Positions 1 to 64,000 of a stretch of DNA of 64,000 nt are shown one piece after another. The position numbers and the translations under genes were made by a program. The stretch is from assembly GCA_029561455.1 (NCBI GenBank), contig JAKQIY010000009.1, positions 1-64,000 of the forward strand, in the 5' to 3' direction. The number at the start of each line of letters is the position of its first letter. The stretch's first letter is position 1. This DNA is from a bacterium. GTDB taxonomy: Bacteria; Zhuqueibacterota; Zhuqueibacteria; Residuimicrobiales; Krinioviventaceae. The notes under the pieces are model-generated. The model did no database searches. It had not been told where the DNA came from and saw nothing but the letters and a program-made list of their open reading frames with translations.

Positions 1-1
1 A

Positions 2-88
2 CTGCAAAATGCAAAAGAACAAAGGATAAAAATTAATATTGAACGCTTTAAGAACACAAACCAACATCAAAAATCAAACGCAGCATGA
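2..88 (+). CDS. possible 3' end of a truncated gene
   Basis: Frame 2 is open from the window edge to a TGA at 86-88, giving 28 codons with a charged, Lys/Asn-rich composition (it contains the stretch NAKEQRIKINIERFK). It would converge on the cupin gene that follows on the other strand with only four bases between the stops. An open frame this short in AT-rich DNA could be chance; no family is recognisable. Confidence 0.25.
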   Translation: MQNAKEQRIKINIERFKNTNQHQKSNAA

Positions 89-92
89 AACC

Positions 93-380
93 CTAAACTA
101 TAATTTTTTCAAATGAAAACTTTTTGTCTGAAACAATTAGTTTGCCGTTCGGAATAAATACTCCGTCCCCAGCTTGGTATATAACTGTTTCATTATCAAA
201 TTCAATCTTCAACTTGCCTTCCAGCACATAACCGATATGACCTTTTTCGCACCAGTGCAACGGCATGGCCGGGGTGTATTCCACCAGCCGTAACATACGG
301 TTCCCCTCGCAGTATTTTTTATGCCGCACTCCCTGGATGGGCGTTTCCCAGTCAAGAGCAGAGAAAGAGATTTTATACAT
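93..380 (-). CDS. small single-domain cupin protein
   Basis: A 95-residue protein that is essentially one cupin barrel. The first cupin motif is visible as MPLHWCEKGHIGYVLEGKLK around residues 39-58, and the second as the YQAGDGVFIPNGK segment near residues 68-80. Small cupins of this kind bind a metal or small ligand, and many act as sensors or isomerases, but the substrate cannot be read from the sequence. No signal peptide is present, so it is presumably cytoplasmic. It lies downstream of the TOPRIM gene on the same strand with a 56-base gap, so it might share the defence-like operon or have its own promoter; nothing in the protein ties it to defence. Confidence 0.75.
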   Translation of the reverse strand: MYKISFSALDWETPIQGVRHKKYCEGNRMLRLVEYTPAMPLHWCEKGHIGYVLEGKLKIEFDNETVIYQAGDGVFIPNGKLIVSDKKFSFEKIIV

Positions 381-436
381 AAATACTAATCCAAAATTTG
401 CAACATTAATCTGAATATTTACCAGGAAGAAAGAAT

Positions 437-1060
437 TTACTGAAATAAAGATTGTAAAAAGTGTTTTATATCATTCAAAGCTTCATGATTAAAATCCCAG
501 TGTCCTCTTAATGCCCCTATCCCCAGGTTATTTGCAATAGGCACACAGGAAGCCAGATAACTTTGCACATGGGCTTTCGGTGCATTGTATATCTTTTTTT
601 CTTCATCTGTTAGATAATTTTCACAACACTTGATAAATTGTTCAACACATATATATTTTTTTTGTCTTTCAATTGTTTTAAGACAGAGGTTTTCCAGCAT
701 CCCGGCGCCTGAATTATCGGGAACTATGTAAATACCGATTGTCGGGTAAGTATTCTTTGTGATATTATTACTTTGATTTGGTTCTGGTAAATTAAAAGAT
801 TTTAATATAGAGCATATACTGTCAAAAGCAGAGTTCGCTTTTTCCATCTCCGCATCTCTAATAAAACCGAGTCTTATTACTTTATTGAAACCCTCTTGAT
901 TGTATAAAGCATGCATTTTATTTTTAAAATTGTCTTTTCCTTCAACATTAATAGTCTGAACTTCTATAACTTCAATAAGTTGCAGTAACTTATTAAAGAA
1001 ATTCAATTCATCCTTGCCTTCAACTAAAAGTAATTTAGTCTTTTCTATTTTCTCAAGCAT
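437..1060 (-). CDS. DUF3226-type TOPRIM protein (nuclease-like), partner of an AAA ATPase
   Basis: 207 residues. The N-terminus carries the TOPRIM glutamate motif LLLVEGKDE (Glu14) and an acidic motif RDAE at residues 68-71, followed by the characteristic PDNSGAGMLENLC segment around residues 114-126. This is the DUF3226 branch of OLD/RloA-type TOPRIM domains, in which the acidic residues bind divalent metal for DNA or RNA cleavage. The start ATG (1060-1058) shares one base with the TAA stop of the upstream ATPase (TAATG), which implies translational coupling and an obligate pair. By analogy with OLD, Gabija and PARIS systems, the ATPase would sense or bind nucleic acid and license the TOPRIM protein; that role is inferred. 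Base composition is AT-rich relative to the genes from 2.4 kb on. Confidence 0.8.
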   Translation of the reverse strand: MLEKIEKTKLLLVEGKDELNFFNKLLQLIEVIEVQTINVEGKDNFKNKMHALYNQEGFNKVIRLGFIRDAEMEKANSAFDSICSILKSFNLPEPNQSNNITKNTYPTIGIYIVPDNSGAGMLENLCLKTIERQKKYICVEQFIKCCENYLTDEEKKIYNAPKAHVQSYLASCVPIANNLGIGALRGHWDFNHEALNDIKHFLQSLFQ

Positions 1061-2124
1061 TACCTAACCTCAAAATTACTTTTTTGAGCCTCAATCAATA
1101 CTTGCGGTGTATAGATATAAGCTTTGTGTTTATTTACATCTTTATCTATTCTGTAAAGTCTGATATCATCGCCAGTTGGATTTTCCTGATTGTAAATTTT
1201 TGAGAATGTTTCAATACATTCATAAGAATGAGTGGTAGCAAAAAGTTGAACATTATATTGTTTACATGCCGCAAATATGGCTTTCCACATTATCATTAAT
1301 GATGAATAATGTAAACCGTTTTCAATTTCATCAATTAATAGCACGGCATTTTTTAATTCATAGATAGCTGCAACCATAGCCATTATACGTCTTATTCCGT
1401 CTCCCATTATATTTACCGGGAATAACTTTTCTTTGCCAAGATCAATATATATGATATCTCCCGGGCCCATTCTGATATCTATAATATTAGGTTCAATTTT
1501 TTTAAGGGTTGTAATGAGATCATTTATTTTTTTATCCACAATTAACGATTCCATTCTTAAATCCAAACCATTCATAATGGTTTGATTATTAAGATATGTA
1601 CATTTTAATTTTTCTATGTATTTTTTTATAAATCGAACTTTTCCTTCATTCAGACTTATTTGAGCTTCATAAGATTCATCTAATTGATTTTGAAAAACTA
1701 AATTCAATCCTTTTACTTGCTTATCAAAATATGTAGATCTACTAATATCTTCATTCTTACTAATTGAATTTTGTGGAATTAAATCTTCAAAAAGCTGTTG
1801 TTGATTACTATCAAGGATTGGTGAAATAGTTAATGAACGACTTTCGTTTTCTATGATACCTTTAATCTCAACTGGATAAGAAAAATTTTGGTCACGAAAA
1901 ATATATCTAAAATCATCATCCTTAATTAGTAAAATGTTTCGGAAATTATGTATATTAACTGGAAGTTGGGGATTTGACATACCGGATAATAAAAACAGAG
2001 CCTCAAGGATACTCGATTTTCCACAATTATTTCTTCCTACCAATAGATTCAGTTGTCTCATGTCATTTATTTCAAGCTCTTCAATTCCCCTAAAGTTATT
2101 TATATGTAATGATTGGTATTGCAT
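1060..2124 (-). CDS. AAA_15/AAA_21 (OLD/SMC-like) ATPase of an ATPase-TOPRIM pair
   Basis: 354 residues with ABC/SMC-type ATPase architecture. The N-terminal strand NNFRGIEELEI precedes a Walker A GRNNCGKSS (residues 30-38). A signature-like MGDGIRR lies near 240-246, the Walker B VLLIDEIENG at 261-270, and the switch histidine in ATTHS at about 296-300. The middle region (about 60-230) is poorly conserved, as in OLD-family ATPases. A ribosome site AGGG lies about 8 bases before the ATG and a TATAAT-like -10 element is at 2150-2155 on this strand, so this is probably the first gene of the operon. The next gene is a separate TOPRIM protein overlapping by one base, so ATPase and TOPRIM are split rather than fused. 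Antiviral function is plausible but inferred. Confidence 0.85.
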   Translation of the reverse strand: MQYQSLHINNFRGIEELEINDMRQLNLLVGRNNCGKSSILEALFLLSGMSNPQLPVNIHNFRNILLIKDDDFRYIFRDQNFSYPVEIKGIIENESRSLTISPILDSNQQQLFEDLIPQNSISKNEDISRSTYFDKQVKGLNLVFQNQLDESYEAQISLNEGKVRFIKKYIEKLKCTYLNNQTIMNGLDLRMESLIVDKKINDLITTLKKIEPNIIDIRMGPGDIIYIDLGKEKLFPVNIMGDGIRRIMAMVAAIYELKNAVLLIDEIENGLHYSSLMIMWKAIFAACKQYNVQLFATTHSYECIETFSKIYNQENPTGDDIRLYRIDKDVNKHKAYIYTPQVLIEAQKSNFEVR

Positions 2125-2307
2125 AGGAATATCCCTTTATTTGTTAATCATTATAGGTTGTATAACGAAAAAATCTGATAAAAATGAGAATGTAAATAAT
2201 TGCTAAACTGTGGGTTCTTATGTCGTTTAAAAGTAATAAATTATTAATATAAAAGCAAAATAATTCCATAGGTTTGAGAAAGACCAATAAAGTAATTATT
2301 AAAAGTA

Positions 2308-2348
2308 AAGACTCATTTTACTATCCGATTTGTATTAAAATGAGTCTT
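2308..2348 (-). terminator. hairpin downstream of the sulfatase gene
   Basis: A 13-bp perfect inverted repeat (2308-2320 with 2336-2348, AAGACTCATTTTA on the left) with a 15-base loop. Read on the minus strand it is followed by a T-rich stretch, 36 bases after the sulfatase stop. It is AT-rich and so not very strong. Confidence 0.5.
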
Positions 2349-2383
2349 ACTTGAATTTTATTCTTATTTGTCGAAATCAATAT

Positions 2384-4240
2384 TTATTTTACATAATTCA
2401 TCTGCCGTGTAATCCTCTGCATTCCCATAGTCAATACGCATTCATACATGCCACTGGCCACCGGCAGGCCGCTGCTGTTTTTCCCATCCCAGCGAGCGAT
2501 ATGAGCGCCGCCGGTTTGCTGTCCCTGGAACAGGGTAGCTGTTTTTTGGCCGAACATATTATATATTTCCAGGCGGATTTCCATATCTCTTTGTAATACA
2601 TATTCGATAGTTGTCGAGCCGTTAAAGGGATTGGGATAATTCTGGACCAGGTGAAAGTCCATCCGGGTATCCGACCGGTCAGCTATTCCTGTTGCCAGCG
2701 GCGTCAGTTTTTCCGCTTCCATAAGCGCCAGCTTGGCCGCCAAGCGATTGCGTTCCTGTACTACCGCCGTTTCATTAAAGCGCGGGTGTAACGGATGCGC
2801 CAGGTTTTGCATTTCCAGTGGGTCGTTGACCAGATCGTACATTTCATATTCCGGCGCTTCTACGCCTGCCTGGTCAAAATAGCGCGCGTATTTCCAGTTC
2901 TTTTCCCGTACGTAGCGAATGCGATTGGGCGGTGAAACCATCTGCTCGATATTTTCCTGGCCGGCTTTTATGTCGTCAAAGGTGAACATGATCTCATCCT
3001 GCACGCTGGCCGCCGAATTATAGAGCAGCGGGGAAAAATCTACCCCGCGGAAGGTCCATTTATTCCGCTCGGGTACATTGGCAATGCTCGCCAGGGTCGG
3101 CATAATATCGATCAACGATACCAGGGCATCGCAGGTGAGCGGGGCAGGGAAGAGCAGGGGATTGGAGACCACCAGCGGCAGGTGGATGGCTTCTTCATAA
3201 GTAACGAACATTTTTTGACGCAACCCGCCGTGCGCCAGGCCCATTTCACCGTGATCGGCGGTGCGTAACACCAGGGTATTATCCGCCAATGAGCTTTGCC
3301 CGTCGTTGCGCGCATACAATGCATCTAAAACCGCGCCGATTTGCGCATCCACATCTTTTAACAGGTTGCCGTAAAAATTGAGATACTCGCGACGGCGTTT
3401 GTCTGTAATAAGCACACCCATGCCGACTGCCAGACGGTTGAGCAATTCCGCATGGGCTTTGGGTTTATAGTTGTTGGTCAGGTCTTCATCCAACGTGGGC
3501 GGTAAGTCGATTGTCCCCTGCAAATAGCTGTCGGCATAATCTTCCGTATAGGTATCGGGATAGCCCGCCACATCGTGGGGATTGATTAACGAGATGACCA
3601 GGGCAAAGGGCTGACCGGTATCCACAGTCTGTAAAAATTGCACGGCATCGTTGGTATAACGCTGGTCATGCCCGGCGCGGCCGCCGCCAAAGTTTTCGGG
3701 ACTGACATCTTCGCCGCCGTCGGGCGGGTCCCAGCCGTCAAAGCCGAATGGCGCCAGATCTTCGCTGACCCACTCGCTGCCGACCGGGCGACTGAGGTGC
3801 CACTTGCCTTTGTATACCACATTGTAACCGGCGGATTTGAGCATTTTCGCCATATTTTGCAAGTCGGGCAGCAGGGGGTTTTCCTGCGCTTCTCCTTCCT
3901 TGCCGGCCGCTTCCGGCAGGGTATCGGTAACGCCATGCTGCGCGGGATAGAGTCCCGTGAACAGCGTGGCGCGGCTCGGCGAGCACATGGCGCTGTTGCA
4001 AAAAGCATTGGTGAATGACAGTCCGTTGGTTTTAAGGCGAGTCATATTCGGTAAATTCTGTTCTTCCCACCCGGACGGAAAATGCTGTATATAGCGTTCC
4101 TGGTCGGTGAGGATTAATATTATATTGGGCTTTTCAGGGAGGACAGCTTTGGAATAACTGTTATGAGCCATAGCCAGCCCGGCCAGGGTTGTCATAGTAG
4201 TGGATTTGATAAATTCGCGGCGGGTGAAACCGGTTTTCAT
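2384..4240 (-). CDS. secreted sulfatase with twin-arginine leader and T9SS sorting domain
   Basis: A 618-residue arylsulfatase-superfamily enzyme. The leader has a twin-arginine motif (FTRREFIK, residues 5-12) followed by a hydrophobic stretch. The core has metal-binding TDQ at 45-47 and the formylglycine signature CSPSR at 86-90, with Cys86 the residue that would be converted to formylglycine, and a later ADHGEMGLAHGG metal/substrate segment. The last ~90 residues are a T9SS type-A sorting domain beginning NYPNPFN. It should hydrolyse sulfate esters, probably on a polysaccharide, at the cell surface or outside. Cys-type sulfatases need a modifying enzyme, which is not in this window. The Tat-like leader with a T9SS domain is an unusual pairing. 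The start is supported by GGAG 6 bases upstream. Divergent from the GLUG-repeat gene. Confidence 0.92.
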   Translation of the reverse strand: MKTGFTRREFIKSTTMTTLAGLAMAHNSYSKAVLPEKPNIILILTDQERYIQHFPSGWEEQNLPNMTRLKTNGLSFTNAFCNSAMCSPSRATLFTGLYPAQHGVTDTLPEAAGKEGEAQENPLLPDLQNMAKMLKSAGYNVVYKGKWHLSRPVGSEWVSEDLAPFGFDGWDPPDGGEDVSPENFGGGRAGHDQRYTNDAVQFLQTVDTGQPFALVISLINPHDVAGYPDTYTEDYADSYLQGTIDLPPTLDEDLTNNYKPKAHAELLNRLAVGMGVLITDKRRREYLNFYGNLLKDVDAQIGAVLDALYARNDGQSSLADNTLVLRTADHGEMGLAHGGLRQKMFVTYEEAIHLPLVVSNPLLFPAPLTCDALVSLIDIMPTLASIANVPERNKWTFRGVDFSPLLYNSAASVQDEIMFTFDDIKAGQENIEQMVSPPNRIRYVREKNWKYARYFDQAGVEAPEYEMYDLVNDPLEMQNLAHPLHPRFNETAVVQERNRLAAKLALMEAEKLTPLATGIADRSDTRMDFHLVQNYPNPFNGSTTIEYVLQRDMEIRLEIYNMFGQKTATLFQGQQTGGAHIARWDGKNSSGLPVASGMYECVLTMGMQRITRQMNYVK

Positions 4241-4471
4241 AGAAGCTCCATAGAAGTAAAGTATTTAAATGAAAAATCTTATGAAAATTGCCGTAATGCA
4301 AGCAGCATGTATTGTGCCAGTGGATGTCAAGTTTTACTTGTTTGATTAAATAATTGTAAAAATACATAGTGAAATGAAATAATTCCTTGCCATTAAATGA
4401 TATGATTGTTACCTTGAAATATATTAATATTTATCAGTTAAACGAAAAGTATTAAAAAAAATGAGGTAATC

Positions 4472-6031
4472 ATGATACGATTAATTACATTAACAATAGG
4501 ACTTTTAATGTATACTATCGCATCGGCCCAGTTCGCCGGTGGCGACGGCTCGCCAGGTAGTCCTTACCAGGTAGCTAATGCAGCGCAATTGAATAGTGTC
4601 CGCGATTATATGAGCAGCCATTTTATTCAGACTGCCAATATTGATTTGAATATTGCACCCTATAATACCGGGGAAGGCTGGGCGCCGATTGGCAATAGTA
4701 GTACGGTTTTTACCGGTAATTATGACGGCGGTGGACATACTATTAGCAACTTGTATGTTTATCTTGAAGATGGGTACGCCGGTTTGTTTGGCAGAATATC
4801 CAACGCGACTATAACAAAGCTGGGAGTAATTAATGCAGATGTTACCGGTCAATATAATGTCGGCGGCCTGGCTGGAGCAATTCTTGGCAATTCTATAATA
4901 AGTCTATGCTATACCACAGGACAAATATCAGTCATTGATGGAGGTTACGACGGCGGCGGTTTAGTCGGGTACTGCACCAATACTGCCACAATCAGTAATT
5001 GTTACAGTCATGCTAGTGTTGATGATGCCGAATCTACTGTTGGCGGGCTGTTGGGCGAATTATGGAGCGGTACTGTTGTCAATTGCTACAGTACCGGCAA
5101 CGCTAATGCCGATTATTCGGATTTTGAGAGCGGTTTGATTGGCAGTACTTATTCTGGCACAGTAACTGATTGCTTTTGGGACACGCAAACCTCCGGCTTG
5201 GCTACCAGCGAAGGCGGCGGCACCGGTAAAACCACCGCGGAAATGAAAACCCTGGCTACTTTTACGGATGAAACAACTGCAGGCCTGACCACCGCCTGGG
5301 ATTTTGAAACCAATCCCAATGACGATGCCGCTGACGGTGATTTTTGGGATTTTGATTTGACCGGAACAATTAACAATGGCTATCCCTATTTATATTGGCA
5401 GGATGGCGGCGAAGTATCCCTGCCGGTTGAGTTGTCATATTTTAAAGCTGTTATTGAATATAATACCGTTAACCTGATATGGAAGAGCGAGAGTGAAACC
5501 GATAACCTGGGTTACATTCTGGAACGTAATACAGGTTCACAGTCACAATGGATTTCAATTGCTTCTTATAATGCCAATACTGAATTACAGGGTAAAGGCA
5601 ATTCCACTTCGGCAACAACCTATTCCTGGTTCGATAAAACCTGTAAAAGCGGCGAAACCTACCAATACCGTTTATCCGATGTGAATGTAAAGGGTGTTGT
5701 AAATATTCTTGCCACTGTAGAAATTACAGTTAGCGGTAATAGTTTACCCAATACTACCGCTCTGTTACCGGCATTTCCGAATCCATTTAATCCGGAAACG
5801 CAGATAACTTATCAGTTAGCGCAAAATGCCAATGTAAATATTACAGTAGTCGATCTGTTGGGCCGCGTAATTGCACATATAATCAGGGATAGAGCCCAGA
5901 CAGCAGGTGAATATTCTGTAAGCTGGACCGGACACAATGATAACGGTTTGGTTTGTCCGACTGGTATGTACCTGGTTGTTTTAAAAGCGGGAGACTATAC
6001 TGCTGCAGAAAAGGTTATGCTGGTAAAGTAA
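4472..6031 (+). CDS. secreted GLUG-repeat protein with T9SS sorting domain
   Basis: 519 residues. A signal peptide (cleavage likely after IASA, residue ~19) is followed by a beta-helical region with several GLUG-type repeats, for example YAGLFGRI, VGGLAGAI, GGGLVGYC and VGGLLGEL (about residues 80-215). These are the motifs found in bacterial adhesins and surface proteins. Around 315-410 there is a fibronectin-like segment (LPVELSYFKA onwards) common in FCB secreted proteins. The last ~80 residues form a T9SS sorting domain beginning FPNPFNPETQITY. A GAGGT site lies 4 bases before the ATG. Probably an adhesin or surface structural protein; no enzymatic motif is visible. It is divergently transcribed from the sulfatase and may share its promoter region. 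Confidence 0.88.
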   Translation: MIRLITLTIGLLMYTIASAQFAGGDGSPGSPYQVANAAQLNSVRDYMSSHFIQTANIDLNIAPYNTGEGWAPIGNSSTVFTGNYDGGGHTISNLYVYLEDGYAGLFGRISNATITKLGVINADVTGQYNVGGLAGAILGNSIISLCYTTGQISVIDGGYDGGGLVGYCTNTATISNCYSHASVDDAESTVGGLLGELWSGTVVNCYSTGNANADYSDFESGLIGSTYSGTVTDCFWDTQTSGLATSEGGGTGKTTAEMKTLATFTDETTAGLTTAWDFETNPNDDAADGDFWDFDLTGTINNGYPYLYWQDGGEVSLPVELSYFKAVIEYNTVNLIWKSESETDNLGYILERNTGSQSQWISIASYNANTELQGKGNSTSATTYSWFDKTCKSGETYQYRLSDVNVKGVVNILATVEITVSGNSLPNTTALLPAFPNPFNPETQITYQLAQNANVNITVVDLLGRVIAHIIRDRAQTAGEYSVSWTGHNDNGLVCPTGMYLVVLKAGDYTAAEKVMLVK

Positions 6032-6040
6032 AAAAACTTG

Positions 6041-6076
6041 AATGCCCGCAGTGATATAATGTACAGTGCGGGCATT
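6041..6076. terminator. hairpin between convergent genes
   Basis: A perfect 10-bp GC-rich inverted repeat (AATGCCCGCA at 6041-6050, complement at 6067-6076, 16-base loop). It starts 9 bases after the GLUG-gene stop. On the minus strand it is followed by a run of Ts (A-run at 6031-6036), so as an intrinsic terminator it works best for the small minus-strand gene; it may also stop plus-strand readthrough. Confidence 0.6.
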
Positions 6077-6159
6077 AACATATCAGTATACATATTTTGT
6101 TTGCTAAAAATCCTGGAATTCAAGCGCGGCGATAAAAAAGGGGATTGGGATTGTTGTTG

Positions 6160-6405
6160 TTATTCATTGGTTTTTTTCAATTGTTGTAAATAGTACTGTT
6201 TAAAATATTTTTGCATAATGACCAGTCCGCTGTCATTACGAACAGTGCGGTGGTCATAAGCGTATTGCAGCATACTGTTGAGCAGGTCCCGGTTTTTCAG
6301 GTAATAATCCTTGTCCTGCAATTCCTGCTTTTTAAGTTTATCAAGAGCGGCATCTGCCATTTGCCATGTGGCAATCCAGACCTGTATTTTTTCGCGTTCA
6401 TTCAT
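6160..6405 (-). CDS. small hypothetical protein, 81 aa
   Basis: An 81-residue predicted alpha-helical cytoplasmic protein rich in Lys, Leu and Gln, with no signal peptide or membrane segment. I do not recognise the family. Residue composition and the amphipathic pattern (ALDKLKKQELQDKDYYLK) look like real protein rather than chance translation, and a GC-rich hairpin with a T-run sits 80 bases beyond its stop. The ribosome site is weak. The reading frame on the opposite strand over the same region has a far less protein-like composition. Confidence 0.5.
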   Translation of the reverse strand: MNEREKIQVWIATWQMADAALDKLKKQELQDKDYYLKNRDLLNSMLQYAYDHRTVRNDSGLVIMQKYFKQYYLQQLKKTNE

Positions 6406-6681
6406 TACCGGTTCAGCCTTGCAGAATACTCAATACCTGTTTGTCAAGTGTGTAGCGCATATTTATGGTGATTTATATTCTACACAGTAAATAATATTTA
6501 CCAAAAATCCAAGAATTATTTATGTGCATATAATTGCTTAACCGGCGTGGCAGGAGATAAAGCAGAGTATTTATTATACTAATTGCTGGTTGTGTCGGAA
6601 TGATTTTTACTGTTCATAAACCACACGGCATGAATAAACTGGAAATTAAAGCATTTTATGTCAAACTAAATTGTAATAAAA

Positions 6682-6749
6682 AATTATCACTTGTTTGCTT
6701 GTGCAAATGTAGTTATATTTTGTGATAATTGTTTAGAATTTTATATAAT
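6682..6749 (+). promoter_or_regulatory. nested inverted repeats and promoter before the metal-efflux operon
   Basis: AATTATCAC (6682-6690) is mirrored by GTGATAATT (6722-6730). Between them is a second palindrome, TTTGC-TTGT-GCAAA (6694-6707). A TTGTGA (6720-6725) with 18-bp spacing to TATAAT (6744-6749) makes a plausible sigma-70-type promoter overlapping the right arm. This is the obvious place for a metal-responsive regulator to bind, but no such regulator is encoded next door. The rest of 6406-6765 is AT-rich with nothing else recognised. Confidence 0.4.
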
Positions 6750-6765
6750 GAGAGTTTAGTAATAA

Positions 6766-7110
6766 ATGATTAAGGGCTTTTCAAAATATCGGGTGTTTAT
6801 AACATTTGCTATTGTTTTATTGCCTTTATCAATTTTATTATTTCACTCTGAACATTGTTCACTGACAGAGTCGGAAACAGAGCATCATTTACATGACTGT
6901 TGTGAAATTTTACAAAATATAATTATCGAGAAAACAAGCATTTCCAACCTGAATTTTTTATCCCGTAATTTTGTAATCTCCTTTTTAAATATTTGTTCTG
7001 ATCAACATGGGGCAACAAGTCAATTAATAGTATATTTAGAGTACCAGGATTTTCACTATCCCTCCCAGACTCGCAAGGTTTATCTTTACAATAACATCTT
7101 GCTGATTTAA
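6766..7110 (+). CDS. small His/Cys-containing membrane-anchored protein preceding the efflux operon
   Basis: 114 residues. One N-terminal hydrophobic segment (VFITFAIVLLPLSILLF, about residues 9-25) would anchor or export it, followed by a short His/Cys-rich stretch (HSEHC, then EHHLHDCCE, residues 27-47) that could bind metal. The C-terminal part ends in a Tyr/Leu-rich segment. It is not a family I can name. Small Cys/His-rich proteins often precede RND metal-efflux operons in Bacteroidetes-like bacteria, so a periplasmic metal chaperone or sensor is a fair guess. It is separated from the TolC gene by 68 bases and probably shares its promoter. No clear ribosome site was seen before this ATG, so the start is uncertain. 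Confidence 0.55.
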   Translation: MIKGFSKYRVFITFAIVLLPLSILLFHSEHCSLTESETEHHLHDCCEILQNIIIEKTSISNLNFLSRNFVISFLNICSDQHGATSQLIVYLEYQDFHYPSQTRKVYLYNNILLI

Positions 7111-7178
7111 TTTCCTATCTGTTTTTTCAATATCAACAAATCCTTATAAATTTCATATTATTTATGTGTGGAGCATAT

Positions 7179-8447
7179 ATGAAAAAATTTTTAATTTTAT
7201 TCATATCCATAATGTATGCAATAATTGTTTACGGTCAATCTGAAGTTAAAAGACTCAGTTTAAATGAAGCAATTGAAACAGGATTAAAGAACAATCCTGA
7301 AATAAAGGCTGCATCAAAAAACATTGCTGCCGCAAAAGCAAGGTTCTGGAGCGGTATTTCGTTGCCGCAACCGGAAGTTGGAGTTAGTTATGAATATGCG
7401 CCGTTGCACAGTAGTTTGCATAACTTTGGAGAAAGAACCCTGGAAGTTAGCCAGACGCTTGAATTTCCGACCAATTATTTTTTGCGGGGGCGTAAATTTA
7501 ATATAATGGAAGAGATCGCTATCAATCAACTCGATATGATTAAACAAAGTGTTACCAGGCAAATTAAAACCAGTTACTACCAAGTTTTAGCTAAACAGAA
7601 CCAGGTAAAATTCGCCGAGGAGAATCTTAAAATTTCAAAAGATTTTGACAAGAAGACCGAGATCCGGCTGAATGTTGGCGAGGGAACGAATCTGGAAAGA
7701 CTTACCGCCAGGGTTCAGTATACTGAAGCATATAACAACCTGCAAATGGTAAAGAATGAACTTTCGATAGCATTCGCCGAACTCGCTTTTGCGCTTGGGT
7801 TCGGGAAGGAAAATTATGGTTCAAATTTCTTTTTAACGGATTCCCTGGCTTTTATTGAATATAAACTGGATTATAAAATCATCTGTAAATTATTGGAGGA
7901 GAAAAGTCCGCTGATCAAAAATGCAGAATTGAATCATGGCATAACCTCAGTTGATAAAAATCTTGCGCTATCTTCATTATTACCAAATATGAGCCTTGCT
8001 TATTTCAGACAAAATATTAAAGGTAGTAATGGCTTCTATGGCGCATCATTTGGCATTTCTGTGCCGTTATGGTTCCTGTTTGAGCAAAGAGGACAAATTC
8101 AGGAAGCGGTCGCTAACCAGTCAATTTCAGCATCTGAACTGCAATTTGTAAAGATCGAGACCGAACTCCAGTTAAAGAGCGCCTGTGCAGATTACGAAAA
8201 TAATCTCCGGCAAGTTAAACTTTACCTGGATGAAATTCTTCCGCAAGCCGGGGAGATTTACAGAATTGCGACAAAAAGTTTTGACGCCGGAGAATTGTCC
8301 TACCTGGAATTTCTTCAGGCCAAACAAACATTGATCAATTCCCGCAACAATTACATGAGTACATTGCTCAATTATTATCAATCGGTTTTCCGGATTGAGG
8401 AAATTGTTGGCCAAAATACTATAACCGGAACAGGATCGGAGGAATAG
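7179..8447 (+). CDS. TolC-family outer membrane efflux protein (CusC/CzcC-like)
   Basis: 422 residues from the ATG at 7179, which is chosen over the in-frame ATG at 7164 because GGAG (7170-7173) lies 5 bases before it and the product then starts with a clean signal peptide (MKKFLILF..., cleavage near IVYG-Q). The body has the TolC repeat pattern: LSLNEAIETGLKNNPEIKAA at the start of the mature protein and long amphipathic helices with AGELSYLEFLQAKQTL near the C-terminus. It forms the trimeric outer-membrane exit duct of the tripartite pump whose adaptor and RND pump follow directly (stop and next start adjacent at 8447/8448). Confidence 0.92.
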   Translation: MKKFLILFISIMYAIIVYGQSEVKRLSLNEAIETGLKNNPEIKAASKNIAAAKARFWSGISLPQPEVGVSYEYAPLHSSLHNFGERTLEVSQTLEFPTNYFLRGRKFNIMEEIAINQLDMIKQSVTRQIKTSYYQVLAKQNQVKFAEENLKISKDFDKKTEIRLNVGEGTNLERLTARVQYTEAYNNLQMVKNELSIAFAELAFALGFGKENYGSNFFLTDSLAFIEYKLDYKIICKLLEEKSPLIKNAELNHGITSVDKNLALSSLLPNMSLAYFRQNIKGSNGFYGASFGISVPLWFLFEQRGQIQEAVANQSISASELQFVKIETELQLKSACADYENNLRQVKLYLDEILPQAGEIYRIATKSFDAGELSYLEFLQAKQTLINSRNNYMSTLLNYYQSVFRIEEIVGQNTITGTGSEE

Positions 8448-9620
8448 ATGATTACAAGAAGTAAATTATTATGCGCCATTTGTATTTTCTTTTTTGTGCT
8501 TTCTGGTTGTAACAGTAAACAGGAAATCCATGAGGAAGAATCTCATAATGAAAATAAACAAATAGTAAAATTATCGTTCGAGTCTATTCAACAAATAAAC
8601 CTGGCAACGGAGGCGGTCTCCTTACAGCCTGTTATCGGTTATTTTACATTACCTGCCAGGGTAATCACCGATCAGGATAATGAAGCGCACATCGGTTCGC
8701 TGGTTCCCGGCCGGGTTCACCAGGTTTTTGTCCAGGCTGGAGACCAGGTAACCACCGGACAACCATTAATGACGGTTGAAAGTCTTGAAATCGGCGCGAT
8801 CAAAGCCGGATTCCTGAAAGCCAAAGCTGCTTTTGATTTTGCAAATGCTGCTTATGCGCGACAAAAAAAATTATTCGATGAACAAATCGGATCACAAAAA
8901 GCATTGCTGGAAAGCCAGGCGGATTATGATAAAGCCCTCGCTGAATATAAAGCGGAAGATAAAAAAATTCACTCCATTAGTTTAAGTGATGAGGATGTGC
9001 TCGGCGCCCTGAATGGTGATGAGCATACTTCCGGCACACTCGCTATTAAATCGCCAATTAATGGTATTGTGGTCGAACGGAATGTTGTCATTGGTGAATA
9101 TATCGACGCGACAACGACCGCTTTTAAAATTATGAATATTCAATCGGTATGGATTGACGGGCAGATGTATGAAAAAGATTTGGATAAGATAAACCAAAAA
9201 ACCAATGTACTATTCACCACAACCCCATATCCGAACGAGAAATTTCCCGGACAAATTATTTACATTGGTCAAACAGTCGATGAACAAACCCGAACGCTGG
9301 TTGTGCGTGGCGAGTTTAACAATCCCCATAATAAACTGAAACCAAATATGTTTGGTGAATTGCAAATACCGGTCGGCGTAAATTCAAAAGCATTAATGAT
9401 TCCTGATGAAGCCGTAGTTAATGAAAACGGACAGGATTATGTGTTTGTGCAAACCAGCGATACAACCTTTGAGAGGCGAACTGTTATAACCGGGACAGCA
9501 GCAAATAACAGGATCGAAATCAAAGACGGTTTGAGTGAAGGTGAGCGAGTTATATCGCAGGGTGTTTTTTATTTAAAAAGCGAATTGAAAAAAGATGAAT
9601 TTTCAGGAGATGAGCATTGA
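8448..9620 (+). CDS. RND efflux periplasmic adaptor lipoprotein (CusB/CzcB-like)
   Basis: 390 residues. A lipoprotein signal with lipobox LSGC places the acylated Cys at residue 21. It is followed by a short His/Glu-rich patch (HEEESHNE) that could bind metal, then the split barrel-sandwich/lipoyl domain (HIGSLVPGRVHQVFVQAGDQV), an alpha-helical hairpin (about 110-170), the second lipoyl half (LAIKSPINGIVVERNVVIGEY) and the beta-barrel with membrane-proximal domain. This is the membrane-fusion protein that links the inner-membrane pump to the TolC duct and, in Cus systems, hands metal to the pump. Its start ATG abuts the stop of the preceding gene, and its stop overlaps the next start by one base. 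Confidence 0.93.
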   Translation: MITRSKLLCAICIFFFVLSGCNSKQEIHEEESHNENKQIVKLSFESIQQINLATEAVSLQPVIGYFTLPARVITDQDNEAHIGSLVPGRVHQVFVQAGDQVTTGQPLMTVESLEIGAIKAGFLKAKAAFDFANAAYARQKKLFDEQIGSQKALLESQADYDKALAEYKAEDKKIHSISLSDEDVLGALNGDEHTSGTLAIKSPINGIVVERNVVIGEYIDATTTAFKIMNIQSVWIDGQMYEKDLDKINQKTNVLFTTTPYPNEKFPGQIIYIGQTVDEQTRTLVVRGEFNNPHNKLKPNMFGELQIPVGVNSKALMIPDEAVVNENGQDYVFVQTSDTTFERRTVITGTAANNRIEIKDGLSEGERVISQGVFYLKSELKKDEFSGDEH

Positions 9621-12600
9621 TGCTGGAAAAAATCATATCATTTACACTGCAACAGAAAGGAATGATCATTTTTCTTTCCCTTCTTATTGTCGCCTTTGGA
9701 TTGTATTCTTATCTCACCCTGCCAATTGACGCTTTCCCGGATGTGACAAACATTCAGGTCGAAATTGTTAGCCATGCTGATGGGCTTTCCGCCCTGGAAA
9801 TTGAACGCGATGTAACGTATCCCATTGAGATGGCAATGCGCGGTTTACCGGATGTTGAACAAATGCGCTCGGTAACCAAATTCGGTCTTTCAATTGTAAC
9901 TATTATCTTTAAAGATAATGTCGATATCTATTTTGCCCGTCAGTTGGTGTTTGAGAGATTGAACGAGGCAAAAGAAAGCGTCCCCAAAGGTGTTGAAATT
10001 GAAATGGGACCGATTGCCACGGTCATGGGTGAAATCTATCAATACACCCTTGAAGGAGAAATACCCAAGGATTCTCTGCAAAACGTTGCTTATTTAACAA
10101 ATCTGCGAACACTTCAGGAATGGATCATCACTCCGCAATTAAAAAACGTCGCCGGAGTGAACGAAATAAATTCTTTCGGCGGTTATTTTAAGCAATACCA
10201 GGTCATTTTATCACCGGAAAAATTATTAAAATACTCTTTAACCCCAAACGATGTATATACCGCAATAGAAAACAATAATCAAAATGTTGGCGGCAATATA
10301 CTCGAAAAGAATTCCGATCAGTATATCGTGCGCGGTGTTGGTTTGATTAAAAGTATCGCGGATATTGAAAACATTGTGCTGAAATCTCACGAAGGAGTTC
10401 CAACTTTTATTAAAGATGTTGCCCAGGTAAAAATTGGTGAAGCGGTACGGATGGGCGCATCTATGAAGAATGGACAAAATGAAGCCGTCGGCGGAATAGT
10501 AATGATGCTGCGGGGTGAGAACAGCCGCCAGGTTGTCAAGCGGGTTGAAAATAAAGTCAATGAAATTAACGAAAACAACATTCTTCCCGACGGGATCAAA
10601 ATCGTTCCTTATTATGATCGCAGCGACATTGTTAAAGCGAGCGTTAATACGGTTAACAAAGCATTACTCGAAGGTGCGCTTTTGGTGCTCATTGTTTTGT
10701 ATTTATTATTAAAAAGCTTCAGGGCAAGTATTGTCGTGCTGTTTGCTTTACCGCTATCCCTGCTTGTAACTTTCTGTGTAATGAAGATTGTCGGATTGAG
10801 CGCTAACCTCATGTCGCTTGGCGGGCTTGCAATTTCAATCGGGATGATAATCGATGCCACAATCATCCAGGTAGAAAATGTGCAGAGGCATTTAAGCGAG
10901 AAAGGTCAGCAGACCAAGCTTTTAACTGTACTCAAATCGGTGTTAGAAGTACGAAAACCGAGTATCTTTGGCGAACTGATCATTGCCATTACATTTTTGC
11001 CGATTCTTTCCCTGGAAGGAATCGAGGGCAAGATGTTTGGGCCGCTTGCAGTAACAGTTGCTATTGCATTGCTTTCGTCCTTGTTGCTTTCCATCTTGGT
11101 TATTCCGGTTCTGTGTTCTATATTTTTAAAACCGCAGCCGGACAGTGAAAGTATGATCATCAAATATGCAAAAAAGTATTATATGGCGCTTTTGCATTAT
11201 GTGATGAAAAAGAGGCTAATTCTTTTAGGTGTCGCCGGAATATTTCTGGTAATTGCCTTATTTTTATTCACCAGATTGGGAACAGAGTTCATTCCAATTA
11301 TGGATGAAGGAGCGTTCGATATGGATATTGCTTTACTGCCGGGCGTCTCTCTTACTAAAGCTATGGAAATAAATCAACTCGCTGCGCAAAAAATGAAAGA
11401 ATTTGATGAACTGGATGTGCTGGTATCTCGAACCGGGCAAACCGGGGTTGCCCTGGATACCAGGGGCGCGGATAAGACCGGTTACGTGGGAATATTAAAA
11501 CCCAAAAAGGAATGGCAACGGAATATTTCCCGGGAAGAATTGGCCAATGAAATGCGCGAATCCCTGGAAACAATACCGGGAATTGCCTTTGGATTCAGCC
11601 AACCGATTCAATGCCGAATCGATGAACTTGTTGCCGGCACCAAAGCGCAATTGATCCTTAAATTGTTTGGGGAGGATATAGATATCTTGACCGGCAAGGC
11701 TGATGACATCGCCCAGGTTCTTGCCCACATTAAAGGGGGAACCGATTTAATGACGGAAAAAGTTTCCGGACAGCCATACCTGACAATAGACATCGACCGC
11801 TCGAGAATAGCGCGCTATGGATTAAACATCAGCGATGTGCAAAATGTCATTGAAATTGCTATTGCCGGAAAAACCGCTTCCCGCTTTTATGAAGAAAATA
11901 AAAGTTTTGATATTACCGTCCGTTTACCGGAAGAGAAAAGAAATTCCATTGCAGCGATTGAGAATATAGTTGTACCTACTAATTCGGGAATGAATATCCC
12001 GATTGCACAATTAGCCGATGTTAAAATGGTAGAAGGTCCGGTGCAAATCAGCAGGGAGGACGGTATCCGTCGTATTGGTATTGAAATGAATATTAGCGGC
12101 CGGGATATCGGCAGCTTTGTTGCGGAAGCAAAGCAAAAGATAAAAGAAAATGTTCAACTTCCGGCCGGTTATTATATAACCTGGGGCGGACAATTTGAAA
12201 ACCAGCAAAGAGCGATGAAACGAATGATGGTTATTGGCCCAGCCGCCGTCGGATTAATTTTACTGCTCCTGTTCGTCACCTTCAGATCGGTTCGCCTGGC
12301 GTTGCTGGTGATTACCAATTTACCCTTTGCGCTTATAGGCGGAGTTTTGGCGCTGTTTATCTCAGGACAATACTTATCCGTACCCGCTTCAGTCGGATTT
12401 ATTGTTTTGTTTGGGGTGGCCGTGTTAAACGGGCTGGTATTGGTTTCACATATTTCCCAATTACGTGAAAAGGGTATGGCATTGCAGGATGCGGTTATGG
12501 AAGGCAGTCTGGATCGATTGCGACCGGTATTGATGACTGCATTAATAGCAATTTTTAGTTTAATGCCAATGTTGATTGCCAGCGGAACCGGCTCGGAAAT

Positions 12601-12721
12601 TCAAAAACCGTTAGCAACAGTGGTTGTCGGCGGTTTGATAACTTCAACAGCGCTGACCTTATTGATCATTCCGGCAGTTTACAGTTGGTTTGACAAGAAG
12701 AATGCCCAAACCGACATGTAA
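9620..12721 (+). CDS. heavy-metal efflux RND pump (CusA/CzcA family)
   Basis: 1033 residues from the ATG at 9620, which overlaps the adaptor stop as TGATG; CAGGAGA is 9 bases upstream. A TTG three bases earlier is the only in-frame alternative. It has the 12-TM HME-RND layout: a first TM segment, the LPIDAFPDVTNIQVEI motif after TM1, two large periplasmic loops, and TM4 with GMIIDATIIQVEN. In TM4 the DFG aspartate of CzcA-type divalent exporters is absent (AISIG occupies that place), while the second Asp and the Glu of the proton relay remain. This is closer to the CusA (Cu+/Ag+) or other non-Czc subgroups, though metal specificity cannot be fixed by reading. Third gene of the tripartite efflux operon. 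Confidence 0.94.
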   Translation: MLEKIISFTLQQKGMIIFLSLLIVAFGLYSYLTLPIDAFPDVTNIQVEIVSHADGLSALEIERDVTYPIEMAMRGLPDVEQMRSVTKFGLSIVTIIFKDNVDIYFARQLVFERLNEAKESVPKGVEIEMGPIATVMGEIYQYTLEGEIPKDSLQNVAYLTNLRTLQEWIITPQLKNVAGVNEINSFGGYFKQYQVILSPEKLLKYSLTPNDVYTAIENNNQNVGGNILEKNSDQYIVRGVGLIKSIADIENIVLKSHEGVPTFIKDVAQVKIGEAVRMGASMKNGQNEAVGGIVMMLRGENSRQVVKRVENKVNEINENNILPDGIKIVPYYDRSDIVKASVNTVNKALLEGALLVLIVLYLLLKSFRASIVVLFALPLSLLVTFCVMKIVGLSANLMSLGGLAISIGMIIDATIIQVENVQRHLSEKGQQTKLLTVLKSVLEVRKPSIFGELIIAITFLPILSLEGIEGKMFGPLAVTVAIALLSSLLLSILVIPVLCSIFLKPQPDSESMIIKYAKKYYMALLHYVMKKRLILLGVAGIFLVIALFLFTRLGTEFIPIMDEGAFDMDIALLPGVSLTKAMEINQLAAQKMKEFDELDVLVSRTGQTGVALDTRGADKTGYVGILKPKKEWQRNISREELANEMRESLETIPGIAFGFSQPIQCRIDELVAGTKAQLILKLFGEDIDILTGKADDIAQVLAHIKGGTDLMTEKVSGQPYLTIDIDRSRIARYGLNISDVQNVIEIAIAGKTASRFYEENKSFDITVRLPEEKRNSIAAIENIVVPTNSGMNIPIAQLADVKMVEGPVQISREDGIRRIGIEMNISGRDIGSFVAEAKQKIKENVQLPAGYYITWGGQFENQQRAMKRMMVIGPAAVGLILLLLFVTFRSVRLALLVITNLPFALIGGVLALFISGQYLSVPASVGFIVLFGVAVLNGLVLVSHISQLREKGMALQDAVMEGSLDRLRPVLMTALIAIFSLMPMLIASGTGSEIQKPLATVVVGGLITSTALTLLIIPAVYSWFDKKNAQTDM

Positions 12722-12723
12722 AA

Positions 12724-12761
12724 AAAGACCGGCTTGTTATTTCATCAACAAGCCGGTCTTT
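12724..12761. terminator. strong bidirectional terminator hairpin
   Basis: A perfect 15-bp stem (12724-12738 with 12747-12761, core GACCGGCTTGTT) with an 8-base loop, directly after the CusA-type gene. The minus-strand reading ends in a run of seven Ts, so it serves the convergent small membrane-protein gene best and probably the efflux operon as well. Confidence 0.85.
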
Positions 12762-12794
12762 CAGCGAAAATTTTTGCCACTGCAATAGATAGAA

Positions 12795-12965
12795 CTAGAA
12801 TCCTTTGATACTGGTTCCCAAAAAGAGAATAAAATAAGCCGCAAATACCAGCCAGAAGGCCAATGGACTCAAAATAGGAATAACAACCAGCGCGCCTAAT
12901 AATCCCACAATTGCGAGAATGAGCGAAATCGTCCAAGTTGCTTGTTTGGGTGCAGATCTTTTCAT
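12795..12965 (-). CDS. small two-helix membrane protein, 56 aa
   Basis: A 56-codon gene that is easily missed because of its length. It has a textbook GGAGG 8 bases before the ATG (12965-12963), a basic N-terminus (MKRSAPKQATW), and two closely spaced hydrophobic helices (about residues 12-30 and 34-50) ending TSIKGF. A strong terminator hairpin lies 33 bases past its stop. The predicted topology is a small integral inner-membrane protein, function unknown. A 63-codon frame overlapping it on the same strand is not supported. It is convergent with the efflux operon and divergent from the PadR gene. Confidence 0.75.
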   Translation of the reverse strand: MKRSAPKQATWTISLILAIVGLLGALVVIPILSPLAFWLVFAAYFILFLGTSIKGF

Positions 12966-13121
12966 TAGATTTCCTCCGGTTTTTGATTGATGCTGATGGT
13001 TTAGTTATATCCCTTGCTGGGAATATATAATTATGGTAATTTTTTATTAAAGATGCAATTAAATTATAGCGTTAAATATAAATCCTGAATAAAAAAATTT
13101 TGAGAATAGTTTAAAAAATTC

Positions 13122-13173
13122 TTGACTTACATAGAACTATTATGTATATTTATTATACATAATAGTTCTATGT
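13122..13173 (+). promoter_or_regulatory. sigma-70-type promoter within a 19-bp perfect inverted repeat (PadR operator)
   Basis: TTGACT (13122-13127) and TATATT (13145-13150) are 17 bases apart. Overlapping them is a perfect inverted repeat with 19-bp arms (13129-13147 and 13155-13173; left arm ACATAGAACTATTATGTAT) and a 7-base spacer. Binding here would occlude RNA polymerase. It lies 21 bases before the PadR start, so autorepression by PadR is the natural reading; a PadR box contains ATGT/ACAT half sites, which are present. Confidence 0.8.
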
Positions 13174-13194
13174 AATAAAAGACAGGAGTTAAAT

Positions 13195-13533
13195 ATGATT
13201 GATAAGGATTTAATGGCCGCCTCATCCCGTCCTTTGATACTGACTATTCTTTCCCAGCATGAAAGCTATGGATATGAGATTATTAAAAAAATCCATGAGC
13301 TTTCCAATGATGAAATTCAGTGGAAGGATGGTATGTTGTACCCGGTTTTACACAAACTGGAAAAGGAGGGATGTATAGAATCTTTTGTCAAGATCTCCGA
13401 AACCGGTCGTAAGCGTAAATACTATCGGATCAAATCTGAAGGCACAAAATTGCTGGAAACACAAAGGAAACAATGGAATGTTGTCAACTCTGTTTTTAAT
13501 TTATTAATGGAGAAAAAGCCATGTTTGAGTTAG
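13195..13533 (+). CDS. PadR-family transcriptional repressor
   Basis: 112 residues with the PadR winged-helix pattern: LILTILSQHESYGYEIIKKI (helices 1-2), the WKDGMLYPVLHKLEKEGCI recognition segment (about 43-61) and the wing SETGRKRKYYRI (about 68-79). This short, PadR-s2 type protein usually dimerises through its last helix and represses a downstream transporter or membrane protein in response to a small ligand. CAGGAG lies 7 bases before the ATG. It overlaps the next gene by 13 bases, a typical PadR-plus-membrane-protein operon arrangement. The large palindrome upstream is its likely operator. Confidence 0.92.
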   Translation: MIDKDLMAASSRPLILTILSQHESYGYEIIKKIHELSNDEIQWKDGMLYPVLHKLEKEGCIESFVKISETGRKRKYYRIKSEGTKLLETQRKQWNVVNSVFNLLMEKKPCLS

Positions 13534-14252
13534 ATAAAAATATTGAGAATTGGGTGAATGAATTTAAAGCCAATCAATCCATGCAGAACTCTGATATTGA
13601 TGAACTCGAATCCCATTTGCGCGACAGTATTGCGGAATTACAGAAAAAAGGATTATCGCCGGAGGAATCATTCTGGGTGGCCAGGCAACGTTTGGGTGAT
13701 ACCACAATGTTAGTCAATGAATTTGCACATGTAAATCGGGCTTTACTGTGGCGCAAGAGGATATTCTGGTTGTTATCCGGTTATTTTCTGGTAACTACTA
13801 TATCCTATTTGGCAAAATTCTGCGCTCTGCCAATTCATTTCATCAGTCTGCCATGGCTTTCAACTCAAGCATACACGTTTAACGTACACTACTTTTTGCC
13901 TGTTTCACTGTTTATTTTTGTTTTGTTTGTTGCCGGCGCGGTTTTGATGATCATTGCAACCCAGAAAGATATTGTCCCCGGAAAAAGATTCAGGTTTTTC
14001 CATTTTTTCACAGGATTGAAAGTGGGTTATAAATTTGTTTTTATTTTATTGGGATTTTATTTGTTCATCTTGTCCGGAAAGTTCTTTTCTCTCATGTTTC
14101 TTGTCAAAAATTCAAGTCCTGCAATGGCTGGTAATCTGTCGGAAGCGGAAGCGTTTTTTTCAATTCTGTGGAATGCTTTTCTGTTTATTACTCTTGTCAT
14201 TTTTACGATCCAGTTGCAAAAGAACAAGCATGAGAGTGTCAGTATTGATTAG
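13521..14252 (+). CDS. membrane protein with N-terminal permease-prefix-like domain
   Basis: 243 residues. The first ~85 residues are soluble and helical (ENWVNEFKANQSMQNSDIDELESHLRDSIAELQKKGLSPEESFWVARQRLGD), matching the permease-prefix/HAAS-like domain often found beside PadR regulators. Four hydrophobic segments follow (about 88-105, 125-145, 165-190 and 210-230). The 13-bp overlap with padR means coupled expression. In related loci the PadR-linked membrane protein senses envelope stress or forms part of an ABC permease; no permease domain is present here, so this is the prefix with a short 4-TM tail. Function unknown. Confidence 0.75.
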   Translation: MFELDKNIENWVNEFKANQSMQNSDIDELESHLRDSIAELQKKGLSPEESFWVARQRLGDTTMLVNEFAHVNRALLWRKRIFWLLSGYFLVTTISYLAKFCALPIHFISLPWLSTQAYTFNVHYFLPVSLFIFVLFVAGAVLMIIATQKDIVPGKRFRFFHFFTGLKVGYKFVFILLGFYLFILSGKFFSLMFLVKNSSPAMAGNLSEAEAFFSILWNAFLFITLVIFTIQLQKNKHESVSID

Positions 14253-14264
14253 AATTAAACACAA

Positions 14265-14524
14265 ATCGCGCCGAGCATTCGTCCGCTACGGGTGGTAGGC
14301 CAGGATGTGTATTCTGCAAATTGCTGTGCGTGGGGCTGCTTCAAAAGCTCCAATTTGAGAAAGGTAATTTAAAACACTAAAGCACACAAAACAAAATTGT
14401 CATTTCGAGCGAAGCGAGAAATCATGCTTTTACAATATGTTAAATATAAAAGATTCCTCGTCGCTTCGCTCCGCGGAATGACAAGAATGGTATAATGCGC
14501 CCGGCATATACATACCGGGCGATC
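14265..14524. repeat. nested palindromic MITE-like repeat, copy A
   Basis: About 260 bp, starting ATCGCGCCGAG and ending CCGGGCGATC, so the ends are imperfect inverted repeats. Inside is a second palindrome: TTTCGAGCGAAGCGAGAAAT (from 14403) against GATTCCTCGTCGCTTCGCTC (14452-14471). Nearly identical to copies at 16333 and 16658. It fills the gap between the PadR operon and rsgA. No coding capacity of its own. Confidence 0.85.
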
Positions 14525-14602
14525 ACGTTATCATTCAGGTTGCAGGGGCGCGCGGATTTGTTATCATCCTTGTTGCCCCTGTTAGACCATAGTTATATGC
14601 GA

Positions 14603-15751
14603 TTATTTTTTCCGCATTGACTTTTGATAATTCTTGATCATTTTACCAAAGGATTTATCTTTTTTGCGTCTCTCCAGTTTAGACATCTCATAAAAGGCAG
14701 CTTCTTTTTGTATCTTTAAATAGTTATTGTATCTTTCCTCTTTAATAATTCCCTGTTCAACTGCCGCCAGGACTGCGCAGCCGTCTTCATGGGTGTGGGT
14801 ACAATCCTTATAATGGCATTGCCCTTTATAGGCGGCAATTTCATCAAAGGTTTCCTCGAGACCGGCTTCGACCGAGAAATTACCCAGTTCACGCATACCG
14901 GGAGTATCGATAAATATACTACCCGATTCCAGCCGGATGAGTTGTCTTCTCGTGGTTGTATGTTTGCCTTTGCTGTCCTTATCTTTGACTGCATTCACCG
15001 CCAATAACTTTTCGCCTAGCAAATTATTCAGTAATGAGGATTTACCCACGCCGGAAGAACCTAAAAGACAGTAGGTTTTGCCCGGTAAGAGTTGGTCCTG
15101 CAGGGTTTTCAAGCCATTGCCGTTTAAATTACTAATTGGTAAAAACAGGTATTTGCTATTGAATTGGCTGATCTTGTCATTAATTTCGGCAAGAACCTCG
15201 GCAGTCGCTAGGTCCGTTTTACTCAATATGATAATGGGCTGAATGTTACTATCATTGATCATGACCAGGTATCTTTCCAGGCGATTCAAATTAAAATTTG
15301 CATCGGCGGACTGCATAATTAAGGCATAGTCGATATTTGCGGCAATTAATTGAAACTCGACAGTTTTACCGGGGTCTTTGCGTTTTAATAAGGTTTTACG
15401 GGGCAAAATGTGGTGAATAATTGCCAGGGTATAGTCGTCAAAGCATTGCACAACCACCCAGTCGCCTACTGTCGGCAAATCGATACTGCTTTCGACATTA
15501 AACAGAAACTTGCCGGATACTTCAGCATACATTTCATGCTGACCGGTACTGACCTGGTAGTTGTTTTTATTGACTTCCATAACCCGGGCAATTGAAAAAT
15601 TATCAGTTATTTCGAATGTGTTTCTGCTTTTAAACCATTCATCATAGCCGAGTTGTTCAATTGAAATGATTGCCGGGTTATTTATAGAGTCTTGATTATT
15701 ATTTTCAGAAATATTGTTTATATCTTTTGGACCTTCTTGTATCGTTGACAT
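14603..15751 (-). CDS. rsgA: ribosome small-subunit-dependent GTPase RsgA, paralogue 1
   Basis: 382 residues starting at the ATG at 15751, which has GGAG 7 bases upstream; an ATG 12 bases earlier is in frame but has no ribosome site. Domain order is the RsgA one: a divergent N-terminus, OB fold, circularly permuted GTPase with G4 (ILSKTDL) before G1 (GSSGVGKSSLLNNLLGE) and G3 (DTPGMRELG), then the zinc motif CHYKDCTHTHEDGC. It is a 30S assembly factor that checks decoding-site maturation and releases after GTP hydrolysis. The N-terminal extension (about 35 residues) and charged C-terminus (Lys/Arg-rich) are longer than in the second copy at 50359. A small open frame with a strong ribosome site overlaps its start. 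Confidence 0.92.
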   Translation of the reverse strand: MSTIQEGPKDINNISENNNQDSINNPAIISIEQLGYDEWFKSRNTFEITDNFSIARVMEVNKNNYQVSTGQHEMYAEVSGKFLFNVESSIDLPTVGDWVVVQCFDDYTLAIIHHILPRKTLLKRKDPGKTVEFQLIAANIDYALIMQSADANFNLNRLERYLVMINDSNIQPIIILSKTDLATAEVLAEINDKISQFNSKYLFLPISNLNGNGLKTLQDQLLPGKTYCLLGSSGVGKSSLLNNLLGEKLLAVNAVKDKDSKGKHTTTRRQLIRLESGSIFIDTPGMRELGNFSVEAGLEETFDEIAAYKGQCHYKDCTHTHEDGCAVLAAVEQGIIKEERYNNYLKIQKEAAFYEMSKLERRKKDKSFGKMIKNYQKSMRKK

Positions 15752-15842
15752 TGTTTTCTCCATGTGCTAGCATTTGTTGTTCGGATTTATGTGTATTCGC
15801 TGCCAAAAGATCTCTCACAATATCCAGTTTTGTAGTTTTCAT
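15705..15842 (-). CDS. possible 45-aa leader peptide overlapping the rsgA start
   Basis: ATG at 15842-15840 with an unusually strong GAGGAGG ribosome site, running 45 codons (MKTTKLDIVRDLLAANTHKS onwards, ending KRYKQYF) and stopping at 15705, so it overlaps the first 47 bases of rsgA in another frame. The product is hydrophilic and resembles no family I know. It could be a translated leader that couples to or attenuates rsgA translation, or a small protein in its own right. The ribosome site is better than the one for rsgA itself. Confidence 0.45.
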   Translation of the reverse strand: MKTTKLDIVRDLLAANTHKSEQQMLAHGENNVNDTRRSKRYKQYF

Positions 15843-16075
15843 AAAATCCTCCTCATTATATGATCATAAATTATTAGTTCTTTGAGTGAATATGGTTTAA
15901 AAATTTTATTGTTAGTATACGGGGCAATCTGTTTAATGTTGCGTCCTGCCGAAAAATGCAGGACATATTAGATATTATAGAAATAATTTTAATTACAAGC
16001 AAGTATAAGATAATTATCCGTTATTTTGTTTGCTATGCAGGACTGAATTTCCTGGATGAGCAGGTAAAAATGATT

Positions 16076-16163
16076 TAGCCACAGATGAAACACGGATTGA
16101 GCACGGATAAAAGCTAGTCATCATATACTATCCGTGTTTCATCCGTGTCAATCAGTGGCTAAA
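16076..16163. repeat. long imperfect palindrome of the 'CCACAGAT/ACACGGAT' type
   Basis: TTAGCCACAGATGAAACACG at the left is mirrored by the complement ending CAGTGGCTAA at 16154-16163. Internal period-like units (CACGGATTGAGCACGGATA, 16091-16109) pair with TATCCGTGTTTCATCCGTGT (16129-16148). It forms a long hairpin in RNA or single-stranded DNA. The preceding 15843-16075 is AT-rich with no feature recognised. Confidence 0.8.
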
Positions 16164-16188
16164 TATAAATGTGTATTTTGTAAACTCT

Positions 16189-16311
16189 GATCGCGCCGAG
16201 CATTCGTCCGGTGCGGGTGGTAGGACAGGATATTTATCCTGCTTTTTGCTTCCAATACCGGGATGAATATCCCTGCTTATAATACGCCCGGCATAAATAT
16301 ACCGGGCGATC
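16189..16311. repeat. nested palindromic repeat, short copy B
   Basis: 123 bp with the same termini as copy A (GATCGCGCCGAG ... CCGGGCGATC) but lacking the internal GAGCGAAGCGAG segment. It therefore looks like the 'empty' version of the larger repeat, containing instead two small hairpins (AGGATATTTATCCT and TACCGGGATGAATATCCC). Confidence 0.75.
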
Positions 16312-16332
16312 ATGTGATTTTTTTTATGAACA

Positions 16333-16593
16333 GATCGCGCCGGACATTCGTCCGGTGCGGATGGCAGGACAGGATGTTTATCCTGCAAATTGCCGTGCGT
16401 GGGGCTGCTTCAAAAGCTCCAATTTGAGAAAGGTCATTTAAAACACTAAAGCACACAAAACAAAATTGTCATTTCGAGCGAAGCGAGAAATCTTGCTTTT
16501 ACAATATGTTAAATATAAAAGATTCCTCGTCGCTACGCTCCGCGGAATGACAAGAATGGTATAATGCGCCCGGCATAAATATACCGGGCGATC
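16333..16593. repeat. nested palindromic MITE-like repeat, copy C
   Basis: 261 bp, nearly identical to copy A over the internal segment (GGGGCTGCTTCAAAAGCTCC through GGAATGACAAGAATGG), with the first arm reading GATCGCGCCGGACATTCG. It is followed at 16615-16637 by a solitary copy of the right end (CGGCATAAATATACCGGGCG...). Confidence 0.85.
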
Positions 16594-16614
16594 TCGATTT
16601 GGTTTTACTTGTTT

Positions 16615-16637
16615 CGGCATAAATATACCGGGCGATC
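16615..16637. repeat. solitary right end of the nested repeat
   Basis: The 23-bp right terminus ending ACCGGGCGATC stands alone between copies C and D, suggesting a deletion or partial duplication. Confidence 0.6.
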
Positions 16638-16657
16638 ATGTTTTTGTTTCAAGTTCA

Positions 16658-16918
16658 GATTGCGCCGGATAATTGTCCGGTGCGGATGGCAGGGCAGGAT
16701 GTGTACTCTGCCATTGGCCGTGCGTGGGGCTGCTTCAAAAGCTCCAATTTGAGAAAGGTAATTTAAAACACTAAAGCACACAAAACAAAATTGTCATTTC
16801 GAGCGAAGCGAGAAATCTTGCTTTTACAATATGTTAAATATAAAAGATTCCTCGTCGCTACGCTCCTCGGAATGGCATGAATGGTATAATGCGCCCGGCA
16901 CGGATGTACCGGGCGATC
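16658..16918. repeat. nested palindromic MITE-like repeat, copy D
   Basis: 261 bp with left end GATTGCGCCGG and right end ACCGGGCGATC. The internal segment matches copies A and C with a few substitutions (for example CTCCTCGGAATGGCATG). It abuts the DUF5107-TPR stop codon by 22 bases. The short open frames running through copies C and D are chance translations of the repeat. Confidence 0.85.
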
Positions 16919-16940
16919 ACTTAATTTTTTATTTTTTCCC

Positions 16941-19900
16941 TTATTCATTTAAATAGTACTGCGCCCAGATATTACTGGGGTCTAGTTTTAGCGCTTGAGC
17001 AAATTCCTCTTTGGCTTCCTTTACTTTTTGCACTGCAAGCAACGCCAGGCCTTTCTGGTATAACCGGTTTGCCTGGTAAATATTGCCTCTGCTTCCGGCT
17101 TCAAATGATCTGAAAAAATCACCTTCACCACTGCGGTTCGCCAATTCCGACAAGGCATTGAACTGTTCTTCGGCCTTGTCTTTTTGCGCCAGTTTCAGGT
17201 AGGCAAGACCTTTGTAATAAAAGTATTCCGATCTTTCTGCGTTAACTTCTGTGGCTTTTGTAAAGTCGATTGTCGCCGCTTTATCATCCCCACCTTTGGT
17301 GTGATATAAGCCTAACAGATAGTACATTTGCGCCTTGCGCTGTTGGGCCCTTCCCAATGGGTAATCGAGCGCTTTAATGAGCAACTTGATAGCATTATGT
17401 GTTTGTCCTGCTTTAAACTCGGCAAGCGATTTCAGGGTATAGGCATTCAAATAAATGTCCCGGAGTTGCGTAGCGCCCTCGCTTTCCACCAGGTTAGCGG
17501 TGGCAAGAATATCTATGACCTCGTCATATCTCCCCAGATTATTGAGCAAAGCCAACTCTTGAATATAGGTTTCACTGCGTTGTTGACTGTTATGACGATT
17601 GTTCCTGAATATTTTATCATACCTTTCTTGCGGCGTCACGCCGGAGCTTTGACAGACCAGGTCAAATTCATACATCAGCCGGGAATCATCCTGGCAATTG
17701 GCAAAAGCTTTTTCATAATATTCTAAAGCTTTGGGCAGGTCATGTTGATTGTGCAGGGCGGCCCATCCCAAATTGCGTTGGACAATATAAAAACTATTGT
17801 TCAGGGAATGGGATTTTTCCCATAATGTAATTGCTTTTTCAGGCTGGGGTTCAAAATACAAATTGCCCAGGTAATAATAAGCCATTGCGTCATCCGGGAA
17901 GCATTTAATTGCTTCCTCGAGCGCCGAAACTTCTTCATCCCGCGAGGGGAAGCAATAGAGCGACGGGTCTTTTTGCGCTTTTATAAAATATTGCCTGGCT
18001 TTATCCGTATTGCCCAGTTTTGTATAATAGTAACCCAGGGAATAATGCAGCATCGGGTAATTTATGCCCATATTATCGGCCCGCAGTAAAATATCCACCG
18101 CTTCTTGATAAAATCCGCAATTGGCATAAAAAGTAGCAAATTCAAGATAGGATTGCACTTTGCCCTGCATCATGCGCTGTAATTCCTGCAAATAACTGTT
18201 TGCTTTCTTGTCGTCTTTTTTTTGTTTAGCAATCAGATATAATTCATTCAGGGCCTGGTAACTGAGGGGATCATCATCCAGAATTTTTGCCGCCAGGCTT
18301 GTCACTTCTTCGGTCATGCCCAGTTTTCTCAACAGAACGGTTTTGAGGCTCAACAGCATCTGGTTATTGATATTGGTCGATAATGCGCGATTGGTATGAT
18401 CCAATGCGGTTACATAATCGCCTTTTTCGCAATCCATTTCCGCCAACTGGTGGTAAGCGGGGGTGTGCCAGCCGGCGTTCCAGGTGGCATCGTACAAATT
18501 ATCGTAAGCCGCTTTGGTTTTTCCAAGCCTTCTTTGGACCAGGCCGAGGTAATACAAGGCATCGCTGTCCTTTGGCCGGGTATACATCATGGTGATCCGG
18601 TCGACAGCGGTTTGCAAGTATTTTTCGGCGTCTTGCCATAGTTTTCGTTTACTATACAGAATACCCATTTGTGTGTTGACGCGATAATCGCCCGGATCGC
18701 GTTGCAGCGCTTCATTAAAGTAGGCATAGGGATCGGAAAAGGCATTATGGAACTGGCATATTCGCAGGCCGATCAGGTATAATTCTTCGTTCGTTTTTAC
18801 ATCCTTTGGCTGTGGGGGTGTTTTTAACGGCTCCGGCATGGGTTTGCCCAGCGGGTCCTGGGGCTGATAACTGAGGATGATATTCCCTTCCGAATCGTAC
18901 AAGGCAATCTTGACATCTTTTTCATTGATATTTTTATCCAGTTTAATGGTATGACTATACGGTTGGGCCGGACTAGTATCAACCTTTTGGCGCATTTTTT
19001 CTTTGCCGTCAAGTGTCAAAACCACTTGGGCGTTTTTAAACAACCGGGTGGTGTTGATATTAATTGTTGTTTCCCCGTTTGCTTTTATTTTCATATTTAG
19101 CGCCGCATCGGTATTGGCCGCTTTCAGGCCGCCCAGTAATCGAATAGGATACCAGGTCATGGTGACGTCTTTGCTTTCATCGGGCTGCAACCAACTATAA
19201 TCCGGCTGGTTATCCGTAAAAGCGCCGGCCATCAGTTCAATATAACGGCCGTCATTATCGGTGAGGCCATTGTTGATCATTTCCCCGGCGGGATTATTGC
19301 CGTCCGCCCAATATTTCATACCGGGACAAGTATAGTGGTTGCCGATCCAGGCGGTGCCGGCCTGTTTGGCATGGTCATAACCGCCAAAAAAGTCTTCCTG
19401 CGGATCCCATGAAAAGAACGATGACGGCACGCCGGTATTCTTCCATAAACTCAAATCCAGCCCCTGGAAATCGTAATTCATATAGCGCCGGTCGGCAATC
19501 GGCCAGGTATTCATCTCTGTTTTATGATGCCCGGTGATATATTCCACAGAGGGCGGAAAAATAACCTGGTAGTTGGTATCGGCATGAACGGAGGGATTGG
19601 CCCAGAACAGGAATGAATCGACAAACGGCGTGGGATTGCTGGGCCGGATTGTCATTTTAATAAGAGATGAATTTGGGAAAATAGTATAACCAATCAAAGC
19701 GCGCAGTCGATGCAGGTACTCCGTAACCGACAACCAAACCGTTACACTGCCGTCGTTATTTTTTTCTATAACATAATCCACCGGTTCAACTGTGGTTGCG
19801 CCGTGGTGATGCGGATACCCCCAGGCCAGGCTGCCGGATATCCAGTAACCGAGCATACCGATGAGCGTGGGTTTGATGACATGCTGGCGATAAAAAAAGT

Positions 19901-20252
19901 TATAGCCGTTGGTTTTATCAATACCTTCAAATATTCTGCCGCCCATACCCGGCATGATACCGATCTTGATGTAATCGTTTTCAAGAGTGATCATATTGTA
20001 CTTTTTGTCTTGCTTGTTGCGGGTCAGGTTATCATTGTACGGGTAGGGATAGATATGCCTCTGCACGCCCTGGTGCGATCTCCCTTCGTAAAAGCGCGGC
20101 ATAGGATTTGGCGGATCGGCAATATAGGTGGGCAGGGTGAGGGAATCTTCAGTTACCGTTACCTGGGCCGGGAGTGTACCGGTTAAGCATAATAACAGAA
20201 TAATGATTCCACATAGAATCATCCCAGTAAAAATTTTTTGGCCGTTTTTCAT
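16941..20252 (-). CDS. DUF5107 domain protein with a long TPR array
   Basis: 1103 residues. A hydrophobic signal or anchor (residues 10-29, LPAQ at the likely cleavage site) is followed by DUF5107, a galactose-mutarotase-like beta-sandwich (about 45-345, with MPGMGGRIFEGIDKTNGYNFFYR and GYPHHHGATTVEPVDY). A linker beta domain (about 365-455) leads into a TPR superhelix from about 480 to the end, with canonical units such as AMAYYYLGNLYFEPQPEKA and ALEYYEKAFANCQDD. In other bacteria DUF5107-TPR proteins accompany carbohydrate metabolism, so it may bind a sugar ligand at the envelope; the substrate is unknown. AGGA lies before the start ATG. It stands alone, flanked on both sides by repeat elements. 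Confidence 0.88.
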   Translation of the reverse strand: MKNGQKIFTGMILCGIIILLLCLTGTLPAQVTVTEDSLTLPTYIADPPNPMPRFYEGRSHQGVQRHIYPYPYNDNLTRNKQDKKYNMITLENDYIKIGIMPGMGGRIFEGIDKTNGYNFFYRQHVIKPTLIGMLGYWISGSLAWGYPHHHGATTVEPVDYVIEKNNDGSVTVWLSVTEYLHRLRALIGYTIFPNSSLIKMTIRPSNPTPFVDSFLFWANPSVHADTNYQVIFPPSVEYITGHHKTEMNTWPIADRRYMNYDFQGLDLSLWKNTGVPSSFFSWDPQEDFFGGYDHAKQAGTAWIGNHYTCPGMKYWADGNNPAGEMINNGLTDNDGRYIELMAGAFTDNQPDYSWLQPDESKDVTMTWYPIRLLGGLKAANTDAALNMKIKANGETTININTTRLFKNAQVVLTLDGKEKMRQKVDTSPAQPYSHTIKLDKNINEKDVKIALYDSEGNIILSYQPQDPLGKPMPEPLKTPPQPKDVKTNEELYLIGLRICQFHNAFSDPYAYFNEALQRDPGDYRVNTQMGILYSKRKLWQDAEKYLQTAVDRITMMYTRPKDSDALYYLGLVQRRLGKTKAAYDNLYDATWNAGWHTPAYHQLAEMDCEKGDYVTALDHTNRALSTNINNQMLLSLKTVLLRKLGMTEEVTSLAAKILDDDPLSYQALNELYLIAKQKKDDKKANSYLQELQRMMQGKVQSYLEFATFYANCGFYQEAVDILLRADNMGINYPMLHYSLGYYYTKLGNTDKARQYFIKAQKDPSLYCFPSRDEEVSALEEAIKCFPDDAMAYYYLGNLYFEPQPEKAITLWEKSHSLNNSFYIVQRNLGWAALHNQHDLPKALEYYEKAFANCQDDSRLMYEFDLVCQSSGVTPQERYDKIFRNNRHNSQQRSETYIQELALLNNLGRYDEVIDILATANLVESEGATQLRDIYLNAYTLKSLAEFKAGQTHNAIKLLIKALDYPLGRAQQRKAQMYYLLGLYHTKGGDDKAATIDFTKATEVNAERSEYFYYKGLAYLKLAQKDKAEEQFNALSELANRSGEGDFFRSFEAGSRGNIYQANRLYQKGLALLAVQKVKEAKEEFAQALKLDPSNIWAQYYLNE

Positions 20253-20392
20253 GGATTTAATCCTTATATATTTTATTCGGTTTTATCTTGCCGATTTCTA
20301 TGTTGGTATTTACTTAATTTCGCAAAAAAATGCAAGAGGTATTTTTTAACACATGTGCTACGCACCTTAATTTTTGCAGGCCATTATAACAA

Positions 20393-20611
20393 GATCGCAC
20401 CGGGTTTTCTAACCCGGTGCGCAGGATGGCTATGGGTTTCTAACCCATTTTTTTGAGGTGTAGGATGGGGTCTTACCCCATCAAAAAATAAATACAACCT
20501 AAATGATGGGGCAGAGGCCCCATCCTACCCATTGTCCGCACCGGGCATCCGTCCGATGTGGATGGTTGGGCAGGATATTATCCTGCAAATTGCTGTACGT
20601 ACCGGGCGATC
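20393..20611. repeat. nested palindromic repeat, divergent copy E
   Basis: Ends GATCGCACCGGG ... ACCGGGCGATC as in copies A-D. The interior holds other small hairpins: ACCGGGTTTTCTAACCCGGT, GATGGGGTCTTACCCCATC, and a TAGGATGGGG / CCCCATCCTA pair (20461-20526). Part of an 818-bp gene-free stretch (20253-21070) that is almost entirely repeat. Confidence 0.65.
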
Positions 20612-20681
20612 TGAATAATCCATCGGGATGGGAAACAGGTGAGGAAAATTAACTAGTTTAAAATATTTGTCAATTAATTGA

Positions 20682-20890
20682 ATTTTTCGTAGGGGCGAAG
20701 CATTCTAACACACTGATCTTAAAAATGTGAACAAAACCTGCCATGAATGCTTCGCCCTTTTAGAGATTGAACCAAAAACAATGTAACGCCCTGGCCGGAA
20801 CATGAAAAATTTAAAAGGGCGATGCATTCTTGCAAAGAAACAATTGTAATTTCAGAACATCTGGAACGAATGCATCGCCCCTACGAAAAT
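20682..20890. repeat. 209-bp MITE-like element with ~23-bp terminal inverted repeats
   Basis: The left end (20682-20705, containing CGTAGGGGCGAAGCATTC) is mirrored at the right end (20868-20890, GAATGCATCGCCCCTACG). Internally a second pair (GAATGCTTCGCCCTTTT at 20744 and AAAAGGGCGATGCATTC at 20813) makes each half a hairpin. No coding capacity. Confidence 0.75.
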
Positions 20891-20908
20891 CTGACATGTT
20901 TGGGAGGT

Positions 20909-21026
20909 GCGCCGGACATTCGTCCGGTGCGGAGGATAGGGAAGAATATTTATTCGGCAATCTGGAAGGTTTACCGGGATTAAAACCCGGTGTGTCCTTC
21001 ACCCGGCACGGATGTACCGGGCGATC
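20909..21026. repeat. nested palindromic repeat, short copy F
   Basis: Begins GCGCCGGACATTCGTCCGGT and ends ACCGGGCGATC, with a TTACCGGGATTAAAACCCGG hairpin inside. It sits just beyond the 3' end of nrdA, followed by another small hairpin (ACACCCGCGAGGGGTGT, about 21046-21062) that may help terminate nrdBA. Confidence 0.65.
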
Positions 21027-21070
21027 ATTTTTTTTTGTAAAAGGACACCCGCGAGGGGTGTCCCTACGGG

Positions 21071-23497
21071 TCATTCACAACTCGGGCAAATTTTCGCCAG
21101 CAGCGGGTCGGTGGGACAGCTATCCATATTGCCGCTCAGTACTTTATCCACCACCGCATCGCCGAACTGTTGTCGCGCCTGCGCTTCTAGTGCTTGTACA
21201 TCATTTTCTATCGCAACTGTTTCCACAACGCTACCGGTTTCCGGTTCCGCTGCGGCGCTCACCGGTGAACGACTGCCGAATCCCCGCCGCGCGCCGCGTT
21301 TGTTTACCTGGGTGGTGTATTTCTCGCCCTTAACCGTCTTGTCGATAAAACAGTAATAGGTGGATTTGAGGCCCTGATTCCAGGCGTACAGGTAAATATC
21401 CTCCATCTTGTCCCGCAAATCCTCGTCGATATAAATGGATTTCGAAACCGCCTGGTCAACCGAGCGTTGGAAAGCCGCAGCAATATCAACTTGTCGCGCC
21501 GGGGCAATTTCGTAGGCGCTTTTGTACAGTTCCCGGTCGATAACGCCTTCCAGTTCCGCAATGTGCTGCACCGAGCCGTTCCAGGTTTTGATGGTCTCGT
21601 ACATCTCGTCGCTCCACTGATCCGCAGCTTCCAGTTGCGCCATCAGCTTTTTGTTCACCACGATAAACTTGCCGGACAGCGTATCGCGCGCGTAAATATT
21701 GCTGAAATAGCTGTCGATTGTTGAAGTTGTGCCGGCAATGATAGAGATAGAAGCGGTCGGCGCAATAGCCAGCAGCACGGCGTTGCGGCGCGGTTTGTAT
21801 GGATACGGCTTGCCTTGTTGTTGCATTTCCAGGTAATGCGGGAATGCACCGCGTTCCTTCGCCATTTGTGCGGATTTACTATAAGCGGTATTTTTCATAA
21901 ATTCACCGATTTGTCCTGCCAGCGTTACAGCCCGGTCGGAATCGTAACTGATGCCCAAATCCAGCAGCGCTTCGGCAAAACCCATCACGCCCAGTCCCAT
22001 TGGCCGCAAATCCATCGTATTCTTTTTCGATTCTTCCGAAGGATAGAAATTCCTGTCCATAATATTATCCAGCGCTTTCACGGCGGTGGCAATGGTATCG
22101 TGCAATTTTTCCCAATCCAGGTCGGTCTTGCCGGCATTCACATGTTTGGCCAAATTAATCGAGGCCAGGGTGCACACCGCTGTGGATTGCGATGAATTGG
22201 GAATGGATATTTCCGTACACAGGTTGGAACTGTTGATTACACTGTAAGCGGGACACGGATTCTGCCGGTTATGCGCATCCTTGAAGGTGAGCCAGGGATG
22301 GCCGGTCTTGGCCAGCTTGAACAGGTACTTTTTATAGAACTCGCGACCGTCCATTTTCTTCCACAGCCGCAGCTTGCCGGCTTCGGCTTGTTTGATGTAC
22401 TCTTTGTACAATTTAGTAAACGCCTCGCCGTGCGCTTCCACCAGTCCGGAACATTCGGCGGGATCGAAAAAGTACAGCATTTCGCCTTTGTCGATGCGGC
22501 GCATCATTTCATCCGGCATCCACAGCGCCGTGTTCAGCGAGGGCGTGCGCAAATAGGCGTTGCCGGTGGTTTCTTTCAAATCCAGGAACGCTTCAATATC
22601 GACATGCCAGGGCTGGATATACACCACCTGCGAACTGCGCCGCCGCCCGCCCTGCTGAATGGCGTTTACCGTGCTGTCAAATATTTTGATAAAGGGGATG
22701 ATACCCGAAGACTTGGCGTTCAGCGAATGGATGCGCGAACCGGTTGCGCGAATCCGGGTGACGTCCGTTCCGACGCCGCCGGCGTATTTGGCCAGCAGCG
22801 AGGTTTCCCGCACTTTATCCATTATAGAAAGCAGGTCGTCTTCCACCACGTTAATATAGCAGCTGCTGTATTGACTGGTGGTGGTGCCGGAATTGTACAG
22901 CGTCGGGGTAGAGTGGAGGTATTCCAAAGCGGACAGTTTGTGATAGATTTTAACAGCCTGGGTTTCGTCATCGGCAATGCCCATCGCCACGCGCATAAAG
23001 AACCACTGTGGTTTTTCAATCAGTTCAAAATTACGGTCGCGGCAAAAATAGCGGTCTTGCAGTACCGAGAGGCCGAAATAATCCAGCGTGTCGTTGCGGC
23101 TCTCATCCACGGCTTTTTCCAATACCATCAGATCAAAATTGAGTAATTCTTTTTTGAGGATTTTTTCCTGCACGCCGAAATGGATGAATTCGGCAAAGCT
23201 TTTAAAACGCAAATCCAGTTTGCGGGTGATGATCTTTAACAATTGCCGGGCGGCGAGCCGGTCATAAATAGTATTGCGCGGAATGAGTTGTTCGATGGCC
23301 TTCAGCACCAGGTAATCCAGTTCTTCGGTGGTCACCCGCTCCGGCACCTTTAAATCCACCTCTTTCATGATCCGGTAGACCAGGTCGTAATCGTCTTTAA
23401 CATCCAATCCTTCCAGCAGCCAAAACACGGCGTTAACGATTTTACGGGTTTGAAATTTTTCTTCCGCGCCGTCTCTTTTCACAACAATTCTATTCAT
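21071..23497 (-). CDS. nrdA: class I ribonucleotide reductase catalytic subunit (NrdA/R1)
   Basis: 808 residues. An N-terminal ATP-cone (MNRIVVKRDGAEEKFQTRKI, residues 1-~90) gives allosteric activity control. The ten-stranded barrel carries the redox Cys of YSSCYINVV, the finger-loop motif SSNLCTEIS with the thiyl-radical Cys, and the second redox Cys in TAVCTLASINL. The C-terminus ends ICPSCE, the CxxC that is re-reduced by thioredoxin or glutaredoxin. It converts ribonucleoside diphosphates to deoxy forms using a radical supplied by NrdB, encoded 17 bases upstream in the same operon. GGGAG precedes the ATG. Long open frames on the opposite strand are artefacts of its GC-rich codon use. Confidence 0.96.
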   Translation of the reverse strand: MNRIVVKRDGAEEKFQTRKIVNAVFWLLEGLDVKDDYDLVYRIMKEVDLKVPERVTTEELDYLVLKAIEQLIPRNTIYDRLAARQLLKIITRKLDLRFKSFAEFIHFGVQEKILKKELLNFDLMVLEKAVDESRNDTLDYFGLSVLQDRYFCRDRNFELIEKPQWFFMRVAMGIADDETQAVKIYHKLSALEYLHSTPTLYNSGTTTSQYSSCYINVVEDDLLSIMDKVRETSLLAKYAGGVGTDVTRIRATGSRIHSLNAKSSGIIPFIKIFDSTVNAIQQGGRRRSSQVVYIQPWHVDIEAFLDLKETTGNAYLRTPSLNTALWMPDEMMRRIDKGEMLYFFDPAECSGLVEAHGEAFTKLYKEYIKQAEAGKLRLWKKMDGREFYKKYLFKLAKTGHPWLTFKDAHNRQNPCPAYSVINSSNLCTEISIPNSSQSTAVCTLASINLAKHVNAGKTDLDWEKLHDTIATAVKALDNIMDRNFYPSEESKKNTMDLRPMGLGVMGFAEALLDLGISYDSDRAVTLAGQIGEFMKNTAYSKSAQMAKERGAFPHYLEMQQQGKPYPYKPRRNAVLLAIAPTASISIIAGTTSTIDSYFSNIYARDTLSGKFIVVNKKLMAQLEAADQWSDEMYETIKTWNGSVQHIAELEGVIDRELYKSAYEIAPARQVDIAAAFQRSVDQAVSKSIYIDEDLRDKMEDIYLYAWNQGLKSTYYCFIDKTVKGEKYTTQVNKRGARRGFGSRSPVSAAAEPETGSVVETVAIENDVQALEAQARQQFGDAVVDKVLSGNMDSCPTDPLLAKICPSCE

Positions 23498-23514
23498 ATT
23501 AATTCTCCCGGTCT

Positions 23515-24504
23515 CTAGTAATTGGTATATTCGGTGGAGGAAACTTCAAAAAAGTTGGTCAGTTTTTTAAAGTCCTCTTTTTGCAGGAATTTAAGTGGAT
23601 TCTCATCAACATGAAAAGCCGGTTCAAAGCCGAGTTCTTCCATGCGGCGATCGGTGATGTATTGCAGGTAACGCTTTAATTCCCGGAAGGTAAGACCATA
23701 GATGGTTTTGCCGCCGAACATGCGTTCCAGGTATTCGAATTCCAGACTGGCGCTGTCAATAATGACCGTCTGAATCTCTTGCACAAACTCTTCATCCTGC
23801 ACGATTTCCGGGGTTTCGTCCAGCAGAATCAGGATCGCCTCGATGCCGTTTTGCAGGTGCAGACTTTCGTCGATCAATACCAGTTCCACGCCTGAGACCA
23901 CATTCTTCATTTTACCGGTGTCTTTCATGGCAAAGAAATGCGCAAAGGTGGAGTAAAAGAAAATCCCTTCCATGACTATGTTGTTCAGCAAAATGCTTTT
24001 CAAGATGAGCTTGCGTCCGGCCACTGTATAGGGATCGCCCTTGCCGTAGGTCAGCTTGTCCACTTCACGGATGATGATATCCTGTTTTTTGTACAACAGG
24101 GGATCGGTCTGGGTGATCCGGTACAGCTTGTCCCGATCCATGGCAAAGGACTGCATGATGCTTTCGAAAAAATCACTGTGAATATTTTCCACAAACATTT
24201 GCGTAGTAAAGGACATTTTTGCATACGGATCGATCAGCAGGGGAAAGAACCCGTTCACCAGCACATTGCCGACCAGCAGTTCCGAGGAGGAAAAATAGCC
24301 GACCGCCATATCGAACACTTCTTTTTCCACCGGGGTGAGCGCCTTGTAATCCAGCACATCCTGCTGAATATTCAGTTCTTCAGGGAACCAGATGGCTTTT
24401 TTCTGCTTGATGTACAATTCTTTAAATATCGGGTAACGGGGATTATCGCTGATGATGATATTATCGCGAACCGAGGTTTTACCTATAAGACCGGATTGCT
24501 GCAT
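23515..24504 (-). CDS. nrdB: class Ic-type ribonucleotide reductase radical subunit (NrdB/R2c)
   Basis: 329 residues, ferritin-like R2 fold. The metal ligands can be assigned by motif and spacing: Glu75, Glu106 and His109 (in FVENIHSDFF), Glu179 (VMEGIFFY), Glu213 and His216 (IDESLH). The residue at the tyrosyl-radical position (four after His109) is Phe113, not Tyr, and the first ligand is Glu rather than Asp. Both are hallmarks of Chlamydia-type class Ic R2 with a Mn(IV)/Fe(III) cofactor instead of a tyrosyl radical. Spacings agree with the Chlamydia trachomatis ligands (89/120/123/127/193/227/230) at a constant offset of 14. The C-terminal Tyr needed for radical transfer is present (EYTNY). 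First gene of nrdBA, with AGGAG 8 bases before the ATG. Confidence 0.93.
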   Translation of the reverse strand: MQQSGLIGKTSVRDNIIISDNPRYPIFKELYIKQKKAIWFPEELNIQQDVLDYKALTPVEKEVFDMAVGYFSSSELLVGNVLVNGFFPLLIDPYAKMSFTTQMFVENIHSDFFESIMQSFAMDRDKLYRITQTDPLLYKKQDIIIREVDKLTYGKGDPYTVAGRKLILKSILLNNIVMEGIFFYSTFAHFFAMKDTGKMKNVVSGVELVLIDESLHLQNGIEAILILLDETPEIVQDEEFVQEIQTVIIDSASLEFEYLERMFGGKTIYGLTFRELKRYLQYITDRRMEELGFEPAFHVDENPLKFLQKEDFKKLTNFFEVSSTEYTNY

Positions 24505-24758
24505 AATTATTACTCCTTGTTTACCGGATTGATTTATTTAACTTTTTCCTGGTGAAAGTCGGATTTTTTAAATTATACGGGACTGGCACGCCAGTTGTGT
24601 ACAATAGTTTGGTAACGTGGTTTAACCACAGGTTTAGTATATATATTCCCATATATTGATTGTTTTATAATGTAATGATCTAAATATTGTATTTTACGGC
24701 AAACAAGCAAAAAAAAGAGACCGAAAAAGTGGGTCAAAACACAAATAATCACCAATTC
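24505..24758. other. non-coding region upstream of nrdBA
   Basis: AT-rich divergent intergenic DNA between nrdB and the sigma-like gene. I searched for an NrdR-type box (ACA-N10-TGT with AT core) before nrdB and did not find a convincing one. A small ACTGGC-AC-GCCAGT palindrome lies near 24583-24596. No credible gene. Confidence 0.5.
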
Positions 24759-24772
24759 TTGATCTGCATCAA
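24759..24772 (+). promoter_or_regulatory. perfect FNR/Dnr-type box TTGAT-N4-ATCAA
   Basis: TTGATCTGCATCAA matches the FNR consensus exactly (and extends to CTTGAT...ATCAAG). Its centre is about 66 bases before the ATG of the sigma-region-2 gene. A weak TAAATT -10-like element near 24794-24799 would put the box at about -41, the position used for class II activation by FNR/CRP proteins. It could alternatively serve nrdBA, but the distance (about 255 bases) makes that less likely. Confidence 0.6.
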
Positions 24773-24831
24773 GGACTAGAATGCGGTATTTACTAAATTA
24801 AGGCAGGGATGAACAGGAAGGAGGCACAGGT

Positions 24832-25131
24832 ATGTCTGAGAATGAGGATACGCTGGTTAAAACCAAATCCGGCGATAATGATCAGTCATTAGATATATTA
24901 AAAATATTGCTTGATCCGACCAAACGGGTGCGATTTGAGCAGGATGTGATGCAGAATCTGGATATATTATATACGGAAGCAATATGTTTAACCCATGATA
25001 CCGTCGATGCGGAAGCGCTGGTACAAAAAACTTTACTGGTAGCGTTTTCCCGTTATGAATATTATAAAAATGATATTCCGGTTGATGAATGGTTATTAAT
25101 GATCATGGAAAGAACCTTTCGGGCAAACTAA
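24832..25131 (+). CDS. orphan sigma-70 region 2-like protein, 99 aa (truncated ECF sigma)
   Basis: The first ~30 residues are hydrophilic. Residues ~33-99 follow the ECF sigma region 2 pattern: RFEQDVMQNLDILYTEAICL, then DTVDAEALVQKTLLVAFSRY (where ECF sigmas read DAEDLVQETFLKAF) and WLLMIMERTFRAN. The protein stops exactly at the end of region 2, so the -10-binding module is present but the -35-binding region 4 is absent, and no region 4 is found in the following 60 bases before a terminator. GGAGG 8 bases before the ATG shows it is meant to be translated. It could be a decayed ECF sigma or a stand-alone regulator that competes for core RNA polymerase. A perfect FNR-type box precedes it. Confidence 0.7.
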   Translation: MSENEDTLVKTKSGDNDQSLDILKILLDPTKRVRFEQDVMQNLDILYTEAICLTHDTVDAEALVQKTLLVAFSRYEYYKNDIPVDEWLLMIMERTFRAN

Positions 25132-25188
25132 ACCTGAGCATCTGGTTTGGGCCTTTAAAGTACCTGGTTAATAACCTGAATTATATTA

Positions 25189-25221
25189 CAAAAAAAAGGC
25201 GGCTGAAAAGCCGCCTTTTTT
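25189..25221. terminator. bidirectional rho-independent terminator
   Basis: A 9-bp stem AAGGCGGCT-GAAA-AGCCGCCTT (25196-25217) with a GAAA tetraloop, a T-run on the right and an A-run on the left, between the convergent sigma-like and kelch genes. Confidence 0.92.
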
Positions 25222-25251
25222 ATTCGTACCTGTTCCTCTTGTACAACACCA

Positions 25252-26706
25252 TTAGCGTTGCGATATTTTAACAATCCTGGCAAAGCAGGGTCTGGTATTT
25301 GTATCGACCCGCACAAAATAGATGCCGGGGGCATAACCATTCAAATCAAAGCGATTATCGTGGGGATTGTTAATGTGCAATACCATCTGTCCCAGTTGAT
25401 TGTATATTTTAACAGATTTGGCTTTGATTCCTTCCTGCAGTTGATATGAAACCACACCGGCGGCAGGATTAGGCCAAACCGGAACGTCCAGTTGCAATTC
25501 ATGTGAAACCGGGAAATGTTCTTCGTCAACGCTGGTTTGCGGATCTCCCCATTGAGAAGTGGTTGTGTCGTATTGCTGGATAATGCTTTTCGTCATATTA
25601 TACCGGTAGACATTGTTGCTTATCGAGGTATCGCCATCAGTCCAGATCGTTGAAATACCGCCGAAAACATAAAAGAGCGTATCGCCATCGACAATATCTA
25701 CCGAGAGGGGAACTTCAGAGACCGGCGGTAAATTGGTGGCCAGTATCTTGCTGTAAAGCTGGCCGTCTTTTGCAGTTATTACGCACAGATCGGTGCGGAT
25801 CTCTTCGCCGTCGCCTGCTGATTTACGCAGGGGAGAATAGCTCCGGCCGCCCCACACATAGAGAGAATTATCAAGTAATAATGTAGCGCCTCCCTCGCGG
25901 GGCATTACAAAGGGGCCCTGTATTTGCGGGCCCCAGCCAAATCCGGCAGCGCTGCTATAGGTGAAATTTTCATAATTAAAGCCATTTTCAGTTTTACCGC
26001 CCCAAAAGTGCCATACATCGGCGGAATTGTCATAAATAGCGGAATGACCATACAACGCCCGCGGTGTTGTTTTGCTTTGTATATCAATACCATCCTCTGT
26101 AAAGGTCACCTCATAGAGTTCATTAGAGACGATACCGTCATGGATGCCGCCGTGGAAAACCGCCTTGCCAGTGGGCAACAGGTCCGGATTGGCAGATGCC
26201 CTTAAATCTGCCGCCGCGGCAGTTTTTTCATGATTATAGAATTTATGAAAACAGAGCTGGCGCCATTCTCTTTTTTGCATATTGAGCATATAGACGCTAC
26301 TATCGCCATTAGCGCTGCGGCCGCCAAAGCAGTAAATATAGCCATCCTTTTGGTTTTGAATTGCCTGGTGGCCGGCCATCGGCGGCACCTTGAGCCAGGA
26401 TTCATCGTAGGGTTTTAGCTGTACCCATTCATGGGTTCGATATTTATACTTCCATATTTCATTTGAGCGGTCAATGTCAAAATATTCATAATGGACTACT
26501 CCATACTCATCAGTAAATGAATATTGCTTGGCTTTGAACCCCCCGATCATTATGGCAACATGATCATCACCTTCTTTAAGATAGCTGGTGGAAAAGGCAT
26601 AAAAGTCTTTCGGAGCTTCTAACTGCTGGGCCTGGCTTTCCACCGTTGGAAATAATAATACTGCCACAAACAGGCAGGTAAAAACATAGTGTAAAGTTCT
26701 GTTCAT
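25252..26706 (-). CDS. secreted kelch-repeat protein with T9SS sorting domain, copy 1
   Basis: 484 residues from the ATG at 26706 (AGGA 9 bases upstream; the in-frame ATG at 26721 would overlap the upstream gene and lacks a ribosome site). A signal peptide (cleavage near SQAQ) precedes a beta-propeller with kelch-type blades such as PMAGHQAIQNQKDGYIYCFG and SAIYDNSADVWHFWGG. A degenerate T9SS sorting domain (VWPNPAAGVVSYQL ... GIYFVRV) closes the protein. It should be exported to the cell surface and mediate binding; no catalytic residues are visible. It is the downstream member of a tandem duplication, 11 bases after its paralogue and very similar over the whole length. Confidence 0.85.
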   Translation of the reverse strand: MNRTLHYVFTCLFVAVLLFPTVESQAQQLEAPKDFYAFSTSYLKEGDDHVAIMIGGFKAKQYSFTDEYGVVHYEYFDIDRSNEIWKYKYRTHEWVQLKPYDESWLKVPPMAGHQAIQNQKDGYIYCFGGRSANGDSSVYMLNMQKREWRQLCFHKFYNHEKTAAAADLRASANPDLLPTGKAVFHGGIHDGIVSNELYEVTFTEDGIDIQSKTTPRALYGHSAIYDNSADVWHFWGGKTENGFNYENFTYSSAAGFGWGPQIQGPFVMPREGGATLLLDNSLYVWGGRSYSPLRKSAGDGEEIRTDLCVITAKDGQLYSKILATNLPPVSEVPLSVDIVDGDTLFYVFGGISTIWTDGDTSISNNVYRYNMTKSIIQQYDTTTSQWGDPQTSVDEEHFPVSHELQLDVPVWPNPAAGVVSYQLQEGIKAKSVKIYNQLGQMVLHINNPHDNRFDLNGYAPGIYFVRVDTNTRPCFARIVKISQR

Positions 26707-26717
26707 TTCATTTTTCC

Positions 26718-28166
26718 TCATTTTGTGATTTTCACAATCCTGGCAAAGCAGGGCTTGGTATCTGTATCGATCCGCATAAAATAAATACCTGGCGCATAGG
26801 CGCTCAGATCAAATCGGTTGTCACGGGGATTGTTTATGTGCATTACCATTTGTCCCAGTTGATTATATAATTTAACAGATTTGGCTTTGATGCCTTTCTG
26901 TAGTTGATATGAGACCATCCCGCCGGCCGGATTCGGCCAGACCGGTACATCCACATGTAATTCGGGTGAAACCGGGAAATGCTCTTCCTCGACAGTGGTT
27001 ATTAGTTCACCCCATTGCGCCGCAGTTGTATCGTATTGCTGAATAATGTTTTTGTTTATATTGTAGCGATAGATATTGTCGCTGATTGAGGTGTCGCCCT
27101 CAGTCCAGATGGTGGAGATGCCTCCTGAGACATAAAAGAGCGTATCGCCGTCGACAACATCCATTGAAAGCGCCGTATGTGACACAGGCGGCAGGCCGGT
27201 TGCAATGATCCTGCCATACAGTTGGCCGTTTTTAGCGGTAATTGCACACAGGTCGGTGCGGATTTCATCTCCACCATCGGCTGCTTTGCGTAAATAAGAG
27301 TAGCTCTTTCCACCCCAGACAAAAAGTGTATTATCCGATGTCAGAGTAGCGCCGGAACTGCGCGGCATAATAAATTGCCCCTGCATTTGCGGGCCCCACT
27401 CAAACCCGGAAGCGCTGCTATACTGGAAATTATCATAATTATAACCGTTTTCATTTTGGCCGCCCCAGAAATGCCAGACATCGGCAGATTTATCATAAAT
27501 GGCGGAATGCCCATATAATGCCCGCGGTGTGGTTTGGCTTTCAATTGACAGCCCCGCTGCAGAGAAAGATACTTTATGTAATTCGTTAGAGACCAGTCCA
27601 TTGACAATTCCGCCATGGAAAACCGCCTTGCCGGTCTGCAACGAATCAGGGCTGCCGAATGGGCTGAAATCGACAGCAACGGCTGTTTTTTCATGACCAT
27701 AAAATTTATGAAATCCAAGCTGGCGCCATTCACCTTTTTGTAAATTAAGCATGTAAACACTACTGTCGCCATTAGCATTACGGCCGCCAAAACAGTAAAC
27801 GTAGCCGTCCAGCTTGTTTTGCAAAGCCTGGTGCCCGGCCATTGGCGGCACTTTACGCCAGGATTCATCATAAGGTTTTAGCTGCACCCATTCGCCGGTT
27901 TCGCGATTATGTTTCCAAATTTCATCTGAACGGTCAATTTTTGAAATTTTGTAATGTTTAATACCATCAATGTCGGTATACTCGTATTCCTTGGTTTTGT
28001 ATCCACCAATCATTAATTCTACAACATCATCACCCTCTGTAAACAGACTGGTTGAATGTTCCCAAAAGTTCTCCGGACGCTCTTTGCCGGCAAAAATTTC
28101 CCCTTGTGATAAAAAAACACCTGCCACAAAAAGTATCTGAAATAAACAGTATGTAGTTTTGTTCAT
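26718..28166 (-). CDS. secreted kelch-repeat protein with T9SS sorting domain, copy 2
   Basis: 482 residues from the ATG at 28166, chosen because ATGAGGAATTACGAGATG places AGGA the same distance upstream as in copy 1; the ATG at 28208 is in frame but adds a non-signal extension. Signal peptide, kelch propeller (PMAGHQALQNKLDGYVYCFG, SAIYDKSADVWHFWGG) and T9SS domain (VWPNPAGGMVSYQL) align one-for-one with the downstream gene without obvious gaps, so this is a recent tandem duplication. First gene of the pair; its upstream region is AT-rich. Confidence 0.85.
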   Translation of the reverse strand: MNKTTYCLFQILFVAGVFLSQGEIFAGKERPENFWEHSTSLFTEGDDVVELMIGGYKTKEYEYTDIDGIKHYKISKIDRSDEIWKHNRETGEWVQLKPYDESWRKVPPMAGHQALQNKLDGYVYCFGGRNANGDSSVYMLNLQKGEWRQLGFHKFYGHEKTAVAVDFSPFGSPDSLQTGKAVFHGGIVNGLVSNELHKVSFSAAGLSIESQTTPRALYGHSAIYDKSADVWHFWGGQNENGYNYDNFQYSSASGFEWGPQMQGQFIMPRSSGATLTSDNTLFVWGGKSYSYLRKAADGGDEIRTDLCAITAKNGQLYGRIIATGLPPVSHTALSMDVVDGDTLFYVSGGISTIWTEGDTSISDNIYRYNINKNIIQQYDTTAAQWGELITTVEEEHFPVSPELHVDVPVWPNPAGGMVSYQLQKGIKAKSVKLYNQLGQMVMHINNPRDNRFDLSAYAPGIYFMRIDTDTKPCFARIVKITK

Positions 28167-28504
28167 CTCGTAATTCCTCATTTCGTTAATTATCTTGCTC
28201 CATATCAAAATGAGATGGAAAGCTGAATTGTTGTTTTAAAACCGGATATATCTTGTTAATTAATTATTTTTACTAAATATAACTATATGAGCTAATGACT
28301 GTGGATCATTATTTTTACCAAACTTTGGCAAGTAAAAAAATAAAAACTGTAAATAGAAAAAACAAGAGATGCATTACTAAAGTATTTATTACTGGTTTCC
28401 GTTATGCAAGAAAAGGGCCATTTTGTAATGTGCTTTTCAATAAATCGAATTCCGGTTTATATATTTATATTGAGTTTACCAATTAAAATCTTTATTTTCA
28501 GTTT
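28167..28504. other. non-coding divergent region
   Basis: AT-rich spacer between the kelch pair and the MBL hydrolase gene. I see no convincing gene, hairpin or recognisable operator in it; it must hold promoters for both directions. Confidence 0.5.
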
Positions 28505-29272
28505 ATGAAAGATGGTCTCGAAAACAAGCATAGAATCATCACCGCCTGCACAGGTTCAGGTCATGCCGAACCCGGACGCGGCGGTTCCGCCTGTATTGTG
28601 GAAACCGCAGATACAGCAATTTTACTGGATTGCGGCGAGGGGATTGCCGGTTGGATAAATTATTACACACTCGCAGAAAAATTTTCCGCCATATTTATAT
28701 CCCACCTGCACCCGGATCATGTTGCCGGTCTGTTTTCGGTTGTGCAGAATATGTATATGGCAAACCGGATCGAACCGCTTGATATTTACCTGCCGGTTGA
28801 GGGAATCGAACCAATTCGTAACATGCTATCGGCAATGTATCTTGGCCCGGAAGTCAAAAAGAAAATTTTTACCTGCCGTTTTTTTTCTTTAACATCCGGA
28901 AGCGTTTGGCAAAACCAGGAAATGACTGTTCATGCCTGGCCTTCCGATCATTTTACCAAGGACAACATAACCGGCAATACACCCCGGCCGGCTTTTGGCT
29001 TTACTATCGAATCCGGTCTAAAACGCCTGGTTTATACCGCTGATGTGGCAACTATTCAGTGTTTTACTTCTGAAATACTCCCTGGGACAACCCTGATAAG
29101 CGAGGCCACTCATATCGATTACCGGGCGGTTGTCCGGCTGGCTTTTGATCGGCAAGTAAATAGACTGATATTTACTCACATCGACCCATCTGTTCATGAT
29201 GAACTGAATGAATTCTGCCGCACCTGTCATTTTGTTACCATTGCCAGGGACGGCCTGGTCACCGAATGGTAA
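28505..29272 (+). CDS. MBL-fold metallo-hydrolase, RNase Z-like
   Basis: 255 residues. The metal-binding HLHPDH motif is at residues 67-72 and preceded by the strand LLDCGEGIAGW, as in RNase Z and ElaC-like enzymes. Further ligands are expected in SDHFT (about 148), YTADVAT and FTHIDPS. The opening glycine-rich loop CTGSGHAEPGRGGSA is also typical of this branch. It could be a phosphodiesterase acting on RNA ends or on another phosphodiester; it lacks the clear exosite arm of tRNase Z, so tRNA processing is not assured. Cytoplasmic. It is followed after 175 bases by a response regulator on the same strand. Confidence 0.85.
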   Translation: MKDGLENKHRIITACTGSGHAEPGRGGSACIVETADTAILLDCGEGIAGWINYYTLAEKFSAIFISHLHPDHVAGLFSVVQNMYMANRIEPLDIYLPVEGIEPIRNMLSAMYLGPEVKKKIFTCRFFSLTSGSVWQNQEMTVHAWPSDHFTKDNITGNTPRPAFGFTIESGLKRLVYTADVATIQCFTSEILPGTTLISEATHIDYRAVVRLAFDRQVNRLIFTHIDPSVHDELNEFCRTCHFVTIARDGLVTEW

Positions 29273-29447
29273 TGTTGTTCCCATTTTACAATAAACAGTG
29301 TTTAAATTAGTATTTCAGGGTTGTTTCCGAGCAAAAAGTTAGCCGTTTTTGAAAATAAAGCACTTGATTTAGGCTTAATTTCTACTTAAATTTTGTTATA
29401 GAAAATGTGGGAATAATGGCCAAGTAGTAGATTTTTCAGGTGTTGAA

Positions 29448-30392
29448 ATGATACTAGTTGTTGAAGATGACCAGATAACCCAACGAATCGTTTCCAAATT
29501 ATTGGGTTCCACAAGATACCAGATAGATATTACTTCCGACGCCTACCAGGCAATTAATTACATAAAGCAAAATAATTATATCATTGCGATTGTAGATCTT
29601 GTGTTACCGGGTCCAATGAATGGGATTAATTTAATAAAAGAGATTAAAAAACATTCGCCCAAAACTAAAATTATTGCCTGCTCTTCCTATGGGAATCAAA
29701 CCCATACCCGAATTGCCCAACGGGCCGGCGCCGATATGTTTGTGCTGAAACCATTCAAACCGGAAGAATTATTAACTGCCGTTCACAACCTGGCTCTGGT
29801 GAATAAAAAAATGGTAACGCCGATAACAACGGCAAAAGAGGAAGTGAAAGAAGAGTCCGGGAAAATACCGGAAATATTCAGTGGTTTTCCGACAACCCTG
29901 GTAGAAGAAATTATCAAGCATGGAGAAATTTCCCGCCTGGCGCAAAACGACAAACATGTCTTGAATTTTACTGAATATATCGCCACAGTTCTATCCGGTT
30001 CCGCGGTTTGTTTTTATCGTAATCGCAAATTGGGAATATTGAAAGTAGGAGAATCTATCGGGCATGAATTTATTGCGGAAAGTTTTGACCCCGATTCTAC
30101 CGTTATATTGCAAGCTCTTAGCCCGCTGGAAATTATGGTAATCCGCAGTATCGACCTGATCAAATTTCTGCATACCCAGCGTAATGACTTGTTGCAACTT
30201 TTCAAAGTGAATGTCCGCACCATGCAGTTAAAAAGTATATTTAATAAGGAAGCCAGAACAGCTGTACCGAATACTGCGGATGAACAGTCACAATCTCCAA
30301 AACCGGATAAACCTGAAAAACCAAACAGTACCAATAAAAATATACCATCGGATTTATATGATTTTGACGCCACCGATTTACTTGGTTTGTAA
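29448..30392 (+). CDS. response regulator with REC domain and cNMP-binding-like output
   Basis: 314 residues. An N-terminal receiver domain has the acidic pair Asp7-Asp8 (VEDDQ), phospho-acceptor Asp50 (AIVDLVLPGPMNG), Ser79/Ser80 and Lys101 (VLKPFKPEE). After a linker (about 118-145) comes a domain with the look of a cyclic-nucleotide/CRP-type sensor barrel (ATVLSGSAVCFYRNRKLGILKVGESIGHEFIAESF, then VILQALSPLEIMVI). A Pro/Lys-rich disordered tail ends YDFDATDLLGL, which resembles a short partner-binding peptide. No DNA-binding domain and no histidine kinase are seen nearby, so the output is probably protein-protein interaction. Confidence 0.85.
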   Translation: MILVVEDDQITQRIVSKLLGSTRYQIDITSDAYQAINYIKQNNYIIAIVDLVLPGPMNGINLIKEIKKHSPKTKIIACSSYGNQTHTRIAQRAGADMFVLKPFKPEELLTAVHNLALVNKKMVTPITTAKEEVKEESGKIPEIFSGFPTTLVEEIIKHGEISRLAQNDKHVLNFTEYIATVLSGSAVCFYRNRKLGILKVGESIGHEFIAESFDPDSTVILQALSPLEIMVIRSIDLIKFLHTQRNDLLQLFKVNVRTMQLKSIFNKEARTAVPNTADEQSQSPKPDKPEKPNSTNKNIPSDLYDFDATDLLGL

Positions 30393-30419
30393 TTCAAATA
30401 TTGGGGACAGAAGTGCATT

Positions 30420-30905
30420 ATGGAAACGAAATTTAAAATCTTACCGATTAGCCGGAATGATAAAAACCGCGTACACAAAGCATTGAAAAAAGCCTGGGGT
30501 TCTTGTGTTATTATTAAAAAAGAACGAATTCACCAGGCTGATGAATTACCCGGCTTTGTGGCAGTGCAAAATGAAGAGATAACCGGACTGATCACAATTT
30601 ATGACGACGGGCAGCAAATTGAAATTGTTACCCTGAGTAGTATTGATGATAACGAGGACATTAAAAGCACCCTGGTCGGGCAGGTTATTACGATGGCCAG
30701 GAATAATCATTGCTGTCGGGTATGGGTTATTCTTACCAATGACAACACTCCCTGCCTGGCTTTATTGCAAAAACTTGGTTTTTCAATGTGCCAGTTCTAT
30801 AAAAATGCCGTCGATTTTACCCGGCACATCGACCCCGATTACCCGTTATGCGGGGTTGATAATATTCCGGTCAGGGATGAAATTGAACTGGAATTTTTAT
30901 TGTAA
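30420..30905 (+). CDS. GNAT-family N-acetyltransferase
   Basis: 161 residues with GNAT architecture: a central LPGFVAVQNEEITGLITIYD strand pair, an IEIVTLSSIDD strand, a helix with TLVGQVITMARNNHCCRVWVIL and the C-terminal NDNTPCLALLQKLGFS loop-helix that ends the acetyl-CoA site. The usual (R/Q)xxGx(G/A) pyrophosphate loop is degenerate here (DIKSTLVGQ), so activity is likely but not certain. The substrate is unknown. It lies 27 bases after the response regulator and is probably co-transcribed. Confidence 0.75.
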   Translation: METKFKILPISRNDKNRVHKALKKAWGSCVIIKKERIHQADELPGFVAVQNEEITGLITIYDDGQQIEIVTLSSIDDNEDIKSTLVGQVITMARNNHCCRVWVILTNDNTPCLALLQKLGFSMCQFYKNAVDFTRHIDPDYPLCGVDNIPVRDEIELEFLL

Positions 30906-31116
30906 AATCCGGCAGTGTGTTTATAATGACAATAAACTAAAATTTTGGGAACTGGAATTGATATCATAAAGTAAACTAGCATTATTGTCAAGGTAAACAA
31001 AAGGGTGCAAACCCCTGTTTAACCGGTTTTGATACGAACCGGTTCAGGAACTATCAGTTCCTCTTTACATACCTTTTTTATTCGAACTTTTGTGATGATC
31101 TTTTCATGGAGTGCAT

Positions 31117-33957
31117 GTGAGCGAGATAATTGTCCCCGGACAACGGTGGATGAGTGAAATGGAACCGGAACTGGGTTTAGGGGTTGTAAAAGCGGTTGAA
31201 CACCGGCGGGTTTTGATCAGGTTCGAGGCGGCGCAATGTGAACGCATGTATGCTACCGATACGGCGCCAATCCGGCGGGTACGCTTTCATCCCGGCGATA
31301 AAATACGCAGCCGCGACAGTCAGGAATTTACCATAATCCGCATCGAAGAAAAGGATAACCGGTTAATTTATATTTGTAATAACATTACCCTGATCGAAAC
31401 CGATTTAAACGATTCCATCTCTTTTACCGGGCCGGAAGAACGCCTGATGCATGGGCAGGGCGACCCGAACCCCATTTTTAACCTGCGCCAGCAAACCCTT
31501 AAATTACGGCACGATATATTAAAATCCCCGGTGCGCGGCCTGGTGGGCGCCCGCATTGATTTAATCCCCCACCAGTTATACATCGTACATGAAATCGTCA
31601 ACCGGCACATTTTCCGCGCCCTGCTGGCCGATGAAGTGGGGTTGGGTAAAACCATTGAAGCCTGCCTCATTATGCACCGCTTGCTTATTAGCGGGCGCAT
31701 TAACCGGGTGTTGATCCTGGTTCCCGATGCGCTGGTTAATCAATGGTTTGTGGAACTGTTGCGCCGTTTTAACCTGATGTTCCGAATAATCGATGAAGAT
31801 TATTGCTTTGATGTGCTGGAGAACGATCCCGATATTAATCCATTTGCCGACGATGCCCTGATCCTGTGCAGCGTCGATTTTCTGGCTGCCGATGAAGACC
31901 GGCGGCAACAGGCTATTACATCCGGGTGGGATATGCTGATTGTCGATGAAGCCCACCACCTTCAGGAAGGGGGCGGGTCTTATGCCCTGGTCGAGGAATT
32001 AGCCAAACAGACCCCGGGATTGCTGTTGTTAACGGCTACCCCGGAACAACTCGGATTGCACAGCCATTTTGAACGCTTGAAATTACTGGATCGCAGCCGT
32101 TATTATGATTATGAACAATTCCGCCGCGAATCGGACAAGTACCATGATGTTGCAATCATTGCCGGAAAATTATTAGATGAAAAAAAATTGACCCCCGAAG
32201 ATGAACAGATCCTGGCGGTATTATTTGCCAACGATAACGAGCGTTTGCATCAACGTGTGCAGGAGATACGTTCCGGTCAGCAACAGGCGCGGCAAAGCCT
32301 GCTCAATGATCTGCTTGACCGGCATGGCCTCGGGCGGGTGATGTTCCGCAATACCCGTACCGCCATGCAGAATTTCCCCAAACGTAAAGCACACCCGGTA
32401 AAGCTGGAATCAGCCATGAATCCTGAACTCTGCCAGAGCCTGGTTGAAGAATTTTCCGGCGATGGCGGGCGGCAGCAATACAAGGCGGAATACGATTTCA
32501 ACACTGATCCCCGCCTGGAATGGCTGGCGCATGTGTTAAAAGAGCATCGCAGCGATAAGGTGTTACTCATCTGCCGCACACGGCGCAAAGCACAGGCTAT
32601 TTTCGATGCCTTGCAATTAAAGATCCATATCAAAGCCGCCCTGTTCCATGAGAACCTGACGCTGATCCAACGCGATCGTAATGCCGCCTGGTTTTCCGAA
32701 AAAGACGGCGCCCGGATACTGATATGCTCCGAGATCGGCAGTGAGGGTCGTAATTTTCAGTTTGCCCACCACCTGGTTTTGTTCGACCTGCCGGTAAATC
32801 CCGAACTCCTGGAACAACGCATTGGCCGGTTGGATCGTATCGGTCAAAAATCTACTATACATATCCATATCCCCTATATCCCCGATACTCCCTATGCCGT
32901 TCTGTTCCGGTGGTATCACGAGGGCCTGAACGCTTTTGAAAAAAATGTTCCCGGCGCGCAACAGGTATATGAAAAATTCAAGCCGCAACTCTGGGAAATT
33001 TTAAAAAGTATGGAAAATTCAGTTACAACGGCGGATATTCGTGTGGAGCAATTGATCGCCGATAGCAGGATTTTTTGTGACGCATTAACACGGCAGCTGG
33101 AAAGCGGTCGCGACCGGCTGCTGGAACTACATTCCTGCCGCACTGGTCCGGCTGAAATAATTACCAACTCAATCGATGATATTGACCGGAATGTCGCCCT
33201 CGATGATTTTATGCAGAAAATATTTGATTTTTACGGGATTGTCAGCGAAGATGTGCAAAGCCGCACCTACCATCTCATGCCGGGTGATCTGAAAGTAGAC
33301 GCTTTTCCGGGATTCCGCGGCGAGGAAATGTCCATTACATTTGACCGCGCCAAAGCTATGGCCCGTGAGGATATTGATTTTATCACAATCGACCATCCTA
33401 TGGTAACAGGCAGTATCGATCTGTTATTGGGTTCCGAACAGGGTAACTGCGCCTTTGCGGTTCTGCCGGATAGCGGAGAACAGGAACTGCTGCTGGAAGC
33501 TGTTTATCTTTTAGAGTGCATCGCCCCGCCTACTTTACATATCGGCCGCTTTTTACCGGCAACGCCGGTGCGGATCGTTGTCAATGAAGACCTGCAGGAT
33601 TGTTCGGCAATTTATTCTGAAGAATTTATGCAGAAATATATTCGCGGTCATATACACGCCTCCGAGCTTTTGGAAAATGAAGAAGTCAAGACAGAGCTCC
33701 TGCCCGCAATGCTCAAACATTGTCTGGCCGGCGCAAAAAAACATGCCGGGCATATAGTTACTGCGGCTTTAAATGATCTATCCAGCCGGTTAGGCCCTGA
33801 GCTAGACCGGCTGCGTGCATTACAAAAGGTCAATGACCATATCCATGCCGAAGAAATTGTCATGGCGGAACGGGAGATAGCAACCGCAGAAAAATATGTT
33901 AAAACCGCGCAATTGCGGCTGGATTCACTGCGTTTGGTCATCAAGGGTAAAGTTTAG
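31117..33957 (+). CDS. rapA: RapA-type RNA polymerase-associated SNF2 ATPase
   Basis: 946 residues from the GTG at 31117, with GGAG 5 bases upstream; this gives MSEIIVPGQRW, matching the start of E. coli RapA, whereas the in-frame GTG at 31111 overlaps the ribosome site. The two N-terminal beta-barrel domains (about 1-110) are followed by the SNF2 motor with Walker A DEVGLGKTIEA, DEAHH and LLTATPEQLG, then the second RecA lobe with EIGSEGRNFQFAHHLVLFDLP and QRIGRLDRIGQ. The C-terminal spacer and Rpb2-like region follow. Length is close to RapA's 968. RapA binds core RNA polymerase and helps recycle it. A hairpin at 31046-31062 just upstream may end the preceding operon. Confidence 0.93.
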   Translation: MSEIIVPGQRWMSEMEPELGLGVVKAVEHRRVLIRFEAAQCERMYATDTAPIRRVRFHPGDKIRSRDSQEFTIIRIEEKDNRLIYICNNITLIETDLNDSISFTGPEERLMHGQGDPNPIFNLRQQTLKLRHDILKSPVRGLVGARIDLIPHQLYIVHEIVNRHIFRALLADEVGLGKTIEACLIMHRLLISGRINRVLILVPDALVNQWFVELLRRFNLMFRIIDEDYCFDVLENDPDINPFADDALILCSVDFLAADEDRRQQAITSGWDMLIVDEAHHLQEGGGSYALVEELAKQTPGLLLLTATPEQLGLHSHFERLKLLDRSRYYDYEQFRRESDKYHDVAIIAGKLLDEKKLTPEDEQILAVLFANDNERLHQRVQEIRSGQQQARQSLLNDLLDRHGLGRVMFRNTRTAMQNFPKRKAHPVKLESAMNPELCQSLVEEFSGDGGRQQYKAEYDFNTDPRLEWLAHVLKEHRSDKVLLICRTRRKAQAIFDALQLKIHIKAALFHENLTLIQRDRNAAWFSEKDGARILICSEIGSEGRNFQFAHHLVLFDLPVNPELLEQRIGRLDRIGQKSTIHIHIPYIPDTPYAVLFRWYHEGLNAFEKNVPGAQQVYEKFKPQLWEILKSMENSVTTADIRVEQLIADSRIFCDALTRQLESGRDRLLELHSCRTGPAEIITNSIDDIDRNVALDDFMQKIFDFYGIVSEDVQSRTYHLMPGDLKVDAFPGFRGEEMSITFDRAKAMAREDIDFITIDHPMVTGSIDLLLGSEQGNCAFAVLPDSGEQELLLEAVYLLECIAPPTLHIGRFLPATPVRIVVNEDLQDCSAIYSEEFMQKYIRGHIHASELLENEEVKTELLPAMLKHCLAGAKKHAGHIVTAALNDLSSRLGPELDRLRALQKVNDHIHAEEIVMAEREIATAEKYVKTAQLRLDSLRLVIKGKV

Positions 33958-34044
33958 CAAAACCTGTCAAGTCGGATAATTCCGGCATACGTTTGTGAGT
34001 AGCAACCACACTATTCTGTATTCTTTATTTTGACCAGGAGAAAT

Positions 34045-34674
34045 ATGCAAGTTAAGAGCGAACCACAATGGCTATTATGGGCCCGGGAAATTCAGGCGTT
34101 AAGCCAGACCGGGCTGGCATTCAGCCAGTCCGTTTTTGACACGCAGCGATTTACCCGCCTGATGGAGATCGCCGCCGAGATCATTGCCCGGCATACCGAT
34201 CTGGAAAAAGAGCCGCTGCTGGAAACCCTGCTGGTTCAACCCGGGTATGCCACGCCCAAAGTGGATATCCGCGGTGCGGTCTTTAATGACGGCAAAATAC
34301 TCCTGGTGCAGGAAAAATCGGACGGTTTGTGGTGTTTACCCGGCGGCTGGGCGGATATTGGCGAGGGTCCCTCACATGCCGTTGCCAGGGAAGTACGGGA
34401 AGAGAGCGGTTTTATCGTTCGCCCCGAAAAGGTAGTTGGCGTCTATGACGCTAACCGCAGCGGCCGACCATTGGAACTGTTCCATGCTGTCAAGATCATA
34501 TTTATGTGTGTAATAACCGGGGGCGAGGCAACGCCAAGCGAAGAAACCAATGATGTGCAATTTTTTGATTTTGAGGATTTGCCACCATTGTCCAGTAACC
34601 GTACAAACGAAGACCATCTTGTAGAAATACTGGCGCATTACCACGATCCGGCCCGGGCGACCTGGTTTGAGTGA
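34045..34674 (+). CDS. Nudix hydrolase with N-terminal helical domain
   Basis: 209 residues from the ATG at 34045, with AGGAG (34036-34040) 4 bases upstream; an earlier in-frame TTG contributes only a spurious extension. The first ~65 residues are a helical domain (PQWLLWAREIQALSQTGLAF) of the kind fused to ADP-ribose/nucleotide-sugar Nudix enzymes. The Nudix box is complete: GGWADIGEGPSHAVAREVREESGF, with the metal-binding REVREE. It hydrolyses a nucleoside diphosphate linked to another moiety; the exact substrate is not readable. It follows rapA by 87 bases. Confidence 0.9.
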   Translation: MQVKSEPQWLLWAREIQALSQTGLAFSQSVFDTQRFTRLMEIAAEIIARHTDLEKEPLLETLLVQPGYATPKVDIRGAVFNDGKILLVQEKSDGLWCLPGGWADIGEGPSHAVAREVREESGFIVRPEKVVGVYDANRSGRPLELFHAVKIIFMCVITGGEATPSEETNDVQFFDFEDLPPLSSNRTNEDHLVEILAHYHDPARATWFE

Positions 34675-34720
34675 GAGGCGGCTGCATCCGGTTGAGCGAA
34701 TCTGCGGCTCACAGCATTTC

Positions 34721-34870
34721 ATAAAGAGAAACGCTCCGGTAAATCGGCATGTGGAGTGCAACGCCTTTATGCGTTGCGATTTATTATTAACATTCAATAG
34801 GGCATTCTATAAAGAGAAAACGCTCCGGTTTAGCGATACATGGAGTGCAACGCCTTTATGCGTTGCGATT
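34721..34870. repeat. tandem pair of ~62-bp repeats with terminal hairpins
   Basis: Copy 1 (34721-34781) and copy 2 (34809-34870) share ATAAAGAGAAACGCTCCGG, a variable middle, and GGAGTGCAACGCCTTTATG followed by CGTTGCGATT. Each ends in a GCAACGC-CTTTAT-GCGTTGC hairpin that may also terminate the Nudix and TauE genes, which converge here. Confidence 0.75.
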
Positions 34871-34888
34871 GATAAATATTATTCAAAG

Positions 34889-35635
34889 CTAGAAAACTCC
34901 CAGCAACTTGGCCGCCATGATAAATATTGCAATGGTCAGAACAATACGGATTACTTTTTCGCCTTTTTTTACCGCAATTTTTACTCCCCACCAGGCGCCG
35001 AGGGCATTGCCACCGGCCAACGCCAGACCATAGAACCAGTTCACGTTCCCGGTAAAAATAAAGATCAACAATGCCGGCAAGGTAAAAAAGAACACAATAA
35101 ATACCTTGTGCATATTAACCCGGATAAGGTCCAGTTTCAACATGTTTTGTAAAATAGCCATCATAATAAAACCGACGCCGATTTGCAAAAAACCGCCGTA
35201 AAAACCGGTACCCAGCATAGCCAGCGCCACCAACCAGGGATTGGGATGCGCTTTTTCTCCTGCAGCAACAGATTTTTTCGGCAGTAGTATGGTGATCATT
35301 ATTCCGATCATTACCACTCCGAGGATTTTCTGGAACAGGTCGTTTTCAATACGAACAGCCACAATAGCTCCAATAATAGCGCCGGGCAGGGTAAAAGCGG
35401 CCAGTTTCAGGCCGGTTTTAAAATCCGAATATTTTTCACGCCGAAAGGCAATAACGGCGGTAATGTTTTGAATAAACACTGCGAGACGGTTGGTGCCGTT
35501 AGCCAGCGAGCTATCGAGTCCCATAAAGATCAGCAGCGGCAGGGTAATGGAAGAACCGCCGCCCGCCATAACATTAATGAAACCCGCCGCCAATCCGGCG
35601 GCAAATAATAAAATTAATTTGAACAATTCCGGCAT
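34889..35635 (-). CDS. TauE/SafE-family membrane transporter
   Basis: 248 residues, strongly hydrophobic, with about eight TM segments arranged as two similar halves. The first half contains the family signature region AAGLAAGFINVMAGGGSSITLPLL with the Gly-rich loop, and the second GGFLQIGVGFIMMAIL. These proteins export sulfite or organosulfonates or take up sulfur- or nucleobase-like anions; the substrate is not readable. A single-gene unit converging on the Nudix gene. Confidence 0.88.
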   Translation of the reverse strand: MPELFKLILLFAAGLAAGFINVMAGGGSSITLPLLIFMGLDSSLANGTNRLAVFIQNITAVIAFRREKYSDFKTGLKLAAFTLPGAIIGAIVAVRIENDLFQKILGVVMIGIMITILLPKKSVAAGEKAHPNPWLVALAMLGTGFYGGFLQIGVGFIMMAILQNMLKLDLIRVNMHKVFIVFFFTLPALLIFIFTGNVNWFYGLALAGGNALGAWWGVKIAVKKGEKVIRIVLTIAIFIMAAKLLGVF

Positions 35636-35941
35636 AATTATGTTGTTCCTTTAAAAAGTTCAATATAATTATTTTTCCGTTCATAAACACTAAATTTATA
35701 TAAATGTCTGATTAAGGTTGATTTTTTGTTTGCAAAAGCTTGTCGGTATTTCGAAATGACCTGTTGCGGCCCTTTACCCGTTTGTTTTATACCTGGAAAA
35801 CCGGTTAAACAAAAGTTAGTCTACTGAATCTGGATCCCCTCCCGGAATTATTCAATATATTTCCTCTAACTAAATTTTTTGTAGGAATTTTTTTTGAGGG
35901 AGTGTGTTTAATGATATGAAAACCAACAGAGGAGTTTGATT
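35636..35941. other. non-coding divergent region
   Basis: A 306-base spacer between tauE and the DUF2892 gene, containing the promoters of both. I see no gene or strong repeat; a short ATACCTGGAAAACCGGTT-type imperfect palindrome lies around 35790-35810. Confidence 0.45.
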
Positions 35942-36136
35942 ATGACCAAAAATATTGGTAGTAAGGATCGTATGATCCGTCTGGTTGTCGGGGTGTTGTT
36001 GATTGTTATCGGGATATTTACCAATAGCTGGCTGGATTTGATCGGCGTCTTGCTGGTAGTAACCGCTTTGATCAGATTTTGCCCTTTGTATATCCCGCTA
36101 AAAATCAATACCAATAAAGAACAACCCAAACAATAA
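35942..36136 (+). CDS. small DUF2892 (YgaP-like) membrane protein
   Basis: 64 residues starting at the ATG at 35942 (GAGGAG is 7-9 bases upstream; the TTG two codons before is in frame but overlaps). It has the DUF2892 pattern: a short N-terminal motif NIGSKDRMIRLVVGVLL followed by two TM helices and the FCPLYIPLKI end, the Cys-Pro being characteristic. These tiny inner-membrane proteins often accompany rhodanese or sulfur metabolism. Followed 11 bases later by a terminator. Confidence 0.85.
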   Translation: MTKNIGSKDRMIRLVVGVLLIVIGIFTNSWLDLIGVLLVVTALIRFCPLYIPLKINTNKEQPKQ

Positions 36137-36147
36137 TTATCAAGTTT

Positions 36148-36183
36148 AAGCCCTGTATTCCGAGTGGAAGACAGGGCTTTTTT
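36148..36183 (+). terminator. rho-independent terminator
   Basis: AAGCCCTGT (36148-36156) pairs with ACAGGGCTT (36171-36179) and is followed by further Ts, directly after the DUF2892 gene. Confidence 0.9.
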
Positions 36184-36236
36184 ACATTTGCATGCTTTAG
36201 ATTTTTATGCTGTTTATTATTAAACGCAACCTTGGA

Positions 36237-39200
36237 TCATTTCGTTTTTACAATTTTAATTGTCTTTTGATAATTACCTGCTGCAAGCCGGGCCAGGTAC
36301 ACGCCGCTTGGCGCGTCCAGGCCGGAGAGGTCGCGGCCGTTCCATTCCTTGTTATAAACGCCGGCATTCTGAGTTTCGTCAACAAGTTCACATATTTTTT
36401 GTCCCAGGGTATTATAGATGACCAGTTTTACCGGAACCGTACCGGCCAGAGAATAAGTAATGCGGGTAGATGGATTAAAAGGATTGGGATAATTCTGCTG
36501 CATAGCAAAACGCGCCGGGAGTTGTGCCAGAGTAACATCCCACTCCTGGGGCGTATCATTGCGCCTGGTGTCGATTTCACAGTTGTTCACCGTAACCCTG
36601 GTGTTGTGTAATTCGCCGGTAAAACTTTTCAAAATAATTGTAACCGGTACAGATGATTTCATTGCCTGAGCACTGATGGCGGCAATTCGTAAACGTCCGT
36701 TATTTTCCTGCCAGACAAGCATAACATTTTCCAGACCATCGGCGCGACTAACATCATCAACCCGGTATTTCTCTGTATCAATCGTCAGGTCGATGCCAAG
36801 TGAATAGTAACCGGCTGCTTCCTGCACCGTAACCGGTAATTCCAGACTATTTTGATCTTTGATTGTGATATTACCTGCCCTGACTAGTCCGGTTGTTTCC
36901 CTGTTCAATGCGGCGCCGGCCCAGTTGGCTGTTACATCGCCAATTAAAATACCGGTAAGATTCTGATCAGTTTGATTTGAATTCAATGTTGTGTAATTAT
37001 AAATTGTATCCGGCTTTAACCAGTTGCTTAACGAGGGAATGATAAATTTCCATGAAGCGATTGCATATTGAGATACATCCTGTTCCACATAATAGCGCAG
37101 AATAATGGAGGCGTCAAAGGGACCGATCTCGCCATTGTTGCTGACATCGGCGGCGAGCTTTTGTTCCTCATTCAGAGCGAGTGAGCCGACATAATAGCGC
37201 AGAATGCATGCCGCGTCGTAGGTAGAAATGGCAGGTTCCTTTTCAGTGTTTTGGGATTTCACGGCTGTCAGTTCATAACTAAGACCATGTTGCAAATTGT
37301 TGAAAGAAAAATAACCTTCCGCATTGGTCATTATGCTATCCTGAGCGTTGCCGGATAATGCAACAGTTACATTACTAACCGGACTGTCGTTCATATAATA
37401 CCTGGTATAGCCGGATATCGCCAGAACGCCGATATAGGTTATTTGTCCATTTGTTACCGTGGCCGCAGGCGAGCCTTCATTGAATATAAAATTTTGCATG
37501 TTCAGCGCGGTTGTTTCACCATGCGCATGATTTTTTGCAGCGCTAAAGGTGATCTTGAGTAAAGCGCCGACGCCTTTCAGGGGTGATGCTCCGGCTCCAC
37601 TTATACGTACACCGCTTAACGTGTTGTTATATACCGGTTCTACCCAGCCCGAGGTTAGTGTATTTAGGGACTGCACTGCTGTTACCTGGAGATCGGCGGT
37701 GTTGAATTGCAAATCAAAGCCATAAGCATAGATTTCTTTGCCGGTAACGTCATCAACAGTCACAATTGCTGTACAGCTATCACCGGTATCAATCCCGCAA
37801 TGCAAATTGGGCCCGATCGTTACAGCGACCGGGGTTCGGCAGCCGTTCCATGACACCTGGGGTGATTGCCAGGTATAATCATTATTAATTTCATTGCTTT
37901 CTGCAACCGCATTATTATAATCGACAATAGCCCCTGCATAATAGATTCCCGGAACCAATTGATCACAAATTTCTTCAAGATTCTGGGCGCCGGCAAGAAT
38001 AATTATGCTGTTTGCCGCCAACCCGGAATGCTGGGTAAAGGTAAGCAGCTTGTCGGCTGTGGTAATGGTTTGGTCGGCAGATAAATACCAACCAATGCGG
38101 AAGCTGCCGGCAGTCCCTTCAGTTACATTTTTTATTGTGGATTGAAAATTGCAAACGCGGGTCATTGCATTATAATTAAATGTGTTAATGGCATTGTCGC
38201 CGCTATATATAACCAGATCCGGAGCAGCGGGAGGGGGACCGGTCCAGTTAATTGTGCCGCTATAAACATGACTGTTATCGTTCTCACTCGATTCGGTGAT
38301 GGCATTGTTATAATCAATCAATGCGCCTGAATAGTATACTCCTGCAGGAAGTTGGGTGATGCTGAAATCATCAAGATCAGCGTTGTCGCTCAGGTTAACA
38401 TATGCGCCGGCGGCGAGGTTTGTGGCAGTTGTATAGGTAAGCCGGTAATCGCCGGTATTGATCGTGGCATCGGCCGATAAATAGAAACCCACACGGAAGG
38501 ATGAAACCGGCAGGTCTCCGGTATTTTCCACACTGATGTTGAATGTGCAGGTATGCGTGGTTGAATTATAACTGCAATAATTATTGGAACCACTGCCGGT
38601 ATAAACTGCCAGATCGGTCTCTTCCGTTACCGCCGCCCGGGCGGAATACGAGTATGATATGGAACTGCTGTAACCATTGGCAACCAGGATAATTTCATTA
38701 AATGTGGATCCAAAATCGGCTACATTTTTTGAACCGGAGATACTTTCTACCTCGTTACCGGCGGCGCCTTTTTTTAGCAACAAACCCGGATTGGAACCCG
38801 TAAAGGTAAAATCCATGTTGCTGCCGTTGGAAAATTTAATATAATCAGCGGCGTATATATTCACCGATCCGGAGCCGGAGGCCGGGTAGCCGATCCAGCT
38901 TTGCGCCGGTGTAACAGGATAGGAAGCCAGGTTAATGTTATAATACCCGTATTGCCCGTCGTCTATTCCAGTATCATCCAGGTAATTGGCGGCTAGCCAG
39001 TTCTGGAAAATCTGGTTGAACGTTAAGGAATGACCCAGCGCTTGCAGCACATCCATAATGCCCTGGCTGCCATCGCTTTGTTCCTGAACAATGCTTTTTA
39101 TGGTATTTGCTCCGCCGAATTGTTCATACAAATATAATATGAATAAAAAGCATTGTTCATAATCGGTCAATTGCTGACTCCAGGTGGTGAGTTTGTCATC

Positions 39201-40013
39201 GGGATTGCTGAAAAAATGGGTCGGAGTTCTCCAGCCGTAACCGCAAATAAATTCCGCATAACCTGAACATCCTTCATTCACCCAGGTATCTTCATCATCA
39301 TCTTCATTCCAATGGATCATGTGCTGAAATTCATGCGCCAGGGTACGATAGAAATTGTTCGAGCCTGGAGTCGCCGGGTTGCAATCCATATAAAACATTT
39401 CTCGCTGGTTGCTATGGGTATAACTGGTTTCGTCCAGCGAATAAAAGTACCCGGCTGTATACACGGTAACCGCCGGGTTGTAATAACGATTATCTTTAAT
39501 GTTAAAGATCAGGATGGTTATTCTATTATCGCCATCTATACCCGGTTTCCATTCGCTGCCGAAACAGTCCCGATCCGTATTATAAATGTTGAGATCGAAT
39601 TCGTTGGCAATAGCGTCAATGGTTCCCTGGTCGATGGTTTCCGAATCCGCTACATAAACATAACAATGATCGCCAACGCTCTTACAGGTGGCGGTGATGA
39701 GTTCATCAGTTTTTGCATAAAAATCATAGGTCCAAAAATCTACTTGCTGCCCGACATAATCATCAATCGTTTTACCTTGCTCGTCCTGTTTGCCCCTGGC
39801 GCGCAGACGCTCAAAGGTCGGCTCGGTTCGTTTAATGCCCATCTGCCGCGCTTTCTGGTCAAGAATATGAAAACCGCATACGCCGGATAAACCGGAATCA
39901 TCCGTAATGATTTCAGGAACGGGATTGGCGTCCGCGTTTACTTGCACTGTTGACAAGAGTATTAAAGTAAAGAGGAAAAGAAAGATATGTATATTATATT
40001 TCATATTTATCAC
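36237..40013 (-). CDS. secreted gluzincin metallopeptidase with CARDB, cohesin/dockerin-like modules and T9SS domain
   Basis: About 1258 residues. The start is taken as the GTG at 40013, 7 bases after AGGAG; an ATG at 40004 is the alternative and keeps the same signal peptide (IFLFLFTLILLSTVQVNA). The catalytic domain (about 90-370) has HEFQH with the downstream NEG expected to supply the third zinc ligand, resembling M30/M6-like extracellular peptidases. It is followed by a propeptide-like beta region, two CARDB repeats (DLAVYTGSGSNNYC..., DLVIYSGDNAINTF...), a cohesin-like domain (TIGPNLHCGIDTGDSCTAIV), a carboxypeptidase-regulatory-like domain, a dockerin-like doublet (two ACILRYYVG/SIILRYYVE helices with Asp/Asn loops), another beta domain and a T9SS sorting domain (NYPNPFNPSTRI). 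Second gene of an operon with the cohesin protein. Confidence 0.88.
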   Translation of the reverse strand: MINMKYNIHIFLFLFTLILLSTVQVNADANPVPEIITDDSGLSGVCGFHILDQKARQMGIKRTEPTFERLRARGKQDEQGKTIDDYVGQQVDFWTYDFYAKTDELITATCKSVGDHCYVYVADSETIDQGTIDAIANEFDLNIYNTDRDCFGSEWKPGIDGDNRITILIFNIKDNRYYNPAVTVYTAGYFYSLDETSYTHSNQREMFYMDCNPATPGSNNFYRTLAHEFQHMIHWNEDDDEDTWVNEGCSGYAEFICGYGWRTPTHFFSNPDDKLTTWSQQLTDYEQCFLFILYLYEQFGGANTIKSIVQEQSDGSQGIMDVLQALGHSLTFNQIFQNWLAANYLDDTGIDDGQYGYYNINLASYPVTPAQSWIGYPASGSGSVNIYAADYIKFSNGSNMDFTFTGSNPGLLLKKGAAGNEVESISGSKNVADFGSTFNEIILVANGYSSSISYSYSARAAVTEETDLAVYTGSGSNNYCSYNSTTHTCTFNISVENTGDLPVSSFRVGFYLSADATINTGDYRLTYTTATNLAAGAYVNLSDNADLDDFSITQLPAGVYYSGALIDYNNAITESSENDNSHVYSGTINWTGPPPAAPDLVIYSGDNAINTFNYNAMTRVCNFQSTIKNVTEGTAGSFRIGWYLSADQTITTADKLLTFTQHSGLAANSIIILAGAQNLEEICDQLVPGIYYAGAIVDYNNAVAESNEINNDYTWQSPQVSWNGCRTPVAVTIGPNLHCGIDTGDSCTAIVTVDDVTGKEIYAYGFDLQFNTADLQVTAVQSLNTLTSGWVEPVYNNTLSGVRISGAGASPLKGVGALLKITFSAAKNHAHGETTALNMQNFIFNEGSPAATVTNGQITYIGVLAISGYTRYYMNDSPVSNVTVALSGNAQDSIMTNAEGYFSFNNLQHGLSYELTAVKSQNTEKEPAISTYDAACILRYYVGSLALNEEQKLAADVSNNGEIGPFDASIILRYYVEQDVSQYAIASWKFIIPSLSNWLKPDTIYNYTTLNSNQTDQNLTGILIGDVTANWAGAALNRETTGLVRAGNITIKDQNSLELPVTVQEAAGYYSLGIDLTIDTEKYRVDDVSRADGLENVMLVWQENNGRLRIAAISAQAMKSSVPVTIILKSFTGELHNTRVTVNNCEIDTRRNDTPQEWDVTLAQLPARFAMQQNYPNPFNPSTRITYSLAGTVPVKLVIYNTLGQKICELVDETQNAGVYNKEWNGRDLSGLDAPSGVYLARLAAGNYQKTIKIVKTK

Positions 40014-40047
40014 TAGTTCACTCCTGTACACATTGACAATTGTATAA

Positions 40048-41535
40048 TTATTTTACGATAGTCATAACTCTTGACTGACAGAAATTATCGCATTCAAAGC
40101 GGCAATAATAAATTCCGCTGGCTACTTTACCGGTAAAATTATCAACACCATTCCAGGTTATTTCGTAAACACCGGCAGAGTGATATTTGTGGATCAAGTT
40201 CCTGACCAGTTTGCCGCCGATGTCATAAATATTAATTTTAACAAATGATGGCGCAGCTACATGATATTTGATTTGCGTTACCGGATTGAACGGGTTGGGA
40301 TAGTTTTGCCAAAGATAAAAATGTGCCGGCGCTTGCTCTTTTGGTATATTATCCGGTATTTTTATATATATATGACTCGACCGGGTTGAATCGGCATGAA
40401 TTACATTGTCGAACAGAAATTCATCGATCTCAATATCACAACTGCTGCCGCACGCGCCCAGTACGCGAAAATCAATCCAGAACAGAACACCGCTGCCGGT
40501 AAGAGGTGCTGAACCACTGATGTCGGCATGGACCTGTCCGGGTGAAATTGTTACGTTCGGCGCTCCCCATATTTCTGTCAAAGCTCCTTTAGTATAAACG
40601 CCGCTGCACTCCAGGATGAGCGGATTGAAAACAAGGGTGAAACGTGCCGAGGTGAATCCCCATCCGGTCATGTCATTTATTAAAACCGGTAATGTAAAAT
40701 GAGCCATGGGGACAACATTTGAATCGGGAATACTGATAATGATTGACGCTTTGGGCTCGATATTTAATGTAATATAAACTGTTTGGGGACTGGATTCGGC
40801 GCCGGCAGCGGTAACAACAATGCTGTCCGAATAAACACCAACCGCTAATTCAGTAATATCGAAAATGACTGTAATTGAATCGGGACCCTGGCCTGAATAA
40901 CGCGATAGCGTCAGCCACTCTGCCGATTCTACCGCCGTCCAGTCAAGCGTCCCTGTTCCGGCATTGTCTATGTGTATCAAACTAGTAGCAGGATTTACTT
41001 CTCCGTATGTTACGGAGTAATCGATGGAATCGGGAGCGACTGCCAGAACCGAACCGTAAGTTACATCGACAACCCGGAATTCCCCGTTATGTGTTTCAGC
41101 CGCAGGGGTACCTTCATTGAATTCCAGGGATTCAAAAGTCAAAGGCGTTACCAACCCTGACGAACCGGTAACCATGAACCTGATAAAAAATAACACCCCG
41201 CTTCCGGACAGCGGGGCAGACCCGGCGGCGCCCAGTAAAACGGAACCATCGCCGATATTACTGGTTGGAGCGCCCCACTCTTGCAACAGGCAGCCATCAA
41301 TCACTATCGCGGTCGCTTCAAGTAATGCCGCATCAAAGGTAATTTTTGTACCGGCAGAATAAATCTCTTCTCCTGTCACATCAGTAACATGTATGGGCAC
41401 CAGCACCGTGCTGCCGGGATACCCTATGGCTGCCGGCAAGGAAACAGTAATAGTGGCTTTGGCATTGGTTATTAAAATGAAAAATAGTGTTAATAAAATA
41501 TTAGTATAATACAACCGATACGTTGTTAAAGTCAT
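40048..41535 (-). CDS. secreted protein with two cohesin-like domains, BACON-like domain and T9SS domain
   Basis: 495 residues. A signal peptide (ILLTLFFILITNAKA) precedes cohesin-like domain 1 (about 28-150, VSLPAAIGYPGSTVLVPIHV), a BACON/abnormal-spindle-like Ig domain (about 165-260, WLTLSRYSGQGPDSITVIFD) and cohesin-like domain 2 (about 265-385, ISIPDSNVVPMAHFTLPVLI). A T9SS sorting domain beginning NYPNPFNPVTQIKY completes it. GGAG lies 7 bases before the ATG. The stop is 34-44 bases before the start of the metallopeptidase that carries dockerin-like repeats, so the two exported products may assemble by cohesin-dockerin pairing at the surface; this is inference. Confidence 0.85.
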   Translation of the reverse strand: MTLTTYRLYYTNILLTLFFILITNAKATITVSLPAAIGYPGSTVLVPIHVTDVTGEEIYSAGTKITFDAALLEATAIVIDGCLLQEWGAPTSNIGDGSVLLGAAGSAPLSGSGVLFFIRFMVTGSSGLVTPLTFESLEFNEGTPAAETHNGEFRVVDVTYGSVLAVAPDSIDYSVTYGEVNPATSLIHIDNAGTGTLDWTAVESAEWLTLSRYSGQGPDSITVIFDITELAVGVYSDSIVVTAAGAESSPQTVYITLNIEPKASIIISIPDSNVVPMAHFTLPVLINDMTGWGFTSARFTLVFNPLILECSGVYTKGALTEIWGAPNVTISPGQVHADISGSAPLTGSGVLFWIDFRVLGACGSSCDIEIDEFLFDNVIHADSTRSSHIYIKIPDNIPKEQAPAHFYLWQNYPNPFNPVTQIKYHVAAPSFVKINIYDIGGKLVRNLIHKYHSAGVYEITWNGVDNFTGKVASGIYYCRFECDNFCQSRVMTIVK

Positions 41536-41875
41536 TCACATCTCCGCTAGCCAAAAAACAGATTTCTTGTATAATCCCGATCAATATTTCAATAATAGTG
41601 CCATGAATAAATATGGATTATTTTTTTATTTTTAAAAACATTGTATTTTACCCTTACTGGTATGATTTGTACAAGTATAATATTATTATTAATTTATAAG
41701 AGTCGCTTGAAAAGTTATTTTTATGCAGTACAAGTGTCAAGTGATAGAGGCTGAAGCGTATTTAAAAATGTCACCTTTTCTTTTTGCTTGTGTGGCATTA
41801 TGGCAACACCAGTGAATGTAATTGTCAGAAATTTTAATCAACAATACCATGATTAACACAACAAAACAAATCTCT
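41536..41875. other. non-coding region, 340 bases
   Basis: AT-rich spacer upstream of the cohesin/metallopeptidase operon and downstream of queH. No gene, strong hairpin or known operator recognised. Confidence 0.5.
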
Positions 41876-42442
41876 TCAAGAAGTCAAGTTTGGAATATGT
41901 CGGGATTTTTTATCAGCTCTTATACTAAATTCACATCCGCAATAGGCCTGGCGGTACAGATCATATTTTTTGGAAAGCTGTAGACTTTTTAAAAATCCGT
42001 CTTCTTTTTTAAAATCGAACGGTAAATACCCCTTGTATTTGGCGCCGATTTGAAAGATCATTGTGGAGATTTTGTGAGGACTCAATGTCAGGGTTGTTGT
42101 AAAAGCCGGAATACCCAGGCGTTCTGCCATTTGTGCGGTTCTGGCCAGGCTGAAATCAAAGCATTTCATGCAGCGCTTGCCTTTTTCCGGCTCATTTTCC
42201 AGGCCGCTTATCGTTTGCCCCCAGGTATCATGGTCATACGTATCTTCTTCAATAACCACATGCCAAATTTGCGCCAGTTTGCGGGCATAAAACAATCTCT
42301 TTTCATATTCTTCCCGGGGAAAGATATTGGAATTGCTGAAATACAGGGTAACCTGGTAGCCATGCAGCATTAATCGTTCCCCGCTTGGCGCTGCGCAAGG
42401 CGCGCAACAGGTATGCACCAGTATTTTTTTTTCTTCTTGCAT
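41876..42442 (-). CDS. queH: epoxyqueuosine reductase QueH
   Basis: 188 residues of the QueH (DUF208) family, which performs the last step of queuosine biosynthesis, reducing epoxyqueuosine in tRNA, and replaces the cobalamin-dependent QueG. The diagnostic cysteine motifs are present: HTCCAPCAAPS near the N-terminus, GKRCMKCFDF in the middle and YCGCEFS near the C-terminus, together providing Fe-S and active-site ligands. It lies 6 bases downstream of the hydroxyacid dehydrogenase gene on the same strand, so the two are probably co-transcribed, although they share no obvious pathway. Confidence 0.93.
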   Translation of the reverse strand: MQEEKKILVHTCCAPCAAPSGERLMLHGYQVTLYFSNSNIFPREEYEKRLFYARKLAQIWHVVIEEDTYDHDTWGQTISGLENEPEKGKRCMKCFDFSLARTAQMAERLGIPAFTTTLTLSPHKISTMIFQIGAKYKGYLPFDFKKEDGFLKSLQLSKKYDLYRQAYCGCEFSIRADKKSRHIPNLTS

Positions 42443-42448
42443 AACAGT

Positions 42449-43411
42449 TTACCAGGAATTGACCACATTCTGTGGTTTACCGGCAAGAAAGGCGCGAACA
42501 TTCCCGGTTATTGCATCCATCAACCGTTGCCGTGCGGCGGTGGTTGCCCAAGCAAAATGGGGAGTAATGTAGCAATTCCTGGCGCTTAGCAACATATTCT
42601 CAAATGCCGGTGGTTCCTGGCACAGCACATCCAGGCCGACGCCGGCGATGCGACCGCTCATCAACGCCTCGGCCAGCGCATCTTCATCTATCAATTGTCC
42701 CCGGCTGGTATTGATGAGCAGGGCCGTTTTTTTCATCAAGTGCAAATGTTCTTTATTGACAATTTTTTCAGTATCTTTGGTCAGCGGGCAATGCAGGCTG
42801 AGAATATCACTTTGTTGGAACAACTCCTCCAGAGTGTAAACCCGTCTTATACCGGGCAGATCCTCTTGCGGGCCTGTTATGTCATAATAGATGATGTTCA
42901 TTCCAAATGCCGATGCGATAGTGGCTACCGTACGACCGATTTTACCAAAACCGAGTATCCCCAACGTCTGACCGGCTAGTTCTATGAGGGGATAATCCCA
43001 GTAGCTGAAATCTTTATTAGCGGACCACCGTCCATAAGCAGTATTATGGGCATGGTGAGCAACCCGGTGAGTAAAATTTAATATGTGGGCAAAGACCAGT
43101 TGCGCTACGGAATTGGTGCTGTATGCCGGCACATTGGCGACGGGGATTTTTCGTTTAGCTGCCGCATCAATATCGACAATATTAAAACCGGTCGCCATAA
43201 CGTTTATAAACTTTAATTGCGGCAATGCTGCAATCGTCCCGGCAGAAAAAGGGACTTTATTTAATAACACAATATCCGCCTCCCGGCAGCGGTCGATAAT
43301 TTCACCAGGTGCAGTACGATCATAAATTACGCAAGTAGCCAACTCTTGTAATTTATCCCAGCTGAGATCGCCGGGATTCAATGTATAACCATCAAGAACA
43401 ACCAGATTCAT
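42449..43411 (-). CDS. D-2-hydroxyacid dehydrogenase (glycerate dehydrogenase-like)
   Basis: 320 residues with the full 2-hydroxyacid dehydrogenase layout. The NAD-binding Rossmann motif GILGFGKIGRTVA is followed by an acidic residue ending the next strand (IIYYDITGP), giving NAD preference. The catalytic triad is visible as Arg in NTSRGQLIDEDAL, Glu in DVLCQEPP and His in ITPHFAWAT. The closest general role is reduction of hydroxypyruvate or another 2-keto acid. The N-terminal substrate domain starts VVLDGYTLNPGDLSWDKL, the usual opening for the HprA-like group. Upstream gene of queH. Confidence 0.92.
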   Translation of the reverse strand: MNLVVLDGYTLNPGDLSWDKLQELATCVIYDRTAPGEIIDRCREADIVLLNKVPFSAGTIAALPQLKFINVMATGFNIVDIDAAAKRKIPVANVPAYSTNSVAQLVFAHILNFTHRVAHHAHNTAYGRWSANKDFSYWDYPLIELAGQTLGILGFGKIGRTVATIASAFGMNIIYYDITGPQEDLPGIRRVYTLEELFQQSDILSLHCPLTKDTEKIVNKEHLHLMKKTALLINTSRGQLIDEDALAEALMSGRIAGVGLDVLCQEPPAFENMLLSARNCYITPHFAWATTAARQRLMDAITGNVRAFLAGKPQNVVNSW

Positions 43412-43760
43412 AACCAGTCTTTATAGATAATTTAATTTTCAACTGTTAACTTGTTTATCAATAACCGTTTATTTTCCAGATCTGCGGGTTGCTTTATCCG
43501 GGTATGTAAATATAACCAAATTAATTTGAAAATAAAAATGGAATCCTGTTGGTATTGTCTAACCATACCCTGCGAAAACCAGGCAGCGATTACTCGCTTT
43601 TGTTATATCATAAATAAAAAAGGATTGTTGCTGAATTTGATAAAAAATTAGCACACCGTAAATTTTAACGGGATATTCTAAAATACATTTGAAGAGAATT
43701 TATAACCTTTAACAAGTGTTTTATAATGTAATTCATAATGTGATCAATGAAAGATAGCTG
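43412..43760. other. non-coding region, 349 bases
   Basis: Divergent spacer between the hydroxyacid dehydrogenase and the PPDK regulator gene. A 66-codon frame is open here, but its composition is not protein-like and it has no ribosome site, so I treat the stretch as regulatory DNA with no recognised site. Confidence 0.45.
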
Positions 43761-44585
43761 ATGTACTCAGTTTATATTTTATCGGACGGCAGCGGCAAAA
43801 CTGCGGAAATGGCAATCAAGGCGGCCCTGACCCAATTCCCGGATCGCGAAGTGGAATTGATCAAACGGCCGGAGATATTAACTGTGGAGCAAGTGAAGCA
43901 AGTAATTGCCGAAGCCTCTCATGCAAACGGATTTATTGTTCATACTGTAGTTTCTGATGAGTTACGCCAGGCGCTTGAAGATACCGGCAAGTTGTATAAT
44001 GTTGAAACCATCGATCTGATGGGACCGCTGCTGGCGCAACTCTCTTTGTTGTTTGATCTTTTACCGGCGCGTAAACCCGGTTTATTTCGCAAGTTAAATA
44101 TTTCGTATTTCAAGCGCATTGAAACAATGGAGTATGCTATCCGTCATGACGATGGGTTGAGGCCTGAGGAATTGAACAAGGCGGAGATCATTCTGGTTGG
44201 CGTTTCCCGAACTTTTAAAACACCCTTGAGTATTTACCTGGCTTTTAAAGGCTGGATGACTGCCAATGTACCGATCGTACTTGGGATTGAGCCACCGGAA
44301 GAAATATTTAAAATGCCCCCGGAACGGGTTTTTTGTTTGACAACTTCTGCCACAAAACTGGCGGTGTTGCGGCAAAACCGGGAAGCGCATCTGGGCGGCA
44401 CTACCGGTAGTTATGCCAAGTTGAACCATGTACAAATGGAATTGGAATATGCCGGCAAGATCTTTACCCGCCATCCCCGGTGGGCAGTCATTGATGTTAC
44501 CAATAAACCTATTGAGGAAATTGCTTCGGAAATAATTTCTATTTTGAGGAAAAAAAATGACCAAAAAGAAGATGATGAGCAATAA
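43761..44585 (+). CDS. pyruvate,phosphate dikinase regulatory protein (bifunctional kinase/phosphorylase)
   Basis: 274 residues of the DUF299 family, which both phosphorylates (ADP-dependent) and dephosphorylates PPDK or PEP synthase at a Thr next to the catalytic His. The N-terminal signature YILSDGSGKTAEMAIKAAL and the P-loop-like GVSRTFKTPLSIYLA (residues 147-161) are clear. In most members the latter reads GVSRTSKTPLS, so Ser to Phe within the loop is a noticeable change. No PPDK or PEP synthase gene lies in the window, so the target is elsewhere. The C-terminal tail is Lys/Asp/Glu-rich. Confidence 0.9.
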   Translation: MYSVYILSDGSGKTAEMAIKAALTQFPDREVELIKRPEILTVEQVKQVIAEASHANGFIVHTVVSDELRQALEDTGKLYNVETIDLMGPLLAQLSLLFDLLPARKPGLFRKLNISYFKRIETMEYAIRHDDGLRPEELNKAEIILVGVSRTFKTPLSIYLAFKGWMTANVPIVLGIEPPEEIFKMPPERVFCLTTSATKLAVLRQNREAHLGGTTGSYAKLNHVQMELEYAGKIFTRHPRWAVIDVTNKPIEEIASEIISILRKKNDQKEDDEQ

Positions 44586-44776
44586 TGTTTTAATATAATT
44601 TGTTTTAAAGTTAACATTTAATGTAAGGTTAAATCGAATCATGTTTACCTTTTTTTCTTAATCCCGATAAGGGAGATATTTATATTATCTGTGCTGAAAT
44701 AGAACAAGTAGAACGAAAATTAATAAATAACAGGTTATAAATAATAAATTAAATCATTTTATAAGAGGAGGAACAA

Positions 44777-46192
44777 ATGAAAAATTTATTCCTGTTTGTA
44801 ATTGTTATGTTATGCTTGACACAAGTGATGTATGCTCAACAGTCGCAGGGAAAAACCCAGATCGGGATTTTTGGCAGCGCTGAAAAACAGGTTGGTGATG
44901 ATCGGGATGACAGCGGTATAAGTCCATGGTTCGGGATTAGCCTGGGCTATACTTTTACTCCCCGTATCGGCATGAACCTTGATTGGGCAATGGGCTGGAA
45001 TCGTCCTTATGACAGCAGCAAGGATAATATTGGAAAATACTTTAAAACCCGTCCCGGAACCCCGGCTTATCGTACCTATTTGTACCCATTGGTACTTAAT
45101 CTCAAATATAACCTGCTACCTGAAAAATCCATCAATCCTTATTTTGTTGGCGGTTTGGGATTTCTATTCTGGGATTTGCGGGATATTTCCGATAAAGACA
45201 GTATTCTACCGCTTACTCCCAAAGGTGAACAGGTTCACGGCGTTGAAAATAATTTCCTGATCAATTTGGGTTTTGGATCCGAATTTTTTGTTACCAATAA
45301 TTTTGCTTTTGATCTCAGTCTGCGCTATCAGCAATTACTTGGCCAGGATTTAGATATGTCCGGGTTTGGCGATGTGCAGACCGGTAATATCGAAGCGCGA
45401 TTGGGCTTAAACTGGTATCTGGCTGGTTGGAAAGATACAGATAATGATGGCGTAGAAGATAAATTGGATAAATGCCCGAAAGAAGCCGAAGATATTGATG
45501 GTTTCCAGGATTTGGATGGTTGTCCTGATCTGGATAATGATAATGATGGCGTGCCGGATACTGCCGATGCCGCCGTTAATGAAGCCGAAGATATTGACGG
45601 TTTCCAGGATAATGACGGCAAACCCGATTTAGATAACGACAATGATGGCATTCCCGATGCCAAGGATAAATGCCCGAATAAAGCCGAAGATAAAGATGGA
45701 TTCGAAGATACCGATGGCTGCCCGGATCTGGATAATGATAATGATGGCATAGCTGACGACAAGGACAAATGCCCGAATGAAGCCGAAACTAAAAACGGTT
45801 TTGAAGATGAAGACGGCTGCCCGGATAAAAAACCGGAAGTTATGCTCGATAAAAAGCCGATGGTGCTCGAAGGTGTTACCTTTAATACCGGCAGCAGCGA
45901 ACTCACCGAAAACGCCAAAATCGTGCTCGATGCTGTAGTTCGTACCATGACCGATTATCCCGATTTGACCGTGCTGGTTCGCGGCCATACGGATAGTAAA
46001 GGCAACCGCGCTTACAATATCAAGTTATCGAAATTGCGCGCGGAATCAGTCAAAGCCTACCTGGTAGGCAGAGGAGTATCAAGTCAGCGTCTGGAGACAG
46101 CAGGTATTGGTCCCGATGAACCGATCGATACCAATGATACTGAAGCCGGCCGCGCCAGGAACCGCCGCATAGAGTTTGTTAGACTCAAATAA
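44777..46192 (+). CDS. OmpA-family outer membrane protein with TSP3-like calcium repeats
   Basis: 471 residues. A signal peptide (cleavage near VMYAQ) is followed by an N-terminal beta-barrel (about 25-215, GISLGYTFTPRIGMNLDWAM). A run of thrombospondin-type-3-like Asp-rich repeats (about 217-350; DTDNDGVEDKLDKCP, DLDNDNDGVPD, DLDNDNDGIPDAKDKCP and so on) should bind calcium and stiffen the linker. The C-terminal OmpA/Pal peptidoglycan-binding domain (GVTFNTGSSELTENAKIVLD, then VRGHTDSKGNRAYNIKLSKLRAESVKAYL, ending NRRIEFVRL) anchors to the cell wall. A very strong GAGGAGG lies 5 bases before the ATG, suiting an abundant protein. Followed by a terminator. Confidence 0.94.
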   Translation: MKNLFLFVIVMLCLTQVMYAQQSQGKTQIGIFGSAEKQVGDDRDDSGISPWFGISLGYTFTPRIGMNLDWAMGWNRPYDSSKDNIGKYFKTRPGTPAYRTYLYPLVLNLKYNLLPEKSINPYFVGGLGFLFWDLRDISDKDSILPLTPKGEQVHGVENNFLINLGFGSEFFVTNNFAFDLSLRYQQLLGQDLDMSGFGDVQTGNIEARLGLNWYLAGWKDTDNDGVEDKLDKCPKEAEDIDGFQDLDGCPDLDNDNDGVPDTADAAVNEAEDIDGFQDNDGKPDLDNDNDGIPDAKDKCPNKAEDKDGFEDTDGCPDLDNDNDGIADDKDKCPNEAETKNGFEDEDGCPDKKPEVMLDKKPMVLEGVTFNTGSSELTENAKIVLDAVVRTMTDYPDLTVLVRGHTDSKGNRAYNIKLSKLRAESVKAYLVGRGVSSQRLETAGIGPDEPIDTNDTEAGRARNRRIEFVRLK

Positions 46193-46216
46193 GTAGTTTT
46201 TTATGTTAAAATAACT

Positions 46217-46257
46217 AAAACCCGTTTGGAGTAATATTTACTGCAAACGGGTTTTTT
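46217..46257 (+). terminator. rho-independent terminator after the OmpA gene
   Basis: A 12-bp stem AAAACCCGTTTG (46217-46228) with its complement at 46244-46255, followed by a T-run, 24 bases after the stop codon. Confidence 0.92.
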
Positions 46258-46376
46258 TATTAAATTTGAAAATACTAGCAGCAAAGAAATTATTTATTGC
46301 AATTTTCATTTATCCTCATTATTTTATTGTCTTTAGTAAATAGCAATTATTAACTTAACCTGTGGAGGGAAATGAA

Positions 46377-46931
46377 TTGATCAATATTGTTCCCAAACGG
46401 ATGTTCTTTACCAAGGGGGTTGGCTATCACAAAAATAAATTACAGAGCTTTGAATTGGCTTTACGCGATGCCGATATAGAAATGTGTAATCTGGTTACTG
46501 TATCCAGTATATTCCCGCCTAAATGTAAAATTATCACCAAAGCCGAAGGAATTACCCAACTTGTTCCCGGGCAGATTACCTTTGTTGTTATGGCCCGCGA
46601 ATGTACCAATGAACCGGATCGTTTGATTTCGGCGGCTATCGGCCTGGCGCAGCCCAAAGACAAGAAACAATATGGTTATATCAGCGAACATCATGGCTTT
46701 GGCGAAACCACTAAAAAAACCGGTGATTTTGCCGAAGACCTTGCCGCCACCATGCTGGCTTCGACTTTGGGTATTGAACTCGACCCCGATACCGCATGGG
46801 ACGAACGTAAAGAAATGTACGTTGTCGGCACCAAACAGTTCACCAGCACCAGCATTGCCAAATCTGCCAAAGGCCATAAAGATGGTTTATGGACAACCGT
46901 CCTGGCTTGCGCAGTTATGTTGATTGAATAA
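46377..46931 (+). CDS. pdaD: pyruvoyl-dependent arginine decarboxylase
   Basis: 184 residues from the TTG at 46377, which has GGAGG 8 bases upstream; this gives MINIVPKRMFFTKGVG, the normal start for the family, and an in-frame GTG 15 bases earlier overlaps that ribosome site. The self-cleavage motif VTVSSIFPP is present (Ser43-Ser44 in this numbering); cleavage there turns Ser44 into the pyruvoyl cofactor. The motif ARECTNEPDRLISAAIGLAQP and the GYISEHHGFGET segment are characteristic. It decarboxylates arginine to agmatine. First gene of a three-gene polyamine operon with a deoxyhypusine-synthase-like protein and a ureohydrolase. Confidence 0.93.
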   Translation: MINIVPKRMFFTKGVGYHKNKLQSFELALRDADIEMCNLVTVSSIFPPKCKIITKAEGITQLVPGQITFVVMARECTNEPDRLISAAIGLAQPKDKKQYGYISEHHGFGETTKKTGDFAEDLAATMLASTLGIELDPDTAWDERKEMYVVGTKQFTSTSIAKSAKGHKDGLWTTVLACAVMLIE

Positions 46932-46950
46932 TTTCTTATTTGGATAATAT

Positions 46951-48015
46951 ATGCCAGGTTCATTGTTTCATGAAATGCCTGATCTGATACCTGTATCATT
47001 TCAGGGCAAAAGCAGCATTCCTGAATTTATTAAAAAGATCGGTAGTACCTGTTTTGAAGCCCGTAATGTCTATCGCGGCGCCGAATTATTCAAACGCATG
47101 GCGCAGGATAATGATACGATCTGGCTGGGTATTGCCGGCGCCGGTATTGCCGGCGGCATGGGCGGACTGGTAATCGATCTGCTTAATGCTGGTTTTATTG
47201 ATGTTATCTGTTCTACCGGAGCACAGACTTATCACGATTTACATTTTGCTTTTGGATTACCGGTCAAGTCGATCAGTCCGCACTGGGATGATGATCTGCT
47301 GCGCAAACATGGCGATACCCGTATCTATGATATTGGCATTCGCGAAAAAGAAACCCTGGAAGCCCAGGATGAAATTGTCCGCAGGTTTGTAAAGGAAAAG
47401 CATCAGGCGCTTGGACAACATACCCTGGCCAGTTGGGAATTTAATTACCAGCTTGGGTTATGGGTATTGGAAAACGCTAAACATCCCGAACGCAGTTTTG
47501 TCGCTACTGCTGCTAAATTGGGTGTGCCGATATTTTGGGATTCCCTGTCCAATCATTCCATTGCCATGAATCTGGCCCGCACCGACCGGGAAGGATTCCC
47601 GGTGCAGCTTTCCGGGCAGCGGGATATTTTCGATTCTGCCGCAATCAACTATTCAGCGCAAACTACCGGATTTGTTGAACTGGGCGGCGGCGGTCCGAAA
47701 AACTTTATTCAGCAGACCGGGCCGACCATCAGCCAGATATTAGCGGTGGATTATGAAGGAGCCGACCGCGGCCTGCAAATCGGTACGGCTTTGGAACGGG
47801 AAGGCAGCTTGTCCGGTTGTACATTCGGCGAAGCGGTAACCTGGGGCAAATACCGTAGCACCGATGAAGATAAGCTGGTGCAAATTTGGGGCGATTATAG
47901 TATCATTTTCCCCATGTTGGCAGTATATACCCTGGAATTGTGCAAACCGCGAACCTATAAAAATATTGTCGCCGCCATGCCGGATTTTATTCAAAAGCTG
48001 AAAGACGCGCAATGA
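46951..48015 (+). CDS. deoxyhypusine synthase-like protein (putative bacterial homospermidine/spermidine-type synthase)
   Basis: 354 residues with the DHS fold. NAD-binding features are IAGAGIAGGMGGLVIDLL (about 61-78) and FVELGGGGPKNFIQQ (about 241-255). The lysine that forms the covalent enzyme-substrate imine is present as Lys300 in GEAVTWGKYR. Bacteria lack eIF5A, so these proteins do not make deoxyhypusine; some DHS relatives are homospermidine synthases that transfer aminobutyl or aminopropyl groups from NAD-oxidised polyamines to putrescine. Position between pdaD and speB supports a polyamine role. It follows pdaD by 19 bases and overlaps speB by 4 bases. Confidence 0.88.
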   Translation: MPGSLFHEMPDLIPVSFQGKSSIPEFIKKIGSTCFEARNVYRGAELFKRMAQDNDTIWLGIAGAGIAGGMGGLVIDLLNAGFIDVICSTGAQTYHDLHFAFGLPVKSISPHWDDDLLRKHGDTRIYDIGIREKETLEAQDEIVRRFVKEKHQALGQHTLASWEFNYQLGLWVLENAKHPERSFVATAAKLGVPIFWDSLSNHSIAMNLARTDREGFPVQLSGQRDIFDSAAINYSAQTTGFVELGGGGPKNFIQQTGPTISQILAVDYEGADRGLQIGTALEREGSLSGCTFGEAVTWGKYRSTDEDKLVQIWGDYSIIFPMLAVYTLELCKPRTYKNIVAAMPDFIQKLKDAQ

Positions 48016-48947
48016 AGCTGTATGCCAAACAGTATTTAGGTATAGAGCCTGAATTTACCAGGCCGGAAACATCGGCATTTTGCATCCTGCCGTTTCCTTA
48101 CGAAGGGGGCGTTTCGTATGGCAAAGGCACCGCCGGGGCGCCGGATGTTGTTATTGATGCTTCCGCGTTTGTGGAACTTTATGACGAAGTGATCGACGCC
48201 GAGATGTACCGGGTCGGCATTACGACTGTTCAACCGCCGGTTCTTTCAGTAAACCATGAGGCAATGTTTCAACAAATATATAGCGCCAGCAAAGAGTTGC
48301 TGGATCAGGATAAATTTGTCATCGTCATCGGCGGGGATCATTCCATCAGTTCAGGATATTTTAAAGCATTACACGAAAAATACGATACGCTATCGTGCAT
48401 TCAACTCGATGCGCACTCGGATCTGCGCGAGTCCTACGAGGGCAGCAAGTTGAGTCATGCTTCGGTCATGTCGCGCATCCGCGAAATGACGCCGCATACT
48501 TTGCAAATCGGCATCCGCAGCATGTGTGTTGAGGAAGCGGAACAGATCAAAGCTGAAAAGATTCCGGTCTGTACCATGCACCAGTATCGCAAGGGGTTGT
48601 TTGATATTGATAAAGCCCTGCACAACCTGCCCGACCCCGTATTCATTACTTTTGATGTGGATGTGTTCGACTGGAGTATCATATCCAGCACCGGTACCCC
48701 CGAACCCGGCGGTCTGCTGTGGGATGAAACCATGGATTTACTGCAAAAGATATTTGCCCGCAAAAATGTTGTGGGCTTTGATGTTGTAGAGCTCTCCGCC
48801 CGCGAGGGCGATGATAATTCCCCGTTTGCCATTGCCAAACTGATCTATAAAATGATCGGCTTTAAAGTTCTATCCGCTTTTCCACAGGATAAAATTCACT
48901 CTTTCAGAACCCCCAATGGCCCGCTTTTTAAACATTCGATAAAATAA
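48012..48947 (+). CDS. speB: agmatinase/arginase-family ureohydrolase
   Basis: 311 residues. The binuclear Mn site is intact: GGDHSISSGYF (His), LDAHSDLRESYEGSKLSHASVM (Asp/His/Asp) and FDVDVF with the two acidic ligands, followed by TGTPEPGGLLW. The FDVDVFDWSIIS stretch differs from the usual DVDxxDPxxxP, so substrate preference could be shifted. In context it would hydrolyse agmatine made by PdaD to putrescine and urea. The start ATG overlaps the DHS-like stop by 4 bases, so translation is coupled. Confidence 0.9.
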   Translation: MKLYAKQYLGIEPEFTRPETSAFCILPFPYEGGVSYGKGTAGAPDVVIDASAFVELYDEVIDAEMYRVGITTVQPPVLSVNHEAMFQQIYSASKELLDQDKFVIVIGGDHSISSGYFKALHEKYDTLSCIQLDAHSDLRESYEGSKLSHASVMSRIREMTPHTLQIGIRSMCVEEAEQIKAEKIPVCTMHQYRKGLFDIDKALHNLPDPVFITFDVDVFDWSIISSTGTPEPGGLLWDETMDLLQKIFARKNVVGFDVVELSAREGDDNSPFAIAKLIYKMIGFKVLSAFPQDKIHSFRTPNGPLFKHSIK

Positions 48948-49141
48948 TGCTTGCCTTTCTCTCTATTGTATGATAAATTTATTTAATAAATTGTTTTTTT
49001 TAAATATAGCAAATCCAGTTATAATTTGTGTCCGGCATTTTGATCTGACTTGGCTATGAATTGTCATCGTAACAGTATAGCAACAGGGGATGGCTGCACT
49101 TTTTCTGCATTGGTCGCTCGCTATGTTTTCGGGAGTAATTA

Positions 49142-50362
49142 ATGGAGTCGATTAAGGAATTATTTCGCATCGGCTATGGGCCGTCCAGCAGCCATACCAT
49201 GGCGCCGCGCCGCGCCGCTGAACTTTTCTTGCAGGAATTCCCTGCGGCAGCAAGTTATCATGTGGTTTTATACGGCAGCCTGGCCGCCACCGGCAAAGGT
49301 CATTATACCGATAGAGCGCTGCAGGAGGCGCTCTCCGGTAAATTACACATAGACTGGCGCCCGCAAGAAACCCTGCCGCTCCATCCCAACGGTATGCGCT
49401 TTGAGGCTTACAATGCGGAAAAACAACTGACCGGCGCCCGCGAGTTTTACAGTGTTGGCGGCGGCGCCCTGCGCACCGCTGAAGCCTTTTATGACCGCAA
49501 GCGGGTGTATGATTTAACCACCATGTCCGCTATTATGCAGCGTGTCGCCGCTTCCGGCGAGACGTTTTGGGAATATGTGCAAGCTGTGGAAGGGATGGCA
49601 ATTTGGGACTACCTGGAACAGGTGTGGTCGGTTATGAGCGCTGCCATTGATCGGGGTATAGTCGAGGAAGGGGTGTTGCCCGGCGGATTGGGTCTGGCGA
49701 GAAAGGCCTGCGCTTATTACCGCAAAGCCACCTTGTCCGGCCCGCAGGTTAAACAGAATGCGTTGCTTTCCGCCTATGCGCTGGCGGTTACCGAGGAAAA
49801 TGCCTCCGGCAAGATGATCGTCACCGCCCCAACCTGCGGTTCCTGCGGGGTTTTGCCGGCGGTGTTGCGTTATTTAAAAGAGACTATTACCTGCAAACAT
49901 GTCCATATTTTACGCGCCCTGGCAACGGCGGGACTCGTTGGCAACCTGGTCAAGGAAAACGCTTCCATCTCCGGCGCTGAAGTGGGCTGCCAGGGCGAAG
50001 TGGGCGTGGCCTGCGCCATGGCCGCGGCTGCGGCCACGCAGTTGCTGGGTGGCACTAATCGCCAAATCGAATACGCCGCGGAAATGGGCCTGGAACATCA
50101 TCTCGGTCTCACCTGTGACCCGGTGAAGGGACTGGTGCAGATCCCCTGCATCGAGCGCAATGCCCATGCCGCCACCCGCGCCCTGAGCTGCGCCGATTAC
50201 GCCCTGTTTTCCGACGGCACGCATCTGATCGATTTTGACCAGGTCGTTAAAGTGATGCAGGAGACCGGCCACAATCTACCGTCGCTCTACCGCGAAACCT
50301 CCTCGGGCGGCCTGGCGCAATCTTATCGCAAAAACCAACATAAAAAACCGGACAAGCTATGA
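49142..50362 (+). CDS. sdaA: single-chain iron-sulfur L-serine dehydratase
   Basis: 406 residues, with beta and alpha domains fused. It opens IKELFRIGYGPSSSHTMAP, the serine-binding SSSHT signature, and carries GGGALRTAEAFYDRK in the beta part. The alpha part has TAPTCGSCGVLPAVLRY and LTCDPVKGLVQIPCIERNA, providing the cysteines of a [4Fe-4S] cluster that activates serine. It converts L-serine to pyruvate and ammonia. It is about 50 residues shorter than E. coli SdaA but has all motifs. GGGAG precedes the ATG; the stop overlaps the following rsgA by 4 bases. Confidence 0.94.
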   Translation: MESIKELFRIGYGPSSSHTMAPRRAAELFLQEFPAAASYHVVLYGSLAATGKGHYTDRALQEALSGKLHIDWRPQETLPLHPNGMRFEAYNAEKQLTGAREFYSVGGGALRTAEAFYDRKRVYDLTTMSAIMQRVAASGETFWEYVQAVEGMAIWDYLEQVWSVMSAAIDRGIVEEGVLPGGLGLARKACAYYRKATLSGPQVKQNALLSAYALAVTEENASGKMIVTAPTCGSCGVLPAVLRYLKETITCKHVHILRALATAGLVGNLVKENASISGAEVGCQGEVGVACAMAAAAATQLLGGTNRQIEYAAEMGLEHHLGLTCDPVKGLVQIPCIERNAHAATRALSCADYALFSDGTHLIDFDQVVKVMQETGHNLPSLYRETSSGGLAQSYRKNQHKKPDKL

Positions 50363-51411
50363 CATTGGAAGAACTAGGCTGGTCGCCTTTTTTTGCGGAA
50401 CATTTTAAATCCCACCGGGATAAAGGGTTGGTACCGGGGCGTGTACTGCTGGCGCACAAATCGGAATTGCAGGTATTTAGTGAAAAGGGGAATTTTACGG
50501 CTAAAATAGCCGGCAAGATCCGTTACAATGCCGAATCAAACAGCAATTTGCCGGTCACAGGCGACTGGGTGGCGCTGCGCTTGCTGCCGGACGGCTCGGC
50601 GCTTATCGAAGCGCTGCTGCCGCGTAAAATCACGGTTTCCCGTCTCACTACCGGGTTTCGTAAAAAGCTGGTCGGACAAAATGAAGTGCAGGTGCTGGGC
50701 GCCAATATCGATGTCATATTTATTGTCACCGGTTTGGACCGGGATTATAATCTCCGCCGCCTGGAACGGTACCTGACGCTGGTTTATAACAGCGGCGCAT
50801 CACCGGTGATCATTTTAAATAAAAAAGATTTGTGCGATGATTATGAGGAAAAGATCCTGGAAATCGAATCCATCGCCATCGGCGTGCCGGTTCATGCCAT
50901 TACCGCCAGGGGTGATGATGATCTGCAGGAATTACTGCCATATTTTAAAAAAGGGCATACCGTATCGCTGCTCGGTTCTTCCGGGGTGGGCAAATCGACT
51001 ATTATTAACAAGCTGCTGGGATTTGAGCGGCAAAAAACCAATCCCATCAGCGAGGCGGTGAACAAGGGGCAGCACACCACCTCGAACCGGGAACTGATCT
51101 TTATGCCGGAAGGCGGCATCATTGTCGATAATCCCGGTATGCGCGAAATAGACCTGCTGGCCGATGACGAGGATGTGGCCGGCGCGTTTCAGGATATTGA
51201 CGATTTGGCGCAACACTGCCGTTTTAACGATTGCCGGCACGACAGCGAGCCCGGCTGCGCGGTCAAGCAGGCGGTGGATAACGGCGAACTGGATGCGGAA
51301 CGGCTGCGCAATTTTAAAAAAATGCAGCAGAATAACGGGCGGGACAATCGCCGCTCCGGGGCTTTTCGCGCGGAAGAGCAGGAAAAGTGGTATCGCAAAG
51401 CCCGGCGCTAG
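50359..51411 (+). CDS. rsgA: ribosome small-subunit-dependent GTPase RsgA, paralogue 2
   Basis: 350 residues, the same length as E. coli RsgA. It has OB fold, permuted GTPase with ILNKKDLC (G4), GSSGVGKSTIINKLLG (G1), DNPGMREIDLL (G3) and the zinc motif CRFNDCRHDSEPGC, ending in a basic tail. It starts inside the sdaA stop codon region (ATGA overlap). The GKST loop and NKKD G4 are closer to the canonical form than in the copy at 14603, so this may be the housekeeping enzyme and the other a specialised paralogue; that is inference. No terminator is obvious after it, where a fragment of the nested repeat lies. Confidence 0.93.
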   Translation: MTLEELGWSPFFAEHFKSHRDKGLVPGRVLLAHKSELQVFSEKGNFTAKIAGKIRYNAESNSNLPVTGDWVALRLLPDGSALIEALLPRKITVSRLTTGFRKKLVGQNEVQVLGANIDVIFIVTGLDRDYNLRRLERYLTLVYNSGASPVIILNKKDLCDDYEEKILEIESIAIGVPVHAITARGDDDLQELLPYFKKGHTVSLLGSSGVGKSTIINKLLGFERQKTNPISEAVNKGQHTTSNRELIFMPEGGIIVDNPGMREIDLLADDEDVAGAFQDIDDLAQHCRFNDCRHDSEPGCAVKQAVDNGELDAERLRNFKKMQQNNGRDNRRSGAFRAEEQEKWYRKARR

Positions 51412-51440
51412 GGGATTAATTTCTAAAAACTTTATATCGA

Positions 51441-51518
51441 GATCGCGCCGGGTTTCCTTCCACGGTGCGTGATGTGAGAAGAGGTTTCTACGTTTGATCG
51501 CGTCGGACATTCGTCCGG
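51441..51518. repeat. fragments of the nested palindromic repeat (copy G)
   Basis: Two left ends in a row: GATCGCGCCGGGTTTCCTTC at 51441 and GATCGCGTCGGACATTCGTC at 51496. Shows the family occurs 30 kb away from the main cluster, just before the restriction island. Confidence 0.6.
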
Positions 51519-51676
51519 TAAAAATACTTGGATGGAAAGGAAAAGCTCACCATTTTTTATACCATATTTTTCAAAAATTATATTTATATTAAGAAAAATT
51601 TTGCATTCGACTTTGGTTTTTGACAAATAATTACATGAGCAAAACATGTTTTTGTAAACCAAAACAGGGGCCCAAT

Positions 51677-54202
51677 ATGGCAGAAAAAGAAGCAAAAGCG
51701 CGGATTAAAATAAACAAATACCTCGAAGAAGCGGGATGGCGTTTTTTTGATTCAAAAGAAGGTAAAGCCAACATTCTTTTGGAAAATAATGTAAAGATAA
51801 CTGCAACTTGTTTAAATGAACTAGGGGATGATTTTGATAAAACAAAAAATGGTTATATTGACTTTCTTTTATTAGACGACAAAGGCTTTCCTTTTATTGT
51901 TTTGGAAGCTAAATCCGAAGATAAAAATCCTCTATTTGCCAAAGAACAGGCACGCCAATATGCCAACTCTCAACATTGCCGGTTTGTAATTTTATCCAAT
52001 GGCGATTCTCATTACTTTTGGGACCTTGAAAGGGGGAATCCGCAAAATATCCAAAAATTCCCCTCCCCGGAATTTGTTTCAGGTTGTTCCATGTTTAAAC
52101 CCGACCGACAAAGTCTCGTTAATGAAATCATTAATGATGACTATATTGTCCTGACCCAAAAACCGGATTATAAAACCGATCCTTCTTTTAAAAATGAACA
52201 AATCCGACCATCATATATTGAAATGAATAAATTACGCTTTTTGCGAAATTACCAGGTGAGGGCGGTAAACGCTATTCAAACCGCTGTGAAAAATGACAAG
52301 GATCGTTTTCTTTTTGAAATGGCAACCGGAACCGGGAAAACCCTGGTATCCGCGGCGGTTATAAAGTTATTCTTACGCACCGGTAATGCCCGCCGTGTTT
52401 TATTCCTGGTTGACAGGCTCGAACTCGAAGACCAGGCATACAAAGCTTTTGTTAATTATTTGAAAAATGATTATAAAACCCTTATTTATAAACAAAACCG
52501 TGACGACTGGCGTAAAGCGGAAATTGTTGTATCTACTATCCAAACCTTCCTTGCCAAAAACCGATACAAGAGAAAATTTTCCCCGGATGATTTTGATTTG
52601 GTCATTTCCGATGAAGCGCATCGCAGCATTGGCGGCAACAGTCGCGCTGTTTTTGAATATTTTATTGGTTATAAATTGGGACTAACTGCAACCCCTAAAG
52701 ATTATTTAAAACATATCGATATTGCCGAGCTTGGCGAAAACGACCCGCGCGAACTGGAAAGACGTTTACTCTTAGATTCTTACAAGACTTTTGGTTGTGA
52801 AAACGGCGAACCAACTTTTCGTTACTCTCTCCTCGATGGCGTTAAAGATGGTTTTCTGGTCAATCCCATAGTTGTTGATGCAAGAACCGAAATTACTACC
52901 CAACTGTTATCGGACCAGGGTTATTCAGTACTCGTTTTAAACGATGACGGCGAACCCGTAGAAGAAGTATTTATGCATAGGGATTTTGAAAAAAGTTTTT
53001 TTTCAGAAAATACCAATCGCGCTTTTTGCCATGCTTTTCTGGAAAATGCTTTACGAGACCCTATCAGCGGCGAAATTGGCAAAACCATTGTGTTTTGTGT
53101 ATCGCAAAATCATGCGGCTAAAATTACCCAAATCCTTAATGAAATGGCGCATTTAAAGTTCCCTGAAAAATACAAATCGGATTTTGCTATACAGGTAACA
53201 TCCAGAATAATGGATGCGCAGCAATTTACTCTCAATTTTACCAATAACAAGTTATCCGGAAATTGTAACTTTGATCCTGTTTATAAAACTAGTAAGACCC
53301 GTGTTTGTGTCACCGTTGGCATGATGACGACGGGCTATGATTGTCCCGATGTTTTAAATCTTTGTTTAATGCGGCCGATTTTTTCGCCAACGGATTTTAT
53401 TCAAATCAAGGGACGGGGTACCAGAAAATATAATTTTACTCAGGATGTCATTGATGAAAAGAGCAAGACTCAACTTGGCCCCAGACAAAAAGTACATTAT
53501 AAAATATTCGATTTCTTTGCCAATTGTGAATATTTTGAGGAAAAGTTCAACTATGATGAAATAATAAAATTGCCCTCTGTTAGTAGCGCTACAAATGTAT
53601 TTCCACCACCGCCTCCCCCAACGCCGGAAGGTTATAATTCTGTTAAAGATGATTCAGTTATTTATAAAAATGAAATCAGTATCGGACCGGAAGGAATGAA
53701 AATCGACCGGATGTTCTTTGAAAAATTTGAAAAGAAAATCATTGAACATCCGATTATCAAAGAGAAAGCGGAAGCCGGTAAATGGGAAGAACTGTTGGAT
53801 TATATTGAAAAGAATATACTCGACAAACCGGAAGAATTTTTTACCCTGGAAAAACTGCGTTCCTCGCTGCATATTGACCGGCGCATTACCATGCGGGAAA
53901 TGATTGAAAAAATATTCGGTATGATCCCTTATTTCAAGACCAAAAATGAATTACTCGATGAAGAATTTGATAAATTCGACAGCCGTTACCTGCCGAAAGA
54001 ACAATATTTTAATTATGCAAAAACAGTATTCAAGGCGTATATTAACGATGTTGAATTTAGAAATATTATTGATACCGGCGCTTTTGCTCTGTTGAATGTG
54101 ACCCCTTATGCCGAAGCGTTTAAAAAATTAACTCCTGAACTGCGCAAGGCAATACCGGAATACATTAAAGACTTTGTATCGTTGAACAAATTTGCGGCAT
54201 AA
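51677..54202 (+). CDS. hsdR: type I restriction endonuclease HsdR subunit
   Basis: 841 residues from the ATG at 51677 (AGGGG 6 bases upstream; an in-frame ATG 57 bases earlier yields an unlikely Cys/Lys-rich extension). The N-terminal nuclease has the PD-(D/E)xK residues in GYIDFLLLDDKGFPFIVLEAK (Asp62, Glu77, Lys79). The translocase motor has Walker A ATGTGKT (about 216-222), DEAH (312-315), LTATP and a helicase-C lobe (about 470-620, RPIFSPTDFIQIKGRGTR). A C-terminal helical region binds the methylase. It cleaves unmodified DNA with HsdM/HsdS. Followed by a GxxExxY gene and a fused methylase-specificity gene; the region is AT-richer than the housekeeping genes, consistent with transfer. Confidence 0.93.
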   Translation: MAEKEAKARIKINKYLEEAGWRFFDSKEGKANILLENNVKITATCLNELGDDFDKTKNGYIDFLLLDDKGFPFIVLEAKSEDKNPLFAKEQARQYANSQHCRFVILSNGDSHYFWDLERGNPQNIQKFPSPEFVSGCSMFKPDRQSLVNEIINDDYIVLTQKPDYKTDPSFKNEQIRPSYIEMNKLRFLRNYQVRAVNAIQTAVKNDKDRFLFEMATGTGKTLVSAAVIKLFLRTGNARRVLFLVDRLELEDQAYKAFVNYLKNDYKTLIYKQNRDDWRKAEIVVSTIQTFLAKNRYKRKFSPDDFDLVISDEAHRSIGGNSRAVFEYFIGYKLGLTATPKDYLKHIDIAELGENDPRELERRLLLDSYKTFGCENGEPTFRYSLLDGVKDGFLVNPIVVDARTEITTQLLSDQGYSVLVLNDDGEPVEEVFMHRDFEKSFFSENTNRAFCHAFLENALRDPISGEIGKTIVFCVSQNHAAKITQILNEMAHLKFPEKYKSDFAIQVTSRIMDAQQFTLNFTNNKLSGNCNFDPVYKTSKTRVCVTVGMMTTGYDCPDVLNLCLMRPIFSPTDFIQIKGRGTRKYNFTQDVIDEKSKTQLGPRQKVHYKIFDFFANCEYFEEKFNYDEIIKLPSVSSATNVFPPPPPPTPEGYNSVKDDSVIYKNEISIGPEGMKIDRMFFEKFEKKIIEHPIIKEKAEAGKWEELLDYIEKNILDKPEEFFTLEKLRSSLHIDRRITMREMIEKIFGMIPYFKTKNELLDEEFDKFDSRYLPKEQYFNYAKTVFKAYINDVEFRNIIDTGAFALLNVTPYAEAFKKLTPELRKAIPEYIKDFVSLNKFAA

Positions 54203-54210
54203 CTGTTTTT

Positions 54211-54239
54211 TAACATGGATAAACAAGATAAACAGGATT
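54211..54239. repeat. short repeat 'ACATGGATAAACAGGAT', left copy before GxxExxY
   Basis: TAACATGGATAAACAAGATA followed by AACAGGATTG. It matches the left arm of the palindromes at 54631 and 55945. Its AGGA (54234-54237) lies 7 bases before the GxxExxY ATG and so supplies that gene's ribosome-binding site. Confidence 0.8.
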
Positions 54240-54244
54240 GAACG

Positions 54245-54619
54245 ATGTTATATGAAGAAATAACCGGAAGTATTTTAGATTCTGCATTTATGGTAGCAAA
54301 TGAATTGGGTGCGGGATTTCTCGAATCGGTTTATGAAAAGGCTATGGTCGTTGCTTTAAAGGAAAAACATTTGAATGTTGAAATCCAAAAACCGATTAGT
54401 GTTATTTTTCATAACCAAAATGTGGGTGATTTTTATGCCGATATATTGGTTGAGGATAAAGTAATTATCGAATTAAAAGCGGTAAAAGCAATTCTTCCCG
54501 AACACCAGGCGCAAGTTATAAACTATTTAAAAGCAACCGGCTATGAAGTCGGTCTGTTAATTAATTTTGGGACACCCAAAATTGAATATAAAAGACTAAC
54601 AAGATATAAAGATATTTAA
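54245..54619 (+). CDS. GxxExxY protein (PD-(D/E)XK-like)
   Basis: 124 residues. The family motif is present as GAGFLESVY (Gly24, Glu27, Tyr30) after the opening EEITGSILDSAFMVANELG. The nuclease-like core carries Asp in DFYADILVED and the E-x-K of IIELKAVKAI. It is often annotated as a nuclease-fold protein of unknown role. Here it sits between hsdR and hsdMS in the same orientation and is bracketed by matching short repeats, the left of which provides its ribosome site. Whether it is part of the restriction system or a cassette that arrived with the repeats cannot be decided from sequence. Confidence 0.88.
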   Translation: MLYEEITGSILDSAFMVANELGAGFLESVYEKAMVVALKEKHLNVEIQKPISVIFHNQNVGDFYADILVEDKVIIELKAVKAILPEHQAQVINYLKATGYEVGLLINFGTPKIEYKRLTRYKDI

Positions 54620-54630
54620 AAAGTTAAAGT

Positions 54631-54697
54631 GAAATGGATTAACAGGATTTTGGGAATATATATTTCCATCCTGTATATCCTGTCAATCAATGTTTTA
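54631..54697. repeat. short palindromic repeat between GxxExxY and hsdMS
   Basis: GAAATGGATTAACAGGATTT at the left is mirrored by ATCCTGTATATCCTGTCAAT at 54668-54687, ending CAATGTTTTAA. The right arm is almost identical to that of the copy inside hsdMS at 55984-56013. Confidence 0.85.
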
Positions 54698-54711
54698 AAT
54701 ATACGGATAAA

Positions 54712-57198
54712 ATGCTAGACACCGACACCAAACGACGCATAGATACGGCCCGCGATATCCTTGTAGGTAAAGTTCCCGATCCCAAAAGTCAGGTTGAACA
54801 AATAACCATTGCGCTGATTTACAAGTTCATGGATGACATGGACAAGGAATCTGTGGCGATGGGCGGCAAAGCCAGCTTTTTTACCGGCGATTATGAACGC
54901 TATGCCTGGTCGAAAATTTTCGATCCCCGCCTGGGCGGTTTTGAAATGCTGGCGCTGTATAGTGAAGCCATAATCAAGCTGAACCAAAACCCGAATATTC
55001 CGCAACTGTTCCGTGATATATTCAAGAATGCTTTTTTACCATATCGTGACCCGGAAACACTGAAACTATTTTTAAAAACCATAAACGAATTCAGCTATGA
55101 CCATTCCGAACGACTGGGCGATGCGTTTGAATATTTATTATCGGTGCTTGGCAGCCAGGGCGACGCCGGGCAATTCCGCACGCCGCGCCATATTATCGAT
55201 TTTATGGTGCAGGTAGTCAATCCGCAAAAACATGAAACTGTGCTGGACCCGGCCTGCGGAACGGCCGGATTTCTTATATCGTCCTACAAGCACATTCTCA
55301 AAGAAAACACACAAAAGTACCCCGGTGACTTGTTAACCGGCGATGAAGCCAAAAAATTGTATAGCAATTTTAAAGGTTATGATATTTCACCGGATATGGT
55401 GCGCTTGTCACTGGTAAATTTGTACCTGCACGGTTTTGCCCAGCCGCAAATTATTGAATACGACACGTTGACCAGCGAAGAACGCTGGAACGAATATGCC
55501 GATGTCATTATGGCCAATCCGCCGTTCATGTCGCCGAAAGGAGGGATCAAGCCGCATAAAAGATTTTCGGTGCAGAGTAACCGCAGCGAAGTGTTGTTTG
55601 TGGATTATATCGCCGAACACCTGACGCCCACCGGCCGCGCCGCAGTGATCGTTCCCGAAGGTATTATCTTTCAAAGCGCCGGGGCGTACAAGCAACTACG
55701 TAAAATGCTGGTGGAAAATTATCTTTATGCTGTTGTTTCGCTGCCGGCCGGTATCTTTAATCCCTATTCAGGCGTAAAAACCTCTATTCTTTTAATGGAC
55801 AGACAGATAGCAAAAAAGACTGATTCGATTCTGTTTGTCAAAATAGAGAATGACGGCTTTGGTTTGGGTGCGCAAAGGAGGGAACAGGCCGGTAGCGACT
55901 TGCCCAATGCGGTAAGTGCGCTTGCCGAATGGAAAAAAGCCATCAACATGGATAAACAGGATGGACAGGATAAAGAGGAAAAAATATCCTGTATATCCTG
56001 CTCATCCATGTTTAATTCATTTCTGGAGAGCGGCCTGGCTTTGCCGGTGAAAAAAGTGATGCTGGCGGAAAATGGGGAATATAATTTGACCGGGGACAGG
56101 TATCGAACGACACAAAAAAGGGGGCAACAGAAGTGGCCTTTGGTGAAGTTGGGGGACGTATGTTCTTTTGAATATGGTAAAAGTTTACCGGAGAAGAATA
56201 GAATATCAGGGCCTTATCCAGTAATGGGGTCTAATGGACGAACGGGTTTTCATAATGAATGTCTAGTTGAAGGCCCTGTAATAATTATAGGTAGAAAAGG
56301 ATCTTCTGGTGAAGTTGTTTGGGAAGAACAAAATTGTTATCCCATAGATACAACATATTATATAAAAGTTGATACAAAGCGAATAAATCTAAAGTGGTTT
56401 TATTATATTCTCAAAAGTTTAGATTTAACCAAATTAAGTGGGGGTGCAGGAATTCCTGGTTTAAATAGAAATGATGCTTATTTAAAAGCAATTCCTCTCC
56501 CACCTCTCGAAGTTCAACGCGAAATTGTAGCGGAGATTGAAGGCTACCAGAAACTCATCGATGGCGCGCGGCAAGTGGTAGATAGCTGGAAACCGCAGAT
56601 AGAAATTGATCCGCAATGGCCGATGGTTTTACTGGAAGAATACATTGATTTTGTTAGTGGATTGACACTCTCGATTCCAGAATGTGAAGCAGAAAATGGT
56701 ATTCCAATAATTTCAATGAATAATATTCTAGAAGATGGCACATTGGTAAAAGAAGGTCTTCGATTTATTGATATCCCAAAGAAAAGTGGAATACACTACC
56801 TTCAAAAAGGAGATTTGCTTTTTAATTGGCGTAATGGGAGCAAACATTTAGTAGGTAAGACGGGTTATTTTGATTGGGATGGAGATTATGTATTTGCATC
56901 TTTCTGTCTTGGTATTAGACCTAAACCACAATTTTTTGACAACCGATATCTTTGGTATTTACTTAACATCTACCGTATTGATGGAAAATATCAATCATTT
57001 ATGAGGCAAAATGTAAATGGCTTATTTAACCGCGAAGAACTGAAAATACTGCCCATCCAATTGCCGCCTCTGGCTGTACAACAAGAAATCGTTCTTAAGT
57101 TAGAAACAGAGAGGAATATTATTAATAAATGCTACGAGTTGATAAAAATATATGAAGATAAAATTAAAAGGGTAATTGACAAGGTTTGGGAAGAATAG
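54712..57198 (+). CDS. fused type I methyltransferase-specificity protein (HsdM-HsdS)
   Basis: 828 residues. The HsdM half has the helical N-terminal domain (1-~145), SAM motif I DPACGTAGFLIS (179-190) and catalytic motif NPPF (269-272) for N6-adenine methylation. From about 475 it is HsdS-like: a first target-recognition domain (KWPLVKLGDVCSFEYGKSLP), conserved helix (LPPLEVQREIVAEIEGYQKLID), second target-recognition domain (PQWPMVLLEEYIDFVSGLTL) and terminal helix (LPPLAVQQEIVLKLE). It methylates and specifies the recognition site and would direct HsdR. Between the halves, residues ~411-435 (INMDKQDGQDKEEKISCIS...) are encoded by an inserted palindromic repeat. M and S are usually separate genes, so this is a compact variant. 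Confidence 0.92.
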   Translation: MLDTDTKRRIDTARDILVGKVPDPKSQVEQITIALIYKFMDDMDKESVAMGGKASFFTGDYERYAWSKIFDPRLGGFEMLALYSEAIIKLNQNPNIPQLFRDIFKNAFLPYRDPETLKLFLKTINEFSYDHSERLGDAFEYLLSVLGSQGDAGQFRTPRHIIDFMVQVVNPQKHETVLDPACGTAGFLISSYKHILKENTQKYPGDLLTGDEAKKLYSNFKGYDISPDMVRLSLVNLYLHGFAQPQIIEYDTLTSEERWNEYADVIMANPPFMSPKGGIKPHKRFSVQSNRSEVLFVDYIAEHLTPTGRAAVIVPEGIIFQSAGAYKQLRKMLVENYLYAVVSLPAGIFNPYSGVKTSILLMDRQIAKKTDSILFVKIENDGFGLGAQRREQAGSDLPNAVSALAEWKKAINMDKQDGQDKEEKISCISCSSMFNSFLESGLALPVKKVMLAENGEYNLTGDRYRTTQKRGQQKWPLVKLGDVCSFEYGKSLPEKNRISGPYPVMGSNGRTGFHNECLVEGPVIIIGRKGSSGEVVWEEQNCYPIDTTYYIKVDTKRINLKWFYYILKSLDLTKLSGGAGIPGLNRNDAYLKAIPLPPLEVQREIVAEIEGYQKLIDGARQVVDSWKPQIEIDPQWPMVLLEEYIDFVSGLTLSIPECEAENGIPIISMNNILEDGTLVKEGLRFIDIPKKSGIHYLQKGDLLFNWRNGSKHLVGKTGYFDWDGDYVFASFCLGIRPKPQFFDNRYLWYLLNIYRIDGKYQSFMRQNVNGLFNREELKILPIQLPPLAVQQEIVLKLETERNIINKCYELIKIYEDKIKRVIDKVWEE
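55945..56013. repeat. palindromic repeat inserted in frame inside hsdMS
   Basis: Left arm AACATGGATAAACAGGATGG (from 55945), right arm TATCCTGTATATCCTGCTCA (from 55984) to CATGTTT. It is the same element as at 54211 and 54631, and it adds about 23 codons to the linker between the methylase and specificity halves without breaking the frame. Confidence 0.85.
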
Positions 57199-57203
57199 GG
57201 AAG

Positions 57204-57403
57204 AGTAGGGTGGGTCTTGACCCACCATTTAATAGTTGTGTAACATATTGTTTTTATTAATGTATATGGTGGGATAGAATCCCACCCTACATTTTCTGCA
57301 CTCGCTCCTGCCCGTGAATGCAAGGGGCAAAAGCCCCTTGTTCTGATTATCATTTTTTAATATTGGTTATTTTGTGTAGAGACAAGGCATGCCTTGTCTC
57401 TAC
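57204..57403. repeat. cluster of palindromic intergenic elements
   Basis: An element with inverted ends TAGGGTGGG ... CCCACCCTA (57206-57290) contains hairpins GGTGGGTCTTGACCCACC and GGTGGGATAGAATCCCACC. Then come CAAGGGGCAAAAGCCCCTTG (57321-57340), which may terminate hsdMS, and a perfect 28-bp palindrome (57376-57403, centre AAGGCATGCCTT). No coding capacity. Confidence 0.8.
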
Positions 57404-57441
57404 GGGGGCATTGTTAAACCTCAAATAATGGATCATTAAAA

Positions 57442-59583
57442 TCATTTCAACAGAATCATTTTACAAATCTGTCGTGAACCATCCGGAAATTCTACTGTAT
57501 AAAAGTATACACCGCTGGCCAGCTTTTCCGCAGTAAATTCTTCCTTGTATTCAACACCTTCACGGACCTGTACTGCACGGGAATATACCAGCGTTCCTGT
57601 CACATCAAAAACCGAAAAACGAGCCTGACCGGTTTGCGGGGAAGTGAATTTTATAGTGGTGGTCGCATTAAATGGATTGGGATAATTCTGCTGCAAGCCA
57701 AACTCTACAGGGACATTGTTTTGTTCCCCAATTTCCGTCCCCGTAATGGGCAGAGTCAGTTCCACAACCAGGCCCTCACTGGTCAGCACAGCGTCGCTCG
57801 AAACGGACGCACCTTCCAGCGAGGCGCTGATGGTATAATCGCCCAGAAAACCGCGCACCTGGTATTGACCATCGCGGTTGGTCACTCCGGCAACATCCGT
57901 CCACCATTGGTTAAACACCAGGTCGGTATAGGCGTAATAATTCGGTTTGAAGGACCAGTCCGTGCGGATCATGGCGCCGGTAGGCCGCCACATCATGCCT
58001 TCCCAGAATCCCCACATTACGAATTTGTTGGTCGCGGGGTGACTGAAAATTGCCGTTATAAAGTCCCTGGTAAAAGCCGCCTGCGCTGCTTCATCGCGGG
58101 TACTAAAATCAAATTCAGTGACCTGAATGGGGATGTTATATTGCCCGAATCTGTCCAGAATAGAAACGATTTCCGGAATACCGGTGAGATTTTCATCAAA
58201 ATGGCATTGCATGCCAATCCCACCCAGTGGCGCATTGCCGGCCTGCAATAATTCTATCACGCGCGCCAGGTTATCCTGAAAGCCCTTGACTCCGCCACCG
58301 GCCAGTATATTATATTCATTGAGGATCAACCTGGGCAGGGAATCGATCTCGTGCACATAGTTGTACCAGTCGATAAGAACGTCTTCACCCAAAGCATCCA
58401 TAACATCATGATTCATGTAGGGTTCATTAACGACATCCCATTCCGCCAGCCCAAATTCCTGACCAATGGGAACCACCTCATCCAGATGCACTTTAATAGC
58501 ATCGTCCAGGGCAACCGGGTCATCTTTCAATCCCTCGTAAAAGGAGGGCATCCATTGCCAGCCCGGCCAAACAAGCACATGACCTTTGGTTATAATATTA
58601 TTCTCATCCAGCCATGCCGCCATTTGTGTGTAGGTATTACGCACATCTTGGGACGAATACCAGCCCCAGTCGTCGCTGTTACCGCCCATATAAAATGGAG
58701 TCGTTGCCCGGTTGAATAACTGTTTCAACGCCGCTTTGTATTTTATTGCCGTTTGATCGTTTTTAAGCACGAGGTCTTCGATAAAGGTACCAAACCCGAA
58801 AGCGTGGTTGGTCATTTTAACAGTCACGGATGCATTTTTCACCGCCTGGCCGTTGCTATTTTTTACCAGTACTGTTATATCGCCCTTGCGGTATTGTTCG
58901 ATCCGGGCGGCGGCAGCAGCGCGCCACGGCGCATTTGCTTCCATGCCGTCATAATAGATCGGCGTGGTTGGCAGATCATCGAGATCAATATCCGCTCCAA
59001 GATTTAGGGCGATGATACCGCCTACTTCAATTTTTTGTTTCATAAAGCCGAGGTGAAAGGTCGCTTCCATTTGACCGGGATCATATTGCTGATCCGCCCG
59101 GGCGATAAGATAATGTTTTGTCCATGCCGGACGTATTGTTAGTGATTTGCTGCCGAGTCCGTTATAGGGCGGTCCGGCTTTTTGTATATACAGGAATGCT
59201 TCGCCGTTGCCGTCATCCGCTTCGGATTCCAGGACGCGGATGTAGAAAATATAAAACAGGTAATCATCTTTGTACACTGTTTCGGTGTTGCGCGGTGTTT
59301 GCAGTTGCGGTTCCCAGGAGTTTGTCCCGGCTTTTTTAATATCCAGTTGCTGGGCTTTGCTAAACGGCAGCAGGGAATCTACAGTAACAGTCTTTCTGGT
59401 CGTCCCGTTGTCCGAACCAAACGAGTAGCCGGTTAACCGGGAGCAATCGAAAAGTAATTCTCCATCAACCGGGAGATTGAGCCGTTCTGCGGCCAGGTAG
59501 GCGTCGAACTTGGGATCCGGTTGGGCTTGAGCAAAACTGCTTGTTAACAGTAAGCTGAGCAGCAAGAGCACGTGTTTTTCCAT
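57442..59583 (-). CDS. secreted GH10 endo-1,4-beta-xylanase with T9SS domain
   Basis: 713 residues. A signal peptide (LLLTSSFAQA-Q) precedes an N-terminal carbohydrate-binding-like beta domain (about 30-210) and a linker Ig-like segment. The GH10 barrel (about 240-590) has the acid/base Glu387 in WDVVNEP and the nucleophile Glu490 in VTEFDF, plus the substrate-tunnel WGFWEGMMWRPTGAM. Next is a carboxypeptidase-regulatory-like beta domain (about 595-650), then a T9SS sorting domain starting NYPNPFNATTTIKF. It should be exported to cut xylan backbones. GGAG lies 9 bases before the ATG. Flanked by repeats and the MntA/HepT locus. Confidence 0.94.
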   Translation of the reverse strand: MEKHVLLLLSLLLTSSFAQAQPDPKFDAYLAAERLNLPVDGELLFDCSRLTGYSFGSDNGTTRKTVTVDSLLPFSKAQQLDIKKAGTNSWEPQLQTPRNTETVYKDDYLFYIFYIRVLESEADDGNGEAFLYIQKAGPPYNGLGSKSLTIRPAWTKHYLIARADQQYDPGQMEATFHLGFMKQKIEVGGIIALNLGADIDLDDLPTTPIYYDGMEANAPWRAAAAARIEQYRKGDITVLVKNSNGQAVKNASVTVKMTNHAFGFGTFIEDLVLKNDQTAIKYKAALKQLFNRATTPFYMGGNSDDWGWYSSQDVRNTYTQMAAWLDENNIITKGHVLVWPGWQWMPSFYEGLKDDPVALDDAIKVHLDEVVPIGQEFGLAEWDVVNEPYMNHDVMDALGEDVLIDWYNYVHEIDSLPRLILNEYNILAGGGVKGFQDNLARVIELLQAGNAPLGGIGMQCHFDENLTGIPEIVSILDRFGQYNIPIQVTEFDFSTRDEAAQAAFTRDFITAIFSHPATNKFVMWGFWEGMMWRPTGAMIRTDWSFKPNYYAYTDLVFNQWWTDVAGVTNRDGQYQVRGFLGDYTISASLEGASVSSDAVLTSEGLVVELTLPITGTEIGEQNNVPVEFGLQQNYPNPFNATTTIKFTSPQTGQARFSVFDVTGTLVYSRAVQVREGVEYKEEFTAEKLASGVYFYTVEFPDGSRQICKMILLK

Positions 59584-59719
59584 ACGAGGTCACTCCAATA
59601 ATAGCAGGTGATAATAATGATAATATTACATGAATTCGTATAAAGAGTCAAGTTGTTTTTGGGAAAGAATGAAAGGGCGGGAGCTCTGTCAAAATTGGAT
59701 AGATTAAAAGTGATCCAGG

Positions 59720-60058
59720 TTATAAATCGGAAACAATGTTTAGCAAATTTTCCTTTAATAAAGGAATGTCTTTATGGATTGTGGTCCAGATTTCATCCAA
59801 ATCCACCCCAAAATATTGATGAATTAAAATGTCTCTCAATCCGGCAAAGTCTCGCCAGGGAATTTGTTGGTATTTATTTCGGGTGGTATCGGATACAGAT
59901 TTTACGGCTTCACCAATAATTTCCAATTGACGAATAACACCATCCTGGATTAAATGATTCTTCATAAACTCATCCTTACCAGAATTAAGGATATAAGATT
60001 CAATAAAAGTGATGGCATCCAATTAATGATGAAAATAAACGACTTTGTCAATTGGCAT
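59720..60058 (-). pseudogene. HepT-family RNase toxin interrupted by a stop codon
   Basis: The full HepT frame begins at ATG 60058-60056, overlapping mntA by 11 bases as is usual for this pair. It reads MPIDKVVYFHH, then TAA (60025-60023), then continues in the same frame LDAITFIESYILNSG to the end at 59720. Related proteins read straight through here (for example ...YLLHILDAI...), so one codon has become a nonsense codon. The rest is intact, including the RNase/AMPylation motif RDILIHQYF (Rx4HxY). A TTG directly after the stop could restart translation and give a 100-residue protein lacking the first 12 residues; otherwise the toxin is dead. Confidence 0.75.
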
Positions 60059-60341
60059 TATAAATCACCTTCAAGTCATCCATGATATTTTTTCGTATGT
60101 AAGGGCTTATCGACCTTTCGGTGACCAGGTCGACTTTTTTCCCAAGAATTTCGCTTAATTCTCTTTTAAGCCGGATAAGAGCTAACAAACCGTTACTTTG
60201 CGAAAACCGGATTACAAAATCAATATCACTTGTTTCCGTTTGTTCTCCCCGAGCATACGAGCCAAACAAGCCCAACATAGCGACATTGTTTTTCTTTAAA
60301 AGATCAATGACTTCTTTTCTGGTAAAAATCTCTTCAATCAT
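60048..60341 (-). CDS. mntA: MntA-type nucleotidyltransferase antitoxin
   Basis: 97 residues of the minimal nucleotidyltransferase fold. The motif GSYARGEQTETSDIDF carries the GSx10DxD catalytic signature, with the third carboxylate likely in KVDLVTE. MntA proteins inactivate the HepT RNase by transferring AMP to the Tyr of its RxxxxHxY motif. The gene precedes and overlaps the hepT frame. Because hepT carries a nonsense codon, the antitoxin may now be idle or protect against HepT homologues elsewhere. Confidence 0.9.
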   Translation of the reverse strand: MIEEIFTRKEVIDLLKKNNVAMLGLFGSYARGEQTETSDIDFVIRFSQSNGLLALIRLKRELSEILGKKVDLVTERSISPYIRKNIMDDLKVIYNAN

Positions 60342-60448
60342 GTAAATGGTTCCGTTATATTATCAACTAGACACGCTTAATAATATGAAAACAATAATTA
60401 TAAATCAATAATTTTTTGAATTTTCATAGCATAAAAAATTAATCCTCA

Positions 60449-60585
60449 GGGTGGGATTTTATCCCAACCTACATTTCCTATACCGGGATATGTAAGGGCA
60501 GAGCTCGCCCCTGCCCTTATTTTATAGGAGCATCCGCAAATGGGCAACCGCAAGGTGGGCATCCGCAAGGGATGCCCCTCCGTGA
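60449..60585. repeat. cluster of palindromic intergenic elements
   Basis: Three hairpins in a row: GGGTGGGATTTTATCCCAAC (60449), TAAGGGCAGAGCTCGCCCCT with its complement to 60519, and GGGCATCCGCAAGGGATGCCC-type (60557-60577). They fill most of the 352-base gap between mntA and hutU (60342-60693); the rest is AT-rich with no gene. Confidence 0.7.
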
Positions 60586-60693
60586 CATCAAATTTCCTTG
60601 ACTTTGGTTCTTATCGCCATTATATTCTTGTATGAATATTATATTATTTGCGCCAATTTACACAAATCATCTCACCTTCCACAGGAGGACACG

Positions 60694-62727
60694 ATGATCG
60701 ATAATAATGATATTTCCCACGCCATGACCATCCACCTCGGTCAGCTATTCAACAAATTACCGGAAAAACCTGATTTTATACCCGGCATTCGCCGCGCCCC
60801 GAAACGCAGCGCCAACCTTTCCCCGAATGATATAAAACTGGCCTTACGCAACGCCCTGCGCTATATCCCGCAACCATGGCACGCGCAACTGGCCCCGGAA
60901 TTTTTGGATGAATTGCAATCCACCGGACGCATCTACGGCTACCGCTTTCGTCCCACGGGCAAAATCACCGCTAAACCTGTGGACGAATATATCGGCAAAT
61001 GTCTCAAGGGCCGCGCTTTCCAGGTGATGATCGACAATAATCTCGATTTCGACGTAGCCTTGTATCCCTACGAACTGGTGACCTACGGCGAAACCGGCCA
61101 GGTGTGCCAGAACTGGATGCAGTACCGGCTGATTAAAAAGTACCTCGAAACGCTCACCCGCGAGCAAACCCTGGTGGTGGAATCCGGCCATCCGCTGGGA
61201 CTGTTCCACTCCTCACCGGGTGCGCCGCGCGTTATCATCACCAATGGACTGATGGTGGGATTTGCCGATAACCAGGAGAGCTTTAATCGCGCCGCCGCGC
61301 TGGGCGTCGCCAATTACGGACAAATGACTGCCGGGGGCTGGATGTATATCGGCCCGCAAGGCATTGTACACGGCACCTACAATACCATTCTCAACGCCGC
61401 CCGGCTCAAACTCGGACTTCATAGTGACGCCGATCTGTCCGGCGTGTTATTCGTCTCTTCGGGACTGGGCGGCATGAGCGGCGCGCAGGGACGCGCTGTG
61501 GAAATAGCCAACGGCGTGGCGATCATCGCCGAAGTCGATCCGTCCCGCATCCAGACCCGCTATGCGCAGGGCTGGGTTAAATGCGTTACCGAATCCGCCG
61601 CCGAAGCGTTCAACATCGCCCGCGATTTCCGAAAACAGAAAAAAGGCTGCGCTATTGCTTTTTATGGCAATATTGTCGATCTATTGGAATATGCAGTGCA
61701 GCACCAGGAACACATCGATCTGCTGTCCGACCAGACTTCCTGTCACGCCGTGTACGATGGCGGCTATTGTCCGCAGGGACTCGATTATGCGGCGCGCACG
61801 CAGTTGCTGCAAACCGATCCCGCTGCTTTCCGCAAAAGGGTGGACGCCAGTCTGCGCGTGCATTATGAACAGATTAAAATCCTGGCCGGCTGCGGCGCTT
61901 ACTTTTTCGATTACGGCAACAGCTTTTTAAAATCCGTGTTTGACGCCGGGATTACTGAGGTCTGCAAGAACGGTCGAAATACCAACGACGGCTTTATTTT
62001 CCCCTCGTATGTTGAAGATATAATGGGACCGATGCTGTTCGATTACGGTTACGGGCCCTTCCGCTGGGTGTGTTTGAGCGGCAAAGCGGCGGATTTGGAA
62101 AAGACCGACCGCGCCGCCATGTCCTGCATCGACCCGACCCGCCGCTTCCAGGATCGGGATAATTACAACTGGATCCGCGACGCCGGCAAAAACAAGCTGG
62201 TGGTCGGCACGCAGGCGCGCATTCTCTACCAGGATGCGGCCGGACGCATGAATATTGCCCTGCAATTCAACAAACTGGTACGCGATGGCGCCATCGGCCC
62301 GGTGATGATCGGGCGCGATCATCACGATACCGGCGGTACGGATTCACCATTCCGCGAAACCGCGAATATCAAAGACGGCAGCAACATCATGGCGGATATG
62401 GCCGTGCAATGTTACGCCGGGAACGCCGCGCGCGGCATGAGTCTTGTCGCTCTGCACAACGGCGGCGGCGTCGGCATCGGCAAAGCCATCAACGGCGGGT
62501 TTGGGCTGATGCTGGACGGCAGTGCCAGGGTGGATGAGGTCATCAAAAGCGCTATTCCCTGGGATGTGATGGGCGGAGTGGCCCGGCGCGCCTGGGCTGG
62601 CAACGCCAATTCCATCACCACCGTTATGCAATATAACAGTCAGCAGCAGGAGGCGGATCACATTACCCTGCCGTTCCTGGCTGATGATGAATTGATTGAA
62701 AAAACAATCCGTAATGCAAAAAAGTAG
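60694..62727 (+). CDS. hutU: urocanate hydratase
   Basis: 677 residues from the ATG at 60694, with AGGAGG about 5 bases upstream; an in-frame start 96 bases earlier has no ribosome site. This is the longer (about 670-residue) urocanase type. The conserved NAD-binding VSSGLGGMSGAQGRAVEIANG (about 255-275), the DQTSCHAVYDGGYCPQGL loop and the GRDHHDTGGTDSPFRET active-site region are all present. It converts urocanate to imidazolonepropionate in histidine degradation. Followed, after a repeat-containing gap, by the formiminotransferase that handles the end product of the pathway. Confidence 0.95.
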   Translation: MIDNNDISHAMTIHLGQLFNKLPEKPDFIPGIRRAPKRSANLSPNDIKLALRNALRYIPQPWHAQLAPEFLDELQSTGRIYGYRFRPTGKITAKPVDEYIGKCLKGRAFQVMIDNNLDFDVALYPYELVTYGETGQVCQNWMQYRLIKKYLETLTREQTLVVESGHPLGLFHSSPGAPRVIITNGLMVGFADNQESFNRAAALGVANYGQMTAGGWMYIGPQGIVHGTYNTILNAARLKLGLHSDADLSGVLFVSSGLGGMSGAQGRAVEIANGVAIIAEVDPSRIQTRYAQGWVKCVTESAAEAFNIARDFRKQKKGCAIAFYGNIVDLLEYAVQHQEHIDLLSDQTSCHAVYDGGYCPQGLDYAARTQLLQTDPAAFRKRVDASLRVHYEQIKILAGCGAYFFDYGNSFLKSVFDAGITEVCKNGRNTNDGFIFPSYVEDIMGPMLFDYGYGPFRWVCLSGKAADLEKTDRAAMSCIDPTRRFQDRDNYNWIRDAGKNKLVVGTQARILYQDAAGRMNIALQFNKLVRDGAIGPVMIGRDHHDTGGTDSPFRETANIKDGSNIMADMAVQCYAGNAARGMSLVALHNGGGVGIGKAINGGFGLMLDGSARVDEVIKSAIPWDVMGGVARRAWAGNANSITTVMQYNSQQQEADHITLPFLADDELIEKTIRNAKK

Positions 62728-62989
62728 ATAGAGATTATTTTTGCATGGAATAACGGATAGGATGAGCGATGTCCTGTTAAAATAAAAACATTATGAAGAA
62801 TATTCGATAATTAAAAAGGTAATATATTGTTTATAGTGAATTTATTATTAAAACTTAATCAAGTAGTTACAAAAAATAATCATGTTAATAATTCATTACA
62901 ATATTATGATTGAAAGAAAACAAACTCGGGTATTGAACCGGGTTTATAATTAATATTGCCCTCAAATAGATAATTATAACTTGTTTACC

Positions 62990-63050
62990 CTCTGCGGTCT
63001 CTGCGTCTCTGCGTTAAAAAGAAAAACGCAGAGGCGCAGAGGACGCAGAG
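62990..63050. repeat. 26-bp inverted repeat of 'CTCTGCG' units
   Basis: CTCTGCGGTCTCTGCGTCTC (from 62990) to GCGTT, mirrored by AACGCAGAGGCGCAGAGGAC (63025-63044) to GCAGAG. It forms a long hairpin with a 9-base loop. The surrounding 62728-63191 is AT-rich, with no gene or terminator otherwise recognised. Confidence 0.85.
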
Positions 63051-63191
63051 AAAAATTTGCAATTTATTTAAAAGAATAGAGTTCATATTTTCAAAGTAAC
63101 CCACTAAAAACAATAGAAACAAAATTATTATATTAAATTCTTTGGGTTTAATGTCGAAATTAAGGTAGAATATTAGTACAAGGAGCAGAGA

Positions 63192-64000
63192 GTGGCAGCA
63201 ATTCTGGAATGCGTACCGAATTTTAGCGAAGGCCGGGATATGGCGGTTATCAAACAGATTACCGACCGCATCCAAACCGTAGAGGGAGTTAAATTATTGA
63301 ATGTCGATCCCGGCGCATCCACCAACCGGACGGTCGTTACCTTTGTCGGCCCGCCGGACGCCGTATGCGAAGCGGCTTTCCTGGCGGCGCAAAAAGCCGC
63401 CGAGGTCATCGACATGCGCAAGCACAAGGGCGAGCATCCCCGTTTCGGCGCTATAGATGTCTGTCCCCTGGTGCCCATTTCCGGCATAACAATGGAAGAG
63501 ACGGTAATACTGGCCCGTAAGCTGGCGCAGCGCATTGGTGAAGAACTCGGCATTCATGTGTATTGCTATGAATACGCCGCGTACGATGAACGCCGTAAAA
63601 ACCTGGCTTATTGTCGCGCCGGGGAATATGAAGGACTGCACGACAAGCTCGCCTCTCCGGACGGTAAACCGGATTTCGGGCCCACTACCCTGAACGAAAA
63701 ATCCGGCGCTGTGGCCGTCGGCGCGCGTGATTTTCTGGTTGCCTACAATGTCAACCTCAATACAACTTCAACCCGCCGCGCCAATGCCATCGCTTTTGAT
63801 GTGCGCGAAAAGGGCCGCATCAAACGGGAGGGCGATCCGCTCACCGGCAAGATCATCAAAGATGCTGACGGCAAGCCGGTGATGATACCCGGTTCGCTAA
63901 AGAACGTTAAAGCTATTGGTTGGTACATCGAGGAATATGGCATTGCGCAGATTTCCATCAACCTGACCAATATTCAGGAGACCCCGGTGCATGTGGTTTT
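63192..64000 (+). CDS. ftcD: glutamate formimidoyltransferase (FtcD), cut off by the window end
   Basis: A GTG start at 63192 with AGGAG 6 bases upstream opens a frame that is still running at 64000 (269 codons). It begins MAAILECVPNFSEGRD, the typical formiminotransferase start, and contains GPPDAVCEAA, the DMRKHKGEHPRFGAIDVCPLVPI substrate/folate segment and the C-terminal half starting FLVAYNVNLNT. It transfers the formimino group of formiminoglutamate to tetrahydrofolate, the last stage of histidine degradation begun by enzymes including the upstream HutU. A cyclodeaminase domain, if fused, would lie beyond the window. Confidence 0.93.
   Translation, partial: MAAILECVPNFSEGRDMAVIKQITDRIQTVEGVKLLNVDPGASTNRTVVTFVGPPDAVCEAAFLAAQKAAEVIDMRKHKGEHPRFGAIDVCPLVPISGITMEETVILARKLAQRIGEELGIHVYCYEYAAYDERRKNLAYCRAGEYEGLHDKLASPDGKPDFGPTTLNEKSGAVAVGARDFLVAYNVNLNTTSTRRANAIAFDVREKGRIKREGDPLTGKIIKDADGKPVMIPGSLKNVKAIGWYIEEYGIAQISINLTNIQETPVHVV

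Follow-up and report, generated by a model that had tools for sequence, protein, structure and literature searches.

The locus

The window, the whole stretch of 64,000 nucleotides analysed here, belongs to a 5.85-Mb genome (G000) and contains a type I restriction-modification operon in which a GxxExxY gene lies, with hsdR before it and a fused hsdM-S gene after it. The features of the locus are as follows.

51620..54202, + strand: hsdR, type I restriction enzyme R subunit, the upstream host gene
54203..54711, + strand: the whole cassette insertion, from the hsdR stop to the hsdM-S start
54212..54238, + strand: left arm, AACATGGATAAACAAGATAAACAGGAT, about three 9-mer units forming half of a split palindrome; pairs with the right arm
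54245..54619, + strand: GxxExxY gene, 124 aa, PD-(D/E)XK superfamily (TIGR04256/PF13366), Cas4-like predicted fold
about 54634..54697, no strand assigned: complete palindrome 3' of the gene; its outer half, 54668-54694, is the right arm
54712..57198, + strand: fused hsdM-hsdS (N6_Mtase + Methylase_S), the downstream host gene, which holds the solo palindrome
55945..56012, no strand assigned: third, solo palindrome, in frame in the HsdM-HsdS linker, adding MDKQDGQDKEEKISCISCSSMF

The left arm is separated from the ATG at 54245 by the spacer TGAACG and pairs with the right arm at 22 of 27 positions, counted by eye. The inverted-repeat score across the gene is 16.0, a level attained by 3 of 216 control ORFs from the window's own phylum and 1 of 218 from other phyla. 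Allowing up to three mismatches, the window has 15 matches to ATGGATAAACAGGAT, while shuffled sequences have 2.5 (shuffle maximum 8). The exact pattern ATGGATNNACAGGAT has copies at the window locus only in the whole of G000. The same genome has nine GxxExxY matches, several of them fragmentary or interrupted by stop codons; fragmented copies lie at C17:758-1265, C4:113039-113376 and C19:48441-48548. Such remnants are consistent with decay of a selfish element, a possibility and no more.

The original prediction, made from sequence alone, described a GxxExxY gene bracketed by a palindromic short repeat that supplies its ribosome site. The bracketing is confirmed, and repeat-gene-repeat is a real unit. 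A complete palindrome had been placed 11 bases past the stop codon; the palindrome held, and the distance is corrected to 14 bases. The third palindrome, at 55945-56012, had been missed. The ribosome-site claim is plausible for the window gene, where AGGA in the left arm lies 8-11 bases 5' of the ATG. This role remains tentative and seems not to be general, because many other cassettes, as judged by reading them, have a separate Shine-Dalgarno-like stretch beside the ATG.

The arms of the third palindrome are 86% complementary, and the whole is translated in frame inside hsdM-S. In another genome the HsdM-HsdS linker (L288:2740-2960, G043:C30) holds a different palindrome, GTAGGGACGCGCCATGGCGCGTCCCTAC, which starts with GTAG. 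Judging from the CAGGAT palindrome of the window and GTAGGGACGCGCCATGGCGCGTCCCTAC of G043, this linker tolerates in-frame insertions.

A predicted PD-(D/E)XK nuclease

The window protein matches the TIGR04256 profile at 141.6 bits (cut-off 35) and PF13366 (PDDEXK_3) at 138.7 bits (cut-off 22; E 1.5e-40). These were the only profile matches of the gene; no Y1 HUH, DDE, serine or tyrosine transposase was matched. A PHROGs search with the gene also gave no match, and it is therefore not an evident phage family; PADLOC returned weak partial matches at most, and Rfam a single chance miRNA match below the gathering score. The AlphaFold model is confident (pLDDT 93), and Foldseek places it closest, among PDB structures, to the Cas4 protein SSO0001 (4ic1, E 1.3e-5), with alkaline and lambda exonucleases also found. 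In an alignment of 22 diverse GxxExxY members, E27, D66 and K78 are invariant and Q90 is nearly so. These residues are those expected of an active PD-(D/E)XK enzyme; nuclease activity is a prediction from the model, without biochemistry.

Selection was read from two genomes that carry the gene between pntA and pntB. Between G038 and G039 the GxxExxY gene has dS 0.58 and dN 0.04 (dN/dS 0.07), indicating that, in this pair, the protein is under purifying selection. Two other ORFs read at the same site have dS 0.15. The pnt-site gene has apparently been replaced or had a separate history, with an effect of codon usage not excluded.

A TIGR04256/PF13366 gene is present in 73 of 82 genomes of the phylum, in up to 22 copies each. 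Many of these genes sit no more than a few hundred bases from contig ends; counts from draft genomes are probably too low, because repeats that break assemblies would put genes at contig ends.

Association of the gene with palindromes

Flanking repeats were scored without regard to their sequence, by the best inverted repeat linking the 160 bases on one side of a gene to the 160 bases on the other, with a threshold score of at least 14. In the window's own phylum 53 of 107 GxxExxY genes reach the threshold, against 4 of 216 control ORFs taken from the same loci. A second, independent sample of 79 loci, drawn from Bacteroidota, Planctomycetota, Acidobacteria, Chloroflexota, Cyanobacteria, Pseudomonadota, Verrucomicrobiota, the archaeon Methanothrix and others, gives 60 of 79 against 2 of 218 control ORFs. 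The association of gene and palindrome is general across many bacterial phyla. About half of the GxxExxY genes in the own phylum, and about a quarter in the others, have no strong flanking inverted repeat at this threshold.

Six of the 434 control ORFs pass. Four of them are informative: one is itself a further GxxExxY gene, and the others encode a Y1 (RAYT-type) transposase, a DUF559 protein and a 23S rRNA intervening-sequence (IVP) protein. A fifth, in L182, scores 14; this long ORF has CGCAGAG-type repeats next to it and is taken as chance. The Y1 transposase (L121:1006-1476, G030:C238) lies in palindromes ACTCCGTAGGAGTG near a GxxExxY locus; it is a case of the REPIN system, already known, and gave the test a positive control that had not been planned.

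Counts of repeat sequences agree with the flank test. The exact ATGGATNNACAGGAT was dropped as a phylum-wide probe, most of its matches being ordinary coding sequence and the motif too specific; it was replaced by ACAGGATN{1,3}ACAGGAT together with the sequence-independent test. The new pattern has 682 matches in the 82 genomes of the phylum and 2 when reversed. Around 111 GxxExxY genes, the 22 kb within 100 bases of the genes contain 5 loci with CAGGAT pairs, and the 480 kb at 0.5-4 kb contain 2. At the loci that were read, solo repeat copies lie mostly outside long ORFs.

Across genomes, the number of CAGGAT-type repeats follows the number of GxxExxY genes (rho 0.47-0.50), while CRCNRAG and CRCNRAT arrays track it weakly (rho 0.23 and 0.27). 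These counts come from one phylum, whose genomes are related, and the correlations carry no phylogenetic correction. Some repeat-rich genomes have 0-1 GxxExxY genes.

The original prediction had it that GxxExxY genes often lie beside such repeats, and would have been refuted by the lack of a statistical association or by repeats equally abundant in genomes without the gene. This is borne out: the repeats are far commoner at GxxExxY genes than at other genes, in many phyla, and the fractions given above exclude the first refutation. The second is not met for CAGGAT-type repeats, whose density is 1.95 per Mb in the 73 genomes that have the gene and only 0.06 per Mb in the 9 that lack it. There is one clear exception, of another unit type: G065 (L395-L397) has 56 CRCNRAG arrays and no GxxExxY gene detectable even with PF13366. 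The gene may have been lost there or may lie in the 15% of the genome that is missing, or something else may drive the repeats.

Anatomy of the cassette

The arms consist of 2-4 tandem words of about 9 bases, which fall into several families (CACAGAG, CGCAAAG, CACGGAT, AACAGGAT and others). Word variants include CACAGAGRN, CGCAGAGRN, CACGGAGRN, CGCAAAGRN, CACGAAGRN, CACGGATNN, CACGAATNN and AACAGGATN. The repeat is thus not only ATGGATAAACAGGAT, as first described, but a superfamily of tandem 9-mer palindromes. The position of the gene also needs correction. Among loci with units detected on both sides, the units point inward (upstream on the gene strand, downstream on the opposite strand only) at 42 and outward at 1, placing the gene in the loop of a split palindrome and not merely beside a repeat. 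In other cases, as in G060 and partly in the window, a complete palindrome stands on each side of the gene. Neighbouring genes are mostly co-directional, at 64 of 88 and 51 of 72 cassettes, and the host operons include trpE/trpG, fabD/fabG and pntA/pntB.

The sequence of the unit co-varies with the protein. Among proteins with GPG[LMYF], 76 have G as the last base of the unit and 2 have T; among the other proteins, 32 have T and 2 have G; the last base fits the protein subfamily in 108 of 112 cases (Fisher p 3e-23). On the protein tree this label changes 4 times, against a minimum of 22 in 300 shuffles. Within G-type units the inner letters change 18 times (shuffled minimum 25). This co-variation shows a coherent, long-lived unit, because arms and gene travel together. 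It is what recognition of the unit by the protein would produce; without biochemistry it is not proof of recognition.

In G003, L025 and L108 have a near-identical upstream context (98% over 85 aa) and carry, at the same site, different GxxExxY cassettes of different unit families. In L400 (CP102406.1, a plasmid of Fusobacteria bacterium ZRK30) the gene lies between direct, not inverted, repeats, with GATTTAATCCGTGTACCTAT on both sides.

Empty sites in relatives

A search for empty sites in relatives had been proposed with the original prediction and found them at three places. Only 3 bases lie between the homologous hsdR stop and hsdM-S start in G074 (L286), against 509 bases including the cassette in the window, and the palindrome of the HsdM-S linker is also absent from the G074 homologue. 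An MFP/RND operon holds a cassette in G041 and G060; G063, G021 and G047 have neither gene nor palindrome there. The pntA-pntB junction, compared within the window's own family, is empty in G037, G042, G035 and the window genome itself. It holds a solo palindrome in G043, a gene in a split palindrome in G040, and a gene between palindromes in G038 and G039. Gene and palindrome have been inserted as one unit where relatives have an empty site. Inspection by eye showed no clear target-site duplication at the hsdR/hsdM-S, MFP/RND and pnt junctions, where diverged genomes were compared. All three of G038-G040 carry GxxExxY at the pnt site, and the gene could be vertically old at some sites.

Two further observations were set aside. 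Sisters among G068, G067 and G069 lack the gene at one site, which was rejected as a clean empty site because other genes differ there too; these genomes (query L154:1500-7500, positions 634-787) show another repeat of about 120-150 bases, with tens of scattered copies in these three species of one genus. In G004 (L378-L387) identical CACGGAT palindromes occur at 10 or more places, within a longer multi-copy element with shared flanks. Reading them as a recent burst was rejected on that ground, and they do not count as evidence of independent movement.

Comparison with known systems

The closest parallel is REPIN/RAYT (TnpA-REP). There too, a small nuclease-type gene is flanked by inverted copies of a palindromic repeat that is also dispersed as non-autonomous copies away from the gene, and the REP sequence goes with the protein clade (REP recognition: PMC8266576, PMC3686654, PMC8049555). 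The enzymes are unrelated: that of REPIN/RAYT is Y1/HUH, while GxxExxY is PD-(D/E)XK (PF13366, Cas4-like). REPs have a described GTAG/CGTC tag (PMC3733652), and direct reading of the window palindromes found no GTAG or CGTC tag at the repeat end. Unlike REPIN/RAYT, the GxxExxY arms are tandem words of about 9 bases and the gene sits inside one split palindrome. By analogy, the GxxExxY element resembles REPIN/RAYT in its logic, and it fails the defining test, having no HUH enzyme.

MITEs and insertion sequences with terminal inverted repeats share short size, inverted-repeat ends and an internal-deletion-like relation between autonomous and solo forms. The GxxExxY element differs from them in its tandem 9-mer arms and the lack of a DDE, serine or tyrosine transposase, and it does not belong to any insertion-sequence class with a known transposase; no clear target-site duplication was evident by eye between the diverged genomes compared. 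Homing endonuclease genes, PD-(D/E)XK ones among them, similarly place a nuclease gene amid its presumed recognition sequence. For GxxExxY, however, the target would be a dispersed intergenic palindrome, and the presumed target is missing from most empty alleles. Rickettsia palindromic elements lie in frame in coding genes, as does the palindrome at 55945-56012; no nuclease gene is known to be associated with them. Cas4/RecB-type nucleases are the nearest solved fold and share with GxxExxY a conserved E, D, ExK and Q. Unlike Cas4, the GxxExxY protein has only about 124 aa and no Fe-S cysteines evident in the alignment. No CRISPR-cas association was found in the window, where the neighbours are hsdR and hsdM-S.

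In the open-access literature searched, which leaves out most subscription papers and all bioRxiv preprints, neither a description of a GxxExxY-repeat element nor the repeat-unit strings were found. A GxxExxY passage found there deals with a cas4-like gene next to a reverse transcriptase and not with repeats. The element is probably new, and this novelty is provisional given the scope of the literature.

A proposed minimal mobile element

The favoured reading, with a probability of roughly 0.6, is that the GxxExxY gene and the surrounding palindromes of nine-base units form one minimal selfish mobile element. Its supports are shown: the association, the inward geometry, the match of unit and subfamily, insertion against empty sites, the conserved catalytic residues and the confident model. 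In its autonomous form, the element would be a gene for a small PD-(D/E)XK nuclease, similar to Cas4 and lambda exonuclease, in the loop of a palindrome; its non-autonomous form would be the solo palindrome, mostly intergenic and sometimes in frame within genes. The nuclease is inferred to recognise its own unit type and to cut or process the palindrome as an extruded hairpin, as a cruciform or as ends. This action may let gene and palindrome be copied elsewhere, including by ectopic replacement of existing copies. At the window locus, one gene-plus-palindrome unit would have gone in between hsdR and hsdM-S, and the HsdM-HsdS linker would have received a solo palindrome of that type. The original suggestion that the PD-(D/E)XK-like protein spreads the repeats is still an inference; the co-variation of unit and protein supports such agency, and there are no biochemical or mobilisation data. 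A transposition-like arrival is favoured because most empty alleles lack any palindrome. Homing or ectopic conversion is still allowed, because of the solo palindrome in G043 and the excess dS at pnt.

Four rival explanations can be weighed against this reading. In a homing variant, which is unlikely, the palindromes are older and spread independently, GxxExxY cuts solo palindromes of its own unit type, and the gene is then copied into the loop during repair by gene conversion, so that the nuclease spreads its own gene and not the repeats. The gene does lie in the middle of its presumed target, like homing genes; the pnt site that holds the gene in G040, G038 and G039 has a solo palindrome in G043; the excess GxxExxY dS there suggests ectopic replacement; and G065 has repeats without the gene. 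Against it, the empty alleles at MFP/RND, at hsdR/hsdM-S and, in four of five cases, at pnt lack a palindrome, so that gene and palindrome seem to arrive together, and repeats are scarce in most genomes without the gene. Still less probable is that GxxExxY is a passenger, one cargo gene profiting from palindromes that something else mobilises. The identical-palindrome family of G004, inside its longer multi-copy element, and the repeat-rich genomes with 0-1 genes speak for this. However, the cargo does not look arbitrary, because so few control ORFs pass the flank test and among those examined are a RAYT-type Y1 transposase, IVP and DUF559 proteins and a further GxxExxY; the co-variation of unit sequence with GxxExxY subfamily also counts against it.

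Slightly less probable again is a host use, in which the palindromes are operators, terminators or RNA-processing sites and GxxExxY is a housekeeping or defence nuclease that acts on them or is regulated by them. The preference for co-directional neighbours, the strong purifying selection in one pair (G038/G039) and the place of the window cassette in a type I restriction-modification operon fit this explanation. But presence/absence variation within a family, many copies per genome, the decayed copies in G000, insertions in unrelated core operons (trp, fab, pnt) and the in-frame coding insertion look selfish. That common intergenic repeats merely coincide with a common gene is all but excluded. 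Both are frequent in these genomes, but control ORFs of the same loci pass the flank test at 1-2% against 50-76% for GxxExxY, and the reversed pattern has almost no matches.

Read as a mobile element, the cassette brings together TIGR04256/PF13366, an abundant family without a known role, and tandem 9-mer palindromes, a common repeat class whose origin is undescribed in the literature searched; joining them gives each a function that can be put to the test. With its 124 residues, and with a subfamily that goes with a short DNA word, the nuclease would offer a compact model of how nucleases and repeats co-evolve. Operons and proteins are also remodelled by such elements, which in the window lie in a restriction-modification operon and, in frame, within its methylase-specificity subunit. 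A bolder reading, as a joint claim slightly more likely than not, is that these cassettes are a class of mobile DNA spread across bacteria and at least one archaeal genome, in which a single PD-(D/E)XK nuclease recognises and mobilises, or homes into, palindromes with a matching 9-mer code. If this were true, the protein subfamily could be read from the DNA word. Several such small-gene-in-palindrome systems may exist, this class among them; RAYT, DUF559 and 23S-rRNA-IVP genes were seen here in a like arrangement.

Similar layouts were seen around unrelated genes. A 23S rRNA intervening-sequence (four-helix-bundle) gene, PF05635, at L257:498-875 (Phycisphaerales MAG JADLFE010000013.1) lies in a split palindrome of 9-mers, GGCATCGGGCATC, with an inverted-repeat score of 27 and a GxxExxY-like arrangement around an unrelated protein; another member, in L349, scores 15. 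DUF559 (PF04480) genes at L127:2877-3266 (G028:C74) and in L349 (G068:C3) have flanking inverted repeats with scores of 17 and 18, and may represent another nuclease-in-palindrome system.
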